Shown: one piece after another, positions 1-64,000 of the stretch
Position numbering within the stretch: the stretch's first letter is position 1
Layout of the letters: every line of letters begins with the position of its first letter
NCBI GenBank assembly: GCA_021780225.1
Contig: JAJXZF010000039.1
Span: 62,001-126,000, forward strand
From: Deltaproteobacteria bacterium
GTDB taxonomy: Bacteria > Desulfobacterota > Binatia > Binatales > Binataceae
Reading direction: 5' to 3'
Length of the DNA stretch: 64,000 bases
Translations under genes and position numbers: made by a program
The notes under the pieces: generated by a model
The model's database searches: none
What the model saw: only the letters and a program-made list of their open reading frames with translations
Told to the model about the DNA's origin: nothing

Positions 1-664
1 TCCGCCGCGCCTTGATCAAATCGATCAGGTCGCGCTCGCTTTTGATCGGCTCGTCGAGCAGCGTCGTCACGCAGCCGACGGAATTTTTCGAATGCGAATC
101 CGAACCCGCGACCTCGGCCAGCCCCAGATGGCGCGCGACGCGCAGCGCGAACAGGTTTTCCTCTTCCGAGCAGGCGCCGTTGAGCGTTTCGACCGCGTCG
201 CACACTTCGAAAATCTCCAGCTTGGCGGCGGTTTCAGGGCGCGACGGATCGATCGCCTGATGGTCGGGATTGATGAACGAAAAGCGCGGATCGAGCTTGT
301 AACGGAACGGATGGTTCGCGATCATCACGCCGCCCAGATGGTCCACCACCTTGCGCAACTCGCGCAATTTGTAGATGCCGCCGACGTATTCGCTCAGGCC
401 GAACACGCCGATATGGCCCATTTCGGTCGTCACTTCCATCCCGCGCAGAAAGACCACGCCCGACTCCGCCGCGGGAGCCTCGATTTCCTTGAGGCTCCAG
501 GCGTTGTCGTGCTCCGTGATGCATACCGCGCTGATGCCGATAGCGCGTGCGCGCACGATCAGATCGGCAGGCGCAAGATTCGAGTCGGCGCTGCCGCGCG
601 TGGTATGCAAATGGAGGTCGATCGTGAAATAGCGGCCGACCGCGCCGCCGCCCGAATCCGCCAC
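1..664 (-). CDS. PHP-domain metal-dependent phosphoesterase (3' end outside window)
   Basis: The frame opens at a GTG (662-664) and runs without a stop to the window edge, so the C-terminus is missing. The protein shows the PHP metal-binding signature DLHLHT near residue 17, followed by EHDN, the segment GMEVTTE, ANHPFR and GSDSHS, which together supply the His/Asp/Glu ligands of a trinuclear metal site. PHP proteins of this stand-alone type hydrolyse phosphate esters or nucleotides; the substrate cannot be read from the sequence. It lies 8 nt downstream of the cyclophilin gene on the same strand and is probably cotranscribed with it. There is no signal peptide, so it is cytoplasmic. Family assignment is firm and the substrate unknown. 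Confidence 0.85.
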   Translation of the reverse strand, partial: MADSGGGAVGRYFTIDLHLHTTRGSADSNLAPADLIVRARAIGISAVCITEHDNAWSLKEIEAPAAESGVVFLRGMEVTTEMGHIGVFGLSEYVGGIYKLRELRKVVDHLGGVMIANHPFRYKLDPRFSFINPDHQAIDPSRPETAAKLEIFEVCDAVETLNGACSEEENLFALRVARHLGLAEVAGSDSHSKNSVGCVTTLLDEPIKSERDLIDLIKARR

Positions 665-672
665 GCTCGCGC

Positions 673-1284
673 CTACTTCGGCAACTTGTCGGTGATCGTG
701 ACCTTCTTCATATGGTCGCCGACCCGGATTTTATCGACTACATCCATGCCTTCGACCACGCCGCCGAAAATCGTGTACTGGCCGTTAAGAAACGGCGCCG
801 GAGCGAGACAGATGTAAAACTGGCTGCCGCTGGAACGGCGATCGGGATTGACGTTGTCGCCCAATCGCGCCGTCGCGACCGAACCGCGCAGATGCTTTTC
901 GGTCGGGCTGATTTCGGCCGGAATATCATAGCCGGGACCGCCCGTGCCGTTGCCCTTCGGATCGCCGCCCTGCACCACGAAGCCGGGTTCCACGCGATGG
1001 AACGTCAGGCCGTTGTAAAAGCCGTCTTTGGCGAGTTTTTCAAAGTTGGCGACGGTCTTGGGCGCCACCGCCGGATAGAGTTCGATTACGATTACGCCGC
1101 GGTCGGTATCGATCACCGCGTATTGGCCGGTATTGCGTACAGGTAGTCCGTCCATTTTGTTCGCCGCCTTCGCGCCGCATGCCGCGACGCCGGATATCAG
1201 GAGCGCCGCAGTCGCCGCGCAGACAAGGCTAGTCAGCCGATGGTTGAATCCAATCTTTGATGGCACGAAATTGTCCTCATTCAA
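673..1284 (-). CDS. Cyclophilin-type peptidyl-prolyl isomerase, lipoprotein
   Basis: This 203-residue protein starts with a basic N-terminus, a hydrophobic stretch and a lipobox-like GVAAC ending near residue 36, so it is likely a lipoprotein facing the periplasm. The rest is a compact bacterial cyclophilin domain: FHRVEPGFVVQGGDP, GTGGPGY and the SGSQFYI strand are the conserved active-site blocks, and LNGQYTIFGGVVEGMDVVDKI closes the domain. It would catalyse cis-trans isomerisation at prolyl bonds during folding of exported proteins. The catalytic Arg in FHRV and the Gln in VVQGG are present. It precedes the PHP gene by 8 nt. The ATG was chosen because it gives a complete signal sequence. 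Confidence 0.93.
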   Translation of the reverse strand: MNEDNFVPSKIGFNHRLTSLVCAATAALLISGVAACGAKAANKMDGLPVRNTGQYAVIDTDRGVIVIELYPAVAPKTVANFEKLAKDGFYNGLTFHRVEPGFVVQGGDPKGNGTGGPGYDIPAEISPTEKHLRGSVATARLGDNVNPDRRSSGSQFYICLAPAPFLNGQYTIFGGVVEGMDVVDKIRVGDHMKKVTITDKLPK

Positions 1285-1439
1285 CTATTCGAGCGCGCCC
1301 TGCCGCGCAAGCGGCGTCCGCCGACGGCCGCCAACTCATGTCCGCCCGACGCCGGAGACCGCGAACCGCCGAATCACGCGGCGCGGCGAGACCAGCGCCG
1401 CCAGCCGTCAAAGGGCGCCATGCGGCGTCCCGAGAGCGC

Positions 1440-2225
1440 TCAATGCTTAAGGAACTCGCGCACCATCTTGGCCAGCGCGGCCGGTTGCTCGAGCGGCGTC
1501 ATGTGCGCGGCCTTGTCGATCAACTCAACGCGCGCGTTGGGAATCAATTTTTTGAATTCTTCGGCATAGACGGGCTGAGTCAGGCCGTCCTGCTTGCCCC
1601 ATACGATCAACGTCGGCGCGCTGATCCGATGAATCCGCTTGCGCAATCCTTTCTCGGGCAGCGGCCAGGTGAACTTGCCGGCACATCCCAGCGCCCAGGT
1701 GACGCGGATAATCGACTCGGGATCTTCAAGATTCATAAAGATGTGCTTGCGCGCCGGATTGTGCGAGTCGGCGAAGAGCAGCTTTTCGAGTTGCGCTTCC
1801 GGCATCACCATGTAATTCGCGATCGGCGCGTCGTCCCGCCACAGGCCGAGCGAATTCACCAGCACCAGGCGCGAGACGCGGCGCGGATTGTTGGCCGTCA
1901 GCTCCGCGGCGACCATCCCGCCGAACGAATGGCCCATCACGGCGGGCGCTTCGAGGCCGAGTTGGTCGAACATCTCGTAGTAATAGAGCACCAGGTCCCA
2001 AACGTCATCGAGCGGCTTGATCGCCTCCGGATCGTTGGCGCTGGTGCCCGGATGCTCGGGCGCATAGACGGTGAAATCCCGCGCGAGCAAGTCCAGCGTC
2101 TCGTCCCAGACGAGGCCGTAGCCGCTATGGAGATAGACCAGCGCCGGGCCGCTGCCGGCCACCTTCACGTGCGCGGTGACCTTGCCGTCCCACAATTTAA
2201 GAGTCTGTTCGGAAGTCGCAGCCAT
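1440..2225 (-). CDS. Alpha/beta-fold hydrolase
   Basis: A 261-residue single-domain alpha/beta hydrolase. The nucleophile elbow GHSFGG places the catalytic serine at residue 100; the acid is probably the Asp in WGKQDGLTQP and the His lies in AAHMTPLEQP near the C-terminus. The oxyanion-hole strand reads YLHSGYG instead of the usual HG. There is no signal peptide. Family members include esterases, C-C hydrolases and haloperoxidase-like enzymes, so the substrate is open. It is transcribed in the same direction as the LLM oxidoreductase upstream, 145 bp away, and the two may act on a common compound, which is inference only. Confidence 0.88.
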   Translation of the reverse strand: MAATSEQTLKLWDGKVTAHVKVAGSGPALVYLHSGYGLVWDETLDLLARDFTVYAPEHPGTSANDPEAIKPLDDVWDLVLYYYEMFDQLGLEAPAVMGHSFGGMVAAELTANNPRRVSRLVLVNSLGLWRDDAPIANYMVMPEAQLEKLLFADSHNPARKHIFMNLEDPESIIRVTWALGCAGKFTWPLPEKGLRKRIHRISAPTLIVWGKQDGLTQPVYAEEFKKLIPNARVELIDKAAHMTPLEQPAALAKMVREFLKH

Positions 2226-2370
2226 TTTTGATTACGCTCTCTTGAGGATTTTTTCCGGCGCCGCCGCCTGATGCGTGATCGCCGGAAAGTCCCGGCGCCA
2301 GTATCCGATCATGCGGCGGCGGACGCCGTTTCAGACGCCCGCCGCCAACCTTTTTCGCTCTAACGCGCGG

Positions 2371-3648
2371 CTATTTGCCGACCCGCGCCTCGGACCGCGC
2401 CAGCGCCGCGACCTTGTCCGCGTTGACTTTGCCTTTGAGCGCCGCCGGCCACCATTTGTTCTCCCATCCGTCCTCGTCCCAGACGTTGCGGAAATGAGGC
2501 AGGACTTCGCGCGCGAACAGGTCGATATTCTTGAGCGTCAGTTCATGCGGCATCGAGCCGATATGCAGCAGCACCATCAGGTTGCCGACCCGCAGCTTCT
2601 TGACCGCCTGCATCAACTGGTCGCGCACCGAAGCGGGACTGCCGGCGATTACGAATTGGTTGTCGACGAAATCCTTGTACTTCCAGTTGCCGACCGAATT
2701 GATGAGCTGCATCTGCATCGGCAGCAGGTTCTTAACGCTGTTGGCAAGGCTGCGATAGTCCTGATTGCCCGGCACCATCTGATATTCGTTCAGGATGTGC
2801 AGGCACTTGTCATAGAAATAGCGGATATGCGGATAGTATTCCTTCTCCGCTTTGGCGTCGGTCTCGGCGACGACGACCAACTGCAGGAAGCCGGCGCGAT
2901 AAGGGTTCGGATCGAGCCCGGTCTTATCGACGAACTCCCAGAACCCGTCCATCACGCGCTTGCCGAGATTGTTGCCGTAATAGCTCAGGAAGCAATAGCA
3001 ATGGTCATGTTTGGCGGCGAAATCCCACGTGCTGAGACTGCCGGCGCCGGGCACCCATACGGGAGGATGCGGCTGCTGGATCGGACGCGGCCATAGATTG
3101 ACCATCGGCAGTTTGAAGTATTTGCCGTTCCACGCGAAAATTTCGCGCGACTTCCAGGCCTTCATAATCAGGTCGTGAGCTTCGTAATAACGCTCGCGAT
3201 GCTCGATCGGGGTGATTCCGTAGCACAGGTTGGCGTCCATCGGCGTGCCCAGCGGCATCCCGGCGACCAGCCGTCCGCCGCTGATGCAATCGAGCATCCC
3301 GTATTCTTCGGCGACCCGGATGGGCGGAATGGTGGTCGGCAAAGTCGCGCCCATCTGCACCACGGCGCAATCGAGGCCGTTGGTGGCCCGCGCGAGCGCC
3401 GAACCCATCAGGTTGGGGCTGGGCATGAAGCCGTAGGCGTTCTGGTGATGCTCATTGACGCAGATGCCGTCCATCCCGGCCTTTGCCGCGTAGGTCAATT
3501 CGTCGAGCGTCCAGTTGTAATACTGGCCCACCTTGCCCGGATCGGCCAATTCCCAAAACGGCGGGTCAACCCATACCGACTGGTAACGCTTCTCGAAATC
3601 CTCCGGAAGTTCCCGATACGGCATCAGATGGAACATCGAAATTTTCAT
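2371..3648 (-). CDS. LLM class flavin-dependent oxidoreductase (luciferase-like monooxygenase)
   Basis: At 425 residues this is a long bacterial-luciferase-like TIM barrel. Diagnostic parts are the N-terminal CVNEHHQNAYGFMPSPNLM block, the barrel segment ISGGRLVAGMPLGTPMDA and the later PPVWVPGAGSLSTWDFAA stretch. The family uses reduced FMN (or F420 in some branches) for monooxygenation, often of alkanes, sulfonates or terpenoids. A strong AGGAGG lies 6-7 nt before the ATG and fixes the start. Such enzymes are abundant in soil lineages that use unusual hydrocarbons. The cofactor type cannot be decided from the sequence alone. Confidence 0.9.
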   Translation of the reverse strand: MKISMFHLMPYRELPEDFEKRYQSVWVDPPFWELADPGKVGQYYNWTLDELTYAAKAGMDGICVNEHHQNAYGFMPSPNLMGSALARATNGLDCAVVQMGATLPTTIPPIRVAEEYGMLDCISGGRLVAGMPLGTPMDANLCYGITPIEHRERYYEAHDLIMKAWKSREIFAWNGKYFKLPMVNLWPRPIQQPHPPVWVPGAGSLSTWDFAAKHDHCYCFLSYYGNNLGKRVMDGFWEFVDKTGLDPNPYRAGFLQLVVVAETDAKAEKEYYPHIRYFYDKCLHILNEYQMVPGNQDYRSLANSVKNLLPMQMQLINSVGNWKYKDFVDNQFVIAGSPASVRDQLMQAVKKLRVGNLMVLLHIGSMPHELTLKNIDLFAREVLPHFRNVWDEDGWENKWWPAALKGKVNADKVAALARSEARVGK

Positions 3649-3750
3649 GCCCGCCTCCTGGAGAGATCGGCCCTGTTGACTTTAATCCGGCCCGCCGCGC
3701 GCCGTCGGGGGACGGCGCGCGCTCGCGCCTGAATATCCCGGTCGAATAGC

Positions 3751-3955
3751 TAGTGTCGCGTCCCGCAAATAACTTCCACCTGACGCCTTGTCAGCTCGGC
3801 GCTCGGGTCGCCCGCCGCGGGGCGACCAAGGATGGATTGCCGGGTCTGGCCCGGCCATGACGAACAGAGGTGGTCATGCCCGGACTTGATCCGGGCATCC
3901 ACGCGGAGCGCTAGATAGACGCAGTGTGCAAATTTATTCAAGGGACGCCACACCA
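3751..3955 (+). repeat. MITE-like dispersed repeat, copy 1
   Basis: First of five roughly 205-bp copies. It begins TAGTGTCGCGTCCCGCAAAT and ends with the imperfect inverse, ATTCAAGGGACGCCACAC. Inside are two hairpin-forming stretches, one around GCCGGGTCTGGCCCGGCC and one around GCCCGGACTTGATCCGGGC. The left end sits in CTAG, the sort of TA target used by IS630/Tc1-type transposases. There is no coding capacity; the apparent ORF across it is an artefact. Together with its flanks it fills the gene-free stretch 3649-4036, where I see nothing else. Confidence 0.85.
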
Positions 3956-4036
3956 AGTTTCCCAATCCCGCTTCATAGCGATTTGGGCGCGGCTTCGCAA
4001 CCTTCGATCTCGCCCTGCGCCGTTTCTTCGCCGACG

Positions 4037-5452
4037 CTAGCGGGACGAACGAAACGACCATGAGTAGTCGCCGTTGTCGGTCGAGATCGCGACCTTGTAG
4101 AGATCGGGACGGAGCGGTTCGCGCGGAATAAGAATAATCGCGCCGAACGCCTCGAGGATTTCACGGCCGCGCTTTTGAGTTTGCGGATCGGGATTGACGT
4201 ATGTGGCCGCATCGAGCGCGCAGGCGTCCAGCTTTGCGCCGTCCGACCGCGCGATCGAAAAAGACTTCACCCTGACTGTCTTGAAATAGGCGGTTTGAAG
4301 GGAAATCGGCAAACCGGTCGGTTCGGCGTAGCCGGGGCACGCACTCAACGGATCCGGCCATTCGCCGGTTTCGCCCTCCAGTTGGGTCGTCGCACCGTCG
4401 GGCGGAAATTCCACCGGATGAGCCATCGGCGCGTCCATGCGAACATGATTGAACGCGCCGGTCAGGTCGAGCACCACCACGCAGACGCCATTTTCGCAAT
4501 AGTCGCCGTAGCTTGCCGTACGCAGCCGCGGATTCAGCATCGGCAAGCGATGGAACGGGCCGGCGATCCAGAGCTCGATCGCCCATGACGGCGACGGCGG
4601 CGCCGCCGGTCCCGGCCATTCCGCGATATCGCTGTGATGCGCCGCGTTATCGCCCGCGGCCGAATACCACGGGCTGGAGGAATCCTCTTCGTGAATTTTA
4701 ACGCCCGGATTGTCGCCGGCGCGAATATTCGCGCTGTAAGTCTTCACCAGATAGCGGGCGTGCGCGCGATCGGCGCGGCTGGCGGCGTCGGTTTCCGCGA
4801 TTGGATTCAGGCCCGCCATCGCGCGATATCGATTGAGCGCATCCAGCCAGGGGCCGCCGGCGCCCGGCTCGGTCATGATGACGGCGGTCGGAGCGGCCGC
4901 CGGCGTTACGACGGCGGCCGCGAGCGCGACCGTCGGAAGCGGCGCCGGGCCTTTCGCCGGTTCGCGGCCCGAAGACGAAACGGGCGGCGGCTTCGGCCCG
5001 GCCACGTTCGCGGGAGCCGCTCCATGGTCGAAGCTCGCCGTTTCGCGATCCGCATGGAACTTGAGTTCGGCGCCGGCGAATCCCAGCAGAAACAGAATCG
5101 CGACCGTGATTGCGACACGCGCCGGCGTCAACCATCCGCCGCGCGCTCCGGCGCCCGCCATAATCCGATAGCGTGCGGAGCCGAAGGCGATTTCGTCGCC
5201 CGCATCGATCGCGGCGGAGCCCTGAATTTTTACGCCGTTGACGAAGGTGCCGTTGGTCGAGCCTTGATCCGTGACTTCCCAGCGGCCGGCGCGGCGAGCG
5301 AGCGTGGCGTGACGGCGCGATACTCCGTGGCCCGCGATCGTGAGAGCGTTGCCGTTGGCCGATCCGACCGAAATTTGCTTGCGATCAATTGAAAATGAGC
5401 GCGGCTCAACCTCGCCGATCGCGGACAGCCGCAACCGCGCCGCGGAGCGCAT
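4037..5452 (-). CDS. FHA domain - transmembrane helix - CAP/SCP domain protein
   Basis: I place the start at the ATG at 5452 because the frame upstream runs into the deacetylase gene; this gives 471 residues. The N-terminal third is an FHA phosphothreonine-binding domain, with GHGVSRRHATL and DQGSTNGTFVNGVKI carrying the conserved Arg, Ser-Arg-Arg-His and Asn residues. A single hydrophobic helix (VAITVAILFLLGFAG) follows, then a Pro/Ala-rich linker. The C-terminal part is a CAP (SCP/PR1-like) domain starting at WLDALNRYRAMAGLNPIAE. The predicted topology is FHA in the cytoplasm and CAP outside, as though a phosphorylation signal were coupled to an envelope module. The gene lies 43 nt after the deacetylase gene. 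The domain calls are good; the function is unknown. Confidence 0.82.
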   Translation of the reverse strand: MRSAARLRLSAIGEVEPRSFSIDRKQISVGSANGNALTIAGHGVSRRHATLARRAGRWEVTDQGSTNGTFVNGVKIQGSAAIDAGDEIAFGSARYRIMAGAGARGGWLTPARVAITVAILFLLGFAGAELKFHADRETASFDHGAAPANVAGPKPPPVSSSGREPAKGPAPLPTVALAAAVVTPAAAPTAVIMTEPGAGGPWLDALNRYRAMAGLNPIAETDAASRADRAHARYLVKTYSANIRAGDNPGVKIHEEDSSSPWYSAAGDNAAHHSDIAEWPGPAAPPSPSWAIELWIAGPFHRLPMLNPRLRTASYGDYCENGVCVVVLDLTGAFNHVRMDAPMAHPVEFPPDGATTQLEGETGEWPDPLSACPGYAEPTGLPISLQTAYFKTVRVKSFSIARSDGAKLDACALDAATYVNPDPQTQKRGREILEAFGAIILIPREPLRPDLYKVAISTDNGDYSWSFRSSR

Positions 5453-5495
5453 CTTCAGTCCGCGCTTCCGGACGGCCGCGTCCGCCGCGCACGGT

Positions 5496-6530
5496 TCAAT
5501 CCAGTCGCCATAGCCGATCGTGAAAATAGCGCGCGCGCTGAATAATCGGAATCGCCCGCCCGCCGTCCGCGGGCGCGGCAAGCGGTTCGTCGGCCTCCCG
5601 GCCCAATTCCTCAAGCACGGCGCGGCCCGAATCGGCCAGCGCGCGGAGATCGTATCCGCCCTCCAGGATCACCGCCATCCGGCCGGCGCAGCATTCCGCC
5701 GCCAGCCGCTTGAGCCGCCGCGTCATCGCGAGAAATCCGTCCTCGGTCACCCGCATCCCGCCCAGCGGATCGCGGTAATGGCAATCGAAGCCGGCCGAAA
5801 CCAGCACGAATTCAGGCTTGAAGCGCCGCGCGATCGGCATCAGCAGGCCGTCGAAGATACGCAGGTATTCGTCGTCGCCGAACGTCGCCGGCATCGGCGC
5901 ATTGACGGTGTAGCCAAGTCCCGCACCGGAGCCTACTTCGTTGATCGCGCCAGTGCCCGGATAAAACGGGTACTGATGCGTCGACATGTACATCACGGCG
6001 GCGGAATCATAGAACAATTCCTGCGTGCCGTTGCCGTGGTGGACATCCCAATCGACGATCAGCACGCGCTTGAGGCCGTGGCGCTCGATCAGCGCGCGCG
6101 CCGCGATGGCGACGTTATTGAAGAAACAGAAACCCATCGCGCGATTGGCGACGGCATGATGGCCGGGCGGACGCACGATCGCGAATGCGTTCCGCGCCGC
6201 GCCGCCGAGCACCGCCTCGATCGCCGTAAGGGCGCCGCCGGCGGCAAGCGTGGCGACCCGCCAGGTGGCGGGCGAAGTATGCGTATCGGGGTCGAAATCG
6301 AACCGCTGCATCCCGGCGGTCTTTTCCATCGCCGCGATATAGTCCGCGCTATGGCAAAGCTCGAGTTCCTGCACGGTGGCGTCGCGCGGCGTAAGCGGCG
6401 TCAGGTTCGGACGGTTCAGGCTCTCGGCCATTTCGATCATCGTCTCGACCCGTTCGGGGCGTTCAGGATGAACGCGGCCGGCCACGTGCAGCATATAGCG
6501 GCGGTCCGAAACCAGCGCGGTTTTGATCAT
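5496..6530 (-). CDS. Histone deacetylase family protein (AcuC/HDAC-like amidohydrolase)
   Basis: A 344-residue protein covering the whole arginase/deacetylase fold. HPERPERVETM is near the N-terminus, the catalytic His pair is in RPPGHHA (124/125), GFCFFNNVAIAA follows, and the zinc ligands are Asp162 and His164 in VDWDVHHGNG plus the Asp in SAGFDCHYRDPLGG. EGGYDL near the end is also typical. Bacterial members deacetylate acetyl-lysine, acetylpolyamines or small amides. It is divergent from the Tat genes, with 125 bp between the starts. The enzymatic family is secure; the substrate is not determined. Confidence 0.92.
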   Translation of the reverse strand: MIKTALVSDRRYMLHVAGRVHPERPERVETMIEMAESLNRPNLTPLTPRDATVQELELCHSADYIAAMEKTAGMQRFDFDPDTHTSPATWRVATLAAGGALTAIEAVLGGAARNAFAIVRPPGHHAVANRAMGFCFFNNVAIAARALIERHGLKRVLIVDWDVHHGNGTQELFYDSAAVMYMSTHQYPFYPGTGAINEVGSGAGLGYTVNAPMPATFGDDEYLRIFDGLLMPIARRFKPEFVLVSAGFDCHYRDPLGGMRVTEDGFLAMTRRLKRLAAECCAGRMAVILEGGYDLRALADSGRAVLEELGREADEPLAAPADGGRAIPIIQRARYFHDRLWRLD

Positions 6531-6655
6531 CTTCGAGTACCTGAAAGCGGCTTTCCCGCCATTATTCGCCGGAACCGGCCGTTTCCGCCAGTGTTTCGCT
6601 TCACGGTCGCGCGGCGGCGGCCGATGGCGTAAGATTTGAGATCGGTGCAGGACCC

Positions 6656-6934
6656 GTGGGCATTGGAGAGATAATCGTCATATTGGTGATTGCGCTGATC
6701 GTGATTCCGCCGGAAAAACTGCCCGACGTGATGCGCGGAGCGGGCAAAGCGATGCGTGAATTGCGGCTGGCGAGCAATCTGGTGATGCATGAGCTGACCA
6801 GCGTCGGCGACCTGCAAACGCCGCCGCGCGAAGCGCCGCCGCAACCGAATCGCGCCGGCGCCCAGCCGGCGCCGCCCCGGCCTGAGACCAGCGACGCCAA
6901 ACCCGAAGATTCCGCGCCGACCGTTCAAGCCTGA
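6656..6934 (+). CDS. Sec-independent translocase subunit, TatB/TatA-like
   Basis: This 92-residue protein starts at GTG (6656) and has the Tat hairpin design: a short N-terminal transmembrane helix (IGEIIVILVIALIVI), a turn with PPEKLP and an amphipathic helix (DVMRGAGKAMRELRLASNLV), followed by a disordered Pro/Ala-rich tail. The Glu near the start of the membrane helix and the xPEKLP turn favour TatB over TatA. The downstream neighbour is tatC, 15 nt away, so the two form the receptor complex for folded twin-arginine substrates. No separate TatA gene is seen in the window. Confidence 0.85.
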   Translation: MGIGEIIVILVIALIVIPPEKLPDVMRGAGKAMRELRLASNLVMHELTSVGDLQTPPREAPPQPNRAGAQPAPPRPETSDAKPEDSAPTVQA

Positions 6935-6949
6935 TTCCGGCCGAACCAC

Positions 6950-7834
6950 GTGACTACCGACGATCCGAATCCGCAGGCCACGGACACGCCATCCGCCGCC
7001 GCGGAGAGTCCGCCTGCGCCCCGGCCGCATCGCGAGATCGCGCCGGCGCCGCGGCCGTCCACCGGCGCGGCGGCGGAGGCGCGGATGCCCCTGCTGGACC
7101 ATCTGCGCGAACTGCGCGCGCGCCTGATTCGAGCGGCGATCGCCGTGCTGGTCGGCTTTATGATTTCCTATTTCGGCGCCGATTGGCTGTTCGCCGCCCT
7201 GACGCTGCCGCTGCGCGAGGCGGCGCACGGCCGCAACGTTCTGCTGATCGGCACGGGCGTGGGCGAAGCGTTCTTCACCAAGCTCAAGGTGGCGTTGATC
7301 GCGGGGCTGTTTATCGGCAGTCCGGTGGTTTTCTACGAAATTTGGCAATTTATCGCGCCGGGGCTTTACGAAACCGAGCGGCGGCTGGCGAAGCCGTTCG
7401 TGCTGTTCGCGACGCTTTTTTTTCTCGCGGGCGGCTATTTCTGCTGGGCGGTGGTGTTCAGAATCGGCTACGCGTTTTTTCTCGCGCAGTACTCCAGCAT
7501 CGGCGTGACGCCGACGCTCCGCATCAGCGAATATCTGGCGTTCTCGGCCAAACTCCTGATCGCCTTCGCGATCACTTTCGAGATGCCGATTTTCGCCTTT
7601 TTCCTGACCCGTCTGGGTTTGATCGATTACCGGATGATGATCCGTTCGTTCCGTTACGCGCTGCTCGGCATCTTCATCGTCGCCGCGGCGCTGACGCCGC
7701 CGGACATGGTCTCGCCGTTTTTGCTGGCGATGCCGCTGATCGCGCTGTACTGGCTCAGCGTGCTGGTCGCCTGGATGTTCCGTGAAAGGCCGGCGGCGGC
7801 AAGCGCGCCCGCGCCGGCTCCGCCCGCCGCCTGA
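6950..7834 (+). CDS. tatC: Twin-arginine translocase subunit TatC
   Basis: The 294-residue protein has an unusual Pro/Ala-rich N-terminal extension of about 45 residues before the standard opening MPLLDHLRELRARLIRA. Six transmembrane segments follow, with the conserved Glu in ITFEMPIFAFFL and the PPDMVSPFLLAMP loop. TatC recognises the RR signal peptide and recruits TatA/B in the inner membrane. Translation starts at GTG, 15 nt after the TatB-like gene, which indicates cotranscription. The next gene (GH15) starts 39 nt later, but its protein shows no Tat signal. Confidence 0.95.
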   Translation: MTTDDPNPQATDTPSAAAESPPAPRPHREIAPAPRPSTGAAAEARMPLLDHLRELRARLIRAAIAVLVGFMISYFGADWLFAALTLPLREAAHGRNVLLIGTGVGEAFFTKLKVALIAGLFIGSPVVFYEIWQFIAPGLYETERRLAKPFVLFATLFFLAGGYFCWAVVFRIGYAFFLAQYSSIGVTPTLRISEYLAFSAKLLIAFAITFEMPIFAFFLTRLGLIDYRMMIRSFRYALLGIFIVAAALTPPDMVSPFLLAMPLIALYWLSVLVAWMFRERPAAASAPAPAPPAA

Positions 7835-7873
7835 TCGAGCAGGCGGCGGCAATTCGAGAAAGGCGCACCGCCG

Positions 7874-10273
7874 ATGGCCTCGCTTGAGAATTCTCCAGTC
7901 GCAACCGGAGCGCCCGGCATCCCGCCGCATTGGACGCACAGCGCCAAGGATGTGGTCGGCACGGCCTACTCGACCGCGAGCCGTATCTGGTTCACGGTTT
8001 CGCGCGGCGTGCTGAGCGAAATTTATTATCCGACGCTGGATCGGCCGCAGGTGCGCGATCTGCAATTCCTGATCACCGACGGCGCGACCTTTTTCCACGA
8101 CGCCCATCGCAACCTCAACGTCAGGACCGAGTACCTGAGCGACAACGGATTGGGCGTGCGCATGATTAACGCCGATCCCGCCGGCCGCTATCAAATCACC
8201 GCCGAGGTAATCGCCGACCCGCATCAGCCGTGCGTTCTGATCGACACGCGGCTGGAGGGCGAAGCGGATTTTTTGGAGCGCCTGCACCTTTACGTGCTGC
8301 TCGCGCCGCACATGGAGGTCGGCGGATGGGGCAACAACGGCAATGCGGCGGCGATCGCGGGACGGGAATTCCTGACCGCGCACAAGAACGGCGCATGGCT
8401 GTCGCTGGCGGCGAGCGCGCCCTTCGTGCGGCGATCTTGCGGCTACGTCGGCGCGAGCGACGGATGGCAGGACCTGGCGCGCAACTTCCGGATGGATTGC
8501 CAGTTCGCCGCGGCGCCCAACGGCAATATCGCACTGATCGGGGAAATCGATCTCAGCCAGGGCCATCGATTCACGGTGGCGCTGGCGTTCGGCCGCACGC
8601 TCCATCGCGCGGTGACGACGATGTTCCAATCGCTCGGCATTCCGTTCACCGACCATCGCTCGCGCTTTCTGGAGCAATGGGAGCGCGCGGTGCGCGCGAT
8701 GCGTCCGCTCGATCGGCTCTCGGGCGACGGCGGCGCGCTCTATCGGCGCAGCCGCGAATTGCTGCTCGCGCACGAAGACAAAAGCTACCCGGGCGCGCTG
8801 ATCGCCTCGCTTTCGATTCCGTGGGGCGAAGTCAAGGGCGACGAGGATCTCGGCGGCTACCATCTGGTGTGGACCCGCGACATGGTCAACAGCGCGACCG
8901 GCCTGCTGGCCGCGGGCGACGCCGCCACGCCCCTGCGCGCCCTGATCTATCTCGCCTGCACGCAGCATCCGGACGGCGGCTTCGCGCAGAATTTTTGGGT
9001 CGACGGGGAACCCTACTGGTCCGGGATCCAGCTTGACGAGGTCGCCTTTCCGATCATGCTGGCCTGGCGGCTCCATCGCGCCGGCGCGCTGGGCGATTTC
9101 GATCCCTACCCGATGGTGCGGATGGCCGCGCGCTACCTGATCACCCATGGGCCGGCGACGCCGCAGGAACGCTGGGAGGAAAACAGCGGCTACTCGCCGT
9201 CAACGCTGGCCAGCAATATCGCGGCGCTGGTCTGCGCGGCCGGGTTCGCGCGCGAGCGCGACGACGACGCGACCGCGAATTATCTTTACGAATACGCCGA
9301 CTTCCTCGAATCGCACATCGAGGCGTGGACCGCGACCACCCGCGGAACGCTGCTTGCGGGCGTGCCGCGCCATTACGTGCGCATCAATCCGTGCGACGTC
9401 AACGATCCGGCGCCGCCTGAAAGTCCCGACGGCAGAATCGTGCCGATTCGCAACGGCGCGCCCGGCGCGCGCTGGCAATATCCCGCCGAGGAGATCGTGG
9501 ATGCGGGCTTTCTCGAACTGGTCCGCTACGGTATCCGGCGCGGCGGCGATCCGCTGATCGAGGATTCGCTGCGCGTCATCGACGTGGTACTCAAACACGA
9601 GTTTCCCGCCGGCCCCTGCTGGCGGCGGTACCCGCATGACGGCTACGGCCAGCGCGACGACGGCGGCGCGTTCGCCGGCTGGGGCGTCGGCAGGCCGTGG
9701 CCGTTGTTGACCGGCGAACGCGGCCATTACGAGCTGGCCGCCGGACGCGACGCCACCCTGCATCTGCGGGCGATGGAACGCTTCGCCACGCCGACGCGGA
9801 TGCTGCCGGAGCAGGTCTGGGACCGTCCCGATCTGCCCGACGCGCTGATGTATTACGGCGGTCCGACGGGCGCCGCGATGCCTCTGATGTGGGCGCACGC
9901 GGAATATATCAAGCTCCTGCGGTCGCTGACCGACGGGCAGGCGTTCGATCTGATTCCCGAGGTCGCCGAGCGCTATCTCAACGGCCACGGACGCAAAAAT
10001 ATCGAAATCTGGAAGTTCAACCGCAAAACGCCGGCGATCGCGGCCGGCGCGATTCTGCGGATCCAGTCAACGCATCCCTTCACACTGCACTGGACCGACG
10101 ATGAATGGAGCAGCGTCTACGATTCGGTCTCCCATACCACCGCGGTGGGACTGCACTATGTCGATATCCGCACCGAGCCGGAAGATCGCGCGCCGCTGCG
10201 CTTCACCTTTCTCTGGCGGGACACCGGGAAATGGCTCGGCCATGATTTCAAGGTCGATTTGCGCGCGCGCTAG
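7874..10273 (+). CDS. Glycoside hydrolase family 15 (glucoamylase-like)
   Basis: A 799-residue enzyme with an N-terminal beta-sandwich (about residues 15-270) and a C-terminal (alpha/alpha)6 barrel. VWTRDMVNSATGLLAAGD and RWEENSGYSPSTLASNIAAL are the signature blocks of GH15; the general acid is expected at Glu435/436 in the second. The family releases glucose from non-reducing ends of alpha-glucans; some bacterial and archaeal members act on trehalose or dextran instead. No signal peptide is seen, so it probably acts inside the cell on glycogen-like polymer. It follows tatC by 39 nt on the same strand. Confidence 0.92.
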   Translation: MASLENSPVATGAPGIPPHWTHSAKDVVGTAYSTASRIWFTVSRGVLSEIYYPTLDRPQVRDLQFLITDGATFFHDAHRNLNVRTEYLSDNGLGVRMINADPAGRYQITAEVIADPHQPCVLIDTRLEGEADFLERLHLYVLLAPHMEVGGWGNNGNAAAIAGREFLTAHKNGAWLSLAASAPFVRRSCGYVGASDGWQDLARNFRMDCQFAAAPNGNIALIGEIDLSQGHRFTVALAFGRTLHRAVTTMFQSLGIPFTDHRSRFLEQWERAVRAMRPLDRLSGDGGALYRRSRELLLAHEDKSYPGALIASLSIPWGEVKGDEDLGGYHLVWTRDMVNSATGLLAAGDAATPLRALIYLACTQHPDGGFAQNFWVDGEPYWSGIQLDEVAFPIMLAWRLHRAGALGDFDPYPMVRMAARYLITHGPATPQERWEENSGYSPSTLASNIAALVCAAGFARERDDDATANYLYEYADFLESHIEAWTATTRGTLLAGVPRHYVRINPCDVNDPAPPESPDGRIVPIRNGAPGARWQYPAEEIVDAGFLELVRYGIRRGGDPLIEDSLRVIDVVLKHEFPAGPCWRRYPHDGYGQRDDGGAFAGWGVGRPWPLLTGERGHYELAAGRDATLHLRAMERFATPTRMLPEQVWDRPDLPDALMYYGGPTGAAMPLMWAHAEYIKLLRSLTDGQAFDLIPEVAERYLNGHGRKNIEIWKFNRKTPAIAAGAILRIQSTHPFTLHWTDDEWSSVYDSVSHTTAVGLHYVDIRTEPEDRAPLRFTFLWRDTGKWLGHDFKVDLRAR

Positions 10274-10298
10274 ACGCGCAACGCGGGCGCGCGGCGCG

Positions 10299-10547
10299 TC
10301 AGGCGATTCGTTCGATCGAAAATTCCGCGGTCAGCGACGCGATCACCGCTTCCACTTCGGCCGCGGTCTCGGGCGCGAAGTAGAGTCTCAGCAGATGCCG
10401 GCCCGGATCCTCGGTGCGCAAGGTCGCAAGGTTGTCGTAGGCTTCGACGATCGATTTGAAAACCACGATCAGCTCCGGCCGTATATGAATCAGCATCGTC
10501 GCCATCGCGTCCGGTTCGCACGGATCGGTTTCGCCGAGCTGTCCCAT
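10299..10547 (-). CDS. Small protein resembling DUF4911
   Basis: Starting at the ATG at 10547, the 82-residue product is mixed alpha/beta, with VVFKSIVEAYDNLATLRTED and LLRLYFAPETAAEVEAVI. This resembles the DUF4911 family of short delta-proteobacterial proteins that report an 'IVEAYDxLA' helix, but the match is from memory of the pattern and not a search. A longer in-frame extension upstream exists but runs antisense through the ArsA-like gene and is rejected. It is convergent with the GH15 gene and divergent from the ArsA pair. Function unknown. Confidence 0.6.
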   Translation of the reverse strand: MGQLGETDPCEPDAMATMLIHIRPELIVVFKSIVEAYDNLATLRTEDPGRHLLRLYFAPETAAEVEAVIASLTAEFSIERIA

Positions 10548-10563
10548 TATTCCAATATGGACT

Positions 10564-11457
10564 ATGCGGAAACCCCCGCCTAGCTTCCGGCCGATGACGC
10601 CGCCGCGGCTGATTTTCGTGACCGGCAAGGGCGGCGCGGGCAAAAGCGCCGTCGCCGCGGCGCTCGCGCTTGCGTTGTCGCGCCGGCGGCCGGCGACCCT
10701 GGCGGATCTCGACCGCAGGGGTTCGGCCGCGGGCCTGCTGGCGGCGGCCGGGAAATCGGACGCGCTCGCCACGCTCGCGCTGACGCCGCGCGCCGAGCTT
10801 GAAGCGTTCATCCATCGGATTGTTCCGCTCAAATCGATTTCAAAGCGGATGCTGCGCAGCCGGACCTTCGGCTATGTGACGGCCGCGCTGCCGGGATTGG
10901 AGGCGTTCCTGATGCTCGAGCGGCTGCGCCTGCTCGCCGGAACCGCGGCGCTGGAGGATCGCCACGCGGTGATCGACGCGCCGGCGACCGGGCACGCGCT
11001 GGAGCTGTTGAACGTCGCGGGCGGAATCCGCGGACTTGCGCCGGCCGGCACGTTGAACCGGCTCGCGGTCGCGGTGGAGGAATTTATCGCGGATCCGAAT
11101 CGCTTCGGCGTAATCCTGACCGTTTCGCCCGAGGAACTGTCGCTGCGCGAAGCGCTCGAAGCGGCGCGCGCGTTGCGGGAAGGGTTGCGCGTCGGCTGGA
11201 TCGCGGCCGCGCTCAATTTTGTGACGGCGCCGCTATTCAGCGCCGCCGAAATCGCCGCGCTCGCCGATTTCCCCGAACACGCGCGGCTCGCCGAGGCTCG
11301 CCGACGGGCCGGCCGGGCCGCGTCGGACGCCCGCCGCGCGCTGCGTGACGCCGGTCTCGGCGTAATCGAACTGCCGATGGTCTGCTCGGCCGCCTTCGAT
11401 CAAGCCGCGCTCGAGACGCTGGGCGGCCAACTCGAACACGGCCTGTCGCAATTATGA
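10564..11457 (+). CDS. ArsA/GET3-type ATPase, first of a pair
   Basis: A 297-residue P-loop ATPase of the deviant-Walker SIMIBI class: TGKGGAGKS carries the extra signature lysine, and DAPATGHALELLNVAGG is the switch II-like region. Such proteins use ATP-driven dimer changes to move clients or anions. None of the Cys residues that bind arsenite in true ArsA is evident, so a chaperone-like role similar to GET3, or an unknown one, is more likely. Its stop overlaps the start of the second ATPase by 4 nt. An alternative start at 10594 would leave more room for a promoter between the divergent genes. Confidence 0.88.
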   Translation: MRKPPPSFRPMTPPRLIFVTGKGGAGKSAVAAALALALSRRRPATLADLDRRGSAAGLLAAAGKSDALATLALTPRAELEAFIHRIVPLKSISKRMLRSRTFGYVTAALPGLEAFLMLERLRLLAGTAALEDRHAVIDAPATGHALELLNVAGGIRGLAPAGTLNRLAVAVEEFIADPNRFGVILTVSPEELSLREALEAARALREGLRVGWIAAALNFVTAPLFSAAEIAALADFPEHARLAEARRRAGRAASDARRALRDAGLGVIELPMVCSAAFDQAALETLGGQLEHGLSQL

Positions 11458-12560
11458 ACCGGCCGAGAAATGCACCGTTCGCGCTCGCGGACCGCCGGCT
11501 GGTCGTCTGTCTCGGACCCGGCGGCGTCGGCAAGACGACCATCAGCGCGGCGCTGGCGCTTCATCTGGCGATAAGCGGACGCGGGGTGGACGTGATGACG
11601 GTCGATCCGGCGCCGCGCCTGCTCGACGCGCTGGGCTTGCGCGCCGAGGATTCATCGTTGCAGCCGGTCAACCTCGACGCGGCGGGCGCGCGGCGCGGCG
11701 GGCGGCTGCGCGCGCTCAAGCTCGATCCGAAGCGCGTCTTCGACCGGCTGATCGAACGGCACGCGCCGTCGGCCGCCGCGCGCGACGCGATTCTGGCGGA
11801 TCGGGTCTATCGAAACCTGTCGAATGCGCTGGCCGGAGTCGCCGACTACATGGCGATGGAACAACTGCTCGAACTCGCCCGCGCCCCCGATGCGGATATG
11901 ATCGTTCTCGATACGCCGCCGGCGGCCGAGGCGCTCGACTTTCTCGGCGCGCCGCGCCGGATGCTCGAACTGTTGGGGTCGCGCGCGGTCACGCTCCTGA
12001 GCGCCGCGGGCGGCGCGATGCGCGGGCCGTTCTCGATGCTGGACCTGGCGGCGCGCGCGGCGCTGGGAGCCTTCGATCGAATAACCGGCCTGCGCCTGCT
12101 CGGCGACGTGCAGAATTTCGTGCGCAATTTCAGCGGGATGTACGCTGGCTTCGCCGAACGCGCGGCCGCGGCCGAGGAATTGCTGCGCGATCCGCGCACC
12201 CTGATCGTCATCGTCGCCACGGCGGAGCGCGAACGCGTCGCACAGGCGCTTGAATTCGCCGCTGCGCTCGACGAAATGAATCTGAAAGCGGGCGCAATCG
12301 CCGTCAACCGCGTGCGGCCGCCGTTGCCCAACGCCGCCGCAATCGCGAACTCGCGCGATATTCCCGCTTCGCTCAAGGCCAAACTTCAAAGCAACCTGGC
12401 GGAGCTCGCGGCGCTGAAAATGCGGGAGCGGGTCGCGCTCGACGCGCTCCACGCGGCGCTGCCCGACGGCGTGGAGCTGCTCTACGCGACCGACCTCGGA
12501 CGGGAACCGCGTTCGCTGGCCGATCTCGCGGAAATCGCGAGATCAATACGCCGCGCCTGA
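11454..12560 (+). CDS. ArsA/GET3-type ATPase, second of a pair
   Basis: A 368-residue paralogue of the preceding protein, beginning with LGPGGVGKTTISAALALHLA and continuing with VMTVDPAPRLLDALG and VLDTPPAAEALDFLGAP. All three are typical of the ArsA family (Walker A with signature Lys, switch I, switch II). Its ATG overlaps the previous stop as ATGA, so translation is coupled and the two products probably form a heterodimer, comparable to the two halves of ArsA. The metal-binding cysteines of arsenite-translocating ArsA are missing. No ArsB or ArsR gene is adjacent. Confidence 0.9.
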   Translation: MNRPRNAPFALADRRLVVCLGPGGVGKTTISAALALHLAISGRGVDVMTVDPAPRLLDALGLRAEDSSLQPVNLDAAGARRGGRLRALKLDPKRVFDRLIERHAPSAAARDAILADRVYRNLSNALAGVADYMAMEQLLELARAPDADMIVLDTPPAAEALDFLGAPRRMLELLGSRAVTLLSAAGGAMRGPFSMLDLAARAALGAFDRITGLRLLGDVQNFVRNFSGMYAGFAERAAAAEELLRDPRTLIVIVATAERERVAQALEFAAALDEMNLKAGAIAVNRVRPPLPNAAAIANSRDIPASLKAKLQSNLAELAALKMRERVALDALHAALPDGVELLYATDLGREPRSLADLAEIARSIRRA

Positions 12561-12582
12561 ACGCCGCCCCTCGCGCGATAAA

Positions 12583-12936
12583 TCAGCCGTCTTTCCTGGA
12601 GCGCTTGCGCGGCCTGGCCGGCGGCCGTTCCTCGTGACCGCTCTCCGCCAGCATCCGATCGATCTTCATGCTAAGATTCACGAGCTGGCCGTTCAGATGA
12701 TCAAGGCGCGCCTTGAGCTCGCGCACGTCGCGCTTGGACGGGATGTTGACGAAATCCAGAATGGTCTCGACGTTACGATCAAAGATGTGCTTGTTGCCGA
12801 GCAGGCGTTCCCCGGCTTTGCCCAGGCGGCGGCGCAGGTTTTCGTTGGCCATCAGTTCGTTGAAGAAACTTGCGGCCCCTTCCTCGCTCATCTGGCGCAG
12901 CTTGTCGATCAGGCTTTCGGCTTCGCGATGTGCCAT
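12583..12936 (-). CDS. Small helical protein, phasin/PhaE-tail-like
   Basis: The 117-residue product is almost wholly helical, with a C-terminal heptad-rich stretch SKRDVRELKARLDHLNGQLV and a basic tail (RPPARPRKRSRKDG). The 'NIPSKRDVRELxxRLxxL' pattern is like the C-terminal coiled coil of phasin-like proteins and of PHA-synthase subunit PhaE, so association with polyhydroxyalkanoate granules is possible. That is an inference from a short pattern; no PHA synthase is present here. It stands alone between oppositely oriented genes. Confidence 0.7.
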   Translation of the reverse strand: MAHREAESLIDKLRQMSEEGAASFFNELMANENLRRRLGKAGERLLGNKHIFDRNVETILDFVNIPSKRDVRELKARLDHLNGQLVNLSMKIDRMLAESGHEERPPARPRKRSRKDG

Positions 12937-12975
12937 CTGGAAGAACTATAACCCGCGGCGCGCGCCAGGCAAACC

Positions 12976-13254
12976 ATGAAGTACGCGGCCATGGTAATTG
13001 CGTGGACGTCGGGATTGGCGCTGATGTGGTCCCATCGCGACGCCGCGACCATGATCGCCACCTCGCTCGCCGTCGACGCCGCGCTGGCGCCGATCACCGC
13101 CATAGCCGCCGCCCGCCGCGGCCGTTCCGGCCCGCTCTGGACCGCGCTCGGATTCGCGTTCGGCGCGTGGGCGTTGGCTTTCGTCTTGATTTTCAAGCCG
13201 CGGGCGAACGCGCCGGCGCACGCCGGCGGTCCTAATTCGCCCCACGCCGCCTGA
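12976..13254 (+). CDS. Small hypothetical membrane protein
   Basis: This 92-residue ORF has two or three hydrophobic stretches (YAAMVIAWTSGLALMW, MIATSLAVDAALAPITAIAA and LWTALGFAFGAWALAFVLIF) separated by short basic loops, consistent with a small inner-membrane protein. The ribosome binding site is weak. Its 3' end overlaps the convergent hydrolase gene by 23 bp. I recognise no family. The hydrophobic periodicity is better than expected for a shadow frame, which is why it is kept at moderate confidence. Confidence 0.5.
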   Translation: MKYAAMVIAWTSGLALMWSHRDAATMIATSLAVDAALAPITAIAAARRGRSGPLWTALGFAFGAWALAFVLIFKPRANAPAHAGGPNSPHAA

Positions 13255-14425
13255 GCCACTGAAGCGTCGGCGTGAAGACTTCCGCCGCCGCATGCGTTCC
13301 GCAGATAACGTCCAAATGGCCCCATCCGTTGAGCGTCACTACGACGGCATTGCCGCCGGCCGCCGCGCGCGCCGAAGCGGCCACCTTTTCACTCCAGTGC
13401 GGGCCGATATTGGTGCTGGCGAAAGCGATCAGGGGAAGCCGCGCCGCCAGCAGCGCCGAACGCGTGCCCGCGTTGAATGGATTTTCATAGTCCTGAACCA
13501 CCGGCCAATAACGATCGTAAGCCGCCATCGTATGCGCCAGCACAACCGCGTCCGAAAACCCGCCCAACGGATTAGCGAGCCCACCGTGTCCGCCGAAAAA
13601 TCCGTCCGTCGCGTACACGACATGTTCGAGATTCGCGCGCGCCGTTGCGAACCGCGGCAGCGGCGCCGGCCCGTCGGGATCGTCGATTACGGCGCGCATC
13701 AAAGCTTCGCGCCGCCGCCAGGTGAGACGCTGGCCGCTTACGTCGTCGGCGTATCGTCCCGGCGGCGGGTTCCCGCGGAACGCGGCGGACGGCATCATTC
13801 CGTCCAGGATGATCACGCCGGCGACCTGTCTCGGATGGCGCGCGGCGAACAGATACGCGAACTCGGCGCCGCGGCTGAAACCCGCGATGTAGATTCGCGG
13901 ATGGCCGGTGGCCGTCTCGACGAATCGCGCCGCGGACTCGATATCCGCAAGGAACACGTCGTCGGTCCATCCCGCCATCGCGCCGAGTTGGGATTGCGTC
14001 GCGGTCGCCGGAACGAAATGAGTGCGATAGTCGAAACTCCAGAAATCCACGCCGCGCCCCGCCATGAACAGCGGCATCGAGTAGCGCGGATCATCCACCG
14101 CCACCGCGCCGTTCATAAACGTACCCGGCAGATAGAGCGCCACCGCGGCTGGATACGCCGCCGGCGTTTTGCCGCGAGCGACGCGCTCCAGCCCGATCCG
14201 ATCGAACGGCGACGGCCCGCGCCGCGCGACAAAGCGCCATTCATGGATTCCGGGCGCCTGCTTGAACGAGCGCATCCCGGCGACCGGCGCGAAATCCGCC
14301 GGCGCGCCGCCGTTGGCGCGTGCGATGCCGGCGGCCCAAGCCGCGATGGCCGCCGCTAGCGCATACGCGAAAAAAATTACTGAAAGCCGCCGCGCGCGAT
14401 CGATCGCGCCCCCGCATTCCACCAT
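13232..14425 (-). CDS. Exported alpha/beta hydrolase
   Basis: A 397-residue protein with an N-terminal hydrophobic export segment (VIFFAYALAAAIAAWAAGIA) and an alpha/beta hydrolase domain. The nucleophile motif is GFSRGAE, preceded by a strand giving YIAGFS, and a His in WGHLDVICG near the C-terminus completes a plausible triad. ALYLPGTFMNG is the likely oxyanion region. A GGAGGAGCG site directly before the ATG supports the start. Substrate unknown; similar exported hydrolases are esterases or depolymerases. It is divergent from the LLM gene at 14520. Confidence 0.85.
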   Translation of the reverse strand: MVECGGAIDRARRLSVIFFAYALAAAIAAWAAGIARANGGAPADFAPVAGMRSFKQAPGIHEWRFVARRGPSPFDRIGLERVARGKTPAAYPAAVALYLPGTFMNGAVAVDDPRYSMPLFMAGRGVDFWSFDYRTHFVPATATQSQLGAMAGWTDDVFLADIESAARFVETATGHPRIYIAGFSRGAEFAYLFAARHPRQVAGVIILDGMMPSAAFRGNPPPGRYADDVSGQRLTWRRREALMRAVIDDPDGPAPLPRFATARANLEHVVYATDGFFGGHGGLANPLGGFSDAVVLAHTMAAYDRYWPVVQDYENPFNAGTRSALLAARLPLIAFASTNIGPHWSEKVAASARAAAGGNAVVVTLNGWGHLDVICGTHAAAEVFTPTLQWLRRRGAN

Positions 14426-14519
14426 CGCTCCTCCGTTCGACCCGCTGTTTCCGCCCCGCCGCGCGTTCGTACTATATTGCGCGTATCGCCAGTTTGAATG
14501 ATTTATTGCGGAGCCATTA

Positions 14520-15440
14520 ATGAGCTTTCAAGCCGGATTCGGAATTTTTTCGCCTCAGGCCGGGATGTCCTTCAAGGCGATCGCCGATCGCGCGGCCCAC
14601 GCCGAGACGCTTGGCTACCATTCGCTGTGGTTCGTCGATCATTTCTGGAACCGCGGCATCCCCGACGCCGACTGTCTCGAATCGATGGCGCTGATGAGCG
14701 GAGTCGCCGCGCGCACCGAAAAACTGCGCATCGGCACCCTGGTCATCTGCAACTCCTTCCGCAATCCGGCGCTGCTCGCCAAGGCGCTCACCACGATCGA
14801 TCACGTCAGCGGCGGCCGCCTGGAAATCGGTCTCGGCGCCGGCTGGATGGACGAGGAGTATCGCGGCTACGGCTACGAATTTCCCACGATGGGCGCGCGG
14901 CTGCGTCAACTCGAAGAGGGACTTAAGATACTGAAACTCCTCTTTACCGAAAAGCGCGCCAGCTTTTCCGGCCGCTACTACAAGCTCGACGGCGCGATCA
15001 ACAATCCCAAGCCGCTCCAGTCGCCCCATCCGCCAATCACGATCGGCGGCGGCGGAGAAAAAGTGATGCTGCGCATCGTCGCCCAATACGCCGACCGCTG
15101 GAATTGTCCCGCCGGCTATCGCAGCTTCGAGGAGAAGTTCGACGCGCTCAAGGCGCATTGCAAAGCCGTCGGCCGCGACGTCGGCTCAATCAATATCTCC
15201 GAGCAGTTGCTCGTCTGTATCGGCGCGACCGAGGCCGAAGTCGAGGAGAAGTGGAAGGTCGCCTCGCGCCTGAAGCCGTTTTCGCTGACCGGCATCAAGG
15301 GCACCCCCGCGCAAGTCGTCGCCCAGCTTCAGGACCGCGTCAGCAAGGGCGTCACCTTTTTCACCGTGATGTTTGGCGATTTCGGGCCGCCCGCGACGCT
15401 CGAACTGTTCGCCCGCGAGGTGATGCCCGCGTTTGAGTGA
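14520..15440 (+). CDS. LLM class oxidoreductase, likely F420-dependent
   Basis: A 306-residue luciferase-like TIM barrel. Recognisable parts are LGYHSLWFVDHFW, IGTLVICNSFRNPALLAK, the block SGGRLEIGLGAGWMDEEYRG and PPITIGGGGEKVMLRIVAQY. The compact length and the GAGWMDEEY block resemble the F420-dependent branch rather than the FMN luciferases. A GGAG lies about 8 nt before the ATG. The downstream lipoprotein gene overlaps its stop by 8 nt, so the two are cotranscribed, although no functional link is obvious. Confidence 0.9.
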   Translation: MSFQAGFGIFSPQAGMSFKAIADRAAHAETLGYHSLWFVDHFWNRGIPDADCLESMALMSGVAARTEKLRIGTLVICNSFRNPALLAKALTTIDHVSGGRLEIGLGAGWMDEEYRGYGYEFPTMGARLRQLEEGLKILKLLFTEKRASFSGRYYKLDGAINNPKPLQSPHPPITIGGGGEKVMLRIVAQYADRWNCPAGYRSFEEKFDALKAHCKAVGRDVGSINISEQLLVCIGATEAEVEEKWKVASRLKPFSLTGIKGTPAQVVAQLQDRVSKGVTFFTVMFGDFGPPATLELFAREVMPAFE

Positions 15441-16233
15441 TTTCGCCGAAAAGCGGCGCGGCCGGTTGTGCGCGCGGTTTTCGCGCGTAATCCGATTCGC
15501 GACGATCGCCGCGTGCGGCGCGGTCGCCGCCGGATGCTCCTCGCAGACGGCGCGCTTCTATACGCACTTCAACCAGCCGGGAGAACTCGCCGCGGGCGCG
15601 CCGGTCGTGAGTCTCGGCTCGCCGATCGGCTCGGTCGCGAATGTCGATCGCGACTACAGCGGCGCCGCCGACGTCACGCTCGACGTCGATCGCAACGACG
15701 CCTACCAGGTGCATAAAGATTCGATCATGGTGCTGAGCGACAATCCGTCCGGGCCGGCCATCGACGTGATGTCGCCGAATCCGTCGAGTCCGCCCGCCGG
15801 CGACGGCGCGACGATCGACGGCGCGTCCAACCAGCAGGACGCCAATGCGCTGCTCGCGGCGAAAAACCTGTCCGCGATCGCGCCGGCGATGGCGATGATT
15901 CTGAGCGCCGCGCCAAATCCCAACGCCGCCGCCGCGCTCAACGCCTCGCCCGCGATAGCGCTGCTGCAGGCGCAAATCGCGGCGATTCAAGCGCAGTACC
16001 TGGCGGCCGGCGCGAGCGGCGCGGCCGCCGCCGCGCAGCAGCTCGCCGCGCTCAACCGCTCCGCCGCGACGCTCGAACAGCAAATGATCGCCGCCGGCAA
16101 CAGCGCGCAGGCGGCGCAATTGCGCAAGCAGATCGACGACCTCGCCCGCACGCTCTCGGCCCCGCCCGGATCGCTCGCGCCGTCCGCGCCGTCCTCCGGC
16201 TCGGGCACACTCGTAATTCCGCCCACTCATTGA
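15433..16233 (+). CDS. MlaD/MCE-like lipoprotein
   Basis: Translation appears to start at the TTG overlapping the preceding gene. The 266-residue product has a lipoprotein signal with lipobox AVAAGC near residue 35. Residues about 45-105 (GAPVVSLGSPIGSVANVDRD and DAYQVHKDSIMVLSD) look like one MCE/MlaD domain, which in Mla systems forms a lipid-conducting ring. The remainder is an Ala/Gln-rich helical region with coiled-coil character, ending in a Pro/Ser-rich tail. No permease or ATPase of an Mla transporter is adjacent, so its partner is unknown. Confidence 0.75.
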   Translation: MSDFAEKRRGRLCARFSRVIRFATIAACGAVAAGCSSQTARFYTHFNQPGELAAGAPVVSLGSPIGSVANVDRDYSGAADVTLDVDRNDAYQVHKDSIMVLSDNPSGPAIDVMSPNPSSPPAGDGATIDGASNQQDANALLAAKNLSAIAPAMAMILSAAPNPNAAAALNASPAIALLQAQIAAIQAQYLAAGASGAAAAAQQLAALNRSAATLEQQMIAAGNSAQAAQLRKQIDDLARTLSAPPGSLAPSAPSSGSGTLVIPPTH

Positions 16234-16325
16234 TGCGCCCCGCCGCCGCGGTTGACGGATGCGCGCCGGATGCGTGTATAACCAGTGCAAATTCGTCATT
16301 CCGCAAGCACGGGGAGGACCTGCCG

Positions 16326-16622
16326 ATGCCGATGTATCTCGACGAAATCTATTTCAAAATCTCGAGCAAGGACGATTTCAAAAAAATCTACGATCTGATC
16401 AACGGCGCGGTCACGCGCGGCTTTCCGCCCGGCGTGACGCTCAAAGCCGGCCCGTGGATGTCGAACGAAGAGGCGAAAGTCGTCCTCATCCTCGACATTC
16501 AGGACCATGCTCTCACCTTCACGGCCTTCAGCGGAGCGGTGGCGCAGGGCCTCGTCTCGCATCGGCGGCTCTCGCCGATCGTCGAATGGTCCGCCTTCGA
16601 GACCGCGCTCAAACAGTCGTAA
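16326..16622 (+). CDS. Hypothetical small soluble protein
   Basis: I use the ATG at 16326, which follows a strong GGGGAGG, in preference to the longer upstream frame. The 98-residue product begins [20 protein letters not shown] and looks like a compact alpha/beta fold with no signal sequence or membrane segment. I do not recognise the family. It sits 10 nt upstream of the TPP enzyme gene and 92 nt after the MlaD-like gene, on the same strand, and is probably cotranscribed with the TPP enzyme. Confidence 0.75.
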
Positions 16623-16632
16623 GTTGGTCGTC

Positions 16633-18177
16633 ATGAACGGAGCCGAAAGCCTGATCCGCACGGCGCTCGACGCGGGCGTCAACGTATGTTTCGCCAATCC
16701 CGGCACCACCGAGATGCCGCTGGTCGCCGCGCTCGACGCGGCCGACGGGATGCGCGCGGTGCTCGGCCTATTCGAAGGCGTATGCACCGGCGCCGCCGAC
16801 GGATACGCGCGGATGGCGGGCCGGCCCGCGCTGACGCTGACCCATCTTGGCCCTGGCTTCGCCAACGGAATCGCGAATCTGCACAACGCCCGCCGCGCCC
16901 ATTCGCCGATCGTCAATCTGATCGGCGATCACGCGACGTGGCATCTCAAGGCCGACTCTCCACTCACCTCCGATATCGAATCGCTGGCGCGCCCGGTCTC
17001 CGCCTGGATCCGCAAGACCGCTTCGCCCGGCGCCGCCGCGAGCGACATGGCCGAAGCGATCGCGGCGGCCGGCCGATGGCCCGGCGCAATTTCGACCTTG
17101 ATCGTTCCCGCCGATTGCCAGTGGAACGAGGCGGGCGGTCCGGCGCCAATTCGCCCCTCGCTTGCGCCGCGCGCCGTCGATTCTCAGGCGATCATCGCGG
17201 CCGCAGAAGTCATGCGCCGCCACGGCGCCAAATCCGCCCTCTTCATGGGCGCAACGGCGCTCAGTGAACGTGGACTCGCCGCGGCCGGACGAATCGCGGC
17301 AAAGACCGGATGCCGCCTGATGTGCGAGACGTTTCCGGCGCGCGTCGAGCGGGGCGGCGCGATGCCGTGGGTCGAAAAGCTGCCCTATTTTCCGGAACAA
17401 GCGATCGAAGCGTTGAATCCGTTCGCCGCGGTCGTGCTCGCCGGCGCCGCCGCGCCGGTGGCCTTCTTCGGCTATCCGAACACGCCCAGCATGTTGATTC
17501 CCGAGGGCCGCGAGATCGCGACGCTGGCAACCTTCGCCGACGACGCAGCGGGAGCGCTCGAAATGCTCGCCGATGAACTCGGCGCGTCAGCGCCGACGGC
17601 CGCCGCCGAAGCCAAGCGTCCGCCGCGTCCGACCGGCCCGCTCAATCCGGCGACGATCGGCGCCGCGATCGCCGCTCTGATGCCTGACGGCGCGATCGTA
17701 ATGGACGAGGCTGCCACCACCGGCCTGCCCTTTTTCGGCGCCTCGCGCGGCGCGCCGCGTCATACTTATCTGGCGCTGACGGGAGGCGCGATTGGACAGG
17801 GATTGCCGTGCGCGACCGGCGCCGCGGTCGCCTGCCCGGATCGCAAAGTGATCGCTTTTCAGGCCGACGGCAGCGGGATGTACACGCTGCAGGCGCTGTG
17901 GACGCAAGCGCGCGAAAAGCTCGACGTCACCACGCTCATCTGCAACAACCGCCGCTACCGGATTTTGCAGGTCGAATTGGCTCGCGCTGGAATTTCCGAA
18001 CCCGGACGCAAGGCGCGCTCGCTCACCAGCCTCGCCGACCCGGAGATCGACTGGTCGCGAATGGCGGCCGGAATGGGCGTGCCGGCCGCGCGCGTCGAAA
18101 CCGCCGACGATCTCGCCAGGCAGCTTGAACGCGCGCTCGGCGAACGCGGCCCAAATCTGATCGAAATGCTGATTTAG
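16633..18177 (+). CDS. Thiamine-diphosphate enzyme, acetolactate-synthase large-subunit family
   Basis: The 514-residue protein has the three-domain layout of ThDP decarboxylases. [14 protein letters not shown] and [20 protein letters not shown] carry the cofactor-activating Glu. The C-terminal Pyr/PP domain has [17 protein letters not shown] and the ThDP motif [18 protein letters not shown] ending in NN. Enzymes with this outline are usually labelled acetolactate synthase large subunit, but no regulatory small subunit is nearby and the length is shorter than IlvB, so benzoylformate-decarboxylase-like or 2-oxoacid decarboxylase activity is equally possible. The start is set by the ATG 10 nt after the upstream gene. 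Confidence 0.88.
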
Positions 18178-18198
18178 TAATGATCTTTAGTAATGATC

Positions 18199-18404
18199 TA
18201 GTGTAGTGTCCCGCAAATAACTTCCACCTGAGGCCTTGTCAGCTCGGCGCGCAGGTCGCTCACCGTGGGGCGGCAAGGGATGGATTGCCGGGTCTGGGCC
18301 CGGCAATGACGCGCAGGGCTGGTCATGCCCGGACTTGATCCGGGCATCCACACGAAGCGCAAGATAGACGCGGAGTGCAAACTTATTTGCGGGACGCCAC
18401 ACTC
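18199..18404 (+). repeat. MITE-like dispersed repeat, copy 2
   Basis: The best-preserved termini of the five: TAGTGTAGTGTCCCGCAAAT at the left and ATTTGCGGGACGCCACAC at the right are near-perfect inverted copies. The left end lies in CTAG. The two internal hairpins are present. The small ORFs here (including one giving VDARIKSGHD) are artefacts of the repeat. It occupies the first half of the gene-free stretch 18178-18636. Confidence 0.88.
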
Positions 18405-18447
18405 GCGTGGCGCACGCAGTTACTTTGACCGGAATGCCGCCAATCCG

Positions 18448-18553
18448 GGATTCTTCGCTTCGTCCTTCGCTGCGCTCAGGACAAGCTCAGAATGACATGA
18501 TGAGGCGTTTTTGCTGTCATTCTAAGCGGAGGCTGCCGGAGCGAAGAATCTCG
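18448..18553. repeat. Large imperfect inverted repeat (hairpin)
   Basis: The left arm reads GATTCTTCGCTTCG and later CTCAGAATGACA; the right arm reads TGTCATTCTAAGCGGA and later GAGCGAAGAATC, so the segment can fold into a long interrupted hairpin. Repeats with this ATTCTTCGCT...CAGAATGAC wording occur between genes of many environmental bacteria. Only one copy is in the window. It lies between the MITE copy and the 3' end of the HAD gene and might help terminate transcription. Confidence 0.6.
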
Positions 18554-18636
18554 GGAATTCCCTTCGCGGGACTCAGGACGGGCTTTCACTCGCCGCGCTC
18601 CGTTCAGAATGATAAACCGGCGTGCGCGGAGCTTCC

Positions 18637-19266
18637 CTAGGCGGAAGTGCGGAAGACGCGGGCGAGCGTGGCCGGCAGATCGGCGATCGTCGCGATCCGA
18701 TGCGTGTGATCGACGCGCGCGCCCACGCCGATAAAGTGCGTTCCGGCGCCCTCGGCGGCGATACGGTCGGTCTCGCTGTCGCCAACGTAAACCGCGCGCG
18801 CCGCGCCGATCCCCGCCCGCTCAAGACAGAGCGCGACGATATCGGGCGCGGGCTTGGGCCGCACCGGATCGCGCGCGCTCGCGACCGCGTCGAAAATTCC
18901 GTCAAGGCCGAGAAAATCGATCAGCGCCGGAATCGTCGCCGAGCGGTTGGTCGCCAATCCGACCCGATAGCGTTGTTTCAAATCGAGCAGGAACGGCCGC
19001 AATTCGAGCGACGGCCGCAGCAGTTTGAAAAACGGCGTCGATTCCATCCCGCGCGCCGCCGCACGCATCCGCGCGAGCAATTCCGCGTCGCCGCGCGCCC
19101 GCAGCTCGAACACCTGCGGCGCCGCCATGAACACGCCCGCCCGCTCCTCTTGCGGACTCATCGGCGGCTCGCCGATCGCGGCGAAAATCGCGTTGTAATA
19201 TGCGGTGTTGGACTCGGTCGAATCGAACAGCACGCCGTCCGCGTCGAAAATCACCAGATCGATCAT
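18637..19266 (-). CDS. HAD-family hydrolase, phosphoglycolate-phosphatase-like
   Basis: A 209-residue HAD subfamily IA enzyme. Motif I is DADGVLFD with the nucleophilic Asp at residue 8, motif II is in GLATNRSA, the motif III Lys is in RPKPAPDIV and motif IV is YVGDSETDRIAAEGAG. The helical cap lies between motifs I and II. Members dephosphorylate small sugar phosphates such as phosphoglycolate or beta-phosphoglucomutase-type substrates. It is monocistronic and divergent from the quinone reductase gene. Confidence 0.9.
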   Translation of the reverse strand: MIDLVIFDADGVLFDSTESNTAYYNAIFAAIGEPPMSPQEERAGVFMAAPQVFELRARGDAELLARMRAAARGMESTPFFKLLRPSLELRPFLLDLKQRYRVGLATNRSATIPALIDFLGLDGIFDAVASARDPVRPKPAPDIVALCLERAGIGAARAVYVGDSETDRIAAEGAGTHFIGVGARVDHTHRIATIADLPATLARVFRTSA

Positions 19267-19446
19267 CGCGGCGCGAACGAAGATGGGTTTAGGCTGAGCT
19301 GGAATCGGCGCAAGGCGAAGGCGCGGCCGGCAGTTTCACCGCGGACGCGCGATTTGCTAGTTGGCATCATCGTGAGAGAAGTTTAGCCCGCCGGCGCGCT
19401 CGACCAAAGGGCGCCGCGCGCCGCGCCGCTGCAAGGAGATCGAACC

Positions 19447-20421
19447 GTGAAAGTAATTCAATTCAAGGAAGTTGGCGGACCGGACGTGATGCGGATTGCG
19501 GAAGTTCCGACGCCCGAACCGCGCCCCGGCATGATCCGGATGAAAGTGCATGCGGTCGGCGTCAATTTCGCCGACACTTTCTTCCGTCAGGGCACCTACC
19601 TCGTTCGCCCCAAGCTGCCGGATACGCCGGGGATGGAAGCGGCCGGCGTAATCGATGCGGTCGGCCCGAACGTCGAAGGATTGAAGCCGGGGATGCGGGT
19701 CGCGGCGGTCGGCCTCAAAACTTACGGCGAGTATGCGCTCTTTTATGCGAATCAGACGATTCCGCTGCCGGATTTCGTCAGCTTCGATGAAGGCGCGGCC
19801 TTTCCGATCCAGACGCTCACGGCGTGGTTCATGCTCCATGTGTCGCATCGCACGGAACCGGGCCAGACCGTGCTGGTGCACTCGGCGGCGGGCGGGGTGG
19901 GCGTCGTGGCCTCCCAGATCGCCAAAGCCGCCGGCGCCCGCGTGATCGGCACGGTTTCGAGCGAGGCGAAGATCGCCGTCGCCAAACAGCACGGCGCCGA
20001 CGAGGTGATCAATTACGTCACCCACGATTTCGCCGAAGAGGCCAAGCGGCTCACCAATGGCCGCGGCGTCGATTTGATCCTCGACGCCGTCGGCAAACCG
20101 ACCTTCGAGAAAGGTCTTGGATGCCTCGCGCCGTTCGGCCATTCGATTCTCTACGGCCGCGCCGGAGGTCCGCCGGACAAGCTCGACGTCTTTCGGCTCT
20201 TCGAGAAATCGTTGAAGGTCAGCGGCTTCGTGCTCTTCACCGCGTCGTCGAATCACGAGTTGATGCGCAGGGGAACTGAACATTGCTTCCAACTGATGAA
20301 GGAAGGCAAGCTCAAGATGCTGATCGGCCGGAAATTTCCTCTGGCCGAGGCTCCGGCCGCCCATCGCCATATCGAGTCGCGCGAATCGGTCGGCAAAATC
20401 GTGCTCGCGCCGCAGGGGTAA
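19447..20421 (+). CDS. Quinone oxidoreductase, zinc-free MDR superfamily
   Basis: A 324-residue medium-chain dehydrogenase/reductase of the NADPH:quinone reductase type. GVNFADTFFRQGTY, TPGMEAAGVIDAVGP and the Rossmann segment VHSAAGGVGVVASQIAKAAG are all characteristic. There is no zinc-binding Cys/His set, as expected for this branch. It would reduce quinones or enoyl compounds with NADPH. The start is GTG, preceded by AAGGAGAT at good spacing. It is followed by a 203-nt gap with no clear feature and then the CAP protein. Confidence 0.93.
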   Translation: MKVIQFKEVGGPDVMRIAEVPTPEPRPGMIRMKVHAVGVNFADTFFRQGTYLVRPKLPDTPGMEAAGVIDAVGPNVEGLKPGMRVAAVGLKTYGEYALFYANQTIPLPDFVSFDEGAAFPIQTLTAWFMLHVSHRTEPGQTVLVHSAAGGVGVVASQIAKAAGARVIGTVSSEAKIAVAKQHGADEVINYVTHDFAEEAKRLTNGRGVDLILDAVGKPTFEKGLGCLAPFGHSILYGRAGGPPDKLDVFRLFEKSLKVSGFVLFTASSNHELMRRGTEHCFQLMKEGKLKMLIGRKFPLAEAPAAHRHIESRESVGKIVLAPQG

Positions 20422-20624
20422 AACGCGCGGCCGCGGCGCTATCAACATGCGCGGCGGCCGCGCTGTCGATCGATCTTCGCGCCCTCGTTGACAACGATCG
20501 TGCGGCGGCAAAAACTTGAAGCGCGAGGACGGTCTGTCGCCGTCCCCTTCAACTCCATCCGGCCCCGCGACCGCGCGGGCCGAGAGCGCGGCCGGCTGCG
20601 GATGGATCGTAGGTGGTTGCGCGC

Positions 20625-21233
20625 ATGAGAGCGTCGTCTGCGACCGGTCGCGGGACCGCAAGGGTTCTCCGGCGTCCCGCCAAAGTAATCAGGCTGCCCA
20701 ATCCGCGGCGCGCCCGGTATCGGCGCGCGATCCGAATCAGCGGCGCGCTCGTCGCGATGATTTGCCTTGGCGCGATATTGGCGCGGGTCTATTGGCCGGC
20801 GCCGCGTCCGGCCGATCCTGCCCCGCTGGCGCCGATCGGACCGCAAGAATCGGCGTTGTTGCGAATGACGAATCAGGTTCGCGCGCGTTTTGGACTGTCC
20901 GCCCTCGCGCTTTCGCGACCGCTGATGGCGGCGGCGCGCTTCCATAGCGCCGATATGGCGGCGCGCGGCTATTCCAGCCACGACGGACCGTCCGGCGACT
21001 CGCCGGCCGATCGCGTGCGGCGCTTCGGATTGAATTATCAGGAAGTCGCCGAAAATATTTTCGCCGGAGAGCAAACGATCGACGCGGCGCTGCCGAGCCG
21101 GGTTTTGGCGGCGTGGATGGCCAATCCGGAGCGGCGCGGAAACCTCTTGAACGCCGGCTTTCACTCCACCGCCATCGGGATATCCCGCGCCTCGGACGGG
21201 TCGTGGTACGTCACACAAGATTTCATCCGTTAG
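20625..21233 (+). CDS. Membrane-anchored CAP/SCP-domain protein
   Basis: I place the start at the ATG at 20625 because AGGTGG lies 8 nt before it. The 202-residue product has a basic N-terminus, a single transmembrane helix (ISGALVAMICLGAILARVYW) and a bacterial CAP domain with FHSADMAARGYSSHD and NPERRGNLLNAGFHSTAIGI, which contain the conserved His/Glu cavity residues. The CAP domain should face the periplasm. It is the second CAP protein in the window, the first being fused to FHA at 4037-5452. CAP domains bind lipids or act in the envelope; the role here is unknown. Confidence 0.85.
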   Translation: MRASSATGRGTARVLRRPAKVIRLPNPRRARYRRAIRISGALVAMICLGAILARVYWPAPRPADPAPLAPIGPQESALLRMTNQVRARFGLSALALSRPLMAAARFHSADMAARGYSSHDGPSGDSPADRVRRFGLNYQEVAENIFAGEQTIDAALPSRVLAAWMANPERRGNLLNAGFHSTAIGISRASDGSWYVTQDFIR

Positions 21234-21383
21234 TTTAAGTTAGCGTATTTTCGGCGAGCTTGAGCATGGCAGGCGTTGCAGTCCGATCCAAAAGCGCGGA
21301 TGCTTCGTAATTGGGGCACGGGCGCGCCTTGGCGCGGCAAATAAGGCCGTTTGACGCCGACGCGCGAATCGCAAGCGGGGGGA

Positions 21384-22382
21384 ATGGACTTCTCGAAGAT
21401 TGCCGCGATGGCGGCCGGGCACGCCGAAGCGCGCGCTATTCAGACGGCTGTGCGTCTCGGACTGTTCGATGCGCTCGCGTCGGAAGCTTGCGATGCCGTG
21501 GCGCTGGCGCGCGTAATACGATGCGAGCCGCGCGCGACCGCGATACTGGCTGACGCGCTGGCCTCCCTCGGATTGCTCGAAAAGAATTCCGCTCGATACT
21601 CGCTGAGCGCCGGTACGGCGCGCCATCTCGTCGCCGCATCGCCGGAATATCTGGGCGGCATGATCCTTTTCGACGCCGCGCTTTGGGACGAGTGGGGCCG
21701 GCTGGAAGATGCGATCCGCACCGGCCGGGCGGTGCGCGATCCCGATATGTTCCAGAGCGACCCTGCGGCGACGGAGCGGTTTATTCGCGCGATGGACAGC
21801 CTGGTGCGTGCGCGTGGCGACGCCGGCTGGACGGCGGCTCATCTGAACCTCGCACGAACCCGCTCAATGGTCGATTTGGGCGGCGGTCCGGGAACCTATC
21901 TGATTGAGTTTTTGCGCAAATATCCGGAATTGCGCGGCGAACTCTGGGATTTGCCGGGCGCCCTCGCGATCGCGCGGCGCATTCTGAAGGAGCGCGCCGC
22001 CGATGTGATCGATCGGATCGAGCTGCGCCAATTCGATTATCATCGCGATCCGCCGCCGACTCGCGTCGACGCCGTTTTTCTGTCCAACATCATCCACAGC
22101 GAGAACGAACGCGACAACCTGCGCTTGATGCATACGTGCTATCAAACGCTTAACCCGGGCGGCTTTGTCGCAATCAAGGATCATGTGATGGACGACGCCA
22201 TGACGACGCCGGCCTCCGGCGCGGTCTTTTCGCTCTATCTGCTGCTCACGACCTGCGGGCGCGACTATAGCTTCACCGAAATCGAACGATGGCTGGCGCA
22301 AGCCGGCTTTGCGGCGCCCGAGCTCATCCCATTGCCAACGCCACCATTCAGTTCGTCGATCATTACGGCGGTCCGCCCATGA
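21384..22382 (+). CDS. SAM-dependent methyltransferase (family 2 O-methyltransferase-like)
   Basis: The ATG at 21384 follows a GGGGGGA site and gives 332 residues. The first half is a winged-helix dimerisation domain (TAVRLGLFDALAS ... SLGLLEKNSARYSLS). The second half is a Rossmann methyltransferase with the SAM motif VDLGGGPGTYLIEFL and FLSNIIHSENERDNLRLM. Family members methylate hydroxyls of small aromatics, polyketides or quinone precursors. The stop overlaps the next gene's start as ATGA, so translation of the lipoprotein is coupled to it. Confidence 0.9.
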   Translation: MDFSKIAAMAAGHAEARAIQTAVRLGLFDALASEACDAVALARVIRCEPRATAILADALASLGLLEKNSARYSLSAGTARHLVAASPEYLGGMILFDAALWDEWGRLEDAIRTGRAVRDPDMFQSDPAATERFIRAMDSLVRARGDAGWTAAHLNLARTRSMVDLGGGPGTYLIEFLRKYPELRGELWDLPGALAIARRILKERAADVIDRIELRQFDYHRDPPPTRVDAVFLSNIIHSENERDNLRLMHTCYQTLNPGGFVAIKDHVMDDAMTTPASGAVFSLYLLLTTCGRDYSFTEIERWLAQAGFAAPELIPLPTPPFSSSIITAVRP

Positions 22383-23098
22383 AAGCCCGTCCTTCGCCAT
22401 CGAATCTAAAGCATCGGTTTAGAAATAACCCGGCGCGAATCCGCCGCTGGCTGCTGTGCGCCGGATTCGCCGCGGTATTTGGCCCCTTCGTATCGGGATG
22501 CCTCGCGGGGTCGCTTGCGTCATTGGCCGCTCAAGGAGTGGAGATGATCGGCGGCGCGATCAGCGGCACGGCCCAGGCCGGCACGATGATGGCGCACGAC
22601 AAGGACAAGAATCCCGACGAATCCGAAACCACCGCTGATTTCGATGAAGATTTCAACGATCCCGCCACCAAACCCACCAAAACCCAAAGCCGGTGCAACG
22701 AATTAATCCTGGTCTCGCCGATGATCGCGGAATTCCGCGTCGGGCAGAACGGCGAACTGCAATGGCGTGAACTGGGACTCGCCGGCTCGCCCGACTCGCC
22801 GCGATGGGGCGTTCGGATGGCCGCGGACAGCGCCAAAGATGCCGGGCCGGCCGGTTGGCAGCCGGCGACAAATCTGTCGCAGATGCAGTTCAACCCGCCC
22901 TTGCGGCTGCTCGCGACGCCGAACGGCGCCACCTATATCGCTTACGCCGCCGCGCAATTTCAGAATCAGGCGGAGCGCGACGAACTCGTCGCGCTTGTCG
23001 CGGATTTCGGCCCCGCCGTCGGCACCTTCGACTTCAACGGCCGCGCCTACGAATTTGATGAATTGGCCTCCCTGCCCTGTTTTCCCGTGCCGAATTAG
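22379..23098 (+). CDS. Hypothetical lipoprotein
   Basis: The start at 22379 overlaps the methyltransferase stop by 4 nt. The 239-residue product has a lipoprotein signal with lipobox FVSGC near residue 41, an acidic low-complexity stretch around residues 70-100 (DKDKNPDESETTADFDEDFN) and a soluble C-terminal region. I recognise no domain. Position and coupling suggest that it and the methyltransferase are made together, possibly with the MBL hydrolase that begins 16 nt later. Confidence 0.75.
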   Translation: MKARPSPSNLKHRFRNNPARIRRWLLCAGFAAVFGPFVSGCLAGSLASLAAQGVEMIGGAISGTAQAGTMMAHDKDKNPDESETTADFDEDFNDPATKPTKTQSRCNELILVSPMIAEFRVGQNGELQWRELGLAGSPDSPRWGVRMAADSAKDAGPAGWQPATNLSQMQFNPPLRLLATPNGATYIAYAAAQFQNQAERDELVALVADFGPAVGTFDFNGRAYEFDELASLPCFPVPN

Positions 23099-23114
23099 GC
23101 AATCTTGTAAATTC

Positions 23115-24101
23115 ATGACCGCGAGTCCCAATGACTCGCCGCGGCGTTTGAGAGCGTTTCTGGCGGCGGCGCTGGCCGCCCTCGCGATCGCATTCGGCTT
23201 CCTGTTCGCGTCCGAAGGCGCCGCGAGCCGGAGCGCGGATTGGTTCGCGAACGGCGTGATGGCGAATGTTCAACTCGATCCGGCGGCGTGGCGCGACGAT
23301 TCATTGACCATCGCCACCTTGGGACACGCCGCGCTACTGATGGATTTCATGGGCGTTCGGGTAATCACCGACCCCACGCTTTTCAATCGCATCGGGCTTG
23401 CGGTGGGTCCGTTCTTCACGCTGGGGCCGCGCCGCTTCACGCCTGCGCCGCTGCGCTCGGATCAAATCGGCCATATCGACGTGATCCTCATCACTCATGC
23501 CCACATGGATCACCTGGACTTGCCGTCCCTTGACGCGCTGCCCAAATCCGCGACGGTTGTCGCGTGCTCTGGATGCGACGCGCTGATTCGTCCGCTCGGC
23601 TTTTCAGACGTTCGCGAGCTGCGCTGGGGCGAGTCGACCGACGCGCGCGGGTTGACCGTAACCGCTCTGCCTGCGCGTCATTGGGGGCGCCGATGGCCGC
23701 CATTCGGACGAACCTACGGGTACAACAGCTATCTGATCGTTCGCCATCGGCGGCGGATGTTGCTTGCATGCGATACCGCCTATACCAACGCTCTTGACGT
23801 CGTGCGCCGCAACCCGCCCGATGTCGCGGCGTTTTCGATCGGCGCCTACGATCCGTGGATCTGGAATCACGCCGATCCGGAGCAGGTGTGGAAAATGTTC
23901 GAGGCGACCGGGGCGCGCTTCCTGATCCCGATCCATTGGGGAACCTTTCGGCTCTCCAAAGAACCCGCCGGCGAGCCGATGCGCCGGCTGCTGTCGGCCG
24001 CGGGCGCGAACGACAATCAGATTATACTGCGGCGGATCGGCGAGGCGTGGACGCTCCCGCAATCGCGTCCCGCGCTGGCGGCGCGGCGTACCGCTCCTTG
24101 A
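23115..24101 (+). CDS. MBL-fold metallo-hydrolase (UlaG/NAPE-PLD-like), exported or anchored
   Basis: The ATG at 23115 gives 328 residues. A hydrophobic N-terminal helix (FLAAALAALAIAFGFLFA) suggests a membrane anchor or export signal. The metallo-beta-lactamase core has THAHMDHLD, with His128, His130, Asp132 and His133 as metal ligands, then PARHWGRR and DTAYTN, and a C-terminal IPIHWGTF. This arrangement is that of NAPE-PLD and UlaG-like enzymes, which hydrolyse phosphodiesters or lactones. It is the third gene of a probable operon with the methyltransferase and the lipoprotein. Confidence 0.88.
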   Translation: MTASPNDSPRRLRAFLAAALAALAIAFGFLFASEGAASRSADWFANGVMANVQLDPAAWRDDSLTIATLGHAALLMDFMGVRVITDPTLFNRIGLAVGPFFTLGPRRFTPAPLRSDQIGHIDVILITHAHMDHLDLPSLDALPKSATVVACSGCDALIRPLGFSDVRELRWGESTDARGLTVTALPARHWGRRWPPFGRTYGYNSYLIVRHRRRMLLACDTAYTNALDVVRRNPPDVAAFSIGAYDPWIWNHADPEQVWKMFEATGARFLIPIHWGTFRLSKEPAGEPMRRLLSAAGANDNQIILRRIGEAWTLPQSRPALAARRTAP

Positions 24102-24137
24102 CCATCACTAATCGCGAATGAGGCTGGTGAGTTAGCA

Positions 24138-25787
24138 ATGGCGAGTTTTCCCGCCTACAGCGGCGCCCGTCCGAAGCCGGCGCCCAAGGCGCCGCGCCGC
24201 GACGGCGGCTCGATTTGGCGGCCGTTCGCGCGGCGGCTCTTCGTGGCCATCTGGATCGCGGCGCTGGTCTCGAACCTCGGCACGTGGATGCAAAACGTCG
24301 GCGCGGCCTGGCTGATGACGTCGCTGGCGCCGTCGCCGTTGATGGTTTCGTTGATTCAGACCGCGGCCAGCCTGCCGATCTTTCTCCTGGCGCTGCCGGC
24401 GGGCGCATTGGCTGACGTGCTCGATCGCCGCCGCCTGCTGATCTTCGCGCAGGCGTGGATGCTCGTGGCCGCCGGCGTGCTTGGCGTTCTGACCATCCGC
24501 AACGAAATCACGCCCGCGCTGCTGTTGACGTTCTCATTCCTGCTCGGCGTGGGCGCGGCGCTGGGCGCGCCGGCATGGCAGGCGATAATTCCCGAAATCG
24601 TCGAGCGCGACGAACTGGCGCCGGCGATCGCGCTCAACGGCATCAATTTCAACCTGGCGCGGGCGGTCGGACCGGCGCTCGGCGGCGTGGTGGTCGCGAT
24701 GCTTGGCGCGGGCGCCACTTTTATACTTAACGCGCTTTCGTTTTTGGGCGTAATCGCCGTCCTTTACGCATGGAAGCGATCGCATCGCCCCGGCGTGCTG
24801 CCCGCGGAGCGGGTGATGGGCGCGATGCGCGCGGGCCTGCGCTACGTTCGCTACGCGCCGCCGTTGCGCGCCGTTCTGATGCGCACGGCGGCGTTGATGG
24901 CCGGCGCGGCGGCGATGTGGGCGATACTGCCGTTAATCGCGCGGGAACAGCTCGGACTGGGCGCGAGCGGCTATGGCGGACTGCTGGCCGCGTTCGGCGT
25001 GGGCGCGGTCGCCGGCGGCGCGCTGATGTCTACTATCGATCGCGCGATCTCGCGCGACGCCGCGGTCGGATGCGCGACCGTAGCGCTCGCATTGATGACG
25101 GGCGCGCTGGGATGGCTGCATTCGCTCCTGCTGGCCCATCTGGCGATGGCGCTTGGCGGAGCCGGCTGGGTAATCGCGATGTCAGAGTTGAACGTCGCGG
25201 CGCAGCTCGCCGTGCCGCAATGGGTGCAGGGACGCGCGCTGGCCTGCTATCAGATCGTTTTGCAGGGCGGACTGGCGCTGATGAGTATCGGATGGGGCGC
25301 GGTGGCCGAATCGATCGGCATCGCGTGGGCGATGACGCTGGCGGCGGCGGCGTTGCTCGTCAGCCTGGCGGCCGGAATCCGTTGGCGAATCGACGCGATT
25401 GGGGAAATTGCGATGGACCTCGCGCCGCCGGTTCCGGCGCCGCCGGCCGACGGCGCCATCGATCACGACGCGGGGCCAGTGCTGGTCTCGGTCGAATTTC
25501 TAATCGACCCGGAACAGGCGCTGGAATTCGAGTCCGCGATGTATGACTTGCGCACCGTGCGGCGGCGGGATGGCGCGACCTTCTGGGGTTTGTTTGTCGA
25601 CGCCGCCGATACCCGCCGCTATGTCGAATATTTTGTCGTCGATACCTGGATCGAGCATCTCCGCCAGCACGAACGGGCCACGCTCGCCGATCAGGACGTG
25701 CTCGATCGCGCCCGTTCCTTCCATCGCGGCGAAGGGCCGCCCGCGGTAGCGCATCGGATCGCCGCTTCCGGACGCGATCGCGGCTGA
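24138..25787 (+). CDS. MFS transporter (EntS/DUF894-like) with C-terminal dabb-like domain
   Basis: The 549-residue protein has about twelve transmembrane segments over residues 30-415. WIAALVSNLGTWMQNVGAAW and LPAGALADVLDRRRLLI are typical of the enterobactin-exporter-like MFS branch. Residues about 440-545 form a soluble domain (VEFLIDPEQALEFESAMYDL and WIEHLRQHERAT) that looks like an antibiotic-biosynthesis-monooxygenase or dimeric alpha-beta barrel domain. This fusion is known in the DUF894 group. Export of a siderophore or small hydrophobic molecule is the family expectation. Confidence 0.88.
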   Translation: MASFPAYSGARPKPAPKAPRRDGGSIWRPFARRLFVAIWIAALVSNLGTWMQNVGAAWLMTSLAPSPLMVSLIQTAASLPIFLLALPAGALADVLDRRRLLIFAQAWMLVAAGVLGVLTIRNEITPALLLTFSFLLGVGAALGAPAWQAIIPEIVERDELAPAIALNGINFNLARAVGPALGGVVVAMLGAGATFILNALSFLGVIAVLYAWKRSHRPGVLPAERVMGAMRAGLRYVRYAPPLRAVLMRTAALMAGAAAMWAILPLIAREQLGLGASGYGGLLAAFGVGAVAGGALMSTIDRAISRDAAVGCATVALALMTGALGWLHSLLLAHLAMALGGAGWVIAMSELNVAAQLAVPQWVQGRALACYQIVLQGGLALMSIGWGAVAESIGIAWAMTLAAAALLVSLAAGIRWRIDAIGEIAMDLAPPVPAPPADGAIDHDAGPVLVSVEFLIDPEQALEFESAMYDLRTVRRRDGATFWGLFVDAADTRRYVEYFVVDTWIEHLRQHERATLADQDVLDRARSFHRGEGPPAVAHRIAASGRDRG

Positions 25788-25826
25788 GTTTTGCTTCGTT
25801 AAAACCCGCTTGACTACGCTCGGCCA

Positions 25827-26660
25827 ATGCGATGCCGTGTTACGTCAATGACTTCATCCAAGTCGGCGGCTCCGGATCGGCGGGCGGGTAAATCTAAAGC
25901 GATACTTGCGATTTTATTGGCGCTGGCGCTCGCGGTCGTCTTGGGACCGGGCGCGCGGGCCGCCGCGGACGATTGGGAACAGGTTCCGTCGACCTCCAGC
26001 GGGAGCGGCGACGGCGCGACTGAAATCGCGCCGGAACCGCAGGCGAATACTTACGCCGAACCAGCGACACCGGACGGCTCGGCCGGCCGGCCGGTTTCAG
26101 CATGTGGAGAGCAGGCGCGGCCGCCGTCGCCGCAAGTGGCCGCGATCGTTTCCAAAATCGATTCGCTGTGGGGCGTCGACGTCAGGGTTTATGCGAGCGT
26201 CGCGCCGGAACCGCCGCACGCGCTGGCCGGCGGATGCATTTTCTATAACGAAACAGCGCTCCTGGGCCTGCTCGGCGGCCGGCTCGACATGCGCGATCCA
26301 AAAGAATTGAAACCCATGCTCTATGCGATTTTCGCGCACGAAGTCGGCCACGAGTATCATCGCGATTTTTCCGCCGCGCGCGCCGCGACGCCAAACCGCA
26401 TCAAGGAACTCGAGGCCGATCGCTTCGCCGGCTATACGCTCGAAGAGCTGAACATTCCGGCCTCGGGACTCGCGCCGTACTGGAGTCTCGCCGGCGACGA
26501 ATTCGGCAGCGGGCCGAAGCACGGCGCCAGCGGCGAGCGGGTCGCGGCCTTCCGCGAGGGCTGGGAGCTGGCCAAATGGGATCGGCCGGAAGATTCCAGG
26601 CCGGTGACGTCGGCGAACGAGGAGCCGGTCGCGCCGGAAGATTCCGCAGGCGCGCCGTAA
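25827..26660 (+). CDS. Exported M48-like zinc metallopeptidase
   Basis: A 277-residue protein with a signal peptide (AILAILLALALAVVLGPGARA), a low-complexity spacer and a peptidase domain. The zinc site is HEVGHEYH (His171, Glu172, His175) with the third ligand expected in ELEADRFAGY (Glu194 or Glu196). The pattern resembles gluzincins of the M48 type. The C-terminus is acidic and disordered. It could act on misfolded envelope proteins. An in-frame ATG seven codons downstream (25848) is an alternative start. Confidence 0.82.
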   Translation: MRCRVTSMTSSKSAAPDRRAGKSKAILAILLALALAVVLGPGARAAADDWEQVPSTSSGSGDGATEIAPEPQANTYAEPATPDGSAGRPVSACGEQARPPSPQVAAIVSKIDSLWGVDVRVYASVAPEPPHALAGGCIFYNETALLGLLGGRLDMRDPKELKPMLYAIFAHEVGHEYHRDFSAARAATPNRIKELEADRFAGYTLEELNIPASGLAPYWSLAGDEFGSGPKHGASGERVAAFREGWELAKWDRPEDSRPVTSANEEPVAPEDSAGAP

Positions 26661-26678
26661 CCGCCGTTCGAGCGCGGA

Positions 26679-28271
26679 TTAGCCGTGCTTGCGCTTCTTG
26701 GACAGGTAATCGACCAGCATGTATTCGCCGAGATGGTCGGGGCGGGTGTAGAGCGCGCGGCCGCGGTTAATCTGCGTCATCTTTTCGACGAAGGCTCGCA
26801 GGCTCGGCGAATCGTCGAGCATGAAGGTGTTGATCGTGATGCCTTTGCGGGTGACGCGCTCGACCTCCTTGAGCGTCTCCTGCGCGGCGCGCATGCTGAT
26901 GCCGCCGAAGGAGAGCGGCCATTCGCAGTAGAGCCGCTTGTTGAGGAAATAGGCGGTCGGCTGGCCGTCGGTAATCACGATGATGTGCTGATTGCGGGAA
27001 GGATGGCGGCCGAGCAGCTCTGAAGCAAGGCGCAGGCCGTCCTGCAAATTCGTGAACGGATCGCCCATGTTCCACGACGCTTCGGGCAAATCCTTGAGCT
27101 TCAGCTCGACCGCGCGGGTGAAGAATCCGACGATCGAAAAGTAGTCGCGCGGGAATTTCGAGCGGATCAGCGTCTCCAGCGCCATCGCGACTTTCTTCGC
27201 GGCGGCGAAACGCCCCTCCCAGCTCATCGACCACGACATATCCAGACAGAGCACGGTCGCCGACGAACTGCCGTAATCGTTTTCGTAAATTTCGAAGTCG
27301 TCGGGATTGAGGGCGAGCGGCACGCCCGGCTTGCGCGCGAGCGCATGCTTGAGCGTCGCGACGAGATTCAGATTGAGCGGATCGCCGAACGTGTACGGCC
27401 GCGTCTCCTCGGGCCGCATCTCGGTGACGCCGCGATGGTCGGTGACGTGCGATCCGGCGCGGTCCTTGAGCAGCCCCTGATAGATGTCGCGCAGCGCCAA
27501 CTGGCCGATCCGGCGGACGCCTTTGGGCGAAAGCTGCATGTGATCGCCCTTCTGCGCCATGTAGCCCGACTGGTTCAGCAGCATCATCACCTGCTTCAGA
27601 TTCTGGAAATCCTGATGCGCCTGCTGGCCGAGCATCTCTTTCAGATCGTCCATCGAGATGGTATCGAAGTTGCCGGACATCAGGTCCTGCTCGAGCTGGC
27701 GCATCCGTTCCATCTCGCGCATCAGATCGAGCGCCTCCGGGTAGTCGAGGCTCTTCGGCCCATGGAACATGTGGTTGTAACGCTCGCGGAAATTTTCGAG
27801 GTCGCGAACGTTCTCGTATTCGGCGAGCAGGTCGTCGAAATCCTTCTTGGCTTCGGCGTTTTCGAATTCGTAGCTTTCAAGCTTGCGCAGCGCTTCCGAA
27901 AGCCGGCGCGGCACGCGCTGGAGCTGGCGTTCCTTTTCCTCGGCGCCGGCCTTTTCGCCGCGCATCGAGTTCAGCGTTTCGCGTTCGCGGTCGAGAATCT
28001 CGTCGAGCCGGCGTTCGAGTTCGGAAAGCGCGTTCTTGAGATTGAAATCGCGGTAGCGCTGGCGCATCTCCTGGCGCAACTGCTCGAGGAATTCCTCGAG
28101 GCCCATCACCTTCACGCCGTCGAAATCCATTCCCTGCCGCATCATCCAGTCCATCGCCTGCCGGACGTCGTCGGTATAGGAGAGATATTCGGCGAGTTTT
28201 TCGAAGACCTTGTCCGCATCGAGCCGCAGCTTCTGCGAACCGTCCCATTGGGTATAGCGGATGGTGACCAT
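26679..28271 (-). CDS. VWA domain protein, partner of MoxR-type ATPase
   Basis: The 530-residue protein has a charged, helical and coiled-coil N-terminal half (LEEFLEQLRQEMRQRYRDF and similar) and a C-terminal von Willebrand A domain. The MIDAS motif is DMSWSMS, with the following TDGQPTAYF contributing. It has no signal sequence. Such proteins work with the AAA+ ATPase encoded just upstream, as BchD does with BchI in magnesium chelatase, or MoxR partners do in metal insertion and protein remodelling. The two genes are 57 nt apart on the same strand. Confidence 0.88.
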   Translation of the reverse strand: MVTIRYTQWDGSQKLRLDADKVFEKLAEYLSYTDDVRQAMDWMMRQGMDFDGVKVMGLEEFLEQLRQEMRQRYRDFNLKNALSELERRLDEILDRERETLNSMRGEKAGAEEKERQLQRVPRRLSEALRKLESYEFENAEAKKDFDDLLAEYENVRDLENFRERYNHMFHGPKSLDYPEALDLMREMERMRQLEQDLMSGNFDTISMDDLKEMLGQQAHQDFQNLKQVMMLLNQSGYMAQKGDHMQLSPKGVRRIGQLALRDIYQGLLKDRAGSHVTDHRGVTEMRPEETRPYTFGDPLNLNLVATLKHALARKPGVPLALNPDDFEIYENDYGSSSATVLCLDMSWSMSWEGRFAAAKKVAMALETLIRSKFPRDYFSIVGFFTRAVELKLKDLPEASWNMGDPFTNLQDGLRLASELLGRHPSRNQHIIVITDGQPTAYFLNKRLYCEWPLSFGGISMRAAQETLKEVERVTRKGITINTFMLDDSPSLRAFVEKMTQINRGRALYTRPDHLGEYMLVDYLSKKRKHG

Positions 28272-28328
28272 CGTGGACTCCCCGGCTCCGCGCCGGCCGC
28301 CCGCGAACGGCGCGGAGCGGCGTCCGGC

Positions 28329-29738
28329 TCAGGCGTGATAGGCGAAGCGGCCGCCCTGACGCTCCTTGTTGAGTTTCTGATGGAGATGCAGGCCCTCGAA
28401 GATGAATTCGCTCGCGGTGGCCATCAGGCCCGGCGTTTCGAAAACGCCGAGCTGCGCGATCGCGTCGCGCAAGCCCGGAACCTCGCGCAGCGCGTCCAGG
28501 TACTCCGACGACGGCGCGGAGTCGGAAACCTCGACGCCCCAGCCCTCGTCGAAATAGGCGGCGACGCGCTTCAAGTCTTCGAGTTTCAGAAACCGATCGA
28601 AAATTTTCAGCACGGCGCGGTTGACCAGCCGCTCGATCAGATCGCCGTCCTTCTTGTCCTCGCCGGCGTATTCCAGTTCGATTTTGCCGGCGGTCGCGGC
28701 GTAGAGCGCGTGGAGATCGGAGAGGCGCGGCACGATCTCATTCTCGCTGTTGACGATCGCGCGCTTCTCGGCGTTCGAGATGACCGCCTCGAAATTATTG
28801 ATCGAAACCCGCACCGAAACGCCCGACGACTGGTTGATTTCGTTCGACGCGCGCGCCTCGAAGGTGACTTGCGCGACGATGTCCTTCATGAACTGCGGCA
28901 CCCGGAGCGGCATCTCGCCGCGCAGCGGATACGCGCATTCCTGCTCCATGATCGCAATTTCGTCTTCCAGCGTTTTCGGATAGTGCGTTCGCACCTGGAT
29001 GTCGAAGCGATCCTTGAGCGGCGTGATAATCCGGCCGCGCGACGTGTAATCCTCCGGATTGGCGCTGGCGACAAAGACCACATCGACCGGCAGCCGGATC
29101 TTGTAGCCCTTGATCTGAACGTCCTTCTCCTCCATCAGGTTGAACAATCCGACCTGCACTTTTTCAGTCAGATCGGGCAGTTCATTGATGGCGAAGACGC
29201 CGCGGTTGACGCGCGGAATCAGGCCGAAGTGGATCGTTTCGACATCGGCCAGATAGCGGCCTTCGGCGACCTTGATGGGATCGATCTCGCCGATCAGATC
29301 GGCGGCGGAAACGTCGGGCGTGGCGAGTTTTTCGGCGTAGCGATGGTCGCGCGAGAGCCATGCGATCGGCGTTTCGTCGCCGCGCTCGACGAGCAATTTC
29401 GCGCATCGGCCGCAGATCGGCGCGAACGGGTCGTCGTTGATTTCGCAGCCCTCGACCGCCGCGGCGTATTCGTCGAGCAGCGTCGCGAGCGCGCGGATAA
29501 TCCGCGATTTCGCCTGGCCGCGCTCGCCGAGCAGGATCATGTGATGGCCGGCGAGGACGCCGTTTTCGATTTCCGGCAGGACCGTCTGGTCGTAGCCGAC
29601 GATTCCGGGCAGCGCGCGCTCCTTGCGGCGCAGCCGCTCGAGCAGATTGTCGCGCATCTCGATGCGCACCGGGCGGGTGCGATAGCCCGCGCGCTTGAGT
29701 TCGCCCAAGGTCCGAAGCTGTAAAAGGCTGTGATCCAT
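28329..29738 (-). CDS. MoxR/magnesium-chelatase-type AAA+ ATPase
   Basis: A 469-residue AAA+ ATPase. Walker A reads GERGQAKSR, with Ala in place of the usual second Gly. The Walker B region is GVFAINELPDL, with Asn preceding Glu as in MoxR proteins, and ASANPEDYTSRGRI includes sensor 1. A CGRC pair near residue 107 lies in an insertion. It probably forms a hexamer that remodels or loads a metal enzyme with the VWA protein downstream. The tail of the family is longer than standard ChlI. Regulation is not visible. Confidence 0.87.
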   Translation of the reverse strand: MDHSLLQLRTLGELKRAGYRTRPVRIEMRDNLLERLRRKERALPGIVGYDQTVLPEIENGVLAGHHMILLGERGQAKSRIIRALATLLDEYAAAVEGCEINDDPFAPICGRCAKLLVERGDETPIAWLSRDHRYAEKLATPDVSAADLIGEIDPIKVAEGRYLADVETIHFGLIPRVNRGVFAINELPDLTEKVQVGLFNLMEEKDVQIKGYKIRLPVDVVFVASANPEDYTSRGRIITPLKDRFDIQVRTHYPKTLEDEIAIMEQECAYPLRGEMPLRVPQFMKDIVAQVTFEARASNEINQSSGVSVRVSINNFEAVISNAEKRAIVNSENEIVPRLSDLHALYAATAGKIELEYAGEDKKDGDLIERLVNRAVLKIFDRFLKLEDLKRVAAYFDEGWGVEVSDSAPSSEYLDALREVPGLRDAIAQLGVFETPGLMATASEFIFEGLHLHQKLNKERQGGRFAYHA

Positions 29739-29767
29739 GAGTTGAGCCGCGGCGAGAAACTTCCGTT

Positions 29768-30328
29768 TCAGAGCGTTTTGGAATCGATATCCCGGAACAG
29801 CGGCTCAAGCAGCGCGAAGGTTTCGTCGAGCCGCTGCGAAAGCACGCGTGTCAAGCCTAACACGGGCATGAAGTTCGTGTCGCCCTCCCATCGGGGCACC
29901 AGATGCCAGTGCATGTGATCGGCGAAGCCGGCGCCGGCGGCGCGGCCAAGGTTGGCGCCGACGTTGAGGCCGTGGGGCCGGTACGCTTCGCGCAACCGCG
30001 CCACGGCCATCGCCACCAGCCGCGAGGTCGCCGCCAGCTCCTCCGGCTCGAGCAATTCCGGCGAGGCGGCGTGGCGGCGCGGCGCGACCATCAGATGGCC
30101 GCTGTTGTATGGATAGCGGTTGAGCATCACGAGCGCGTCGCGGCCGGCATGGAGCACCAGCCGCTTGCGCAAACCGTCCGCGCCCGCGCGGCCGAAGCAG
30201 AAGATGCATCGCTGTTGGCGTCCGCCGCCCGCGCGCCGCAAATATTCCGCGCGCCATGGCGCCCAGAGCAGGTTGTAGCCGGCGGCGCCGTCAGTCCGGA
30301 TGCGTTTCGGCGGCTTGCGCGGCGCCAT
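29768..30328 (-). CDS. HIT family protein (Ap4A hydrolase/phosphorylase-like)
   Basis: A 186-residue histidine-triad protein. The catalytic motif is [10 protein letters not shown] near residue 135, and a CIFC pair near residue 40 is the zinc half-site seen in Ap4A phosphorylase-like HIT proteins. [12 protein letters not shown] is the conserved N-terminal segment. It would cleave dinucleoside polyphosphates or AMP-linked compounds. Its start overlaps the ihfB-like gene by 38 nt, which suggests translational coupling within the rpsA operon. Confidence 0.9.
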
Positions 30329-30605
30329 TTACCTCGGCTCGCAGCTCCTTGCCGGCGCGGAAGAACGGGACCCGTTTGGCCTCGACCGCGACCGCCGCGC
30401 CGGTTTTGGGATTGCGGCCCTGGCGGGCGCGCCGCGCTTTGACCGCAAAGCTGCCGAAGCCGCGGATCTCGATGCGCTGGCCGCTTTCAAGCATCGCGGC
30501 CATCGCCTCGAAAATCGCATTCACGATCGTTTCCGCATCGCGGTACGAGGAACCCTCGCTGCGAGCGAGCAACTCCTCGATAATCCCCCTCCGGGTCATC
30601 GCCAT
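30291..30605 (-). CDS. ihfB: Integration host factor beta-like DNA-binding protein
   Basis: A 104-residue HU/IHF protein. [20 protein letters not shown] and RNPKTG form the DNA-clamping arm, with the Pro in the arm conserved, and [11 protein letters not shown] is the IHF-type ending. The location directly downstream of rpsA is the classical place of ihfB, which favours that name over hupB. It binds and bends DNA, and probably helps sigma-54 and recombination systems. It is separated from rpsA by 21 nt. Confidence 0.9.
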
Positions 30606-30626
30606 CCTCGCGCCCCGATCCGCCGG

Positions 30627-32372
30627 CTAACTGTTGCGCCCGCGGCCGCTGCGTGCGCGGCCTTCGCGATCCTCGCGATCGAGCCTGAGCTCTTCGTTGA
30701 GGATGTCTTCGAGCGAAAAGCGCGCCGCCTCATGATCGCGCTTGAGGTAGGCCTGCATCTCCTCGCGCTCCTCGTGCGCGCGCAACGCCTTGATCGACAG
30801 GCCGATGCGGCGCTCCTTGCTGTCGACCTGCACGACCAGCGCCTCGATCTCGTCGCCGACCTTGAACAGCGCCGACGGCTTGTCGACCCGCTCGTTGCTG
30901 AGCTGCGAGATGTGGATCAGGCCCTCGATGCCTTCCTCGATTTCGACGAACACGCCGAAGTCGGCGACCGAGCTGACCTTGCCCTTGATCCGCGTGTTGA
31001 GCGGATAGCGCTGCGCCACGCTGTCCCACGGATCGCCGGCCAACTGCTTGATGCCCAGGCTGACGCGCTCGTGCTCGACTTCGATTCCGAGCACGACGGC
31101 TTCGACTTCGTCGCCCTTCTTGTAAACTTCCGACGGATGCCGGACCTTCTTGGTCCACGACAAATCCGAAATGTGGACCAGGCCGTCGATTCCCGGTTCG
31201 ATTTCGACGAAGACGCCGAAGTCGGTGATCGATTTGATCTTGCCCGTGATGCGGCTGCCGATCGGATGGCGTTCGGCGAGCGCCTGCCACGGATTCGGTT
31301 CGGTCTGCTTGAGTCCGAGCGAAATCCGCCGGTTGCCTTCATCGACGCCGAGCACCTGCACCTCGACGTAGTCGCCGACGTTGACGACTTTCGACGGATG
31401 CACGGCGCGCTTGCTCCAACTCATCTCGGAGACGTGGATCAAACCCTCGACGCCCTTTTCGAGCTCGACGAAGGCGCCGTAATCGGTGACGCTCACGACC
31501 TTGCCGCGCAGGCGCGCGCCGGTCGGATAGCTCTCCGCGGCCTTGGTCCACGGGTCGGGCAGAATCTGCTTCATGCCGAGCGAGACGCGCTCGCGCGACG
31601 GATCGTACTTGAGCACGACGACCTTGACCTGATCGCCGACCTTGAGCACTTCCGACGGATGCTGCAGGCGGCCCCACGCCATGTCGGTGATATGGAGCAG
31701 GCCGTCGATTCCGCCGAGATCGACGAAGGCGCCGTAGTCGGTGATGTTCTTGACGGTGCCTTCGAGGATCACGCCCTCTTCGAGCACCTTGAGCGTCTGC
31801 TCCTTGAGCTCGGTGCGCTCGCGCTCGATCACGCTGCGGCGCGACACGACGACGTTCCCGCGCGCGCGGTTGAACTTGAGAATCTGGAAGCGGCCGCGCT
31901 GCCCGACGTAACGATCGAGGTTGCGCGCCGGGCGGATATCGACATGCGATCCGGGCAGGAAGGCGGGCACGCCGATATCGACCTGCAGGCCGCCCTTGAC
32001 CTTGCCCAGGATTACGCCTTCAACCGGAGTTTCGTTTTGGAACGCTCGTTCGAGTTCGCGCCAGACCTTGAACTTCTCGGCCTTGGCATGCGACAGCATC
32101 ACCGTGCCGTTTTCGGTTTCGGTGCCTTCGAAATAAACGTCGACCTCGTCGCCTTCCTTGACCGCGGCATTGCCTTCGTGATCAAGGAACTCGGCCAGGG
32201 GCACCTGTCCCTCGCATTTATAGTTGATATCGATGATGACGTTGTCGCGAGTAATCAGGAGCACCGTGCCGGTAAGCACATCGCCCGGGCGCGGAGCTCG
32301 CAGGCTTTGTTCCATCAGCGACTCGAAATCATTCGTTCCTCCGTTCGCTTTGTCAGACAACTCTTTCTCCAT
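30627..32372 (-). CDS. rpsA: 30S ribosomal protein S1
   Basis: A 581-residue protein with six successive S1 OB-fold domains. The repeated phrase DYGAFVELxxGVEGLIHVSEMSW appears in several variants. S1 binds mRNA upstream of the start codon on the 30S subunit. The start ATG follows GGAAGG. The gene is placed between cmk and ihfB, the standard order in proteobacteria; the IspH gene often found here is missing. The C-terminus ends in a basic, Arg-rich tail. Confidence 0.97.
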   Translation of the reverse strand: MEKELSDKANGGTNDFESLMEQSLRAPRPGDVLTGTVLLITRDNVIIDINYKCEGQVPLAEFLDHEGNAAVKEGDEVDVYFEGTETENGTVMLSHAKAEKFKVWRELERAFQNETPVEGVILGKVKGGLQVDIGVPAFLPGSHVDIRPARNLDRYVGQRGRFQILKFNRARGNVVVSRRSVIERERTELKEQTLKVLEEGVILEGTVKNITDYGAFVDLGGIDGLLHITDMAWGRLQHPSEVLKVGDQVKVVVLKYDPSRERVSLGMKQILPDPWTKAAESYPTGARLRGKVVSVTDYGAFVELEKGVEGLIHVSEMSWSKRAVHPSKVVNVGDYVEVQVLGVDEGNRRISLGLKQTEPNPWQALAERHPIGSRITGKIKSITDFGVFVEIEPGIDGLVHISDLSWTKKVRHPSEVYKKGDEVEAVVLGIEVEHERVSLGIKQLAGDPWDSVAQRYPLNTRIKGKVSSVADFGVFVEIEEGIEGLIHISQLSNERVDKPSALFKVGDEIEALVVQVDSKERRIGLSIKALRAHEEREEMQAYLKRDHEAARFSLEDILNEELRLDREDREGRARSGRGRNS

Positions 32373-32442
32373 TTAGTGGGACCTTCCGCGGGACATCGAG
32401 GCTATTGCGATTTCTACAAGGCTGCTGGCGCCGTTTCAAGTC

Positions 32443-33123
32443 CTACACGGCGCGCGCCAGCTCTTCGATCCGGCGGCGCATCCGCGCCACCACGGCGTCA
32501 ACGCCGCATCCGGTCGAATCGATTTCGATCGCGTCCGGCGCCGGCCTTAACGGCGCCAGCGCGCGCTCGCGATCGCGCCGATCGCGTTCGAGCAATTGTT
32601 CGCGCACTTCTTCAAACGTTACCGTCGCGCCCTTCGCCGCCAGTTCCGCATGGCGGCGCGCGGCGCGAATGTTCACATCGGCGGTTAGAAAAAATTTCAC
32701 TTCGGCGTCGGGGAAAATCGCGGTGCCGATATCCCGCCCTTCCATCACGACGCCGCCATCGCGGCCCGCCGCACGCTGCAAATCCCGCATCCGCTCCCGC
32801 ACCACGCCGATCGTCGAGAGCCGCGACGCCAGATCTCCGATCGCCGGATCGCTGATTTCGCCGCTCACGTCGCGCCCGTCGAGCGCGATACGCTCGCCGT
32901 CGAACGCGATGCGGATTCGCCCGAGCAGCCGCGCAAGCTCCGCTTCGAGGGCCGGGCTGTCCGGATCGAGGCCGGCCGCGCGCGCCGCGATCGCGACCGC
33001 GCGGTACATCGCGCCCGTGTTGACGTACGCAAAGCCCAGCGCCCGCGCCAGCGCGCGCGCCACGGTGGACTTGCCCGCGCCGACCGGCCCGTCGATCGCA
33101 ATCACCGGCCGCACCCGATTCAT
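32443..33123 (-). CDS. cmk: Cytidylate kinase
   Basis: The 226-residue protein has the P-loop AIDGPVGAGKSTVARALA, the CMP-binding GAMYRAVA and the segment VMEGRDIGTAIFPDAEVKFF. It phosphorylates CMP and dCMP with ATP. The start overlaps the tyrA stop by 4 nt (ATGA), so it is coupled to prephenate dehydrogenase. The product feeds CDP pools for lipid and nucleic acid synthesis. Length is normal for Cmk. Confidence 0.96.
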   Translation of the reverse strand: MNRVRPVIAIDGPVGAGKSTVARALARALGFAYVNTGAMYRAVAIAARAAGLDPDSPALEAELARLLGRIRIAFDGERIALDGRDVSGEISDPAIGDLASRLSTIGVVRERMRDLQRAAGRDGGVVMEGRDIGTAIFPDAEVKFFLTADVNIRAARRHAELAAKGATVTFEEVREQLLERDRRDRERALAPLRPAPDAIEIDSTGCGVDAVVARMRRRIEELARAV

Positions 33124-33983
33124 GTGAGCCGCTCGCGCATCCGACGGCCGCGCTCGAAGAGTTCGATCAACGCGCGAGCGTCGCCGCGCTCAACCGCCCG
33201 CTCGAACTGATCGAGCGAACCGCGGTACAAGCCGATCGCCGCCAGAATCGCGTCGCGATTGGTCAGGCAGATATCGCGCCACATCTCCGCCGGCGACGCC
33301 GCGATCCGGGTGGTGTCGCGCAGCCCGCCGGCGCCGTACTCGAGCGCGGCCTTGCCATCGATTCGCTCCTCGCCAAGCGCCGCCGCCAGCGCGCTCGCGG
33401 CGATCTGCGGCAGATGGCTCGCGCGCGCCAAAATCGCGTCATGCGCCGCCGGGGCCATCCGCTCGACGCGCGCGCCGGTCGCCCGCCACAGCGCCTCGAC
33501 CCGATCGATCGCGCCGGGCAGGCTCCGCGCGGAGGGCGTGATTATCACGCGCCGTCCGGCGAAAAGTCCGGGCTCCGCGGCGCCGGCGCCGGTGGTCTCC
33601 TTGCCGGCCACCGGATGCGCCGCGACCAGCGCCATGCGCGGCCCGAGCATCGGTTCGAGCGAATCGACCACCCAGCCCTTCACGCTGCCGACGTCGGTAA
33701 TCACGGCGTCGTCCGGCAAATACGGCAGCATCGCCTTGAGCGTCTCGGGAAACGTCAGCACCGGCGTCGCCAGCATCACGAGATCGGCGCCACGCGCGGC
33801 TTCGGCCGGATCGCGCGTGGCGAAATCGACGATTCCGCGCTCGACCGCGACGTCCAGATTCGCCTGTCCGCGCCCCAAACCGACAATCCGCCCGACCAGC
33901 CCCTCGCGCCGCGCCGCCATCGCGAGCGAGCCGCCGATCAGGCCGACTCCGCAAATCGTGAGTTGACGGAACAGCACGCTCAT
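33120..33983 (-). CDS. tyrA: Prephenate dehydrogenase
   Basis: Starting at the ATG at 33983, which overlaps the hisC stop as ATGA, the product has 287 residues. The NAD-binding Rossmann motif ICGVGLIGGSLAMAARR opens the protein, followed by DVGSVKGW and VAAHPVAGKE, the substrate-binding region with the catalytic His. It converts prephenate to 4-hydroxyphenylpyruvate in tyrosine synthesis. The longer upstream frame runs into hisC and was rejected. It is translationally coupled on both sides. Confidence 0.94.
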   Translation of the reverse strand: MSVLFRQLTICGVGLIGGSLAMAARREGLVGRIVGLGRGQANLDVAVERGIVDFATRDPAEAARGADLVMLATPVLTFPETLKAMLPYLPDDAVITDVGSVKGWVVDSLEPMLGPRMALVAAHPVAGKETTGAGAAEPGLFAGRRVIITPSARSLPGAIDRVEALWRATGARVERMAPAAHDAILARASHLPQIAASALAAALGEERIDGKAALEYGAGGLRDTTRIAASPAEMWRDICLTNRDAILAAIGLYRGSLDQFERAVERGDARALIELFERGRRMRERLT

Positions 33984-35083
33984 GCGGCGCGACCGAGCGC
34001 TTTTTCGAGCGCCGCGATCAGCCGGCGATTCTCCTCGGGCAGGCCGACGCTGACCCGCAGATGACGCGGCCATCCGTAACCGCCCATGGGCCGCACGATC
34101 ACGCCGCCGCGCAACAAATTTTGATAGACCGCCGCGCCGTCGCCGACCTCCACCAGAATAAAATTCGCATGGCTCTTCGGATAGGCGAGTCCGAGCCGCC
34201 GAAACTCCCGTTCCAGATACGCCATCCCTTCGGCGTTGACTTCGAGCGTGCGGCGCATGTGCTCGCGATCGTCGAGTCCCGCGATTACGCCGGCCTGCGC
34301 GATCGACGTGACGTTGAACGGCTGCCGCACGTTATGCAGCAGGCTGACCAGGTCCGGCCGCGCTACGGCGTAACCGGCGCGCACCCCCGCCAGCCCGAAG
34401 ATTTTCGAAAACGTGCGCATCGTCACGATCATCCGGCGCTCGTCATGGTAGGCGAGCGAATCCGGATAATCCGGGTCGCGCACGAATTCGAAATAGGCTT
34501 CGTCCGCGACCATCACCACGTGCTCGGGCGTTCGCGCCAGCAGCCGCTCCCATTCGGCGCGCCGGAAAATCGTGCCGGCGGGATTCGTCGGATTGTCGAG
34601 AAAAACGATTCGCGTATTCGCGTCGATCGCCTCCGCGATCGCGTCCAGATCCAGATAATAACCATCTTTCATCGGAACGGCGCGCGCCTCGCCGCCGGCC
34701 GCCGCCGCCGCCAGCGCGTAAATCGCGAACGAATGCTCCGAGAAAACCGCGTTCAACCCCGGCCGCAGGAAAAGGAAAGCCAGCAGGTTCAGCACTTCCA
34801 CCGAACCGCCCGCCATGAAAATCCGCTCCGGCGCGACGTTGTGGCGCTCGGCCACTTTGCGGCCCGCCGCCCAGCACGATCCGTCGGGATAGCGGTTCGC
34901 CTCGTCCAGCGCCTGGCGCATCGCCGCGAGCGCCAGCGGCGACGGTCCCAGCGGATTTTCGTTCGAGGCGAGCTTGATCGCTTCGCCGATTCCGAGTTCG
35001 CGCTGCAGCTCCTCGATCGGTTTGCCGGGCTCGTACGGGTGCAGCGCCGCTACGGTTGGAAGAACCAGTTCGTGGGGTTTCAC
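33980..35083 (-). CDS. hisC: Histidinol-phosphate/aromatic aminotransferase
   Basis: A 367-residue class I/II PLP aminotransferase. ASNENPLGPSPLAL is the HisC opening, TMRTFSKIFGLAGVRAGY carries the PLP lysine and FLDNPTNPAGT the conserved Asn/Asp. Family members act on histidinol phosphate and, in many bacteria with this gene order, on aromatic oxoacids; the location between pheA and tyrA suggests the aromatic role as well. It is 18 nt downstream of pheA. Confidence 0.95.
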   Translation of the reverse strand: MKPHELVLPTVAALHPYEPGKPIEELQRELGIGEAIKLASNENPLGPSPLALAAMRQALDEANRYPDGSCWAAGRKVAERHNVAPERIFMAGGSVEVLNLLAFLFLRPGLNAVFSEHSFAIYALAAAAAGGEARAVPMKDGYYLDLDAIAEAIDANTRIVFLDNPTNPAGTIFRRAEWERLLARTPEHVVMVADEAYFEFVRDPDYPDSLAYHDERRMIVTMRTFSKIFGLAGVRAGYAVARPDLVSLLHNVRQPFNVTSIAQAGVIAGLDDREHMRRTLEVNAEGMAYLEREFRRLGLAYPKSHANFILVEVGDGAAVYQNLLRGGVIVRPMGGYGWPRHLRVSVGLPEENRRLIAALEKALGRAA

Positions 35084-35101
35084 GGAAGATCGGCGCCAGC
35101 G

Positions 35102-36214
35102 TCAGTCGCCGGCGAACTTGCCTTCAGGATACGATCCCAGCACCTTCAGGAAAAGGGCCTGATGCTCCAGCGCCTTCAGCGCCCGCCGCACGCGGGGGCT
35201 TTCGCGATGCCCCTCCAGGTCCACGAAGAACACGTACGCCCACGGTTTTTCGCGTTGCGGCCGCGATTGAATCATCGTCAGATTGATTTTGCCCGCGGCG
35301 AACAGCGTCAGCGCTCCATGCAGCGCGCCCGCGCGTTCCGGCAACGCGAAAACGATGCCGGTCTTGTCGGCGCCGCTGGGCGGCTGGGTCTCGCGCCCGA
35401 GCACCAGAAAGCGCGTCACATTCTGCGCCGAGTCCTGGATATTCTCAGCGATCGCCTTCAATCCGTAGGCGCGCGCCGCGTTCGCCGACGCGATCGCCGC
35501 GACCGCGGGATCGGCGGCCGCGCGCTGCGCCGCGAGCGCGTTCGACGCCACCGCTTCGAGTTCCACGTGCGGATAATTCGCCGCAAGGAAATTCCGGCAC
35601 TGGCCGAGCGACTGCTGATGCGACACGATGCGCGCGAATTCGCGCGCGTCCGTCCGCGCCATCAGCGTATGCCGGATCGGCAGCAGGATTTCGCCGATCA
35701 CCTTGAGCGGCGTGTCGATCAGCAGGTCGAGCGTCAGGCTCACCGACCCTTCGGTCGAATTTTCGACCGGCACGACGCCGTAACCGGCCCGTCCATTCTC
35801 CAGCGCCTGAAACACCGCCGCGATCGACGCCTCCGGCGCGAATTCGGCGCTCGCGCCGAAACGCGTCCGGGCCGCTTCGTGCGAATAGGTATGCTCCGGG
35901 CCGAGATAGGCGACCCGCACCGTCTCTTCAAGCGCGGTGCAGGCCGAGATGATTTCGGTGAAAATGCGGCGAATCTGTTCGTCGCTGAGCGGTCCCCGAT
36001 TCAGCGCGCTCACCCGATCCAGCACCTGGCGCTCCCGCGCCGGCTGATAAATCGCCTTGCCCTCGGCCTGCTTGAGCTCGCCGATCGCCTGCGCGATGCG
36101 CGCCCTTTCCGAGAACAGCGCCACCAGCTCGTGGTTGATTTCGTCGATTCTCCGCCGCAGGTCGTCGAGCAGCGGCCGACCGGGCGCCGCGCGGTTCTTT
36201 TTTGCCGTTGCCAT
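35102..36214 (-). CDS. pheA: Chorismate mutase/prephenate dehydratase (P-protein)
   Basis: A 370-residue bifunctional protein. The N-terminal 90 residues are an AroQ chorismate mutase (LLDDLRRRIDEINHELVALF ... ARERQVLDRV). The prephenate dehydratase domain begins at AYLGPEHTYSHEAA and contains VPVENSTEGSVSLTLDLL. An ACT domain with LPERAGALHGALTLFA and QSRPQ, corresponding to the usual ESRP motif, completes the protein and would bind phenylalanine for feedback inhibition. It is 14 nt after accA on the same strand. Confidence 0.96.
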   Translation of the reverse strand: MATAKKNRAAPGRPLLDDLRRRIDEINHELVALFSERARIAQAIGELKQAEGKAIYQPARERQVLDRVSALNRGPLSDEQIRRIFTEIISACTALEETVRVAYLGPEHTYSHEAARTRFGASAEFAPEASIAAVFQALENGRAGYGVVPVENSTEGSVSLTLDLLIDTPLKVIGEILLPIRHTLMARTDAREFARIVSHQQSLGQCRNFLAANYPHVELEAVASNALAAQRAAADPAVAAIASANAARAYGLKAIAENIQDSAQNVTRFLVLGRETQPPSGADKTGIVFALPERAGALHGALTLFAAGKINLTMIQSRPQREKPWAYVFFVDLEGHRESPRVRRALKALEHQALFLKVLGSYPEGKFAGD

Positions 36215-36228
36215 CGCGGGCGAAAGCG

Positions 36229-37218
36229 CTACTTGATCCGGCCGCGCTTTTCAACGCCGCCGCTCAGGAACGGCGCGCCCATCGCGCCGAATTTCCGTCC
36301 GCGCGCTTTCCGCAGATCCGCCGGCGAAAGCTTGCGCAGACGGCGCAGATGACGCCCGATCGCCTCGCCCACCGCCGCGATCGCCGCGGCCGGTTCGCGA
36401 TGCGCTCCGCCGGAAGGCTCGGGCACGACTTCATCTATCACCCCCAGCGCCAGCAGGTCCGCCGCCGTCAGCTTGAGCGCGCGCGCCGCGTCGGCGACTT
36501 TTTCCGGCCCGGCCTCGCGCCACAGAATCGCGGCGCATCCTTCGGGCGTGATCACCGAGTAACAGGCGTTCTCCTGCATCAGCACGACGTTGCCGACGCC
36601 GATCGCCAGCGCACCGCCGGAACCGCCCTCTCCGATTACGCAGGCGGCCACCGGCGCTTCGATTCGCGCCATCGCCTCGAGGCTCGCCGCGATCGCCTCC
36701 GATTGGCCGCGTTGCTCGGCGCCGATTCCAGGCTCCGCGCCCTGCGTATCGATAAACGTGATCACCGGCAGATTGAACCGGCTCGCCAGATCGAAAATCC
36801 GCGCCGCCTTGCGATAGCCTTCGGGAAACGGCTTGCCGAAATTGCGGCGCAGCCGTTCGACCGTCGAACGGCCGCGCTGATGCCCCGCGATCGCGACCGG
36901 GTTGCCCTGAAACCAGCCCATCCCGGCGATGATCGCGCCGTCGTCGCCGTAGCGCCGGTCGCCGTGCAGCTCGATAAAATCGCCGATCAGCGCCTCGATA
37001 TAATCGAGCGTCTGCGGCCGCGTGGGATTGCGCGCCGCGCGCACGCGATCGATCGGGCTTAGGCGCTCCCGCAGCGCTTTTTCTAGCCGCTGGCGTTCGG
37101 CCGCGAGCTTGCGCCGCGCGCCCGCCGACTTTTCCGCCGCGAGGCTACGCGCGACCGTTTCCAGCCGCCGTTCGATCTCGGCCGCCGTCAGTTCCGCCGC
37201 TTGCTCCTGATGTTCCAT
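36229..37218 (-). CDS. accA: Acetyl-CoA carboxylase carboxyltransferase subunit alpha
   Basis: The 329-residue protein matches AccA throughout. [51 protein letters not shown] and [14 protein letters not shown] are its core blocks. It forms the carboxyltransferase with AccD and makes malonyl-CoA. The start codon lies inside the 3' end of miaA (74-bp overlap), so translation is probably coupled. AccD is not in the window. Confidence 0.96.
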
Positions 37219-38176
37219 CGTGTCGCGCGCGCCCCGCGTTGAAATAATCCGTAAACAGTTTCAGAGCCTGTTCGATGCCGTGCGCCGGGTCAAGCCATAC
37301 GATGCCCGGTTCGCGCCGGAACCAGGTCATTTGCCGCTTGGCGAGCCGGCGGGTTTCGCGCTTGGCCAATGCGAGCGCTTCCGCACGTTCGCTCCCGCCG
37401 CGCAGCCACGCGCCTATTTCACGGTAACCGATCGTCGCCGCGAACGCGCCGCCGCGATCCATGCCCGCCGCGATCAACCCGCGCGCCTCGTCGATCAGGC
37501 CCGCCGCGATCATCGCGTCGAAACGCCGGTCGAGGCGCCGGTACAACTCCCCACGCTCCAGCGCCAGCCCCACGCACGGACCGCAGTCCGCATAGCCGGC
37601 GAAGCGATGCTCCCGATGCCATTCGCTGAGCGGCCGTCCCGTCAATTCGTAAACTTCGAGCGCGCGGACGATCCGCACCGCGTCGTTCGCATCGATACGC
37701 GCCGCCGCCGCCGGATCGATCGCCGCGAGCCGCCGATAAATCGCCTGAGCGCCCTCCGCCCCCGCGTCAGCGAGAATCCGCCGCCGCACTTCCGGCGCCG
37801 CCGGCGGGCCGGGAAAGAGTCCGCCGCGCAACGCCCGCAAATAAAGTCCGCTCCCGCCGACCACCAGAGCGGGCCGGCCGCGCGCGGCGATCTCCGCCAC
37901 CGTCCGGCGCGCGATCCGCGCGAATTCGGCCGCGTCGAGCGGTTCGATCGGATCGCGCAGATCGAACAAATGATGCGGCGCGCGGGCGCGTTCAGCCGCC
38001 GACGGTTTCGCCGCGCCAATATCCATCCCGCGATAGACCTGGCGCGAATCGGCGTTGACGATTTCCGCGCCGAGCCGCTCCGCCAGCGCGATCGCGAATG
38101 CGGTTTTTCCGGCGCCGGTCGGCCCTACGACGAATGCCGCGCCCGGACCGACGCCGCGTTCGGCCGCCGTTTCCAT
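37145..38176 (-). CDS. miaA: tRNA dimethylallyltransferase
   Basis: I start at the ATG at 38176, 40 nt after mutL, which gives 343 residues; the longer frame runs into mut[21 protein letters not shown] is the P-loop, followed by [26 protein letters not shown] and the tRNA-binding [15 protein letters not shown]. It prenylates A37 of tRNAs reading UNN codons. About 30 extra C-terminal residues overlap the accA start. Family assignment is certain. Confidence 0.95.
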
Positions 38177-38216
38177 CCTTTCGATTTTATCCGATTCGAA
38201 CCGCTTCCGCGCCCGG

Positions 38217-40073
<1,857 letters not shown>

Positions 40074-40210
40074 CCGCGCCGTCCAGTCTCAACAATGGAG
40101 TCGCGGCGGCAAAGACTCAAGCCGAGGCCGCCCGCCCGCGCCGGTCCGCGACCGGTTTGCCCACAGCCTGAAACGGCGCTGTGGATTGAAATGCGGGCGG
40201 CGCGGGCGCT

Positions 40211-40238
40211 TTGCTTATGCCGGCGCGCCCGCTAGGAT
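40211..40238 (+). promoter_or_regulatory. Candidate sigma-70 promoter for rpmB
   Basis: TTGCTT (40211-40216) and TAGGAT (40233-40238) are separated by 16 nt and lie about 60 nt before the rpmB start. The match to the consensus is moderate. It is the best candidate in the 226-nt gap between divergent mutL and rpmB. Confidence 0.4.
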
Positions 40239-40300
40239 TATCGGTTCCGGTCGGGCGCGCGCGGTCCGCCGGCAATTTCCTACGGCGCAGGATTCGTCCG

Positions 40301-40489
40301 ATGAGACATTGTGCGGTATGCGGCAAAGGCCCGTCGGTGGGCAACAACGTGAGCCACGCCAACAACAAGACCAAGCGGCGCTGGAACCCGAATCTTCAGG
40401 AAGTCCGCGCCGCGGTCGGCGGCGGCGTGCGGCGCATCCTCGTCTGCACGCGATGCATCCGCAGCGGCCACGTGCGCAAAACCGCCTGA
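40301..40489 (+). CDS. rpmB: 50S ribosomal protein L28
   Basis: The 62-residue protein starts [20 protein letters not shown] and contains the L28 signature [13 protein letters not shown]. Two Cys pairs (CAVC and CTRC) make it the zinc-containing form. The ATG at 40301 is the first Met with the family's start. It is convergent with the selenoprotein candidate, 29 bp away. L28 contacts 23S rRNA in the large subunit. Confidence 0.95.
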
Positions 40490-40518
40490 CCGAGATCTGT
40501 CGGCGCGCCCCGGCCGGG

Positions 40519-40872
40519 CTACTCGAAAAGCGCGAGCAGCTTTTCCGACGGCCGCGCGATCACGGCGCGCCGCCCGCGAATCACGATCGGACGCTGCATG
40601 AGCTCCGGATGCTTCGCCAGCAGATCGAGCACGGCGCCGCGTGCAACGTAATCGCCGGCGTTCAGGCCGAGTTCGCCGAAGCGCTTGTCCTTGCGCACCA
40701 GATCCCCGATCGGCCCTTCGAGCATCGCGGCGATCTTCTCCAGCTCCGCCCGCGAAAGAGGATTCTTGAGATATTCGACGGTGTCGAACTCGACACCGCG
40801 GCGCGCCAGCAATTCCCGCGCGCCGCGCGACTGGCCTCAGCCAGGGTTGTGATAAAGCGTCACACGTTCCAT
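40519..40872 (-). CDS. arsC: Arsenate reductase (ArsC/glutaredoxin-type) with in-frame UGA, predicted selenoprotein
   Basis: From the ATG at 40872 the frame reads MERVTLYHNPG, then TGA (40839-40837), then GQSRGARELL and on to a stop at 40519, 117 residues if the UGA is read through. In plasmid R773 ArsC the aligned start is YHNPAC with catalytic Cys12; here the UGA is exactly codon 12. Arg60, Arg94 and Arg107, the arsenate-binding triad of R773 ArsC, are present at identical numbers (DLVR, QRP, ARP). An AGGGAGG lies about 10 nt before the ATG. A perfect hairpin follows the UGA (separate entry). I infer selenocysteine. The alternative is a Cys-to-stop mutation, but the intact remainder argues against decay. 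Gene callers would report a truncated start at 40812. The enzyme would reduce arsenate or a related oxyanion, or act as an Spx-like protein. Confidence 0.82.
40797..40839 (-). promoter_or_regulatory. Candidate bacterial SECIS hairpin after UGA
   Basis: Counting in the RNA sense, the UGA (40839-40837) is followed by 9 nt and then a perfect 10-bp stem, CGCGGCGCGC (40827-40818) with GCGCGCCGCG (40806-40797), enclosing an 11-nt loop GGGAATTGCTG. Bacterial SECIS elements sit directly after the UGA with a short apical loop having G in the first positions, which is met here. High GC makes chance pairing possible, so this is support rather than proof. Confidence 0.6.
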
Positions 40873-41033
40873 CGCGCCGCCGGCCTCCCTGCGCATAGCT
40901 TTCCGGCGTCGCCGCCGGGACGTTTAAAAATTAACCGAACCGTGTCGCCATTGCGAGCGCATCGCGGCTATGCTTTATCGCTTGCGCAAGACCCCCGCGC
41001 GCGCGCCCGCGCCGCCAAAACTATGGAGTTGCG

Positions 41034-41723
41034 ATGAGCCCTCAGCAGACCGCCAAACCTGATTCCATTATCCGCGGCGCGGTTCGCCGTCTCGCCCTGG
41101 CGGCGGCGCTTGCGATGGCGGCGGCGTTCGCGCCCGCGGCCAGCGCCGAAGCCGGCCGCGTGAGCGGCCTTCTGCTCACCTATCAGGGCCGGCCCGACGC
41201 GAGCCGCGACCTGCATTTCGAAAATTGCATCACGCACGACAACTTCCTCGCGCCCACCCACAGCGACGGTTCCTTCGCGCAGAGCCTGCCGCCGGGATGC
41301 TACAACCTGCGGGCAGAGCGCGGCGCGATCCTGAAAAAATCGATTCAAGTTGGCGATGCGCCCGTCAATCTGGGTCAGGTGAGCGATCTCGCGCCGCTGG
41401 CGCCTGCGCGGCTGTTCGACTTGCAGGCGCTGTTTCCGACGCTGGTCTACAGTCCCGCGCCGTCGACCGCGTTCGTCTTCACGCGCGACACGACCGTCGT
41501 GCCGAAAAGCGCGCCCAGAATCGCCGTCCCCAGCTCGGAAAGCGCATGGCTCAGGGCGCAGCGGGAAAACGGAACGGGCGTGGGCGCGAAATCGACCTGG
41601 TCGCCGGCCGGCCGCGGATTCATTTCGCTCACGCCCGGCGCGCCGGGCGCGCCTGCCGAAAGTTATACTCCGCCGGGCAGTTTCGGCCCGCAGAGTCCGG
41701 CCGGAGCGCCGCCGGCCAATTGA
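41034..41723 (+). CDS. Exported protein with carboxypeptidase-regulatory-like domain
   Basis: The 229-residue protein has a clear signal peptide (LALAAALAMAAAFAPAASAEA). Residues about 42-110 (VSGLLLTYQGRPDASRDLHF ... SDGSFAQSLPPGCYNLRAER) look like a small beta-sandwich of the carboxypeptidase-regulatory/Cna-B type, in which a modified core of glycine and proline precedes the ligand face. The C-terminal third is Pro/Gly/Ser-rich and probably disordered. The role is unknown; such domains are found in envelope and extracellular proteins. Confidence 0.7.
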   Translation: MSPQQTAKPDSIIRGAVRRLALAAALAMAAAFAPAASAEAGRVSGLLLTYQGRPDASRDLHFENCITHDNFLAPTHSDGSFAQSLPPGCYNLRAERGAILKKSIQVGDAPVNLGQVSDLAPLAPARLFDLQALFPTLVYSPAPSTAFVFTRDTTVVPKSAPRIAVPSSESAWLRAQRENGTGVGAKSTWSPAGRGFISLTPGAPGAPAESYTPPGSFGPQSPAGAPPAN

Positions 41724-41762
41724 ATCCGTCGCGCCGCCGCATGCCGCGGCGGGCGGGCCTGC

Positions 41763-42425
41763 TCAGGCCAGATGGTCGGCGATAAAATTGCGCACGTCGC
41801 GGAGCATCGCCGCCACCGTCGCGCGCCGCTCCTGAGCGCCCGCCGCGGCAAGCTCCAAGGCCCGCCACTCGTCGATTTTGCGCCGCATCGCGACCGGATA
41901 GACGCCCGCCTGCCAAAGCTTGCGATTGAGCTCGCCCAGATCGTCGTGGCTTTCGCGAAACGCGATTTTGCGCAGGCGCGCGTTGCGGCGCAGCGTGTCT
42001 TCGAGCACGGCGACCGCGATCGTCAGCGCTTCGCCCGCGGCGCCGGCGGCCAAGCGCCGCTCCGCGATCGCGATCAGATCGTTAAGCACCTCGGCTGCCG
42101 CCAGTTCCTCGACTCGCGCCATCCGGCCGAATGAAAGATACTCGCGGGCCGCGCGCAACACCGCCTGTCCACGCGCAACCGCGTTCAAGTAGGGACTGTC
42201 GCAGGAGAATTCGTACTCGCGCAGATAGGGACTGTCGGCGCCGAACGCCTCGGCCAGAAACGCGAGGCATCCCACCCGCCACTGGCGAAACCGTTCGGCG
42301 TCGACCATGTCCTGATGCGACAGCTCGGAACGGTAATGACTCGCCAGCACGCCTGCGCCGCTCTCAAGCAGATTGGCCAGACGATCGCGCACGCCGTCGA
42401 GATTGATCGGCTGAGAAGCGCCCAT
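41763..42425 (-). CDS. Hypothetical helical protein, HEPN-like outline
   Basis: The 220-residue product is helical, with VRDRLANLLESGAGVLASHY, ADSPYLREYEF and a later ALTIAVAVLEDTLRRNARLR. The long alpha-helical pattern with spaced RxxxxH-like and RESH segments recalls HEPN or DUF4145-type proteins, but I do not recognise a definite family. No signal peptide. The 3' end is 40 bp from the exported protein gene, tail to tail. MITE copy 3 begins 54 bp upstream of its start. Confidence 0.65.
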   Translation of the reverse strand: MGASQPINLDGVRDRLANLLESGAGVLASHYRSELSHQDMVDAERFRQWRVGCLAFLAEAFGADSPYLREYEFSCDSPYLNAVARGQAVLRAAREYLSFGRMARVEELAAAEVLNDLIAIAERRLAAGAAGEALTIAVAVLEDTLRRNARLRKIAFRESHDDLGELNRKLWQAGVYPVAMRRKIDEWRALELAAAGAQERRATVAAMLRDVRNFIADHLA

Positions 42426-42478
42426 GGCCGAACAGATTATGAAGTTCGCGGGCGCGCTCGCAACCCGCCGCGGACAAC

Positions 42479-42684
42479 TAGCGTGGCGTCCCGCAAATAA
42501 CTTCCACCTGACGCCTGATCAGCTCGGCGCGCAGGTCGCCCATCGCGGGGCGACAAGGGATGGATTGCCGGGTCTGGGTCCGGCAATGACGCACAGCGTT
42601 GGTCATGCCCGGACTTGATCCGGACATCCACGCCGAGCGCAAGATCGACGCGGAGTGCAAACTTATTCAGGGGACACCGCGCTA
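42479..42684 (+). repeat. MITE-like dispersed repeat, copy 3
   Basis: Flanked by TA on both sides and set in CTAG at both ends: the left end reads CTAGCGTGGCGTCCCGCAAA and the right end GGGGACACCGCGCTAG. It keeps both internal hairpins. The right-end TA also forms the TAG stop of the small minus-strand ORF that follows. Artefact ORFs on the minus strand give VDARIKSGHD-type peptides. Confidence 0.88.
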
Positions 42685-42879
42685 GTGACGGCGCAAACCC
42701 AGCGCGGTCAAAAGCGAACTCTTGTCGCGCTGGCAGATTTGACTCGTTTCAGCACAATGCCAGCCATCCTGTTCGCGAGTCCATCGGCGATAGAGCCGAT
42801 CGACCCCCATGCCCCAGTTTTCCAGCGTAACCGGAATCCGTTTGCCGTCCGGAGTCCGCAGAACGACCACCTTTCGCAT
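42682..42879 (-). CDS. Small hypothetical protein ending at the MITE boundary
   Basis: A 65-residue ORF starting MRKVVVLRTPDGKRIPV with a G-rich stretch before the ATG. The stop TAG (42682-42684) is contributed by the TA of MITE copy 3, so the original protein may have been longer and truncated by the insertion. The sequence is a mix of strand and helix with WGMGVDRLYRRW and a single HC pair. I recognise no family. Confidence 0.45.
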   Translation of the reverse strand: MRKVVVLRTPDGKRIPVTLENWGMGVDRLYRRWTREQDGWHCAETSQICQRDKSSLLTALGLRRH

Positions 42880-43053
42880 AGCGTTGCCCCCTTTGCCGAC
42901 ACGCCGGTGCGAATATCGCCTGGGTCAGGCGCTTTCGCGCCGTGCATCATTCGGCTCCCCTTGGATGTCTACCAAAAAAAATAACGCCAATAAAGTCGCT
43001 CGACGCGGAACCGCGATTACTGTCTCAATGGGCGGCGCGTAGCTATCCAAAGG

Positions 43054-43093
43054 CGAAATAAAAGCGGCCGTTCCGAAACCGGACCGGCCGCTT
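43054..43093 (-). terminator. Rho-independent terminator of the thiolase operon
   Basis: On the minus strand the hairpin AAGCGGCCG/CGGCCGCTT with an inner TCCG/CGGA pairing is followed by TTTTTATTTC. It lies about 50 nt after the stop of the thiolase gene. Confidence 0.75.
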
Positions 43094-43141
43094 GCGCTCT
43101 CTGTTACGGCGCGCGTGGGTCGCGCCGCTCATCAATCGTAA

Positions 43142-44326
43142 TTATCCGACCTGGTTGCCCACCACGGAAACGAAGCTCACGCAACGTCCCGGCTGGCCGC
43201 CGAGATTATGCGTAAGGCCCATGCGCGGATTCTTGAGCTGGCGCGGACCCGCTTCGCCGCGCATCTGCAGCCACATCTCGTACATCATGCGCAGGCCGGA
43301 GGCGCCAATCGGATGGCCAAAAGATTTCAGGCCGCCGTCGGGATTGACCGGCAGCTTGCCTTCGAGGTCGAAGAAGCCTTCCATCACGTCCTGCCAGGCG
43401 CCGCCGCGCTTGCTGAAACCAAGGTCCTCGTACAGCACCAGTTCGGTCGGGGTGAAACAGTCGTGCACTTCGGCGAGGCTGATCTGCTCGCGCGGATTGG
43501 TCACGCCCGCCTGGGCGTAGGCGTCGCGGGCCGAGGCGACGACTTCGGGGAAGGTGGTGAAGTCGTATTCGGGCGAAAGCGGCCCTTCGGCCGGTCCGGC
43601 GACGAACGACAGCGCCTTGATATAAATCGGATTCTTGCAGTACTTGTGCGCGTCCTCGGCCCGCACCACGATCGCCGCCGCGGAGCCGTCGGAAACTCCC
43701 GAGCAATCCATGATACCGAGCGGATCGGCGATCTTCGGCGAATTGCGAATCGCCTCCATCGGGACTTCCTTCTGGAACTGCGCCTTTGGATTGCGCGCGC
43801 CGTTGCGATGGTTCTTCCAGGCGATACGGGTCAGGACGTCTTTGCCCTTTTCGGGATCGAGGCCGTATTTTTTGAAATACGCCGGAGCCAGCAGCGAAAA
43901 AAGCGCCGGCGGGGTCATGCAGGCGGGCGTGCCGTCATTTGGCGGATTCGACATCACCAGACCGGAAAAACCCGAATCCTTGAGTTTCTCGACGCCGATC
44001 GCCATCGCGATGTCGAACGCGCCCGAGGCCACCGCGTAGCAGGCCTGACGCAGCGACTCCGAACCGGTCGCGCACATGTTTTCGACCCGGGTGACCGGCT
44101 TGTACTGAATCTTGAGCGGCTCGGAAAGCGTGAGTCCCGAAACCCCCGAGCCCATCGTGCCCAGCCAATAAGCGTCAACGTCATCGGGCGCGATTCCGGC
44201 CGAGTTGTAGGCCTCGTAAGCGGCTTCGACCAGCAGGTCTTCGGCGCCCTTGTCCCAATGCTCGCCGAACTTGGTGCAGCCCATGCCGACGATCGCCACG
44301 CGATCTTTGATTCCCTTGCTCGCCAT
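43142..44326 (-). CDS. SCP2-type thiolase / acetyl-CoA acetyltransferase
   Basis: A 394-residue thiolase of the lipid-transfer/SCP2 branch with all catalytic residues: nucleophilic Cys85 in ENMCATGSE, the His in VHDCFTPTEL, the GHP motif in SFGHPIGASG and the second Cys in GQPGRCVSF. It would cleave or form a C-C bond in 3-oxoacyl-CoA. The following gene upstream (HMG-CoA-synthase-like/DUF35 fusion) is 28 nt away on the same strand, and the DUF35 domain could serve as the partner of this thiolase. Probably cotranscribed. Confidence 0.9.
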   Translation of the reverse strand: MASKGIKDRVAIVGMGCTKFGEHWDKGAEDLLVEAAYEAYNSAGIAPDDVDAYWLGTMGSGVSGLTLSEPLKIQYKPVTRVENMCATGSESLRQACYAVASGAFDIAMAIGVEKLKDSGFSGLVMSNPPNDGTPACMTPPALFSLLAPAYFKKYGLDPEKGKDVLTRIAWKNHRNGARNPKAQFQKEVPMEAIRNSPKIADPLGIMDCSGVSDGSAAAIVVRAEDAHKYCKNPIYIKALSFVAGPAEGPLSPEYDFTTFPEVVASARDAYAQAGVTNPREQISLAEVHDCFTPTELVLYEDLGFSKRGGAWQDVMEGFFDLEGKLPVNPDGGLKSFGHPIGASGLRMMYEMWLQMRGEAGPRQLKNPRMGLTHNLGGQPGRCVSFVSVVGNQVG

Positions 44327-44354
44327 GAATTCTCTCCTTCCGTTCCGGGCCGGT

Positions 44355-45764
44355 TCAGCGCCGAGGACGCGCCTTCCAAAAATAGTTATGAACGCCGTCG
44401 GCGGTAAAGAGCCGCCGAAAGGTCATTTCGACCTCATCGCCGATCGCGACCTTGTCGGGTTCGCAGTCGGTCATTTCGCATAAGAACCGTCCGCCGCCTT
44501 CGTAATCCACGACCGCGTTGATCGTGGGCGGATTGAGCGAATAGGCCAGCCGGTCGATCGCGTAGGTGGCGATCCGGCCGTGGCGATCCGCGAACGGGTA
44601 CGGGTCCATTTTATCAAACGCGCGGCATTTGACGCAGACCCGCTGCGGCGGCAGTTGCGCCGTGCCGCAGGCGCGGCATTTCGAGCCGATCAGCCCGAAT
44701 TTCCACTTCTCCGCGCGCATCATCGGCGGCGCCGCGGGCCGATCCGGATCGGGCCGCCGGGGCGGCTCGGTCGGCAGAATCTCGCGCCACTTGAGATAGT
44801 TGGCGTAGGTCACGTCGCCCTTCGACTCGACCATCCGGCCAACCGAACGGACCGGGCGGAAATTGGCGTTGGCCGGAGCCACCTTGAGCACCATCGCGTC
44901 CGCGCCGTCGCCGACCGTCGCCACCAGAATCCGGTCGCCCGGCTTCGCCGAGGGCAGCACCGCCGTAAGCATCAACGCGGCGTGCGCGGCGCCGGTCTGC
45001 CCGACCGTCAGCGCGAGCGAGTCGGCCACGCGCGCCGGATCGAACTTGAGTTCGCGCAGCGCCTCTTCGGCGGCGCGCTGATTCGGCGCGTCGAGGACGA
45101 TTTTGGCCAGTTCACCGGGCGCGACTTTGGCTTTCTCCAGCACTTCCTTGATAATCTTGCGGAAGAACGGGCCGTAAGCCTGGGTGAGGGCGAAACGTTC
45201 TTCCCACGAATGCGCGAAGCGTTCTCCGGGCGTACGCCAGGAATCAAGATACTCGCGCGTCAGCGAGGCGCTGGCTTCGATTTCCGCGATCGCGTTGTCG
45301 CGGCCGAAAATGAACGCCGCCGCGCCGTCGCCGCCGGATTGTTCGAGTTTGCCTTCGGGCGCGCCGAGCCGGCAATCGGCGAGCGCGACCGCGGCATGGC
45401 CGCCGCCGGCGGCGGCCGATTCGGCCGCCTGCAACATCGCGCTCAAACCGGCGCGAATCGATCCGGTCGAGTCGATCGCGCGGATTTCCGCCGGCAGTTG
45501 CGCGGCGGCGCCGACGATCGCGGCGTTCAGCTTCTCCAGATAGGGCGCGGTGGTGGTGCCGAAGGTCAGCGAACGGACCTCCGCGCCGGGCGCGGTCTTG
45601 AGCGCGTCGCGCAACGCCTCGACCGCCATCGACACGCTGTCTTCGTCGAAACTGGCGACGGCGCGTTCGCCGCGGGTGGCCGGCACGCCCAGCACCGCGG
45701 CGATCGCCGCGCGTTTGAGCCGCCGGTAGGGGATATATGAGCCGTAGGAGACAATTCCTGCCAT
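44355..45764 (-). CDS. HMG-CoA-synthase-like domain fused to Zn-ribbon/OB (DUF35)
   Basis: I start at the ATG at 45764 (469 residues). Residues 1-330 are a thiolase-fold protein of the HMG-CoA-synthase type (YIPYRRLKR, FGTTTAPYLEKLNAA, DAPNQRAAEEAL, LTVGQTGAAHAALML). The site where the catalytic Cys is expected reads DSTGSIRAGLSAM (residues 98-110), so no Cys is present. Residues about 355-469 are a DUF35 unit: CRACG...CVKC zinc ribbon, then an OB fold with TINAVVDYEGGGRFL. In archaea, thiolase, HMGCS and DUF35 form a channel complex; here HMGCS-like and DUF35 are one chain beside a thiolase. The lack of Cys suggests a non-classical or scaffold role. Confidence 0.85.
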   Translation of the reverse strand: MAGIVSYGSYIPYRRLKRAAIAAVLGVPATRGERAVASFDEDSVSMAVEALRDALKTAPGAEVRSLTFGTTTAPYLEKLNAAIVGAAAQLPAEIRAIDSTGSIRAGLSAMLQAAESAAAGGGHAAVALADCRLGAPEGKLEQSGGDGAAAFIFGRDNAIAEIEASASLTREYLDSWRTPGERFAHSWEERFALTQAYGPFFRKIIKEVLEKAKVAPGELAKIVLDAPNQRAAEEALRELKFDPARVADSLALTVGQTGAAHAALMLTAVLPSAKPGDRILVATVGDGADAMVLKVAPANANFRPVRSVGRMVESKGDVTYANYLKWREILPTEPPRRPDPDRPAAPPMMRAEKWKFGLIGSKCRACGTAQLPPQRVCVKCRAFDKMDPYPFADRHGRIATYAIDRLAYSLNPPTINAVVDYEGGGRFLCEMTDCEPDKVAIGDEVEMTFRRLFTADGVHNYFWKARPRR

Positions 45765-45933
45765 AGGCGCATTAAAAGCCCGCCGCCCGCATCGCGTCAA
45801 CTCATCGCGACGATCATGCGCGAATTGTCCCGCGGTTCGCGGACCATTCGCAGGCCGAACGATTCAAAGCGGCGACGGCCGGCGCAATTCTATTGAATTC
45901 CGAAAAGACGAAACCAACCCGGCAGGATTTCGG

Positions 45934-47694
45934 TCAGGCGGAAAGGCCGGCGGCGCCGCCCGGACCGGGACGGGACGCCTCGGGCGCGGAACGCGGCGGC
46001 AGCGGACGGCCGAGCGCTCTTTCCAGCGCATCGATCAAGACGGTTCGCGAAATCGGCTTCGCGATATGGAAGTCGCCCCCGGCCTCACGCGCGCGTTCGG
46101 CGTCCTCGCGCAGCGCCGCCGCGCTGAGCGCGATGATCGGCGTGCGCGCGCCGCCGCGGCGCGCCTCGTCCGCGCGCATCGCGCGCATCGCGCCGTAGCC
46201 GTCCAGCACCGGCATCTGCAGGTCCATCAGCACGACGTCATAGCGGCCCGCGGCGAATTTGCGGCACGCGACCTCGCCGTTTTCGGCCTCTTCGACGAAG
46301 CAGGCGAAGCGCTTGAGAAAGGCGCGCAGCAAAAACCGGTTGTCGAGCGAATCGTCGACCACCAGGATGCGCACTTCGGACGGGGCGGCGGCCGGCGGCG
46401 AATCCTCTGGCGGCGGCGGAGAGCCGCCGGAGGCGAGAACGCGCGCGGCCGCGCCGGCATCGCACGCGGCCGGCGAGACGCCGAGAATCGCCGTGAAGTG
46501 AAAGGTGCTGCCGGCGCCGACGCGGCTTTCCACCCAAACCCGGCCTTCCATCAATTCGACCAGCCGCCTGACGATCGTCAGACCAAGCCCGCTGCCGCCA
46601 TAGCGGCGCGCGGTCGAGGAGTCGGCCTGAGTGAAGCTGGCGAAGATATCGTCGAGCTTGTCTTCGGGGATGCCGATGCCGGTGTCCGTGACCGAAAAAT
46701 GGAGCGCCAGCCGGGACGCGTCGTCAACGCGCGCTTCCGGCGCGGCTTCGGCGGCGGGATCGATCGCCAGCGTGACGCGGCCGGCTTCGGTGAATTTGAT
46801 CGCGTTGCCGAGCAGGTTCAAGAGCACTTGGCGAATCCGCAACTGATCGCCGACCACCGTGGACGGCGTTGCCGCCGCGACTTTGAGCGCGAGCGCGAGG
46901 CCGCGCTCGTCGGCGCGCAGGCGCAGCGTGTCGATCACGCCCGCCGCGAGCGCGCGCAAATCGAATTCCGACCGCTCGAGCCGCATCCGGCCGGTTTCGA
47001 CGCGGGCGAGATCGAGGATGTCGTTGATCAGATTGAGCAGCACGTTGCCGTTGCTGCGCATCAGGGCGATATACTTGCGCTGTTCCGGACCAACGCTCGA
47101 TTCAGCCAGCAGTTCGGCCATGCCGAGAATCGCGTTGAGCGGAGTGCGGATTTCATGCGACATGCTCGAGAGAAACTCGGATTTGGCGCGCGAGGCCGCT
47201 TCGGCCGCTTCGCGCGCGGCGACCAGCTCCCCCTGAATCCGCCTGAGTTCGGTGATGTCGCGTCCAATCGCAAGGCGGCAGGCGCGGCTGTCGAATTCGA
47301 TTTCCGCCGCTGAGAGCAGGAACGTATGTTGCTCGCCGCTCTTGCCGCGGAAGGTCATGCCAAGGTTGCGGATAGTGCCGTTGGCCTGAAGCAACGTCGC
47401 GCAATACTCCCGCATCCGCGAATCCGGCCAGAGACCGAGTTCAAGGCCTGTTTTGCCGATCGCGTCGTCCACGCTATGGCCGCTCAGGCGCACGAACTCG
47501 TCGTTGACGAGCACGATCCGGCCGTCGCTCGCTTGAGTGATCACTATCGGATCGGGGCTGGCGTCAAAGATACGCCGGAATTGTGCATTGGCCTCAGGAT
47601 GAGACAACTGGGCGAATTCCGATTCAGAAAGTTGAGTTTTATTCGGAAAGCAACCGTTGTGCCATCGCCGGTCGCATAATTCACGTTCACTCAT
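45934..47694 (-). CDS. Hybrid sensor histidine kinase (PAS-HisKA-HATPase-REC)
   Basis: A 586-residue soluble kinase. Residues about 35-150 are a PAS domain (FDASPDPIVITQASDGRIV ... IGRDITELRRI). The dimerisation domain holds His180 in SMSHEIRTPLNAIL. The ATP-binding domain has NLLGNAIKF, DTGIGIP and GGSGLGL boxes. After a Pro/Ala linker a receiver domain follows with VVDDSLDNRF and the phosphoacceptor Asp491 in LMDLQMPVLDG. No transmembrane helix is seen, so it senses an internal signal. The output phosphotransfer partner is not adjacent. It stands alone on the minus strand. Confidence 0.93.
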   Translation of the reverse strand: MSERELCDRRWHNGCFPNKTQLSESEFAQLSHPEANAQFRRIFDASPDPIVITQASDGRIVLVNDEFVRLSGHSVDDAIGKTGLELGLWPDSRMREYCATLLQANGTIRNLGMTFRGKSGEQHTFLLSAAEIEFDSRACRLAIGRDITELRRIQGELVAAREAAEAASRAKSEFLSSMSHEIRTPLNAILGMAELLAESSVGPEQRKYIALMRSNGNVLLNLINDILDLARVETGRMRLERSEFDLRALAAGVIDTLRLRADERGLALALKVAAATPSTVVGDQLRIRQVLLNLLGNAIKFTEAGRVTLAIDPAAEAAPEARVDDASRLALHFSVTDTGIGIPEDKLDDIFASFTQADSSTARRYGGSGLGLTIVRRLVELMEGRVWVESRVGAGSTFHFTAILGVSPAACDAGAAARVLASGGSPPPPEDSPPAAAPSEVRILVVDDSLDNRFLLRAFLKRFACFVEEAENGEVACRKFAAGRYDVVLMDLQMPVLDGYGAMRAMRADEARRGGARTPIIALSAAALREDAERAREAGGDFHIAKPISRTVLIDALERALGRPLPPRSAPEASRPGPGGAAGLSA

Positions 47695-47828
47695 GTCGTT
47701 AAAGACAAGACGACCGCCCGGGCAGCGTCATCATGCTGTCGCAAATGCGGCAATTTTTTTGCGGTAAGATGTTTCGCGGGCGAACTGCGTATCGATGCGG
47801 CCGAGCGCCCGCCGATGCGCCGGCGGCT

Positions 47829-48317
47829 TCAGCGCCGATGAAAAATCGTGTCGGAAGATCGCGTGGTGAAGGCGTACACGCGCGGTCCCGAATGCTTCAG
47901 ATAATCGCGCAGCGTTTCCACACCCACGCCCGCGGCCAAAGGCGTTCCTTCCCCTTGGCCGCTCTGCCGCACGCGCCAATGACCGGTGTCGAGCCGAATC
48001 AAAATCAAGCGGTCGCGGCCAATTTGGGCGTTGCCGCGTTTGCCGAATCGGCGCAGCTCCAGATTGTACTCGCCCAGCAGATGCTCCCAGTAGACCCAGC
48101 TCATCTGGAACACCTGCGGACGCTCGTTCGCCGCGTCGCTCGGCACCGAAAAACGCTCCATCAAAGCGTGCATGCGATTCTGAGCGTTTTCGACCTCGGC
48201 CGGCAGCGATCCGTGCGCGGTGCTTACCGCCTTGAGCAGTCGAATTTTTCGCAGTGCATCGGAAAGGTTCACGCTTTGCCGTTGCGCTCCCGTCAGAAGG
48301 ATTCCGATCCGCGCCAT
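47829..48317 (-). CDS. Hypothetical protein with DUF2786-like N-terminus
   Basis: The 162-residue protein (ATG at 48317; a TTG two codons upstream is possible) begins MARIGILLTG and continues with LRKIRLLKAVSTAHG and AQNRMHALMERFSV. That spacing resembles the DUF2786 pattern 'KIRxLLxxA...Axxxm..y.v', seen in short phage- and plasmid-linked proteins. The rest (WVYWEHLLGEYNLELRRFG and RLDTGHWRVRQ) I cannot place. It has its own AT-rich promoter region, in contrast to its surroundings, which suggests acquisition. Confidence 0.6.
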   Translation of the reverse strand: MARIGILLTGAQRQSVNLSDALRKIRLLKAVSTAHGSLPAEVENAQNRMHALMERFSVPSDAANERPQVFQMSWVYWEHLLGEYNLELRRFGKRGNAQIGRDRLILIRLDTGHWRVRQSGQGEGTPLAAGVGVETLRDYLKHSGPRVYAFTTRSSDTIFHRR

Positions 48318-48363
48318 GCCCAATACAGCGGCACACAGCAGGCGTTTCTATAATCCTGAGATA

Positions 48364-48392
48364 ATTATAACAATAAAGATAAATTAATCCAA
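48364..48392 (-). promoter_or_regulatory. Sigma-70-type promoter for the DUF2786-like gene
   Basis: On the minus strand, TTGGAT (48392-48387) and a perfect TATAAT (48369-48364) are separated by exactly 17 nt, about 47 nt before the ATG. The surrounding 80 bp are strikingly AT-rich for this genome. With MITE copy 4 this accounts for the 560-nt gene-free stretch 48318-48877; I see nothing in 48760-48877. Confidence 0.65.
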
Positions 48393-48554
48393 ACAGAGAC
48401 AATTTCCTTTTTCCAGAAGCGTCAAGAATAGCGCAGCGGTTATGCACAGGTATTTAACTGCCAAATTCAACACGATGCCGTCAGGGTGAAACTTTTCACC
48501 CCAACGACGCTGTCTGACCACAAACGATGTTGTTTGGCGTGAAGAAAACGAATC

Positions 48555-48759
48555 TAGTGTGATGTCCCGCAAATAACTTCCACCTGACGCCTTGTCAGCT
48601 CGGCGCGCAGGTCACCCAGCGCGGGGCGACCTGCGATGGATTGCCGGGTCTGGGCCCGGCAATGACGATAGATCTGGTCATGCCCGGACTTGATCCGGGC
48701 ATCCACGTGGAGCGCAAGATCGACGAGGAGCGAAAACTTATTCAGGAGACGCCACAATA
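48555..48759 (+). repeat. MITE-like dispersed repeat, copy 4
   Basis: Left end CTAGTGTGATGTCCCGCAAA; right end CAGGAGACGCCACAATAG, so TA is present on both sides. Both internal hairpins are kept. It lies in the AT-rich gap between two minus-strand genes. Confidence 0.88.
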
Positions 48760-48877
48760 GACGCAACCGCCGATAAGTTTACGCTACGGCGGCGTATGCG
48801 CCCGGCTCAGGCGTGCCAGGAATTGCGATGGATACGGTCGGCGCTCACAGGCGCCCGCCGCGAAACGGAAAGCCGGA

Positions 48878-49216
48878 CTACTTCACCTGTTCCCAATCGG
48901 CGTGCGCGCCATCGGAATCCTGGTTTTGATCGTCGGTCGTGGATTGACGATCATGCGAGTCAGTATCGGAATCATCGGGAATGATTTCGGTATGGACGCC
49001 AGCCGCGCCGCCGGGACCAGCGCCAGCCGGCGCCAAAGGATTAGGCGGACTGACGCGCAGCGCGCCCGAACCAAGCCCTGAACCGGCCGCCGCATTCATC
49101 GTGGCGCCATACTCGCCCATCGTTTGCGCCCGCGCGACGGAAAGCGGCGCGACGGCGAACGCCGCGCATCCGGCGATCACGGCGACGGAATAACGCCAGC
49201 CTTTCAGCCACTCCAT
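48878..49216 (-). CDS. Small exported hypothetical protein
   Basis: The ATG at 49216, preceded by GGGAGGGAG, gives 112 residues. A signal peptide (YSVAVIAGCAAFAVAPLSVARA) is followed by a Gly/Ala-rich segment and an acidic, Asp/Gln-rich tail (DDSDTDSHDRQSTTDDQNQD) without clear fold. No domain is recognised. A similar acidic 'DWEQV' ending and start are seen in the metallopeptidase at 25827 (DDWEQVP), which may be coincidence. Confidence 0.65.
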   Translation of the reverse strand: MEWLKGWRYSVAVIAGCAAFAVAPLSVARAQTMGEYGATMNAAAGSGLGSGALRVSPPNPLAPAGAGPGGAAGVHTEIIPDDSDTDSHDRQSTTDDQNQDSDGAHADWEQVK

Positions 49217-49442
49217 TGGAACTCCCTCCCCGCCAGAGTCACGGCGACGCACGCCGCGCGCGCGTATGCTCGCCGTCTCCAATCAAATAGCAGCAAAGCG
49301 TCCGAGTGCATATATCGAATTCGCTTGCCGGCCCCCGGTCCGCCGAAGGAGCGCGGGCGCATCTGACCCACGTTTGACCGTGACGCCTTGAACCGCGCCG
49401 CCCGCTCGCGCGCAGCGGGGACGAATGCGACGGGCTGCGCCG

Positions 49443-50441
49443 TCAGCCGCCGATTTGGTACATCGAGCGATCCCGCGTCGAACGCCCCTCCAGCAGATGA
49501 TGGCCGGTGGGCTTGATCGCGACCGCTTTGGCGAGAATTTTCGCGACCGCCTCGATTCCGCCGTCGCCGTTGCCCGAACGCAGCGCGGCGCGAACGTCGA
49601 GCTCGTCGTCGTTGAGCAGGCACAGATGGAATTTGCCGTCCGCGGTCAGGCGCATCCGATTGCACGATCCGCAATATGGTTCGCTGACCGGACTGATAAA
49701 GCCGATTACGCCCGGCGCGCCCGCGAGCCGATAGTTGCGCGCCTCGTCCGCCGGATTGGCCGAGGGCAATTCGACCAGCGGACCCAATTCCGCCTCGATG
49801 CGCCGGCGCGTCTCGATATTCGACACGTAACGCTTGATCGACAACGACGCGCACTCGCCGCCGCCCAACGGCATCAGCTCGATGAACCTGACGTGCCACG
49901 GCCGCTCCACGGTCAGGCGCGCGAGGTCGATAACGTCGCCTTCGTTATATCCGGCGGCGACTACCGCGTTGAGCTTGATAGGCGTCAGACCGGCCGCTTC
50001 CGCCGCCGTCACGCCGCGCCAAATCCGATCGAACGCGCCCCAGCGCATCTGACGCTCGACCGTCGCGGGATTGAGCGAATCGAGATGCACATTGATGCGG
50101 GCGAGGCCGGCGGCCTTGAGCGGCGCGGCCAGCTTGTCGAGCATCAGCGCATTGGTCGTCAGCGCCAGTTCGCCCACCCCCGGCACGGCGGCGAGCCGCT
50201 CAACGATTTCGAGCAGGTCCAGGCGCAGCGTGGGCTCGCCTCCGGTGAGGCGGAATTTGCGAAAGCCGATCGCCACGGCGGCGCGCGCCACCCGTTCGAT
50301 TTCTTCGGCCGTGAGCAATTCCGGGTTGGGCAGGAAGCGCAGGCCCTCCAGCGGCATGCAATAAACGCATCGCAGGTTGCATCGATCGGTTACCGAGATG
50401 CGCAAATAGTCGATTTCGCGATTGAAAGAGTCATGTGGCAT
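49443..50441 (-). CDS. moaA: GTP 3',8-cyclase (molybdenum cofactor biosynthesis MoaA)
   Basis: The 332-residue radical SAM enzyme has CNLRCVYCMP binding the first 4Fe-4S cluster, LTGGEPTLR, and the C-terminal second cluster site PYCGSCNRMRLTADGKFHLC. The essential Gly-Gly at the C-terminus is present (QIGG). It converts GTP into the cyclic pyranopterin precursor of molybdopterin. No other moa gene is adjacent. Start at the first Met with the conserved opening FNREIDYLRISVTDRC. Confidence 0.96.
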   Translation of the reverse strand: MPHDSFNREIDYLRISVTDRCNLRCVYCMPLEGLRFLPNPELLTAEEIERVARAAVAIGFRKFRLTGGEPTLRLDLLEIVERLAAVPGVGELALTTNALMLDKLAAPLKAAGLARINVHLDSLNPATVERQMRWGAFDRIWRGVTAAEAAGLTPIKLNAVVAAGYNEGDVIDLARLTVERPWHVRFIELMPLGGGECASLSIKRYVSNIETRRRIEAELGPLVELPSANPADEARNYRLAGAPGVIGFISPVSEPYCGSCNRMRLTADGKFHLCLLNDDELDVRAALRSGNGDGGIEAVAKILAKAVAIKPTGHHLLEGRSTRDRSMYQIGG

Positions 50442-50744
50442 CGTTGCCGCAGCCGCGGCGCCGGCGGAATAGCCCGCCCGAATTGGCGCGGCGGCGAATG
50501 ACTGCGCCGGCGCGCGGTCATCCGACGATTCTAATCGTCATAATCGCGCGGTTACAACCTCCTGACCAGTTGGTCGGGCGCGCGCCGGAAGATCGCTCGC
50601 GCGCTTCGCAGATGTGCGTCAAGCTGTTACAATTCCGTGAAACATTCACGGCGTGCGGGCGTTTGGCTCGCCGCCATGCGCGAGCGAGGCGGCGACGCCG
50701 CGTGTGCGGATGGCGGCCGAAAGCAACGAAGAGGTCGATCTGTA
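50442..50744. other. Intergenic region between divergent moaA and a small membrane protein gene
   Basis: About 300 nt without a gene. It holds a TACAAT (50628-50633) that could be a -10 box with a weak TTCGCA upstream at 17 nt, and directly after it the palindrome CCGTGAAACATTCACGG (50635-50651), a possible operator overlapping the transcription start of the plus-strand gene. Nothing else is evident. Confidence 0.4.
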
Positions 50745-50951
50745 ATGCTCTTTAAGATGGCATTGGCGTTGAGTCTGGGCGCTCTCGCCACGTACGCGAT
50801 CAGGCGGATGCTGGAAGACGAGGATGAAGCGGTGATTGCGCGCGAAACCGAAGCGCGGCTCGCGGCCTTGCGCCGCCATCTGTTCCGGGACGATCCGCAA
50901 CTGCGGATGGCGCTGGCGCAGATCGATCCGGCGGATGTTTCGGAGCGCTGA
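50745..50951 (+). CDS. Small membrane-anchored protein
   Basis: The 68-residue product starts MLFKMALALSLGALATYAI, a single hydrophobic helix, and continues with a charged amphipathic helix rich in Glu/Arg (RRMLEDEDEAVIARETEARL). GAGG lies before the start. It is 47 nt upstream of the RND transporter gene on the same strand, so it may be an accessory subunit of that pump. No family recognised. Confidence 0.65.
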   Translation: MLFKMALALSLGALATYAIRRMLEDEDEAVIARETEARLAALRRHLFRDDPQLRMALAQIDPADVSER

Positions 50952-50998
50952 TTCGCGCATCCCGCCAGCTCCAGCCAGAACGACAGAACCTGCGACGG

Positions 50999-53818
50999 AT
51001 GAAGCGAAATCCGAGCGAGATCCGAGGCGCGAGGGCGCCGAACACCCTGCGCTACCGCACGTTCAGCGCACTGGCCCGGTTGGATTTGCGCCGGCCATGG
51101 CTGGTAATCGCGCTCGCCGCCGCGCTCGCGATCGCCAGCGTTCTCTACACCAAGGCCCGGCTTGAATTTCATACGGGCCAGGATGATTTGGTCACGGCCA
51201 CCAATCGCGCGAGCCGCGACTACTTGCGCTATACCAACGAATTTCCCGATCTCGACGGCCTGATCGTCGTGATTCGCACCGCGCCCGATCCGGCGCGCGC
51301 CGAACGTTTCGCCGATCGCCTCGCCGCACGGCTCAAGGCGGACACGGTCAACGTCCACAGCGTTCTTTATCGTCTCGATCCGGCCGCGGTCGGCGGCGAT
51401 GCGCTGCTCTACATGAGCCGCGCGGAGCTTGGCCAGATGGCGGATCGGCTCGGCGCGGCCGCGCCGATGCTGGACGCATACGCGACGCGGCCGGAGCTTG
51501 CGACGGTTATCGCGATGGCGAATCGGGAGCTCGACGCGGCCGCGCGGCCCGCGCCGGCCGCGGGATCGCACGCGCCGGCTCAAGCGCAAACCGAATCGCC
51601 GGCCGGCGGCCTGATTTTTCTGCAAAGCGTTTTGCACGGGATGCTGGCGGATAAAACCGCCGCGGCGACGTCGCTGTTTGCGGCGCTTAATCCGACCGAA
51701 GACCGCGGCGGAATCGACGACGGCTATCTCTCGTCCGACAACGGCAACTATCTCCTGATGAACGTCGCGCCGGCGGACGGCGCCGCGGACGGCCCCGATC
51801 CGGTCGATGCGATTCAAGCCGACCTCGACGCGGTGCGTGCGGAATTTCCCGGTATCGACGCGGGGATGACGGGCGGGCCGGCGCTGGCGCGCGCGGAGGC
51901 GGCGACCACGCAACACGACATGACGATCGGCTCGATCATCGCCGTCGCCAGCAACATCGCGTTGATCGTGATTCCGTTCCGCGGAGTGGTCGCGCCATTC
52001 TTCGCGATCGTCGCGTTGCTGACCGGCGTGGCGTGGTCGTTCGGCTTCACCACCCTGGCCGTCGGCCATCTGAATTTGCTCTCGGCGGTCTTCACCAGCG
52101 TGCTCGCCGGAATCGGAATCAATTTTCCGATTCATCTGATGGCCCGCTACGACGAGGCGCGGGCCCGCGGCGCCGCGCTGCCGGAAGCGATCGAACTGGC
52201 GGTGGTGAACACCGGAACCGGCGTCTTTTCCTCGGCCTGCATCATGGCGCTGGCCTTCCTGATGCCGATGTTCACCGACTTTCGCGGCATCGCGGAACTC
52301 GGACTGGTGTCGGCGGCGGGACTTTTCCTTTGCCTGATCTCGGCGCTGCTGGTTTTTCCGGCTTTTCTGGTAATCCGCGATCGGCGCCGGGCGCCGATCG
52401 CGAAGGCCGCGCTGAAGGCGGCGCCCGCCCCGCGCCGGACGACGCTCGAGCGGATTTTCGCCAAACCGGCATGGATCGTCGCGGTGAGCGTGGCGTTGAC
52501 GGTCGCCGCATTCGCCGCCGCGCCGCGGGTCCATTTCGATCAGAACGTGCTCAAATTGCAGGCCAGCGAAGCCGAAGCGGTGCGCTTCGAGAACATCCTG
52601 ATGCGCAATTCGGGCCGCTCGTCCTGGTTCGCCGTGTCGCTGGCGAAGACGGTGGCCGGGTCCGATCGCAAAGCCGCGGCCTTTCGCCGCCTGCCGGAAG
52701 TTTCCGACGTTCAGACCATCACGACCTATATCCCCACGCATCAGGCGGAAAAGCGGGCGGTTATCGCGCGGCTGGCGGCGGCGCTCGGATCGATCGCCGT
52801 GGCGCCGGCGCAACCCGGCGATCCGCGCGCGCTGACGGCGCAATTGCAGGAACTCGCAACGCGGCTCGGCGCGATGAGCCGGTTCGACGCGACCGGCGGC
52901 GTGGCTGAAACCGAACAGCTCGCGCGCGACGCGATCGCGCGGCTGCAGGCCGATCCGCGAGCCTTCGACGTTTACGCCGCGGCGCTCCGCGCGAACCTGG
53001 CCGGCGAACTCGCGCGCCTGCATGCGCAGATGCATCCCGGCGCCATCGACGAGCACAACCTGCCCGAATTGCTGCGCGAGCGCTTTATCGGCAAGACCGG
53101 ACTTTATCTGGTGCAGATTTATCCGAAAGGCGATATCTGGGACGACGCGCCGCTGAGCCGGTTCGTCGCGGCGCTGCGCACGGTCGATCCCGACGTCACC
53201 GGGCCGCCCGTCCAGACTTACAATCTCGCGACGATCATGCGCCAGGGCTACGAGCGCGCCGCGGCGCTCGCGTTGATCGCCGTGTTCATCTTCGTCTTCG
53301 CCGATTTTCGCAACCTGCGCGATACCCTGCTCGCCACGGTGCCGCTGATTTTTGGCGGCGCATGGCTGATCGCCGCGATGGGCCTGCTCGGATGGGAGTT
53401 CAACCTCGCCAATCTGTTCGCCGTGCCGATCATAATCGGGATGGGCGTGGACAACGGCGTCAACATGCTTTACCGCTGGCGCGAAGAGCGCGACAAATCA
53501 TCGCTGATTCTGACGCGCGCGGTCGGCAAATCGGTGACGATCTGCTCGCTCACGACGATCGCGGCGTTCGCCGCGCTGATTCCGGCGCGCCATCGCGGCA
53601 TCTCCAGCCTCGGCTGGGTGCTGAGCCTGGGCGTTGCGCTGATCCTGCTCGCCACGCTGATCGTGCTGCCGGCGCTGTTCGAATTGATCGGGGCGCGAAC
53701 GAAATCCGCGCCGCTCGCCGCCGCAAGTCCCACGCCGCTGATTCCGGAAATCGTCGAAAGCGAGCCGGAACCCGCGCCGGCCGAACCGCCGCGCGCCACC
53801 GGCACCGGCGGTCTCTGA
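50999..53818 (+). CDS. MMPL/RND-family transporter, HpnN-like
   Basis: The 939-residue protein has the RND layout: one N-terminal helix (WLVIALAAALAIASVLYTKA), a first large periplasmic loop, five helices around 315-460, then a repeat with a second loop and five helices after residue 750. GIGINFPIHLMARYDEARARG and MGVDNGVNMLYRWREERD are the conserved blocks in the two halves. This matches the hopanoid-biosynthesis-associated HpnN, which moves hopanoids to the outer membrane. No other hpn gene is seen here, so the substrate is inferred from family resemblance only. Confidence 0.85.
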   Translation: MKRNPSEIRGARAPNTLRYRTFSALARLDLRRPWLVIALAAALAIASVLYTKARLEFHTGQDDLVTATNRASRDYLRYTNEFPDLDGLIVVIRTAPDPARAERFADRLAARLKADTVNVHSVLYRLDPAAVGGDALLYMSRAELGQMADRLGAAAPMLDAYATRPELATVIAMANRELDAAARPAPAAGSHAPAQAQTESPAGGLIFLQSVLHGMLADKTAAATSLFAALNPTEDRGGIDDGYLSSDNGNYLLMNVAPADGAADGPDPVDAIQADLDAVRAEFPGIDAGMTGGPALARAEAATTQHDMTIGSIIAVASNIALIVIPFRGVVAPFFAIVALLTGVAWSFGFTTLAVGHLNLLSAVFTSVLAGIGINFPIHLMARYDEARARGAALPEAIELAVVNTGTGVFSSACIMALAFLMPMFTDFRGIAELGLVSAAGLFLCLISALLVFPAFLVIRDRRRAPIAKAALKAAPAPRRTTLERIFAKPAWIVAVSVALTVAAFAAAPRVHFDQNVLKLQASEAEAVRFENILMRNSGRSSWFAVSLAKTVAGSDRKAAAFRRLPEVSDVQTITTYIPTHQAEKRAVIARLAAALGSIAVAPAQPGDPRALTAQLQELATRLGAMSRFDATGGVAETEQLARDAIARLQADPRAFDVYAAALRANLAGELARLHAQMHPGAIDEHNLPELLRERFIGKTGLYLVQIYPKGDIWDDAPLSRFVAALRTVDPDVTGPPVQTYNLATIMRQGYERAAALALIAVFIFVFADFRNLRDTLLATVPLIFGGAWLIAAMGLLGWEFNLANLFAVPIIIGMGVDNGVNMLYRWREERDKSSLILTRAVGKSVTICSLTTIAAFAALIPARHRGISSLGWVLSLGVALILLATLIVLPALFELIGARTKSAPLAAASPTPLIPEIVESEPEPAPAEPPRATGTGGL

Positions 53819-53853
53819 CGCCCATTTAATTATCGAAGATCGTAACGCCGCCG

Positions 53854-53897
53854 CCGCGGCGCGATGGTTGCGCTTTATTGCAACCATCGCGCCGCGG
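53854..53897. terminator. Perfect 18-bp hairpin between convergent genes
   Basis: CCGCGGCGCGATGGTTGC (53854-53871) and its exact complement (53880-53897) flank an 8-nt loop GCTTTATT. No T-run follows on either strand, so it may be a bidirectional terminator of a non-canonical type or an RNA-stabilising structure. Confidence 0.6.
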
Positions 53898-53918
53898 CAG
53901 GGCGACCGGCCGCACGAA

Positions 53919-54320
53919 TCAGGCGGGTTTGAATTTCACCAGCGTATGCTCCGGCGTGACGTCGTCGAACACGACCGTCACCGGCATCCCGATTTTTATC
54001 CGCTCCGGCTCCACGATCAGATTCGTCGTCATCCGCGGTCCTTCGTCCAGCTCGACGATCGCGAGCACGTAAGGACCATCGGCGAAAGCGCGGCTCGAGG
54101 CGCGGCGCACGACCGTGTAGCTGTACAGCTTGCCTCGGCCGCTCACGCTGCGCCATTCAAGGTTTTCGGAGAGACACTGCGGGCATCGCGGGCGCGGATA
54201 GTAGATGAACGCGCCGCATCCGCCGCATTTCTGAAGTATCAGTTCGTGCCGCCGCACCGCGTCCCAATAGGGAGCGCTGACCGGCGACGGTTTCGGCAGC
54301 GGTTTATGATATTCGCTCAT
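53919..54320 (-). CDS. DUF35 Zn-ribbon/OB-fold protein, thiolase partner
   Basis: The ATG at 54320 overlaps the thiolase-like stop as ATGA. The 133-residue product has the N-terminal helix (PLPKPSPVSAPYWDAVRRHE), a zinc ribbon (CGGCGAFIYYPRPRCPQC) and an OB fold ending EHTLVKFKPA. DUF35 proteins bind acyl-CoA and are obligate partners of thiolase-like enzymes (BbsA, ChsH2-DUF35). Its partner is the coupled thiolase-like protein. Confidence 0.93.
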   Translation of the reverse strand: MSEYHKPLPKPSPVSAPYWDAVRRHELILQKCGGCGAFIYYPRPRCPQCLSENLEWRSVSGRGKLYSYTVVRRASSRAFADGPYVLAIVELDEGPRMTTNLIVEPERIKIGMPVTVVFDDVTPEHTLVKFKPA

Positions 54321-55477
54321 GCCCGGCGCTCCAGAATCAGGCTGACCTGTTCGCTCATAATGCCGCCGTTGCCGTTGACGTAGGCGAGCGCGGCGTCCTT
54401 GACCTGCCGCCCTTCGCCGCGGCCCATCAACTGGCGGATTCCTTCGACCACGTGACTCATGCCGCCGCCCAACCCCGGTTGTCCGAAGGAGAGCTGACCG
54501 CCGTGCGTATTGCACGGAAAATCTCCGGCGTAGGAAAGATCATGCTCGGCGACGAACGGCCCGCCCTGCCCTTTTTTGCAGAAGCCGGCGTCTTCCAGCG
54601 TGACCAGCACCGTGATCGTGTAGCAATCGTAAGGGCAGACCAGATCGATGTCCTTGCGCTCGACGCCCGCCATCTTGAAGGCGTTCTCGGCGGCGGGTTT
54701 GATCGGCGAATCGGTCAGCGACGGCGCGTAGGTGATGCTGGCGTGGTTCGAGTACTCGCCCGCGCCGATCAGCCATGCGGGCGGATTCTTCGCCCGCCGC
54801 GCGACTTCCGGCGACGCGACGATCACCGCCGATCCGCCCGAGCACGGGCTGACGATTTCAAACAGATGCAGCGGATCCACGATCATCCGCGAAGCGAGCA
54901 CGTCGGCGATCGTAAGCGGCTTGTCGCCGAACGCCGCGAGCGGATTTTTGAGCGCGTTCTTGCGCTGATCGACGGCGACTTTCGCCATCTGCTCGGGCGT
55001 GGTGCCGTATTCGTACATATGGCGGTTGGCGATCATCGCGTAGCCGCAGTTCGCGCCGATATTGCCGTATGGCGCCTCGAATTCGCGCTGCACCGAAACG
55101 ACCGGCACTTTTTGATCGCCCAGCCGGTTCAGGTCGGCGACGATACAGAGCACCGCCGAGCACATCCCCGCGCCGATCGCGGCCGCCGCCCGCCAAATCA
55201 TTCCAGCCGGACTGGCGCCGCCGATATCGACGACGTTCAGCATCCGCGGATTTATCCCCAGCACCTCGGCCGCGCTCGCGGGATAGATGAAGCCGGGGTC
55301 CGCCACTGGCATCCCGACCAGAAAACCGTCGATGTCTTTCTTTTCGAGGCCGGCGTCGGCGATCGCTTCCGCCGTCAAACGGCCCATCAGGCCGAGCGGC
55401 GTCGCATTCGGCGGCGCTTCCTTCCACGGTTTGAGCTCGGCGATTCCGATCGCCGCCGCTTTACCTTTCAAACTCAT
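54317..55477 (-). CDS. Thiolase-like protein without nucleophilic Cys (SCP2/Ltp2-like)
   Basis: A 386-residue SCP2-thiolase fold. At the nucleophile position it reads NVVDIGGASPAGM (residues 81-93), without Cys; the HDCF-like motif is PYDCYTI (282-288) and the GHP motif is changed to GQP (332-334). Thus the classical Claisen machinery is missing. Such proteins paired with DUF35, as with Ltp2 of steroid side-chain degradation, are retro-aldolases using Tyr residues. Tyr283 and Tyr286 are candidates. An AGGAG lies before the ATG. It is coupled to the DUF35 gene. Confidence 0.88.
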   Translation of the reverse strand: MSLKGKAAAIGIAELKPWKEAPPNATPLGLMGRLTAEAIADAGLEKKDIDGFLVGMPVADPGFIYPASAAEVLGINPRMLNVVDIGGASPAGMIWRAAAAIGAGMCSAVLCIVADLNRLGDQKVPVVSVQREFEAPYGNIGANCGYAMIANRHMYEYGTTPEQMAKVAVDQRKNALKNPLAAFGDKPLTIADVLASRMIVDPLHLFEIVSPCSGGSAVIVASPEVARRAKNPPAWLIGAGEYSNHASITYAPSLTDSPIKPAAENAFKMAGVERKDIDLVCPYDCYTITVLVTLEDAGFCKKGQGGPFVAEHDLSYAGDFPCNTHGGQLSFGQPGLGGGMSHVVEGIRQLMGRGEGRQVKDAALAYVNGNGGIMSEQVSLILERRA

Positions 55478-55617
55478 CGGTGCAGCGCTCCTGACTTTTC
55501 ATTGAGTTGGAATTAGCACAGAAATTCCCGCCGGCGTTAGCGCATCGGCGGGCGGTCCGCGGCGCTGACACGGCGGGGCGCATCGTGTAGCGTGAGGCGG
55601 TTAAAGGAGTTCCATAA

Positions 55618-55797
55618 ATGGCGTTCATTCTCTGCGATGACCACAACCTGTCCGTCGAAGCCGACGGCATCGACCCCGCCGCCGCGCGCAAGCTGATGCT
55701 CTCGGAGCCGAAGCCGAATCCGACTCCGATCGAGCGTGAAGTGATTGATTTCGGCAAAGTCCATCGCGAATGCAATCTGCGCGTGCTCGCCGACTGA
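55618..55797 (+). CDS. Small conserved-looking protein, 59 residues
   Basis: ATG at 55618, preceded by AAAGGAG 8 nt away. The product begins MAFILCDDHNLSVEADGIDP and ends REVIDFGKVHRECNLRVLAD, with no membrane segment or signal. The good ribosome binding site, coding-like third-position GC and isolation between divergent genes support a real gene. A pair of separated Cys residues (6 and 52) is noted. Family unknown. Confidence 0.7.
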   Translation: MAFILCDDHNLSVEADGIDPAAARKLMLSEPKPNPTPIEREVIDFGKVHRECNLRVLAD

Positions 55798-55898
55798 TCC
55801 GCCGGGCGCGCCGTTGCGCCGCATGGACCTCGCGGGCCGCGCTTTTGTAAGTTCGGCTGAGCGCCCGAATCAGGCGCATTGAAACCGGGAGCGCCAGG

Positions 55899-57074
55899 AT
55901 GCCGCCATTCGATTTGAAAGACCGCGCCGCGATCGCCGGCGCCGGCGCGTCCGCCTACGGACGGCGCCTGATGCGCAGCGCGATCGATCTCGCCGCCGAC
56001 GCGATCGCCGCCGCGCTTGACGACGCCGGGCTCGCCCGCGAACGGCTCGACGGCATGATCGTGACCTTCGGCTCGCCAATCGGCGCCGACGCCGACACCC
56101 TCGCGCAGGTGCTGAACCTCAAGCTCCGCGCCTACAATCAGACCTGGGCGCACGGCCGCTTCACCGCGAGCGCGATTCAATGGGCCGCGCTGATGGTCGC
56201 GGGCGGGATGGCCGATTACGTCGCCTGCCTCGCGTCGGTCAGCTTTTCCGGCTTGCGCCGTCCGATGATGGGCGGCGCGGGCAACAGCGAGGGCGCGCGC
56301 GAAGCCGGCGGCTCGCACGGCGAGGACCCGGTGTTCGGCATGACCTCGCCGGGCGCGGGCGCCGCGCTGGTCGCGCGGCGCTACTTCGAGCGTTTCGGCG
56401 CGACCAGCGCGCAACTCGCCGCGATACCGGTCGCGTTCCGCAAGCACGCGGCGCTGAACTCCGCCGCGATCATGCGCGAGCCATTCTCGGCCGGCGACCA
56501 TCAGGCGTCGCGCTTCGTCTGCGAACCGCTCCATCTGCTCGACTACTGCCTGATCAACGACGGCGCCGCCTGCGTAATCGTGACCAGCGCCGAACGCGCG
56601 CGCGACCTGCGCAAGCCGCCGGTCCATATCGCCGGGATGCAGCCGTTGCCGGCCGGCCGCGAGGAATTCATCTGGGCGTACCCGGGATTCGGCGTCGCCC
56701 AGCAATCGGTCTTCGACTACGACGCCGGCGCGCCGCCCGTCTATAAAATGGCCGGCGTCGGTCCGCGCGATATCGACGCGCTCTTCACCTACGACGCCTT
56801 CTCGATTCTCGCCTGGATGGCGCTCGAACGCTTCGGCTTTTGCAAGCCAGGCGAAGCCGCGGGCTTCACGCAGGACGGCCGGATCGAGCTTGGCGGCGCA
56901 CTGCCGATGAACGTGAACGGCGGCCTGCTTTCCGAGGCCCATATCATGGGATGGAACCATCAGGTTGAAATCGTGCGGCAACTGCGCGGCGAATGCGGTC
57001 CGCGGCAAGTCGCCGGCGCCGAAGTTATTCAATGGGCGAACGCCTACGGCGACTCGCTGATTTATCATCGTTAA
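55899..57074 (+). CDS. Thiolase-like protein without nucleophilic Cys (SCP2/Ltp2-like), second
   Basis: A 391-residue SCP2-thiolase fold. The nucleophile position reads WAHGRFTAS (residues 83-91) with no Cys, the HDCF-like motif is TYDAFSI with Tyr298, and the GHP segment is SEAHIMG. It therefore differs from both the active thiolase at 43142 and the GQP version at 54317. A Tyr near residue 294-298 is where Ltp2-type aldolases hold a catalytic tyrosine, so aldol cleavage is plausible. It is followed by its DUF35 partner 38 nt later on the same strand. Confidence 0.87.
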   Translation: MPPFDLKDRAAIAGAGASAYGRRLMRSAIDLAADAIAAALDDAGLARERLDGMIVTFGSPIGADADTLAQVLNLKLRAYNQTWAHGRFTASAIQWAALMVAGGMADYVACLASVSFSGLRRPMMGGAGNSEGAREAGGSHGEDPVFGMTSPGAGAALVARRYFERFGATSAQLAAIPVAFRKHAALNSAAIMREPFSAGDHQASRFVCEPLHLLDYCLINDGAACVIVTSAERARDLRKPPVHIAGMQPLPAGREEFIWAYPGFGVAQQSVFDYDAGAPPVYKMAGVGPRDIDALFTYDAFSILAWMALERFGFCKPGEAAGFTQDGRIELGGALPMNVNGGLLSEAHIMGWNHQVEIVRQLRGECGPRQVAGAEVIQWANAYGDSLIYHR

Positions 57075-57112
57075 CCGCCGATCGCCGAAGCGTCGGCCGG
57101 GAGGGATGGCGG

Positions 57113-57544
57113 ATGGCCGCGAACCAAGACGACTACGCAAAACCGCGTCCCGCGATCAGCGCGCTCAACCGGCCCTATTGGGACGCCCTGCGCCGGCGCG
57201 AACTCGTGCTGCAGCGATGCGGCGAATGCGGCATGCGCTGGTATCCGGCGGCGCCGCTGTGCCCGCGATGCTGGTCGCGGCGGATCGAATGGACGCCGGC
57301 CAGCGGCCGCGGCCGCGTCAATTCGTGGGTGGTGTTCCATCAATCCTATTTCCGCGGCTTCGACGCCGAAATTCCCTACAACGTCGCCGAGGTCGAACTG
57401 GAGGAGGGGCCGCGCCTGCTGACCAATCTGATCGGCGTCGGCGCCGGCGAAATCCGCGCCGGGATGGAAGTCGAGGTCGTTTTCGACGACGCCGCGGCCG
57501 ATCTGACCCTGGCCAAATTCCGGCCGCGCCGCGGCGCGGCGTAA
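57113..57544 (+). CDS. DUF35 Zn-ribbon/OB-fold protein, second
   Basis: I use the ATG at 57113, after GGGAGGGATGGCGG. The 143-residue protein has a helix (RPAISALNRPYWDALRRREL), the zinc ribbon CGECGMRWYPAAPLCPRC and an OB fold with TPASGRGRVNSWVV and ADLTLAKFRP. It is the partner of the thiolase-like protein encoded just upstream. Confidence 0.93.
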   Translation: MAANQDDYAKPRPAISALNRPYWDALRRRELVLQRCGECGMRWYPAAPLCPRCWSRRIEWTPASGRGRVNSWVVFHQSYFRGFDAEIPYNVAEVELEEGPRLLTNLIGVGAGEIRAGMEVEVVFDDAAADLTLAKFRPRRGAA

Positions 57545-57644
57545 GGCGGGCCGATTGGACAATCGCTGTCTCATTTTGTAGTTTTGCTGCGGACAGGTTC
57601 GCAATTTAACTAATTTTCCCGCCGTCAATGGGGAGGTACGTTTG

Positions 57645-58907
57645 ATGTCTCAAAAGCCTCGCATGCTGGAAGGCTATCGCGTCCTGGACTTCACCCAGTT
57701 CGTCGCCGGTCCCACCTGCTCACGCCTGCTGGCCGAGATGGGCGCCGAGGTGGTCAAGCTCGAACTCGCGCCCGAGGGCGATCGCGTGCGCTCCGGCGGC
57801 CTCAAACCGCTCAAGGCGGAGTTAAAGGATTCGAGCCACAGCACCTACTATCTTCAGCACGACCACAGCAAGCTCAGCTTCGCGATCGATATGAAGAAGC
57901 CCGGAGCGCGCGAGCTGGTGATGTCGATGATTCCGAAGTTCGACGTGCTCGTCGAAAATTTCGCGCCCGGAGTGATCGAGCGGCTCGGCTTTTCCTACGA
58001 GGACGTGAAGAAGGCCAATCCGAAGATCATCATGTGCTCGATCTCGATGGGCGGGCAGACCGGGCCGCTCGCGGTCAAGGCCGGCTACGACTATATCGGC
58101 CAGGCCTACGCCGGCATCTCCGACGGCATCGGCGAACCCGACCGCGCGCCGTCGGTCACCACGATGGCGATCGGCGACGTCTCGACCGGCGTGGCGGCGG
58201 CGATGGCGGTCGGCTTCGCGCTGATCCATCGCGAACGCACCGGCGAAGGGCAGTATCTCGACGCCTCGCTGCTCGACACCTACTTCCACATGCACGAGGT
58301 CACGGTCCCGCAGGTTTCGCTGCGCGGCGACAAGTACAAGCCGACCCGCGCCGGCTCGCAGCATCCGGGCGGCGGTCCCACCGGCATCTTCCACTATCGC
58401 GGCGACCAGTACGTTTACTTGTGCGTGCCCACCGCGCATCAGTGGGTCCAGTGCTGCCGCGCGATGGGGATGCCGGAATTGGCGGCCGATCCGCGCTTCC
58501 GCAGCGCCCGCGGCCGGCGCGACAACGCCGCCGAACTGCAGAAGATCATCGAGGATTGGCTCGCGTCGCATCCGACCCGCGACGACGCGATCGCCGCGCT
58601 CGACAAGGAGCGCGTGCCCTGCGCGCCGGTTTATACGGTCAACGAGGCGATCAAGCATCCGCATCTTAACGAGCGCAAGACTGTGCGCTGGATCGAGGAT
58701 CCGCTGCTCGGCCGCGTCGCGATTCCGGGCGTGCCGGTCAAGTTTTCGGCGTGGCCCGATCGGACCGATCTGCGTTCCGCCCGGCTCGGCGAGGACAACG
58801 AACGCGTCCTGCACGAATACGCGGGCCTGTCCGACGACAAGATCAAGCGGCTCTACGCCGAAGGCGTGCTGGTGCGCGACAAGACGCTCGGCGCCCAGCC
58901 GGCGTAA
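57645..58907 (+). CDS. CaiB/BaiF family CoA transferase
   Basis: The ATG at 57645 has GGGGAGG 8 nt upstream; a TTG one codon earlier is ignored. The 420-residue protein opens LEGYRVLDFTQFVAGPTCSRL and LAEMGAEVVKLE, the family III CoA-transferase signature; the catalytic Asp is expected in QYLDASLLDTYF. It moves CoA between acyl groups through a mixed anhydride. In this region it could activate a carboxylic substrate for the acyl-CoA pathway. A terminator follows. Confidence 0.93.
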   Translation: MSQKPRMLEGYRVLDFTQFVAGPTCSRLLAEMGAEVVKLELAPEGDRVRSGGLKPLKAELKDSSHSTYYLQHDHSKLSFAIDMKKPGARELVMSMIPKFDVLVENFAPGVIERLGFSYEDVKKANPKIIMCSISMGGQTGPLAVKAGYDYIGQAYAGISDGIGEPDRAPSVTTMAIGDVSTGVAAAMAVGFALIHRERTGEGQYLDASLLDTYFHMHEVTVPQVSLRGDKYKPTRAGSQHPGGGPTGIFHYRGDQYVYLCVPTAHQWVQCCRAMGMPELAADPRFRSARGRRDNAAELQKIIEDWLASHPTRDDAIAALDKERVPCAPVYTVNEAIKHPHLNERKTVRWIEDPLLGRVAIPGVPVKFSAWPDRTDLRSARLGEDNERVLHEYAGLSDDKIKRLYAEGVLVRDKTLGAQPA

Positions 58908-58938
58908 TCCGCCGAAGCGGTATTTCAACGCTTAACGA

Positions 58939-58974
58939 AAAGGGCCGCGCGAGCGCTCGCGCGGCCCTTCGCTT
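58939..58974. terminator. Perfect 30-nt palindrome terminator
   Basis: A palindrome from 58940 to 58969, beginning AAGGGCCGCG and ending CGCGGCCCTT, forms a 15-bp arm hairpin followed by CGCTTTT on the plus strand. It lies 32 nt after the CoA transferase gene and 48 nt from the end of the convergent DUF169 gene, so it may terminate both. Confidence 0.8.
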
Positions 58975-59016
58975 TTGCCGGCATCACCGTAACGCCGGCG
59001 ATGCGCGGCGGCGCGG

Positions 59017-59823
59017 CTACGCGCCCGGCTTGTCGCGCTCGACCAGCATCTTCATCAGGGTTTGATAGGTCGGCGGCATCGTGACGGTCTCGCGCATCGC
59101 GACCGTGATCGGATAGCGGACGCCGCCCTTGTGCGTGCCCTCCAGCCCCTCGATTATCTCCTCCGCGTATTCCCACGGAAACGCGAAGACCATCTCGGTA
59201 TCCTGCGTGCCGCCGAAGACGCGATCGCCGGTGCAGGGCAGGATCACTTTGGGCGCGTTCGCGGTCATCGTCTGAATCACGATTTCCGCGCAATCCAGCC
59301 GTCCGCCGGTCGAACTGGTGATATTGCCGCCCCGCCGGTAGAGCGCGGCGTGCGCCAGCCGCAGCACCTGCGCGCTGTTGCCGTAAACCGCGATCACGTG
59401 CGGCGCGAACTTCGTCCGATTGAGCGGCGCGACGCAGACGTAGTCGTACGAGCCTGGGGCGAATTTCCAGACGCTGGCTTCGAGCTTCGCCGCCGCATCC
59501 TCGTCCTTGCAATACATTCCGTTCGACGCGTAGCCGTGCCGGTACTCGTCGTTGGGCGCGCGGAAGCCGAACGCGATCGCCGCGAGCGGGCAGATCACGT
59601 CGTCGCGGCCCACCGCGATGCCCCATCCGTAGCGCCGCGCCACACCTATCGACTGGCAGACGATCCAGTTCTCCTTGAAGCTCTGGCTCGGCACCTTCAC
59701 GTCGTCGGGAATCGCCTCGCCCTTCTGGAGCATCCGGATCGCCAGCGGAAAAGAATCGGGCCGCACGAAGCGCGCGATGGCGTCTTCGAGCCGTTTGAGC
59801 GTCGCCGCCGCTTTTTCTTCCAT
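59017..59823 (-). CDS. DUF169 domain protein
   Basis: The ATG at 59823 gives 268 residues; the longer frame begins in MITE copy 5 and is rejected. The product has the DUF169 outline, with VGRDDVICPLAAIAFGF and later YDYVCVAPLNRTKFAPHVIA and GDRVFGGTQDTEMVFAF. The family is uncharacterised and common in anaerobes and soil bacteria, sometimes beside CoA-related genes. It has no signal peptide and no recognised catalytic residues. Confidence 0.8.
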   Translation of the reverse strand: MEEKAAATLKRLEDAIARFVRPDSFPLAIRMLQKGEAIPDDVKVPSQSFKENWIVCQSIGVARRYGWGIAVGRDDVICPLAAIAFGFRAPNDEYRHGYASNGMYCKDEDAAAKLEASVWKFAPGSYDYVCVAPLNRTKFAPHVIAVYGNSAQVLRLAHAALYRRGGNITSSTGGRLDCAEIVIQTMTANAPKVILPCTGDRVFGGTQDTEMVFAFPWEYAEEIIEGLEGTHKGGVRYPITVAMRETVTMPPTYQTLMKMLVERDKPGA

Positions 59824-59846
59824 CTCAGGTCCGCCTTGTACGCCTC

Positions 59847-60052
59847 TGGCGTGGTGTCTCGCAAACAACTTCCACCTGATGCCTTATCAGCTTGGCGCGC
59901 AAGCCGCCCAGCGCGGAGCGGCAAGGGATGGATTGCCGGGTCTAGGCCCGGCAATGACGAACAGAGTTGGTCATGCCCGGACTTGATCCGGGCATCCACG
60001 CCGAGCGCAAGACAGACGCGGAGCGCATACTTATTCAGGGGACGCTACTCTA
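59847..60052 (+). repeat. MITE-like dispersed repeat, copy 5
   Basis: Left end TGGCGTGGTGTCTCGCAAAC and right end CAGGGGACGCTACTCTA; the left TA has changed to TG. Internal hairpins are present. The right-end TA is part of the TAG stop codon (60050-60052) of the MaoC-like gene. Confidence 0.85.
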
Positions 60053-60739
60053 ACGCCGTTTCTTGCGCGGAGTCGCGCCTTTGGATTTTGCCATTCGCGC
60101 CGACGGCTTGACCTTTTTCGCCGCTTTCGCCGGCTTGACGGCTTTCACCGCGACACGCCGCACCGGCCGCACCGCCCGGGCGCGAGCCGCACGAACAGCG
60201 CGCAGCGCCGGCGCCGTTTCGCCCGCGCCCGCTTCCAAACCGTCGGTGCTGAATGAACGCTTTTTGATCAACACGCGGCGCTCGCCCTCGAACACCGTCT
60301 CGCCGCGCTGGTTGACGCCCAGATGGCGAAAATGAACCAAGCCAGCGTTCTTATGGCCGCGCAGCAACTCGGGGCTGTCGTCCTTCCACAACACTTCGGT
60401 GAAAGCGTGGAGCGTATCGCCGTGAATGACGGATACGCGGAAGCGCACTTTGTCGAGACTTACCTCTTCGACCGCCTGTTCGCCCGTGTCCTGCATCGCA
60501 AGCCCGATCACCAGCGACGCGGTAACGCCGCCAAAGACGATCCGATGCTTCTGTGCGGCGACCTGCTCGGCCAGCTCTTCATTGAAGTGGAGCTGCGCGG
60601 TGTTCATCACGAGGTTGGTGATGAGCACATTTTCGAGCGCTTCCATGGTCTTGCCGCGCACATGCTCGTAAACGTCGCCGGCGTTGAAATCCTCGTAATA
60701 ATTGCCCCGGCCGGTCAGGGCCGCCGCATCGACGCTCAT
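60050..60739 (-). CDS. MaoC-like dehydratase with basic C-terminal tail
   Basis: The 229-residue protein has a hotdog MaoC domain (NYYEDFNAGDVYEHVRGKTM ... HRIVFGGVTASLVIGLAM). The catalytic dyad motif GDxNPLH reads MNTAQLH here, so Asp is replaced by Asn while His is kept. After residue 170 a tail rich in Ala, Lys, Arg and Pro follows (KAVKPAKAAKKVKPSARM), histone-H1-like. The stop codon is provided by MITE copy 5, so the tail may have been reshaped by that insertion. The start overlaps the ACAD stop by 4 nt. Confidence 0.85.
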   Translation of the reverse strand: MSVDAAALTGRGNYYEDFNAGDVYEHVRGKTMEALENVLITNLVMNTAQLHFNEELAEQVAAQKHRIVFGGVTASLVIGLAMQDTGEQAVEEVSLDKVRFRVSVIHGDTLHAFTEVLWKDDSPELLRGHKNAGLVHFRHLGVNQRGETVFEGERRVLIKKRSFSTDGLEAGAGETAPALRAVRAARARAVRPVRRVAVKAVKPAKAAKKVKPSARMAKSKGATPRKKRR

Positions 60740-61887
60740 TCGTTCCCTCCGAGCAGGCGATCCGAGATGATCCGCAACTGGATTTGCGAGGTGCCCTCGA
60801 AAATTTTCGTCAGCCGCGCGTCGCGCCAGTAGCGTTCGAGCGGCAGGTCCTTGGTGTAGCCGTAACCGCCGTGGATTTGCAGCGCGTCGCTGGTCACCCG
60901 CTCCGCCATTTCAGAGGCGAAATACTTGACCATCGACGCCTCCTTGTCGCAGCGCCGCTTGCCGTCCACCTCGGTCGCGACGAAATACATCAATTGGCGC
61001 GCCGCTTCGATATTCGCCGCCATCTCGGCCAGCTTGAAGCGGATCGCCTGAAACTCCGCGATCGGCTTGCGGAATTGCACCCGCCGTTGCGAGTAGGTGA
61101 TCGCGTCCTCGAGCGCGCCGCGCGCCAGCCCGATCGCCCGGGCCGCGGTATGCACGCGCGCGATTTCAAGGAACGACATCATGGTGTAGAAGCCGCGCCC
61201 TTCCTTGCCGATCACGGTGTTCGCCGGAATGCGGAAATTGTCGAAATGCAGTTCCCAGGTCTTCCAGCCGAAATAGCCGATTTTCCGAATCGGCGAGCCG
61301 GTGACGCCCTCGGGCAGCTTGCCCCGTTCTTTTTCGATCAGGAACTGCGTGATGCCGACGTGGCGGCGTTTCTCTTCGGGCGGCGAAGTGCGCGCGAACA
61401 GATGGATGAAGTCGGCGCCGTCGGCGAAGGTGCACCAGGTCTTGGTGCCGTTGACGACGAAGTAATCGCCCTCGCGCGTCGCCCGGCAGGCGACGTTGGC
61501 GAGATCCGAGCCGGCGTCCGGCTCCGACAGCGAAAACGCGCCCAGCAGCTCGCCGCGCGCCATCGGCGGAAAATATTTCCGTTTCTGCTCCTCGCTCGGA
61601 TCGCCGTAGATGCCGTTGCCGCGCGCGATGATGCTGGCCACGCTCATCCACGCCCGCCCCAGTTCCTCGGTGACCAGCGCGTATTCGAACACGCCGAGTC
61701 CCAGCCCGCCGTATTCTTCCGGAATCAGAATTCCGAAATAGCCCAGCTCGCCCATCTTGCGGCGCAACTCCATCGGAATCTCGCCTTCGACCGGATCGAG
61801 CTTGTTGGCGGCCGGCAGCACTTCGTTCATCGCGAAATCGCGCGCGGTCTGCTGAATCAGTTTTCGTTCTTCGGTTATGTAGCTCAT
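60736..61887 (-). CDS. Acyl-CoA dehydrogenase
   Basis: Starting at the ATG at 61887, overlapping the upstream MaoC stop, the product has 383 residues. GAFSLSEPDAGSDLANVACR binds FAD/substrate, ALQIHGGYGYTKDLPLERYW and KIFEGTSQIQLRII carry the catalytic Glu of EGTS. It would form an alpha,beta-double bond in an acyl-CoA, reducing ETF. It is flanked on both sides by coupled MaoC-like genes whose hydratase step is the next reaction. Confidence 0.94.
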   Translation of the reverse strand: MSYITEERKLIQQTARDFAMNEVLPAANKLDPVEGEIPMELRRKMGELGYFGILIPEEYGGLGLGVFEYALVTEELGRAWMSVASIIARGNGIYGDPSEEQKRKYFPPMARGELLGAFSLSEPDAGSDLANVACRATREGDYFVVNGTKTWCTFADGADFIHLFARTSPPEEKRRHVGITQFLIEKERGKLPEGVTGSPIRKIGYFGWKTWELHFDNFRIPANTVIGKEGRGFYTMMSFLEIARVHTAARAIGLARGALEDAITYSQRRVQFRKPIAEFQAIRFKLAEMAANIEAARQLMYFVATEVDGKRRCDKEASMVKYFASEMAERVTSDALQIHGGYGYTKDLPLERYWRDARLTKIFEGTSQIQLRIISDRLLGGNE

Positions 61888-62387
61888 TGGGAATCGCCTC
61901 GCTTCGGCACCAGGTTCGAGCGGCGAAAATCGATCACGCGGGCTCCGGCCTTCGCTCCGTCGGCGAAAAAACCCTCCGTATGCCAGGTCACAATTCCGGC
62001 CTCCGGGCGGCTCTGGGATTCGCGCTTGTCGGCCACCGTGCTGCGCGCGGTCAGCGTCGCGCCGGGATAGACCCGCTCGTAAAAGTTCAAATTGTCCACG
62101 CCGAGAAAGAGTCCCCCGGCCTCGCTCAAATCCTCGACCGACAAGCCGAAAACGGTCAGAAACACCAGCATCGGATTGACGACGATTCCGGGATGGCCGT
62201 GCGCGCGGGCATACGGCGCGTTGAAATAGAGCGGGTTGAACGAAAGCGTCAGGGTCGTAAAAAGACTGTTGTCGCCGTCGTTCAGCGTTCTGCCCCAATG
62301 ATGGTTGAAAACGCGCCCAAGCTCGAAATCCTCGTACAGATTTCCCTTGGGCAGCTTTCGCGCCCGTGCGCGCCAGTCGTCACTCAT
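61884..62387 (-). CDS. MaoC-like dehydratase, second
   Basis: A 167-residue hotdog protein (GNLYEDFELGRVFNHHWGRT and YARAHGHPGIVVNPML). The dyad motif GDxNPLH reads LSFNPLY, lacking both Asp and His; a different active-site set or a non-catalytic role is indicated. Mycobacterial ChsH1/ChsH2 likewise pair two MaoC proteins in one hydratase. It is the first gene of the operon with the acyl-CoA dehydrogenase and the other MaoC gene, joined by ATGA overlaps. Confidence 0.86.
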   Translation of the reverse strand: MSDDWRARARKLPKGNLYEDFELGRVFNHHWGRTLNDGDNSLFTTLTLSFNPLYFNAPYARAHGHPGIVVNPMLVFLTVFGLSVEDLSEAGGLFLGVDNLNFYERVYPGATLTARSTVADKRESQSRPEAGIVTWHTEGFFADGAKAGARVIDFRRSNLVPKRGDSQ

Positions 62388-62671
62388 CTGCGATGCTCCA
62401 TGTGGTCATCATGTTTTAATCGTCCCCGCCGGTTCCGGCCGCGCATGGCGTTCGATCGCCGGATCGTTCGCTCCGCGCCTGCACGCGCCACGTCGAACCG
62501 CCGCGGCCGGCCCCGCGCCGGTCTCGTAATCTGCCATCCGAAGCGCCGTCGCTGCAATCGAATGCGGGCTGTCCAACCGCTCGCCATCGTTAAAAACGCG
62601 TGTCGCGGCGCTCGCGTTTGTGCTATCGCTGGGAAAAATGCGGCACGGCGCCGCTCCGGCAGGAGTCGCCA

Positions 62672-62956
62672 ATGATGCGGAAACGCCTTTCCAGTCCGAT
62701 TGTGGCTGCGCTGACATTCGCCGTCGCGCTCGTTGCGCTTGGCGGTCAGGCGCGTGCGCTTAGCCTCTCGAATCTGCTCGGCGGCGATTCCGAGTCCGTC
62801 CCGGGCCTCAATTTGATCCGCGCCGGCGACCTTTCCGCCATGCTCGCACGCCATATTGCTATTTCGGTACCGCAGGTTGTCCGAGATCATCTCAGGTCAG
62901 AAAAGGTCGGAAAATCAATACCTTTCCGGTTCCGAACGGCCTCTCAGATCACCTGA
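62672..62956 (+). pseudogene. Truncated exported-protein gene at island boundary
   Basis: ATG after CAGGAG gives a normal signal peptide (SPIVAALTFAVALVALGGQARA) and about 30 residues of mature start (LSNLLGGDSESVPGLNLIRA GDLSAML with no further match). From about position 62845 composition changes, and the frame ends at 62956 in unrelated sequence. I read it as the 5' end of an envelope gene cut by insertion of the toxin-antitoxin segment. The lost part may have been a rhodanese-like domain; that is a guess. Confidence 0.6.
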
Positions 62957-62968
62957 ATTCAGATCGTC

Positions 62969-62988
62969 TTGGACACTTTTGGACACTT
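62969..62988. repeat. Tandem 10-bp repeat, TTGGACACTT twice
   Basis: Perfect direct repeat about 55 nt before the toxin gene. It may be part of the promoter (TTGGACA-like -35) or a regulator site. Confidence 0.4.
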
Positions 62989-63002
62989 TGCGCCGGAACT
63001 GC

Positions 63003-63020
63003 TTTCGCAAATTTGCGAAA
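63003..63020. promoter_or_regulatory. Palindromic operator candidate before higBA
   Basis: TTTCGCAAATTTGCGAAA is a perfect 18-nt palindrome 22 nt before the toxin start. HigA-type antitoxins with an HTH domain bind such sites to repress their operon. Confidence 0.55.
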
Positions 63021-63041
63021 TCTGCTAGAAGAAAAAGCTGA

Positions 63042-63410
63042 GTGCCGAAAACCAAGGTTGTCTTCTACCGGGAGACCGACGGCAGCGTGCCGGTGCTGGA
63101 GTGGTTCGACGAGCTTCCGGCCAAGGCGCAGGACAAGTGCAGGGTCAGAATTCAAAGGCTGGCGGAACTGGGCCACGAATTGCGCCGACCCGAGGCCGAC
63201 CTTCTCCGCGACGGCATCCACGAACTCCGAGTCGGACTCCAGCATGTGAATTACCGAATCCTTTACTTCTTCCACGGCCAGATCGCGGCTGTGCTCGCGT
63301 ATGGGTTGACGAAACAGGACAGGGTCCCTGACGCAGCGATCGAGACGGCATTGGCGCGAAAACGAAAGTTCGAGCGAGACCCGAAACTCCACACCCTTGA
63401 GGAATCGTGA
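63042..63410 (+). CDS. higB: RelE/HigB-type (Gp49-like) toxin
   Basis: GTG start; 122 residues. VVFYRETDGSVPVLEWFDEL at the N-terminus and ADLLRDGIHELRVGLQHVNY RILYFF with the later AYGLTKQDRVP are the Gp49/HigB pattern. It would cleave mRNA at the ribosome in the RelE manner. The basic residues of the active site (Arg in ELR and RIL, Lys in TKQ) are kept. The antitoxin gene follows 28 nt downstream, toxin first, as in higBA systems. Confidence 0.9.
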   Translation: MPKTKVVFYRETDGSVPVLEWFDELPAKAQDKCRVRIQRLAELGHELRRPEADLLRDGIHELRVGLQHVNYRILYFFHGQIAAVLAYGLTKQDRVPDAAIETALARKRKFERDPKLHTLEES

Positions 63411-63438
63411 CCGCGACCCGAGCAGGAGCAAACAGCAG

Positions 63439-63762
63439 ATGAAGAAGACCATCAAGCGCAAACCCACGACGGACGCGATTGAGATCATTCATCGCCGCTA
63501 CTATGAGGGCCGTCCGCAACGAATGACCGAACTGGCCGAGGCTGAGGCGAACGACGCGGTCGCGCGGAAGATTTACGAGATCCGCAAGCGTGCCGGCCTG
63601 ACCCAGCAGCAGCTCGCAAAACTGGCCGGCACAACTACTTCGGTCATTTCCAGGCTCGAAGATGCGGACTACCAGGGCCACTCATTGGCGATGCTCAGGC
63701 GCATCGCGAGCGCGCTGAACAAGCGCGTCGAGCTCCGTTTCGTCAACGCAAAGGTCGCATAG
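63439..63762 (+). CDS. higA: XRE-family antitoxin (HigA-like)
   Basis: The ATG at 63439 follows AGCAGGAG. The 107-residue product has a linker with EIIHRRYYEGRPQRMTELAE and a helix-turn-helix domain (LTQQQLAKLAGTTTSVISRL EDADY). It neutralises the toxin and represses the operon, probably at the palindrome 63003-63020. Its N-terminal segment is found a second time just downstream. Confidence 0.9.
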   Translation: MKKTIKRKPTTDAIEIIHRRYYEGRPQRMTELAEAEANDAVARKIYEIRKRAGLTQQQLAKLAGTTTSVISRLEDADYQGHSLAMLRRIASALNKRVELRFVNAKVA

Positions 63763-63764
63763 TC

Positions 63765-63923
63765 GTGCTCACCACTGGCACCGTCGAAATTATTCATCGA
63801 CGCTACTACCAGGGGCATCCGCCACGAATGGCCGAACTGGCCGAGGCTGAGGAGAACGACACGATGCGTCCAGGCCACGACCGCGCCGGAAACCTTGAGC
63901 CAGTTCGTCGTTCTCAAGCCTAA
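63765..63923 (+). pseudogene. Partial duplicate of the antitoxin N-terminus
   Basis: A GTG-initiated 52-codon frame begins with VEIIHRRYYQGHPPRMAELA and EAEENDT, matching the antitoxin's EIIHRRYYEGRPQRMTELAE at most positions, then diverges (MRPGHDRAGNLEPVRRSQA) and stops without an HTH. It is 3 nt after the antitoxin stop. The likely origin is a tandem duplication that kept only the 5' part. The last 77 nt of the window hold no recognisable gene. Confidence 0.7.
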
Positions 63924-64000
63924 GGCGGTGCGTACTCCGCATATTGTGGCAGATCATCGGTGATCTCATGCAGGGCGCTTTCGAGGCGACGAAGATGTGG

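Follow-up and report, generated by a model that had tools for sequence, protein, structure and literature searches.

Does the in-frame UGA of an arsC-like gene mark a broken or shortened reading frame, or is it read as selenocysteine (Sec), and if so, by which RNA signal and for what function? The gene lies on the reverse strand at 40519–40872 of the 64,000-nucleotide stretch of DNA that was analysed (hereafter the window), which belongs to contig C98 of a Binatota-type MAG of 3.8 Mb that is 97% complete. The Binatota-type affiliation is inferred: among named relatives in the genome collection, the closest are filed as Deltaproteobacteria and the more distant as Candidatus Binatia/Binatota. 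When the UGA is translated as a residue, the frame comprises 117 codons and a TAG stop and specifies a 117-aa product (MERVTLYHNPG-U-GQSRGARELL...RPSEKLLALFE) with a single internal UGA and no further stop, so that the full-length ArsC of the original prediction is recovered. The UGA is codon 12 (40837–40839, reverse strand), where read-through translation, alignment and homologues place a predicted Sec at the position of the catalytic Cys. In a phmmer alignment with the R773-type ArsC structure 1jzw (E = 7.6e-18), residues 1–115 fall on residues 1–115 almost without gaps; codon 12 aligns to Cys12, H8, S15 and R16 are numbered alike in the two proteins, and the arsenate-binding arginines R60, R94 and R107 are in register, as had been claimed for both the UGA and the arginines. 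A Shine-Dalgarno-like GGAGG (40884–40888, reverse strand) is located 11 nt upstream of the ATG at 40872, and GGAG-type sites precede the equivalent arsC start in several relatives. The longest ORF without read-through is a 97-aa frame starting from TTG at 40812; ordinary gene calling thus drops the first 20 codons, including the active site, as was anticipated.

The window protein scores 45.2 bits against the Pfam ArsC model PF03960, above the gathering cut-off of 24. The NCBIfam arsC equivalog TIGR00014 is still its top-scoring model, but the score with C for U (94.4 bits) lies below the curated cut-off of 106.05, and the protein is therefore filed only as a member of the ArsC family (PF03960), not as a TIGR00014 equivalog. 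The Spx models give 48 and 46.1 bits against cut-offs of 123 and 75.05, short of what the Spx/MgsR regulators require, and a glutaredoxin domain is also matched, more weakly than ArsC. An AlphaFold2 model in which the UGA was modelled as Cys has a mean pLDDT of 94.7, and its top matches among solved structures are ArsCs (Z 16–18.6), with Z = 18.6 to 3f0i and 16.2 over 114 residues to the R773 ArsC 1jzw; as modelled, the fold is that of ArsC. The protein thus shares a full-length alignment and the residues H8, 12, S15, R16, R60, R94 and R107 with the R773 and Escherichia coli ArsC structures (1jzw, 1i9d), from which it differs in having Sec for Cys12, in its identity of only ~35% and in being encoded outside an ars operon.

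A search of 145 related genomes and a species-representative collection, with duplicates removed, yielded 104 distinct homologous genes; these sequences are related, and counts of them are not independent. Codon 12 is UGA in 45 and TGC or TGT in 59, with no other codon, so that the nucleophile position holds Sec or Cys in every homologue, and a second internal stop is found in none of the 104. Relatives indeed carry either Cys or UGA at this site, and the view that only the active-site codon is altered, through Sec use and not decay, agrees with the lack of premature stops elsewhere in the gene. Besides Binatota, the UGA forms are found in records that carry the labels Pseudomonadota, Actinomycetota, Latescibacterota, Gemmatimonadota and others. 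Both forms coexist within single genus codes, namely g7 (Sec in G026, Cys in G012), g10 (G015 and G028, respectively) and g37 (G064 and G095 versus G070 and G100), and these genera amount to natural experiments on the reasons for retaining or losing selenium. Parsimony on the arsC tree gives 14 Sec/Cys changes, only one of which is forced by starred branches, and the number of switches is not firm because 117 columns resolve few deep branches. In a plasmid search, all homologues were below 60% identity; of the eight listed, six carry an ordinary arsC annotation and the other two carry none. In one relative (G125, contig C1), two equal-scoring Sec-arsC copies at 86069 and 5140032 lie near the two ends of a 5.18-Mb contig, perhaps as the end overlap of an unclosed assembly.

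Among the 45 Sec forms, H8, R94 and R107 are invariant and R60 is present in 43. Gly flanks the Sec residue, at codon 11 in 39/45 and at codon 13 in 43/45 (in the window, 40842–40840 and 40836–40834), whereas the corresponding positions of the Cys forms hold mixed residues and mostly Ser, respectively, and do not share the Gly-Gly pattern. These glycines could serve the enzyme, or they could reflect a preferred G after the UGA that weakens termination.

The machinery for Sec insertion, which the original prediction had proposed to look for, is complete in the genome: selA (567 bits), selB (370 bits) and selD (387 bits) were identified, together with tRNA-Sec genes with a UCA anticodon. The selD gene has an in-frame UGA of its own (context KAAG-U-AGK), and ~16–17 nt beyond it, at the standard SECIS spacing, lies a hairpin whose loop contains G. 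Across genomes, selA is present in 36 of 38 with UGA-arsC and in 29 of 41 with Cys-arsC (Fisher p 0.007, kinship not corrected); the two Sec-form genomes in which selA was not detected, G015 and G086, are both incomplete, fragmented MAGs. Two near-identical tRNA-Sec genes (L009 1497–1592 and L010 1497–1592; G000 C18) are situated 2.9 kb apart, and the same genome contains one more tRNA with a UCA anticodon (L011 1500–1592; G000 C70), whose 5′ acceptor end is odd and which could be decayed or a contaminant.

Two readings would dispense with Sec. That the gene is a pseudogene, contains a sequencing error, or has an ordinary stop and a downstream start is scarcely credible: standard gene finding does yield the 97-aa ORF, but the active site lies upstream of the putative internal start, a Shine-Dalgarno site precedes the upstream ATG, changes relative to the nearest relative are mostly at third positions, and the identical UGA in 45 distinct homologues without other stops already refutes it. 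A chance UGA is excluded because those 45, from different genera and phyla, share the codon, 59 others have TGC or TGT, and other stops are absent. It is likewise very unlikely that in this genome UGA has come to stand for a standard amino acid or that non-specific suppression is at work; the odd UCA-anticodon tRNA on contig C70 would suit such a reading, but codon 12 alternates always with Cys, and TGA is the normal stop of pheA, mutL, rpmB and other window genes as well as of 17 of the 45 Sec-form arsC genes. As TGA terminates ordinary genes, the code is not globally changed. Judged from these comparisons of sequence, the UGA of this ArsC-like gene is almost certainly read as selenocysteine.

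Downstream of the UGA, a distal hairpin at 40778–40799 (reverse strand) forms a 9-bp stem closing the loop AGUU (−14.9 kcal/mol in the window), of which the part corresponding to 40781–40796 is kept as a core in Sec forms. This core, GUCG-AGUU-CGAC or a close variant, is common to 45/45 Sec forms, whereas the Cys homologues lack it. It is encoded by codons 27–30 as GUC GAG UUC GAC, with the variants GUC GCG UGC GAC (four genes), GUC GAG GUC GAC (two) and a final GAU (five). None of the 45 Sec forms varies at the third positions of codons 27–29, which are free in the Cys forms, where the same amino acids are variously encoded (Val by GTC in 23 and by other codons in 17, Glu by GAG in 8 and GAA in 6, and Phe by TTC in 16 and TTT in 7). 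Helix cells are paired at 99.6% in 40 distinct Sec rows compared with 68.4% in Cys rows, counts taken from an alignment in which the columns carry codons as well. Compensatory, both-sided changes occur at two pairs (C-G/U-A/G-C and A-U/C-G), and in Sec forms the stem is closed over AGUU or CGUG. In synonymous-codon shuffles of codons 26–31, the mean z was −1.59 for Sec forms and −0.38 for Cys forms, and the signal was absent from a control stretch (codons 33–45). These features make the distal hairpin the probable SECIS of the gene.

The published bacterial SECIS model demands 16–37 nt from the UGA to the apical loop (PMC13188914). The distal hairpin agrees with that model in its stem and its small loop with G in the first two positions, but departs from it in spacing, since every Sec form with the hairpin has 46 nt between the UGA and the start of the loop. 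A perfect-stem scan found a hairpin at exactly 46 nt in 32/45 Sec forms and 1/59 Cys forms, and hairpins within 16–37 nt, at scattered spacings, in 9/45 and 2/59, respectively. An Rfam scan of the window returned no matches. A covariance model of the RNA gave strong matches in the 145 relatives at arsC, with a few weak, near-threshold matches elsewhere. The core hairpin sequence GTCGAGTTCGAC occurs in nine copies in the genome; one of them (L144) was considered as a second such gene, having a TGA 47 nt upstream, and was rejected because the frame of that TGA is not open.

The segment between the UGA and the distal hairpin can itself fold into a proximal hairpin (40798–40826, reverse strand), as indicated by synonymous shuffles and pairing. 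For codons 13–25, the shuffle z was −1.16 in Sec forms and 0.01 in Cys forms; pairing is 76.9% and 62.0%, respectively, strong covariation is absent, and the element is weakly conserved as a structure. Both hairpins are very stable when the window sequence is folded, and RNAalifold on a longer stretch returned the distal hairpin only with default settings and both hairpins with relaxed ones. The proximal hairpin is possibly a spacer that brings the distal one closer.

The first report of Sec-ArsC with the motif UxxS, in 2005, concerned the Sargasso Sea (14 sequences; PMC1088965); the protein reappeared as “ArsC 1” in the GOS study of 2008 (77 sequences; PMC2398784) and is included in a 2022 review and a 2026 catalogue (PMC13188914), so that the original prediction was correct in stating that such relatives had been seen in metagenomes; no experimental study was found in the literature searched. 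The published proteins (COG1393/TIGR00014) are of the same family, with UGA at the catalytic Cys, UxxS and bacterial Sec machinery. They are short metagenomic sequences, whereas the window gene lies within a MAG, and Sec-ArsC, so far mainly a metagenomic prediction, is thereby placed in a genome alongside the machinery and redox partners that go with it. Changes between Sec and Cys within a genus, and a probable SECIS located at 46 nt through covariation, also set the present case apart. This SECIS resembles the bacterial SECIS consensus (PMC13188914) in its stem of at least 4 bp and its short loop with G then U/G near the 5′ side (AGUU, CGUG, AGGU), and differs from it in the 46-nt distance, instead of 16–37, and in the second hairpin that intervenes. 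Thus, the kind of protein is already known, and the displaced, possibly two-hairpin SECIS may be new relative to the published spacing model; the 2005 paper (PMC1088965) presents an ArsC SECIS (AACY01238341) as a figure.

The Sec-arsC gene stands alone between the convergent rpmB (ribosomal protein L28; 40301–40489, forward strand) and an uncharacterised gene, outside an ars operon, and this layout is kept within the genus. The divergent neighbour (41034–41723, forward strand) encodes a possibly secreted protein of 229 aa without a Pfam match and adjoins Sec-arsC in relatives from the genus and family as well. Elsewhere, the genome carries gshB (glutathione synthetase), two clear glutaredoxins and two acr3 loci for Acr3 arsenite pumps, each with a nearby LMW-phosphatase-type (Trx-type) ArsC that is unrelated to Sec-ArsC. 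Glutathione synthetase, glutaredoxins and Acr3 are the partners needed by an R773-type enzyme, which makes arsenate reduction plausible; the location beside rpmB and the acr3 loci's own ArsCs suggest that arsenate detoxification is maybe not the main job of Sec-ArsC.

The choice of hairpin and the choice of substrate each leave a competing reading. The proximal hairpin might be the SelB-binding SECIS and the distal one an accessory enhancer of read-through, since the proximal loop lies ~19 nt after the UGA in the window, within the published range, and only in Sec forms is the segment more stable than its synonymous shuffles. This arrangement is improbable, as the proximal loop and stem are not conserved in sequence beyond amino-acid coding, pairing stands at 76.9% compared with 62.0% in Cys forms, and hairpins conforming to the model at 16–37 nt are far rarer than those at 46 nt. 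We lean, somewhat cautiously, toward a distinct SECIS class in Sec-ArsC genes, in which SelB binds a hairpin that sits at a constant 46 nt past the UGA, farther than the accepted range allows, is brought close by an intervening helix and is kept across several phyla. If this class is real, searches based on the SECIS model tend to miss such genes; if the displaced element is confirmed, SelB can work across a structured stretch longer than prediction programs allow for, and other selenoproteins have perhaps been overlooked. As to substrate, Sec might be inserted into a Grx-like or YffB/Spx-like thiol-selenol oxidoreductase of the same fold that acts mainly on something other than arsenate, in keeping with the solitary gene beside rpmB within the genus, the two separate acr3/Trx-type ArsC loci, the score below the TIGR00014 cut-off and the weaker glutaredoxin match. 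This, too, is doubtful: the arginines of the arsenate site are kept, and the arsC models far outscore those of Spx and Grx. Spx-type proteins carry CxxC, and the motif here is UxxS. Arsenate reduction is the best guess from sequence, and a likely one.

Taken as a whole, the gene is very probably a selenocysteine form of the R773-type, glutaredoxin-dependent arsenate reductase whose UGA is recoded via the distal hairpin. SelB carrying Sec-tRNA-Sec would bind that hairpin at its AGUU loop and recode the UGA; because the distal loop does not begin until 46 nt past the UGA, the RNA in between probably folds into the proximal hairpin, which would stack under the distal one and shorten the effective distance. 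In the enzyme, Sec12 would attack arsenate held by R60, R94 and R107, a Se-As-SG adduct with glutathione would form and be reduced by glutaredoxin, and the arsenite would be exported by Acr3. Beside acr3, at L156 on the reverse strand, a 282-aa ORF combines an ArsC of the LMW-phosphatase type with a domain of the glyoxalase family. The ArsI C-As lyases belong to the glyoxalase superfamily, and this ORF might be an arsenic-related fusion.
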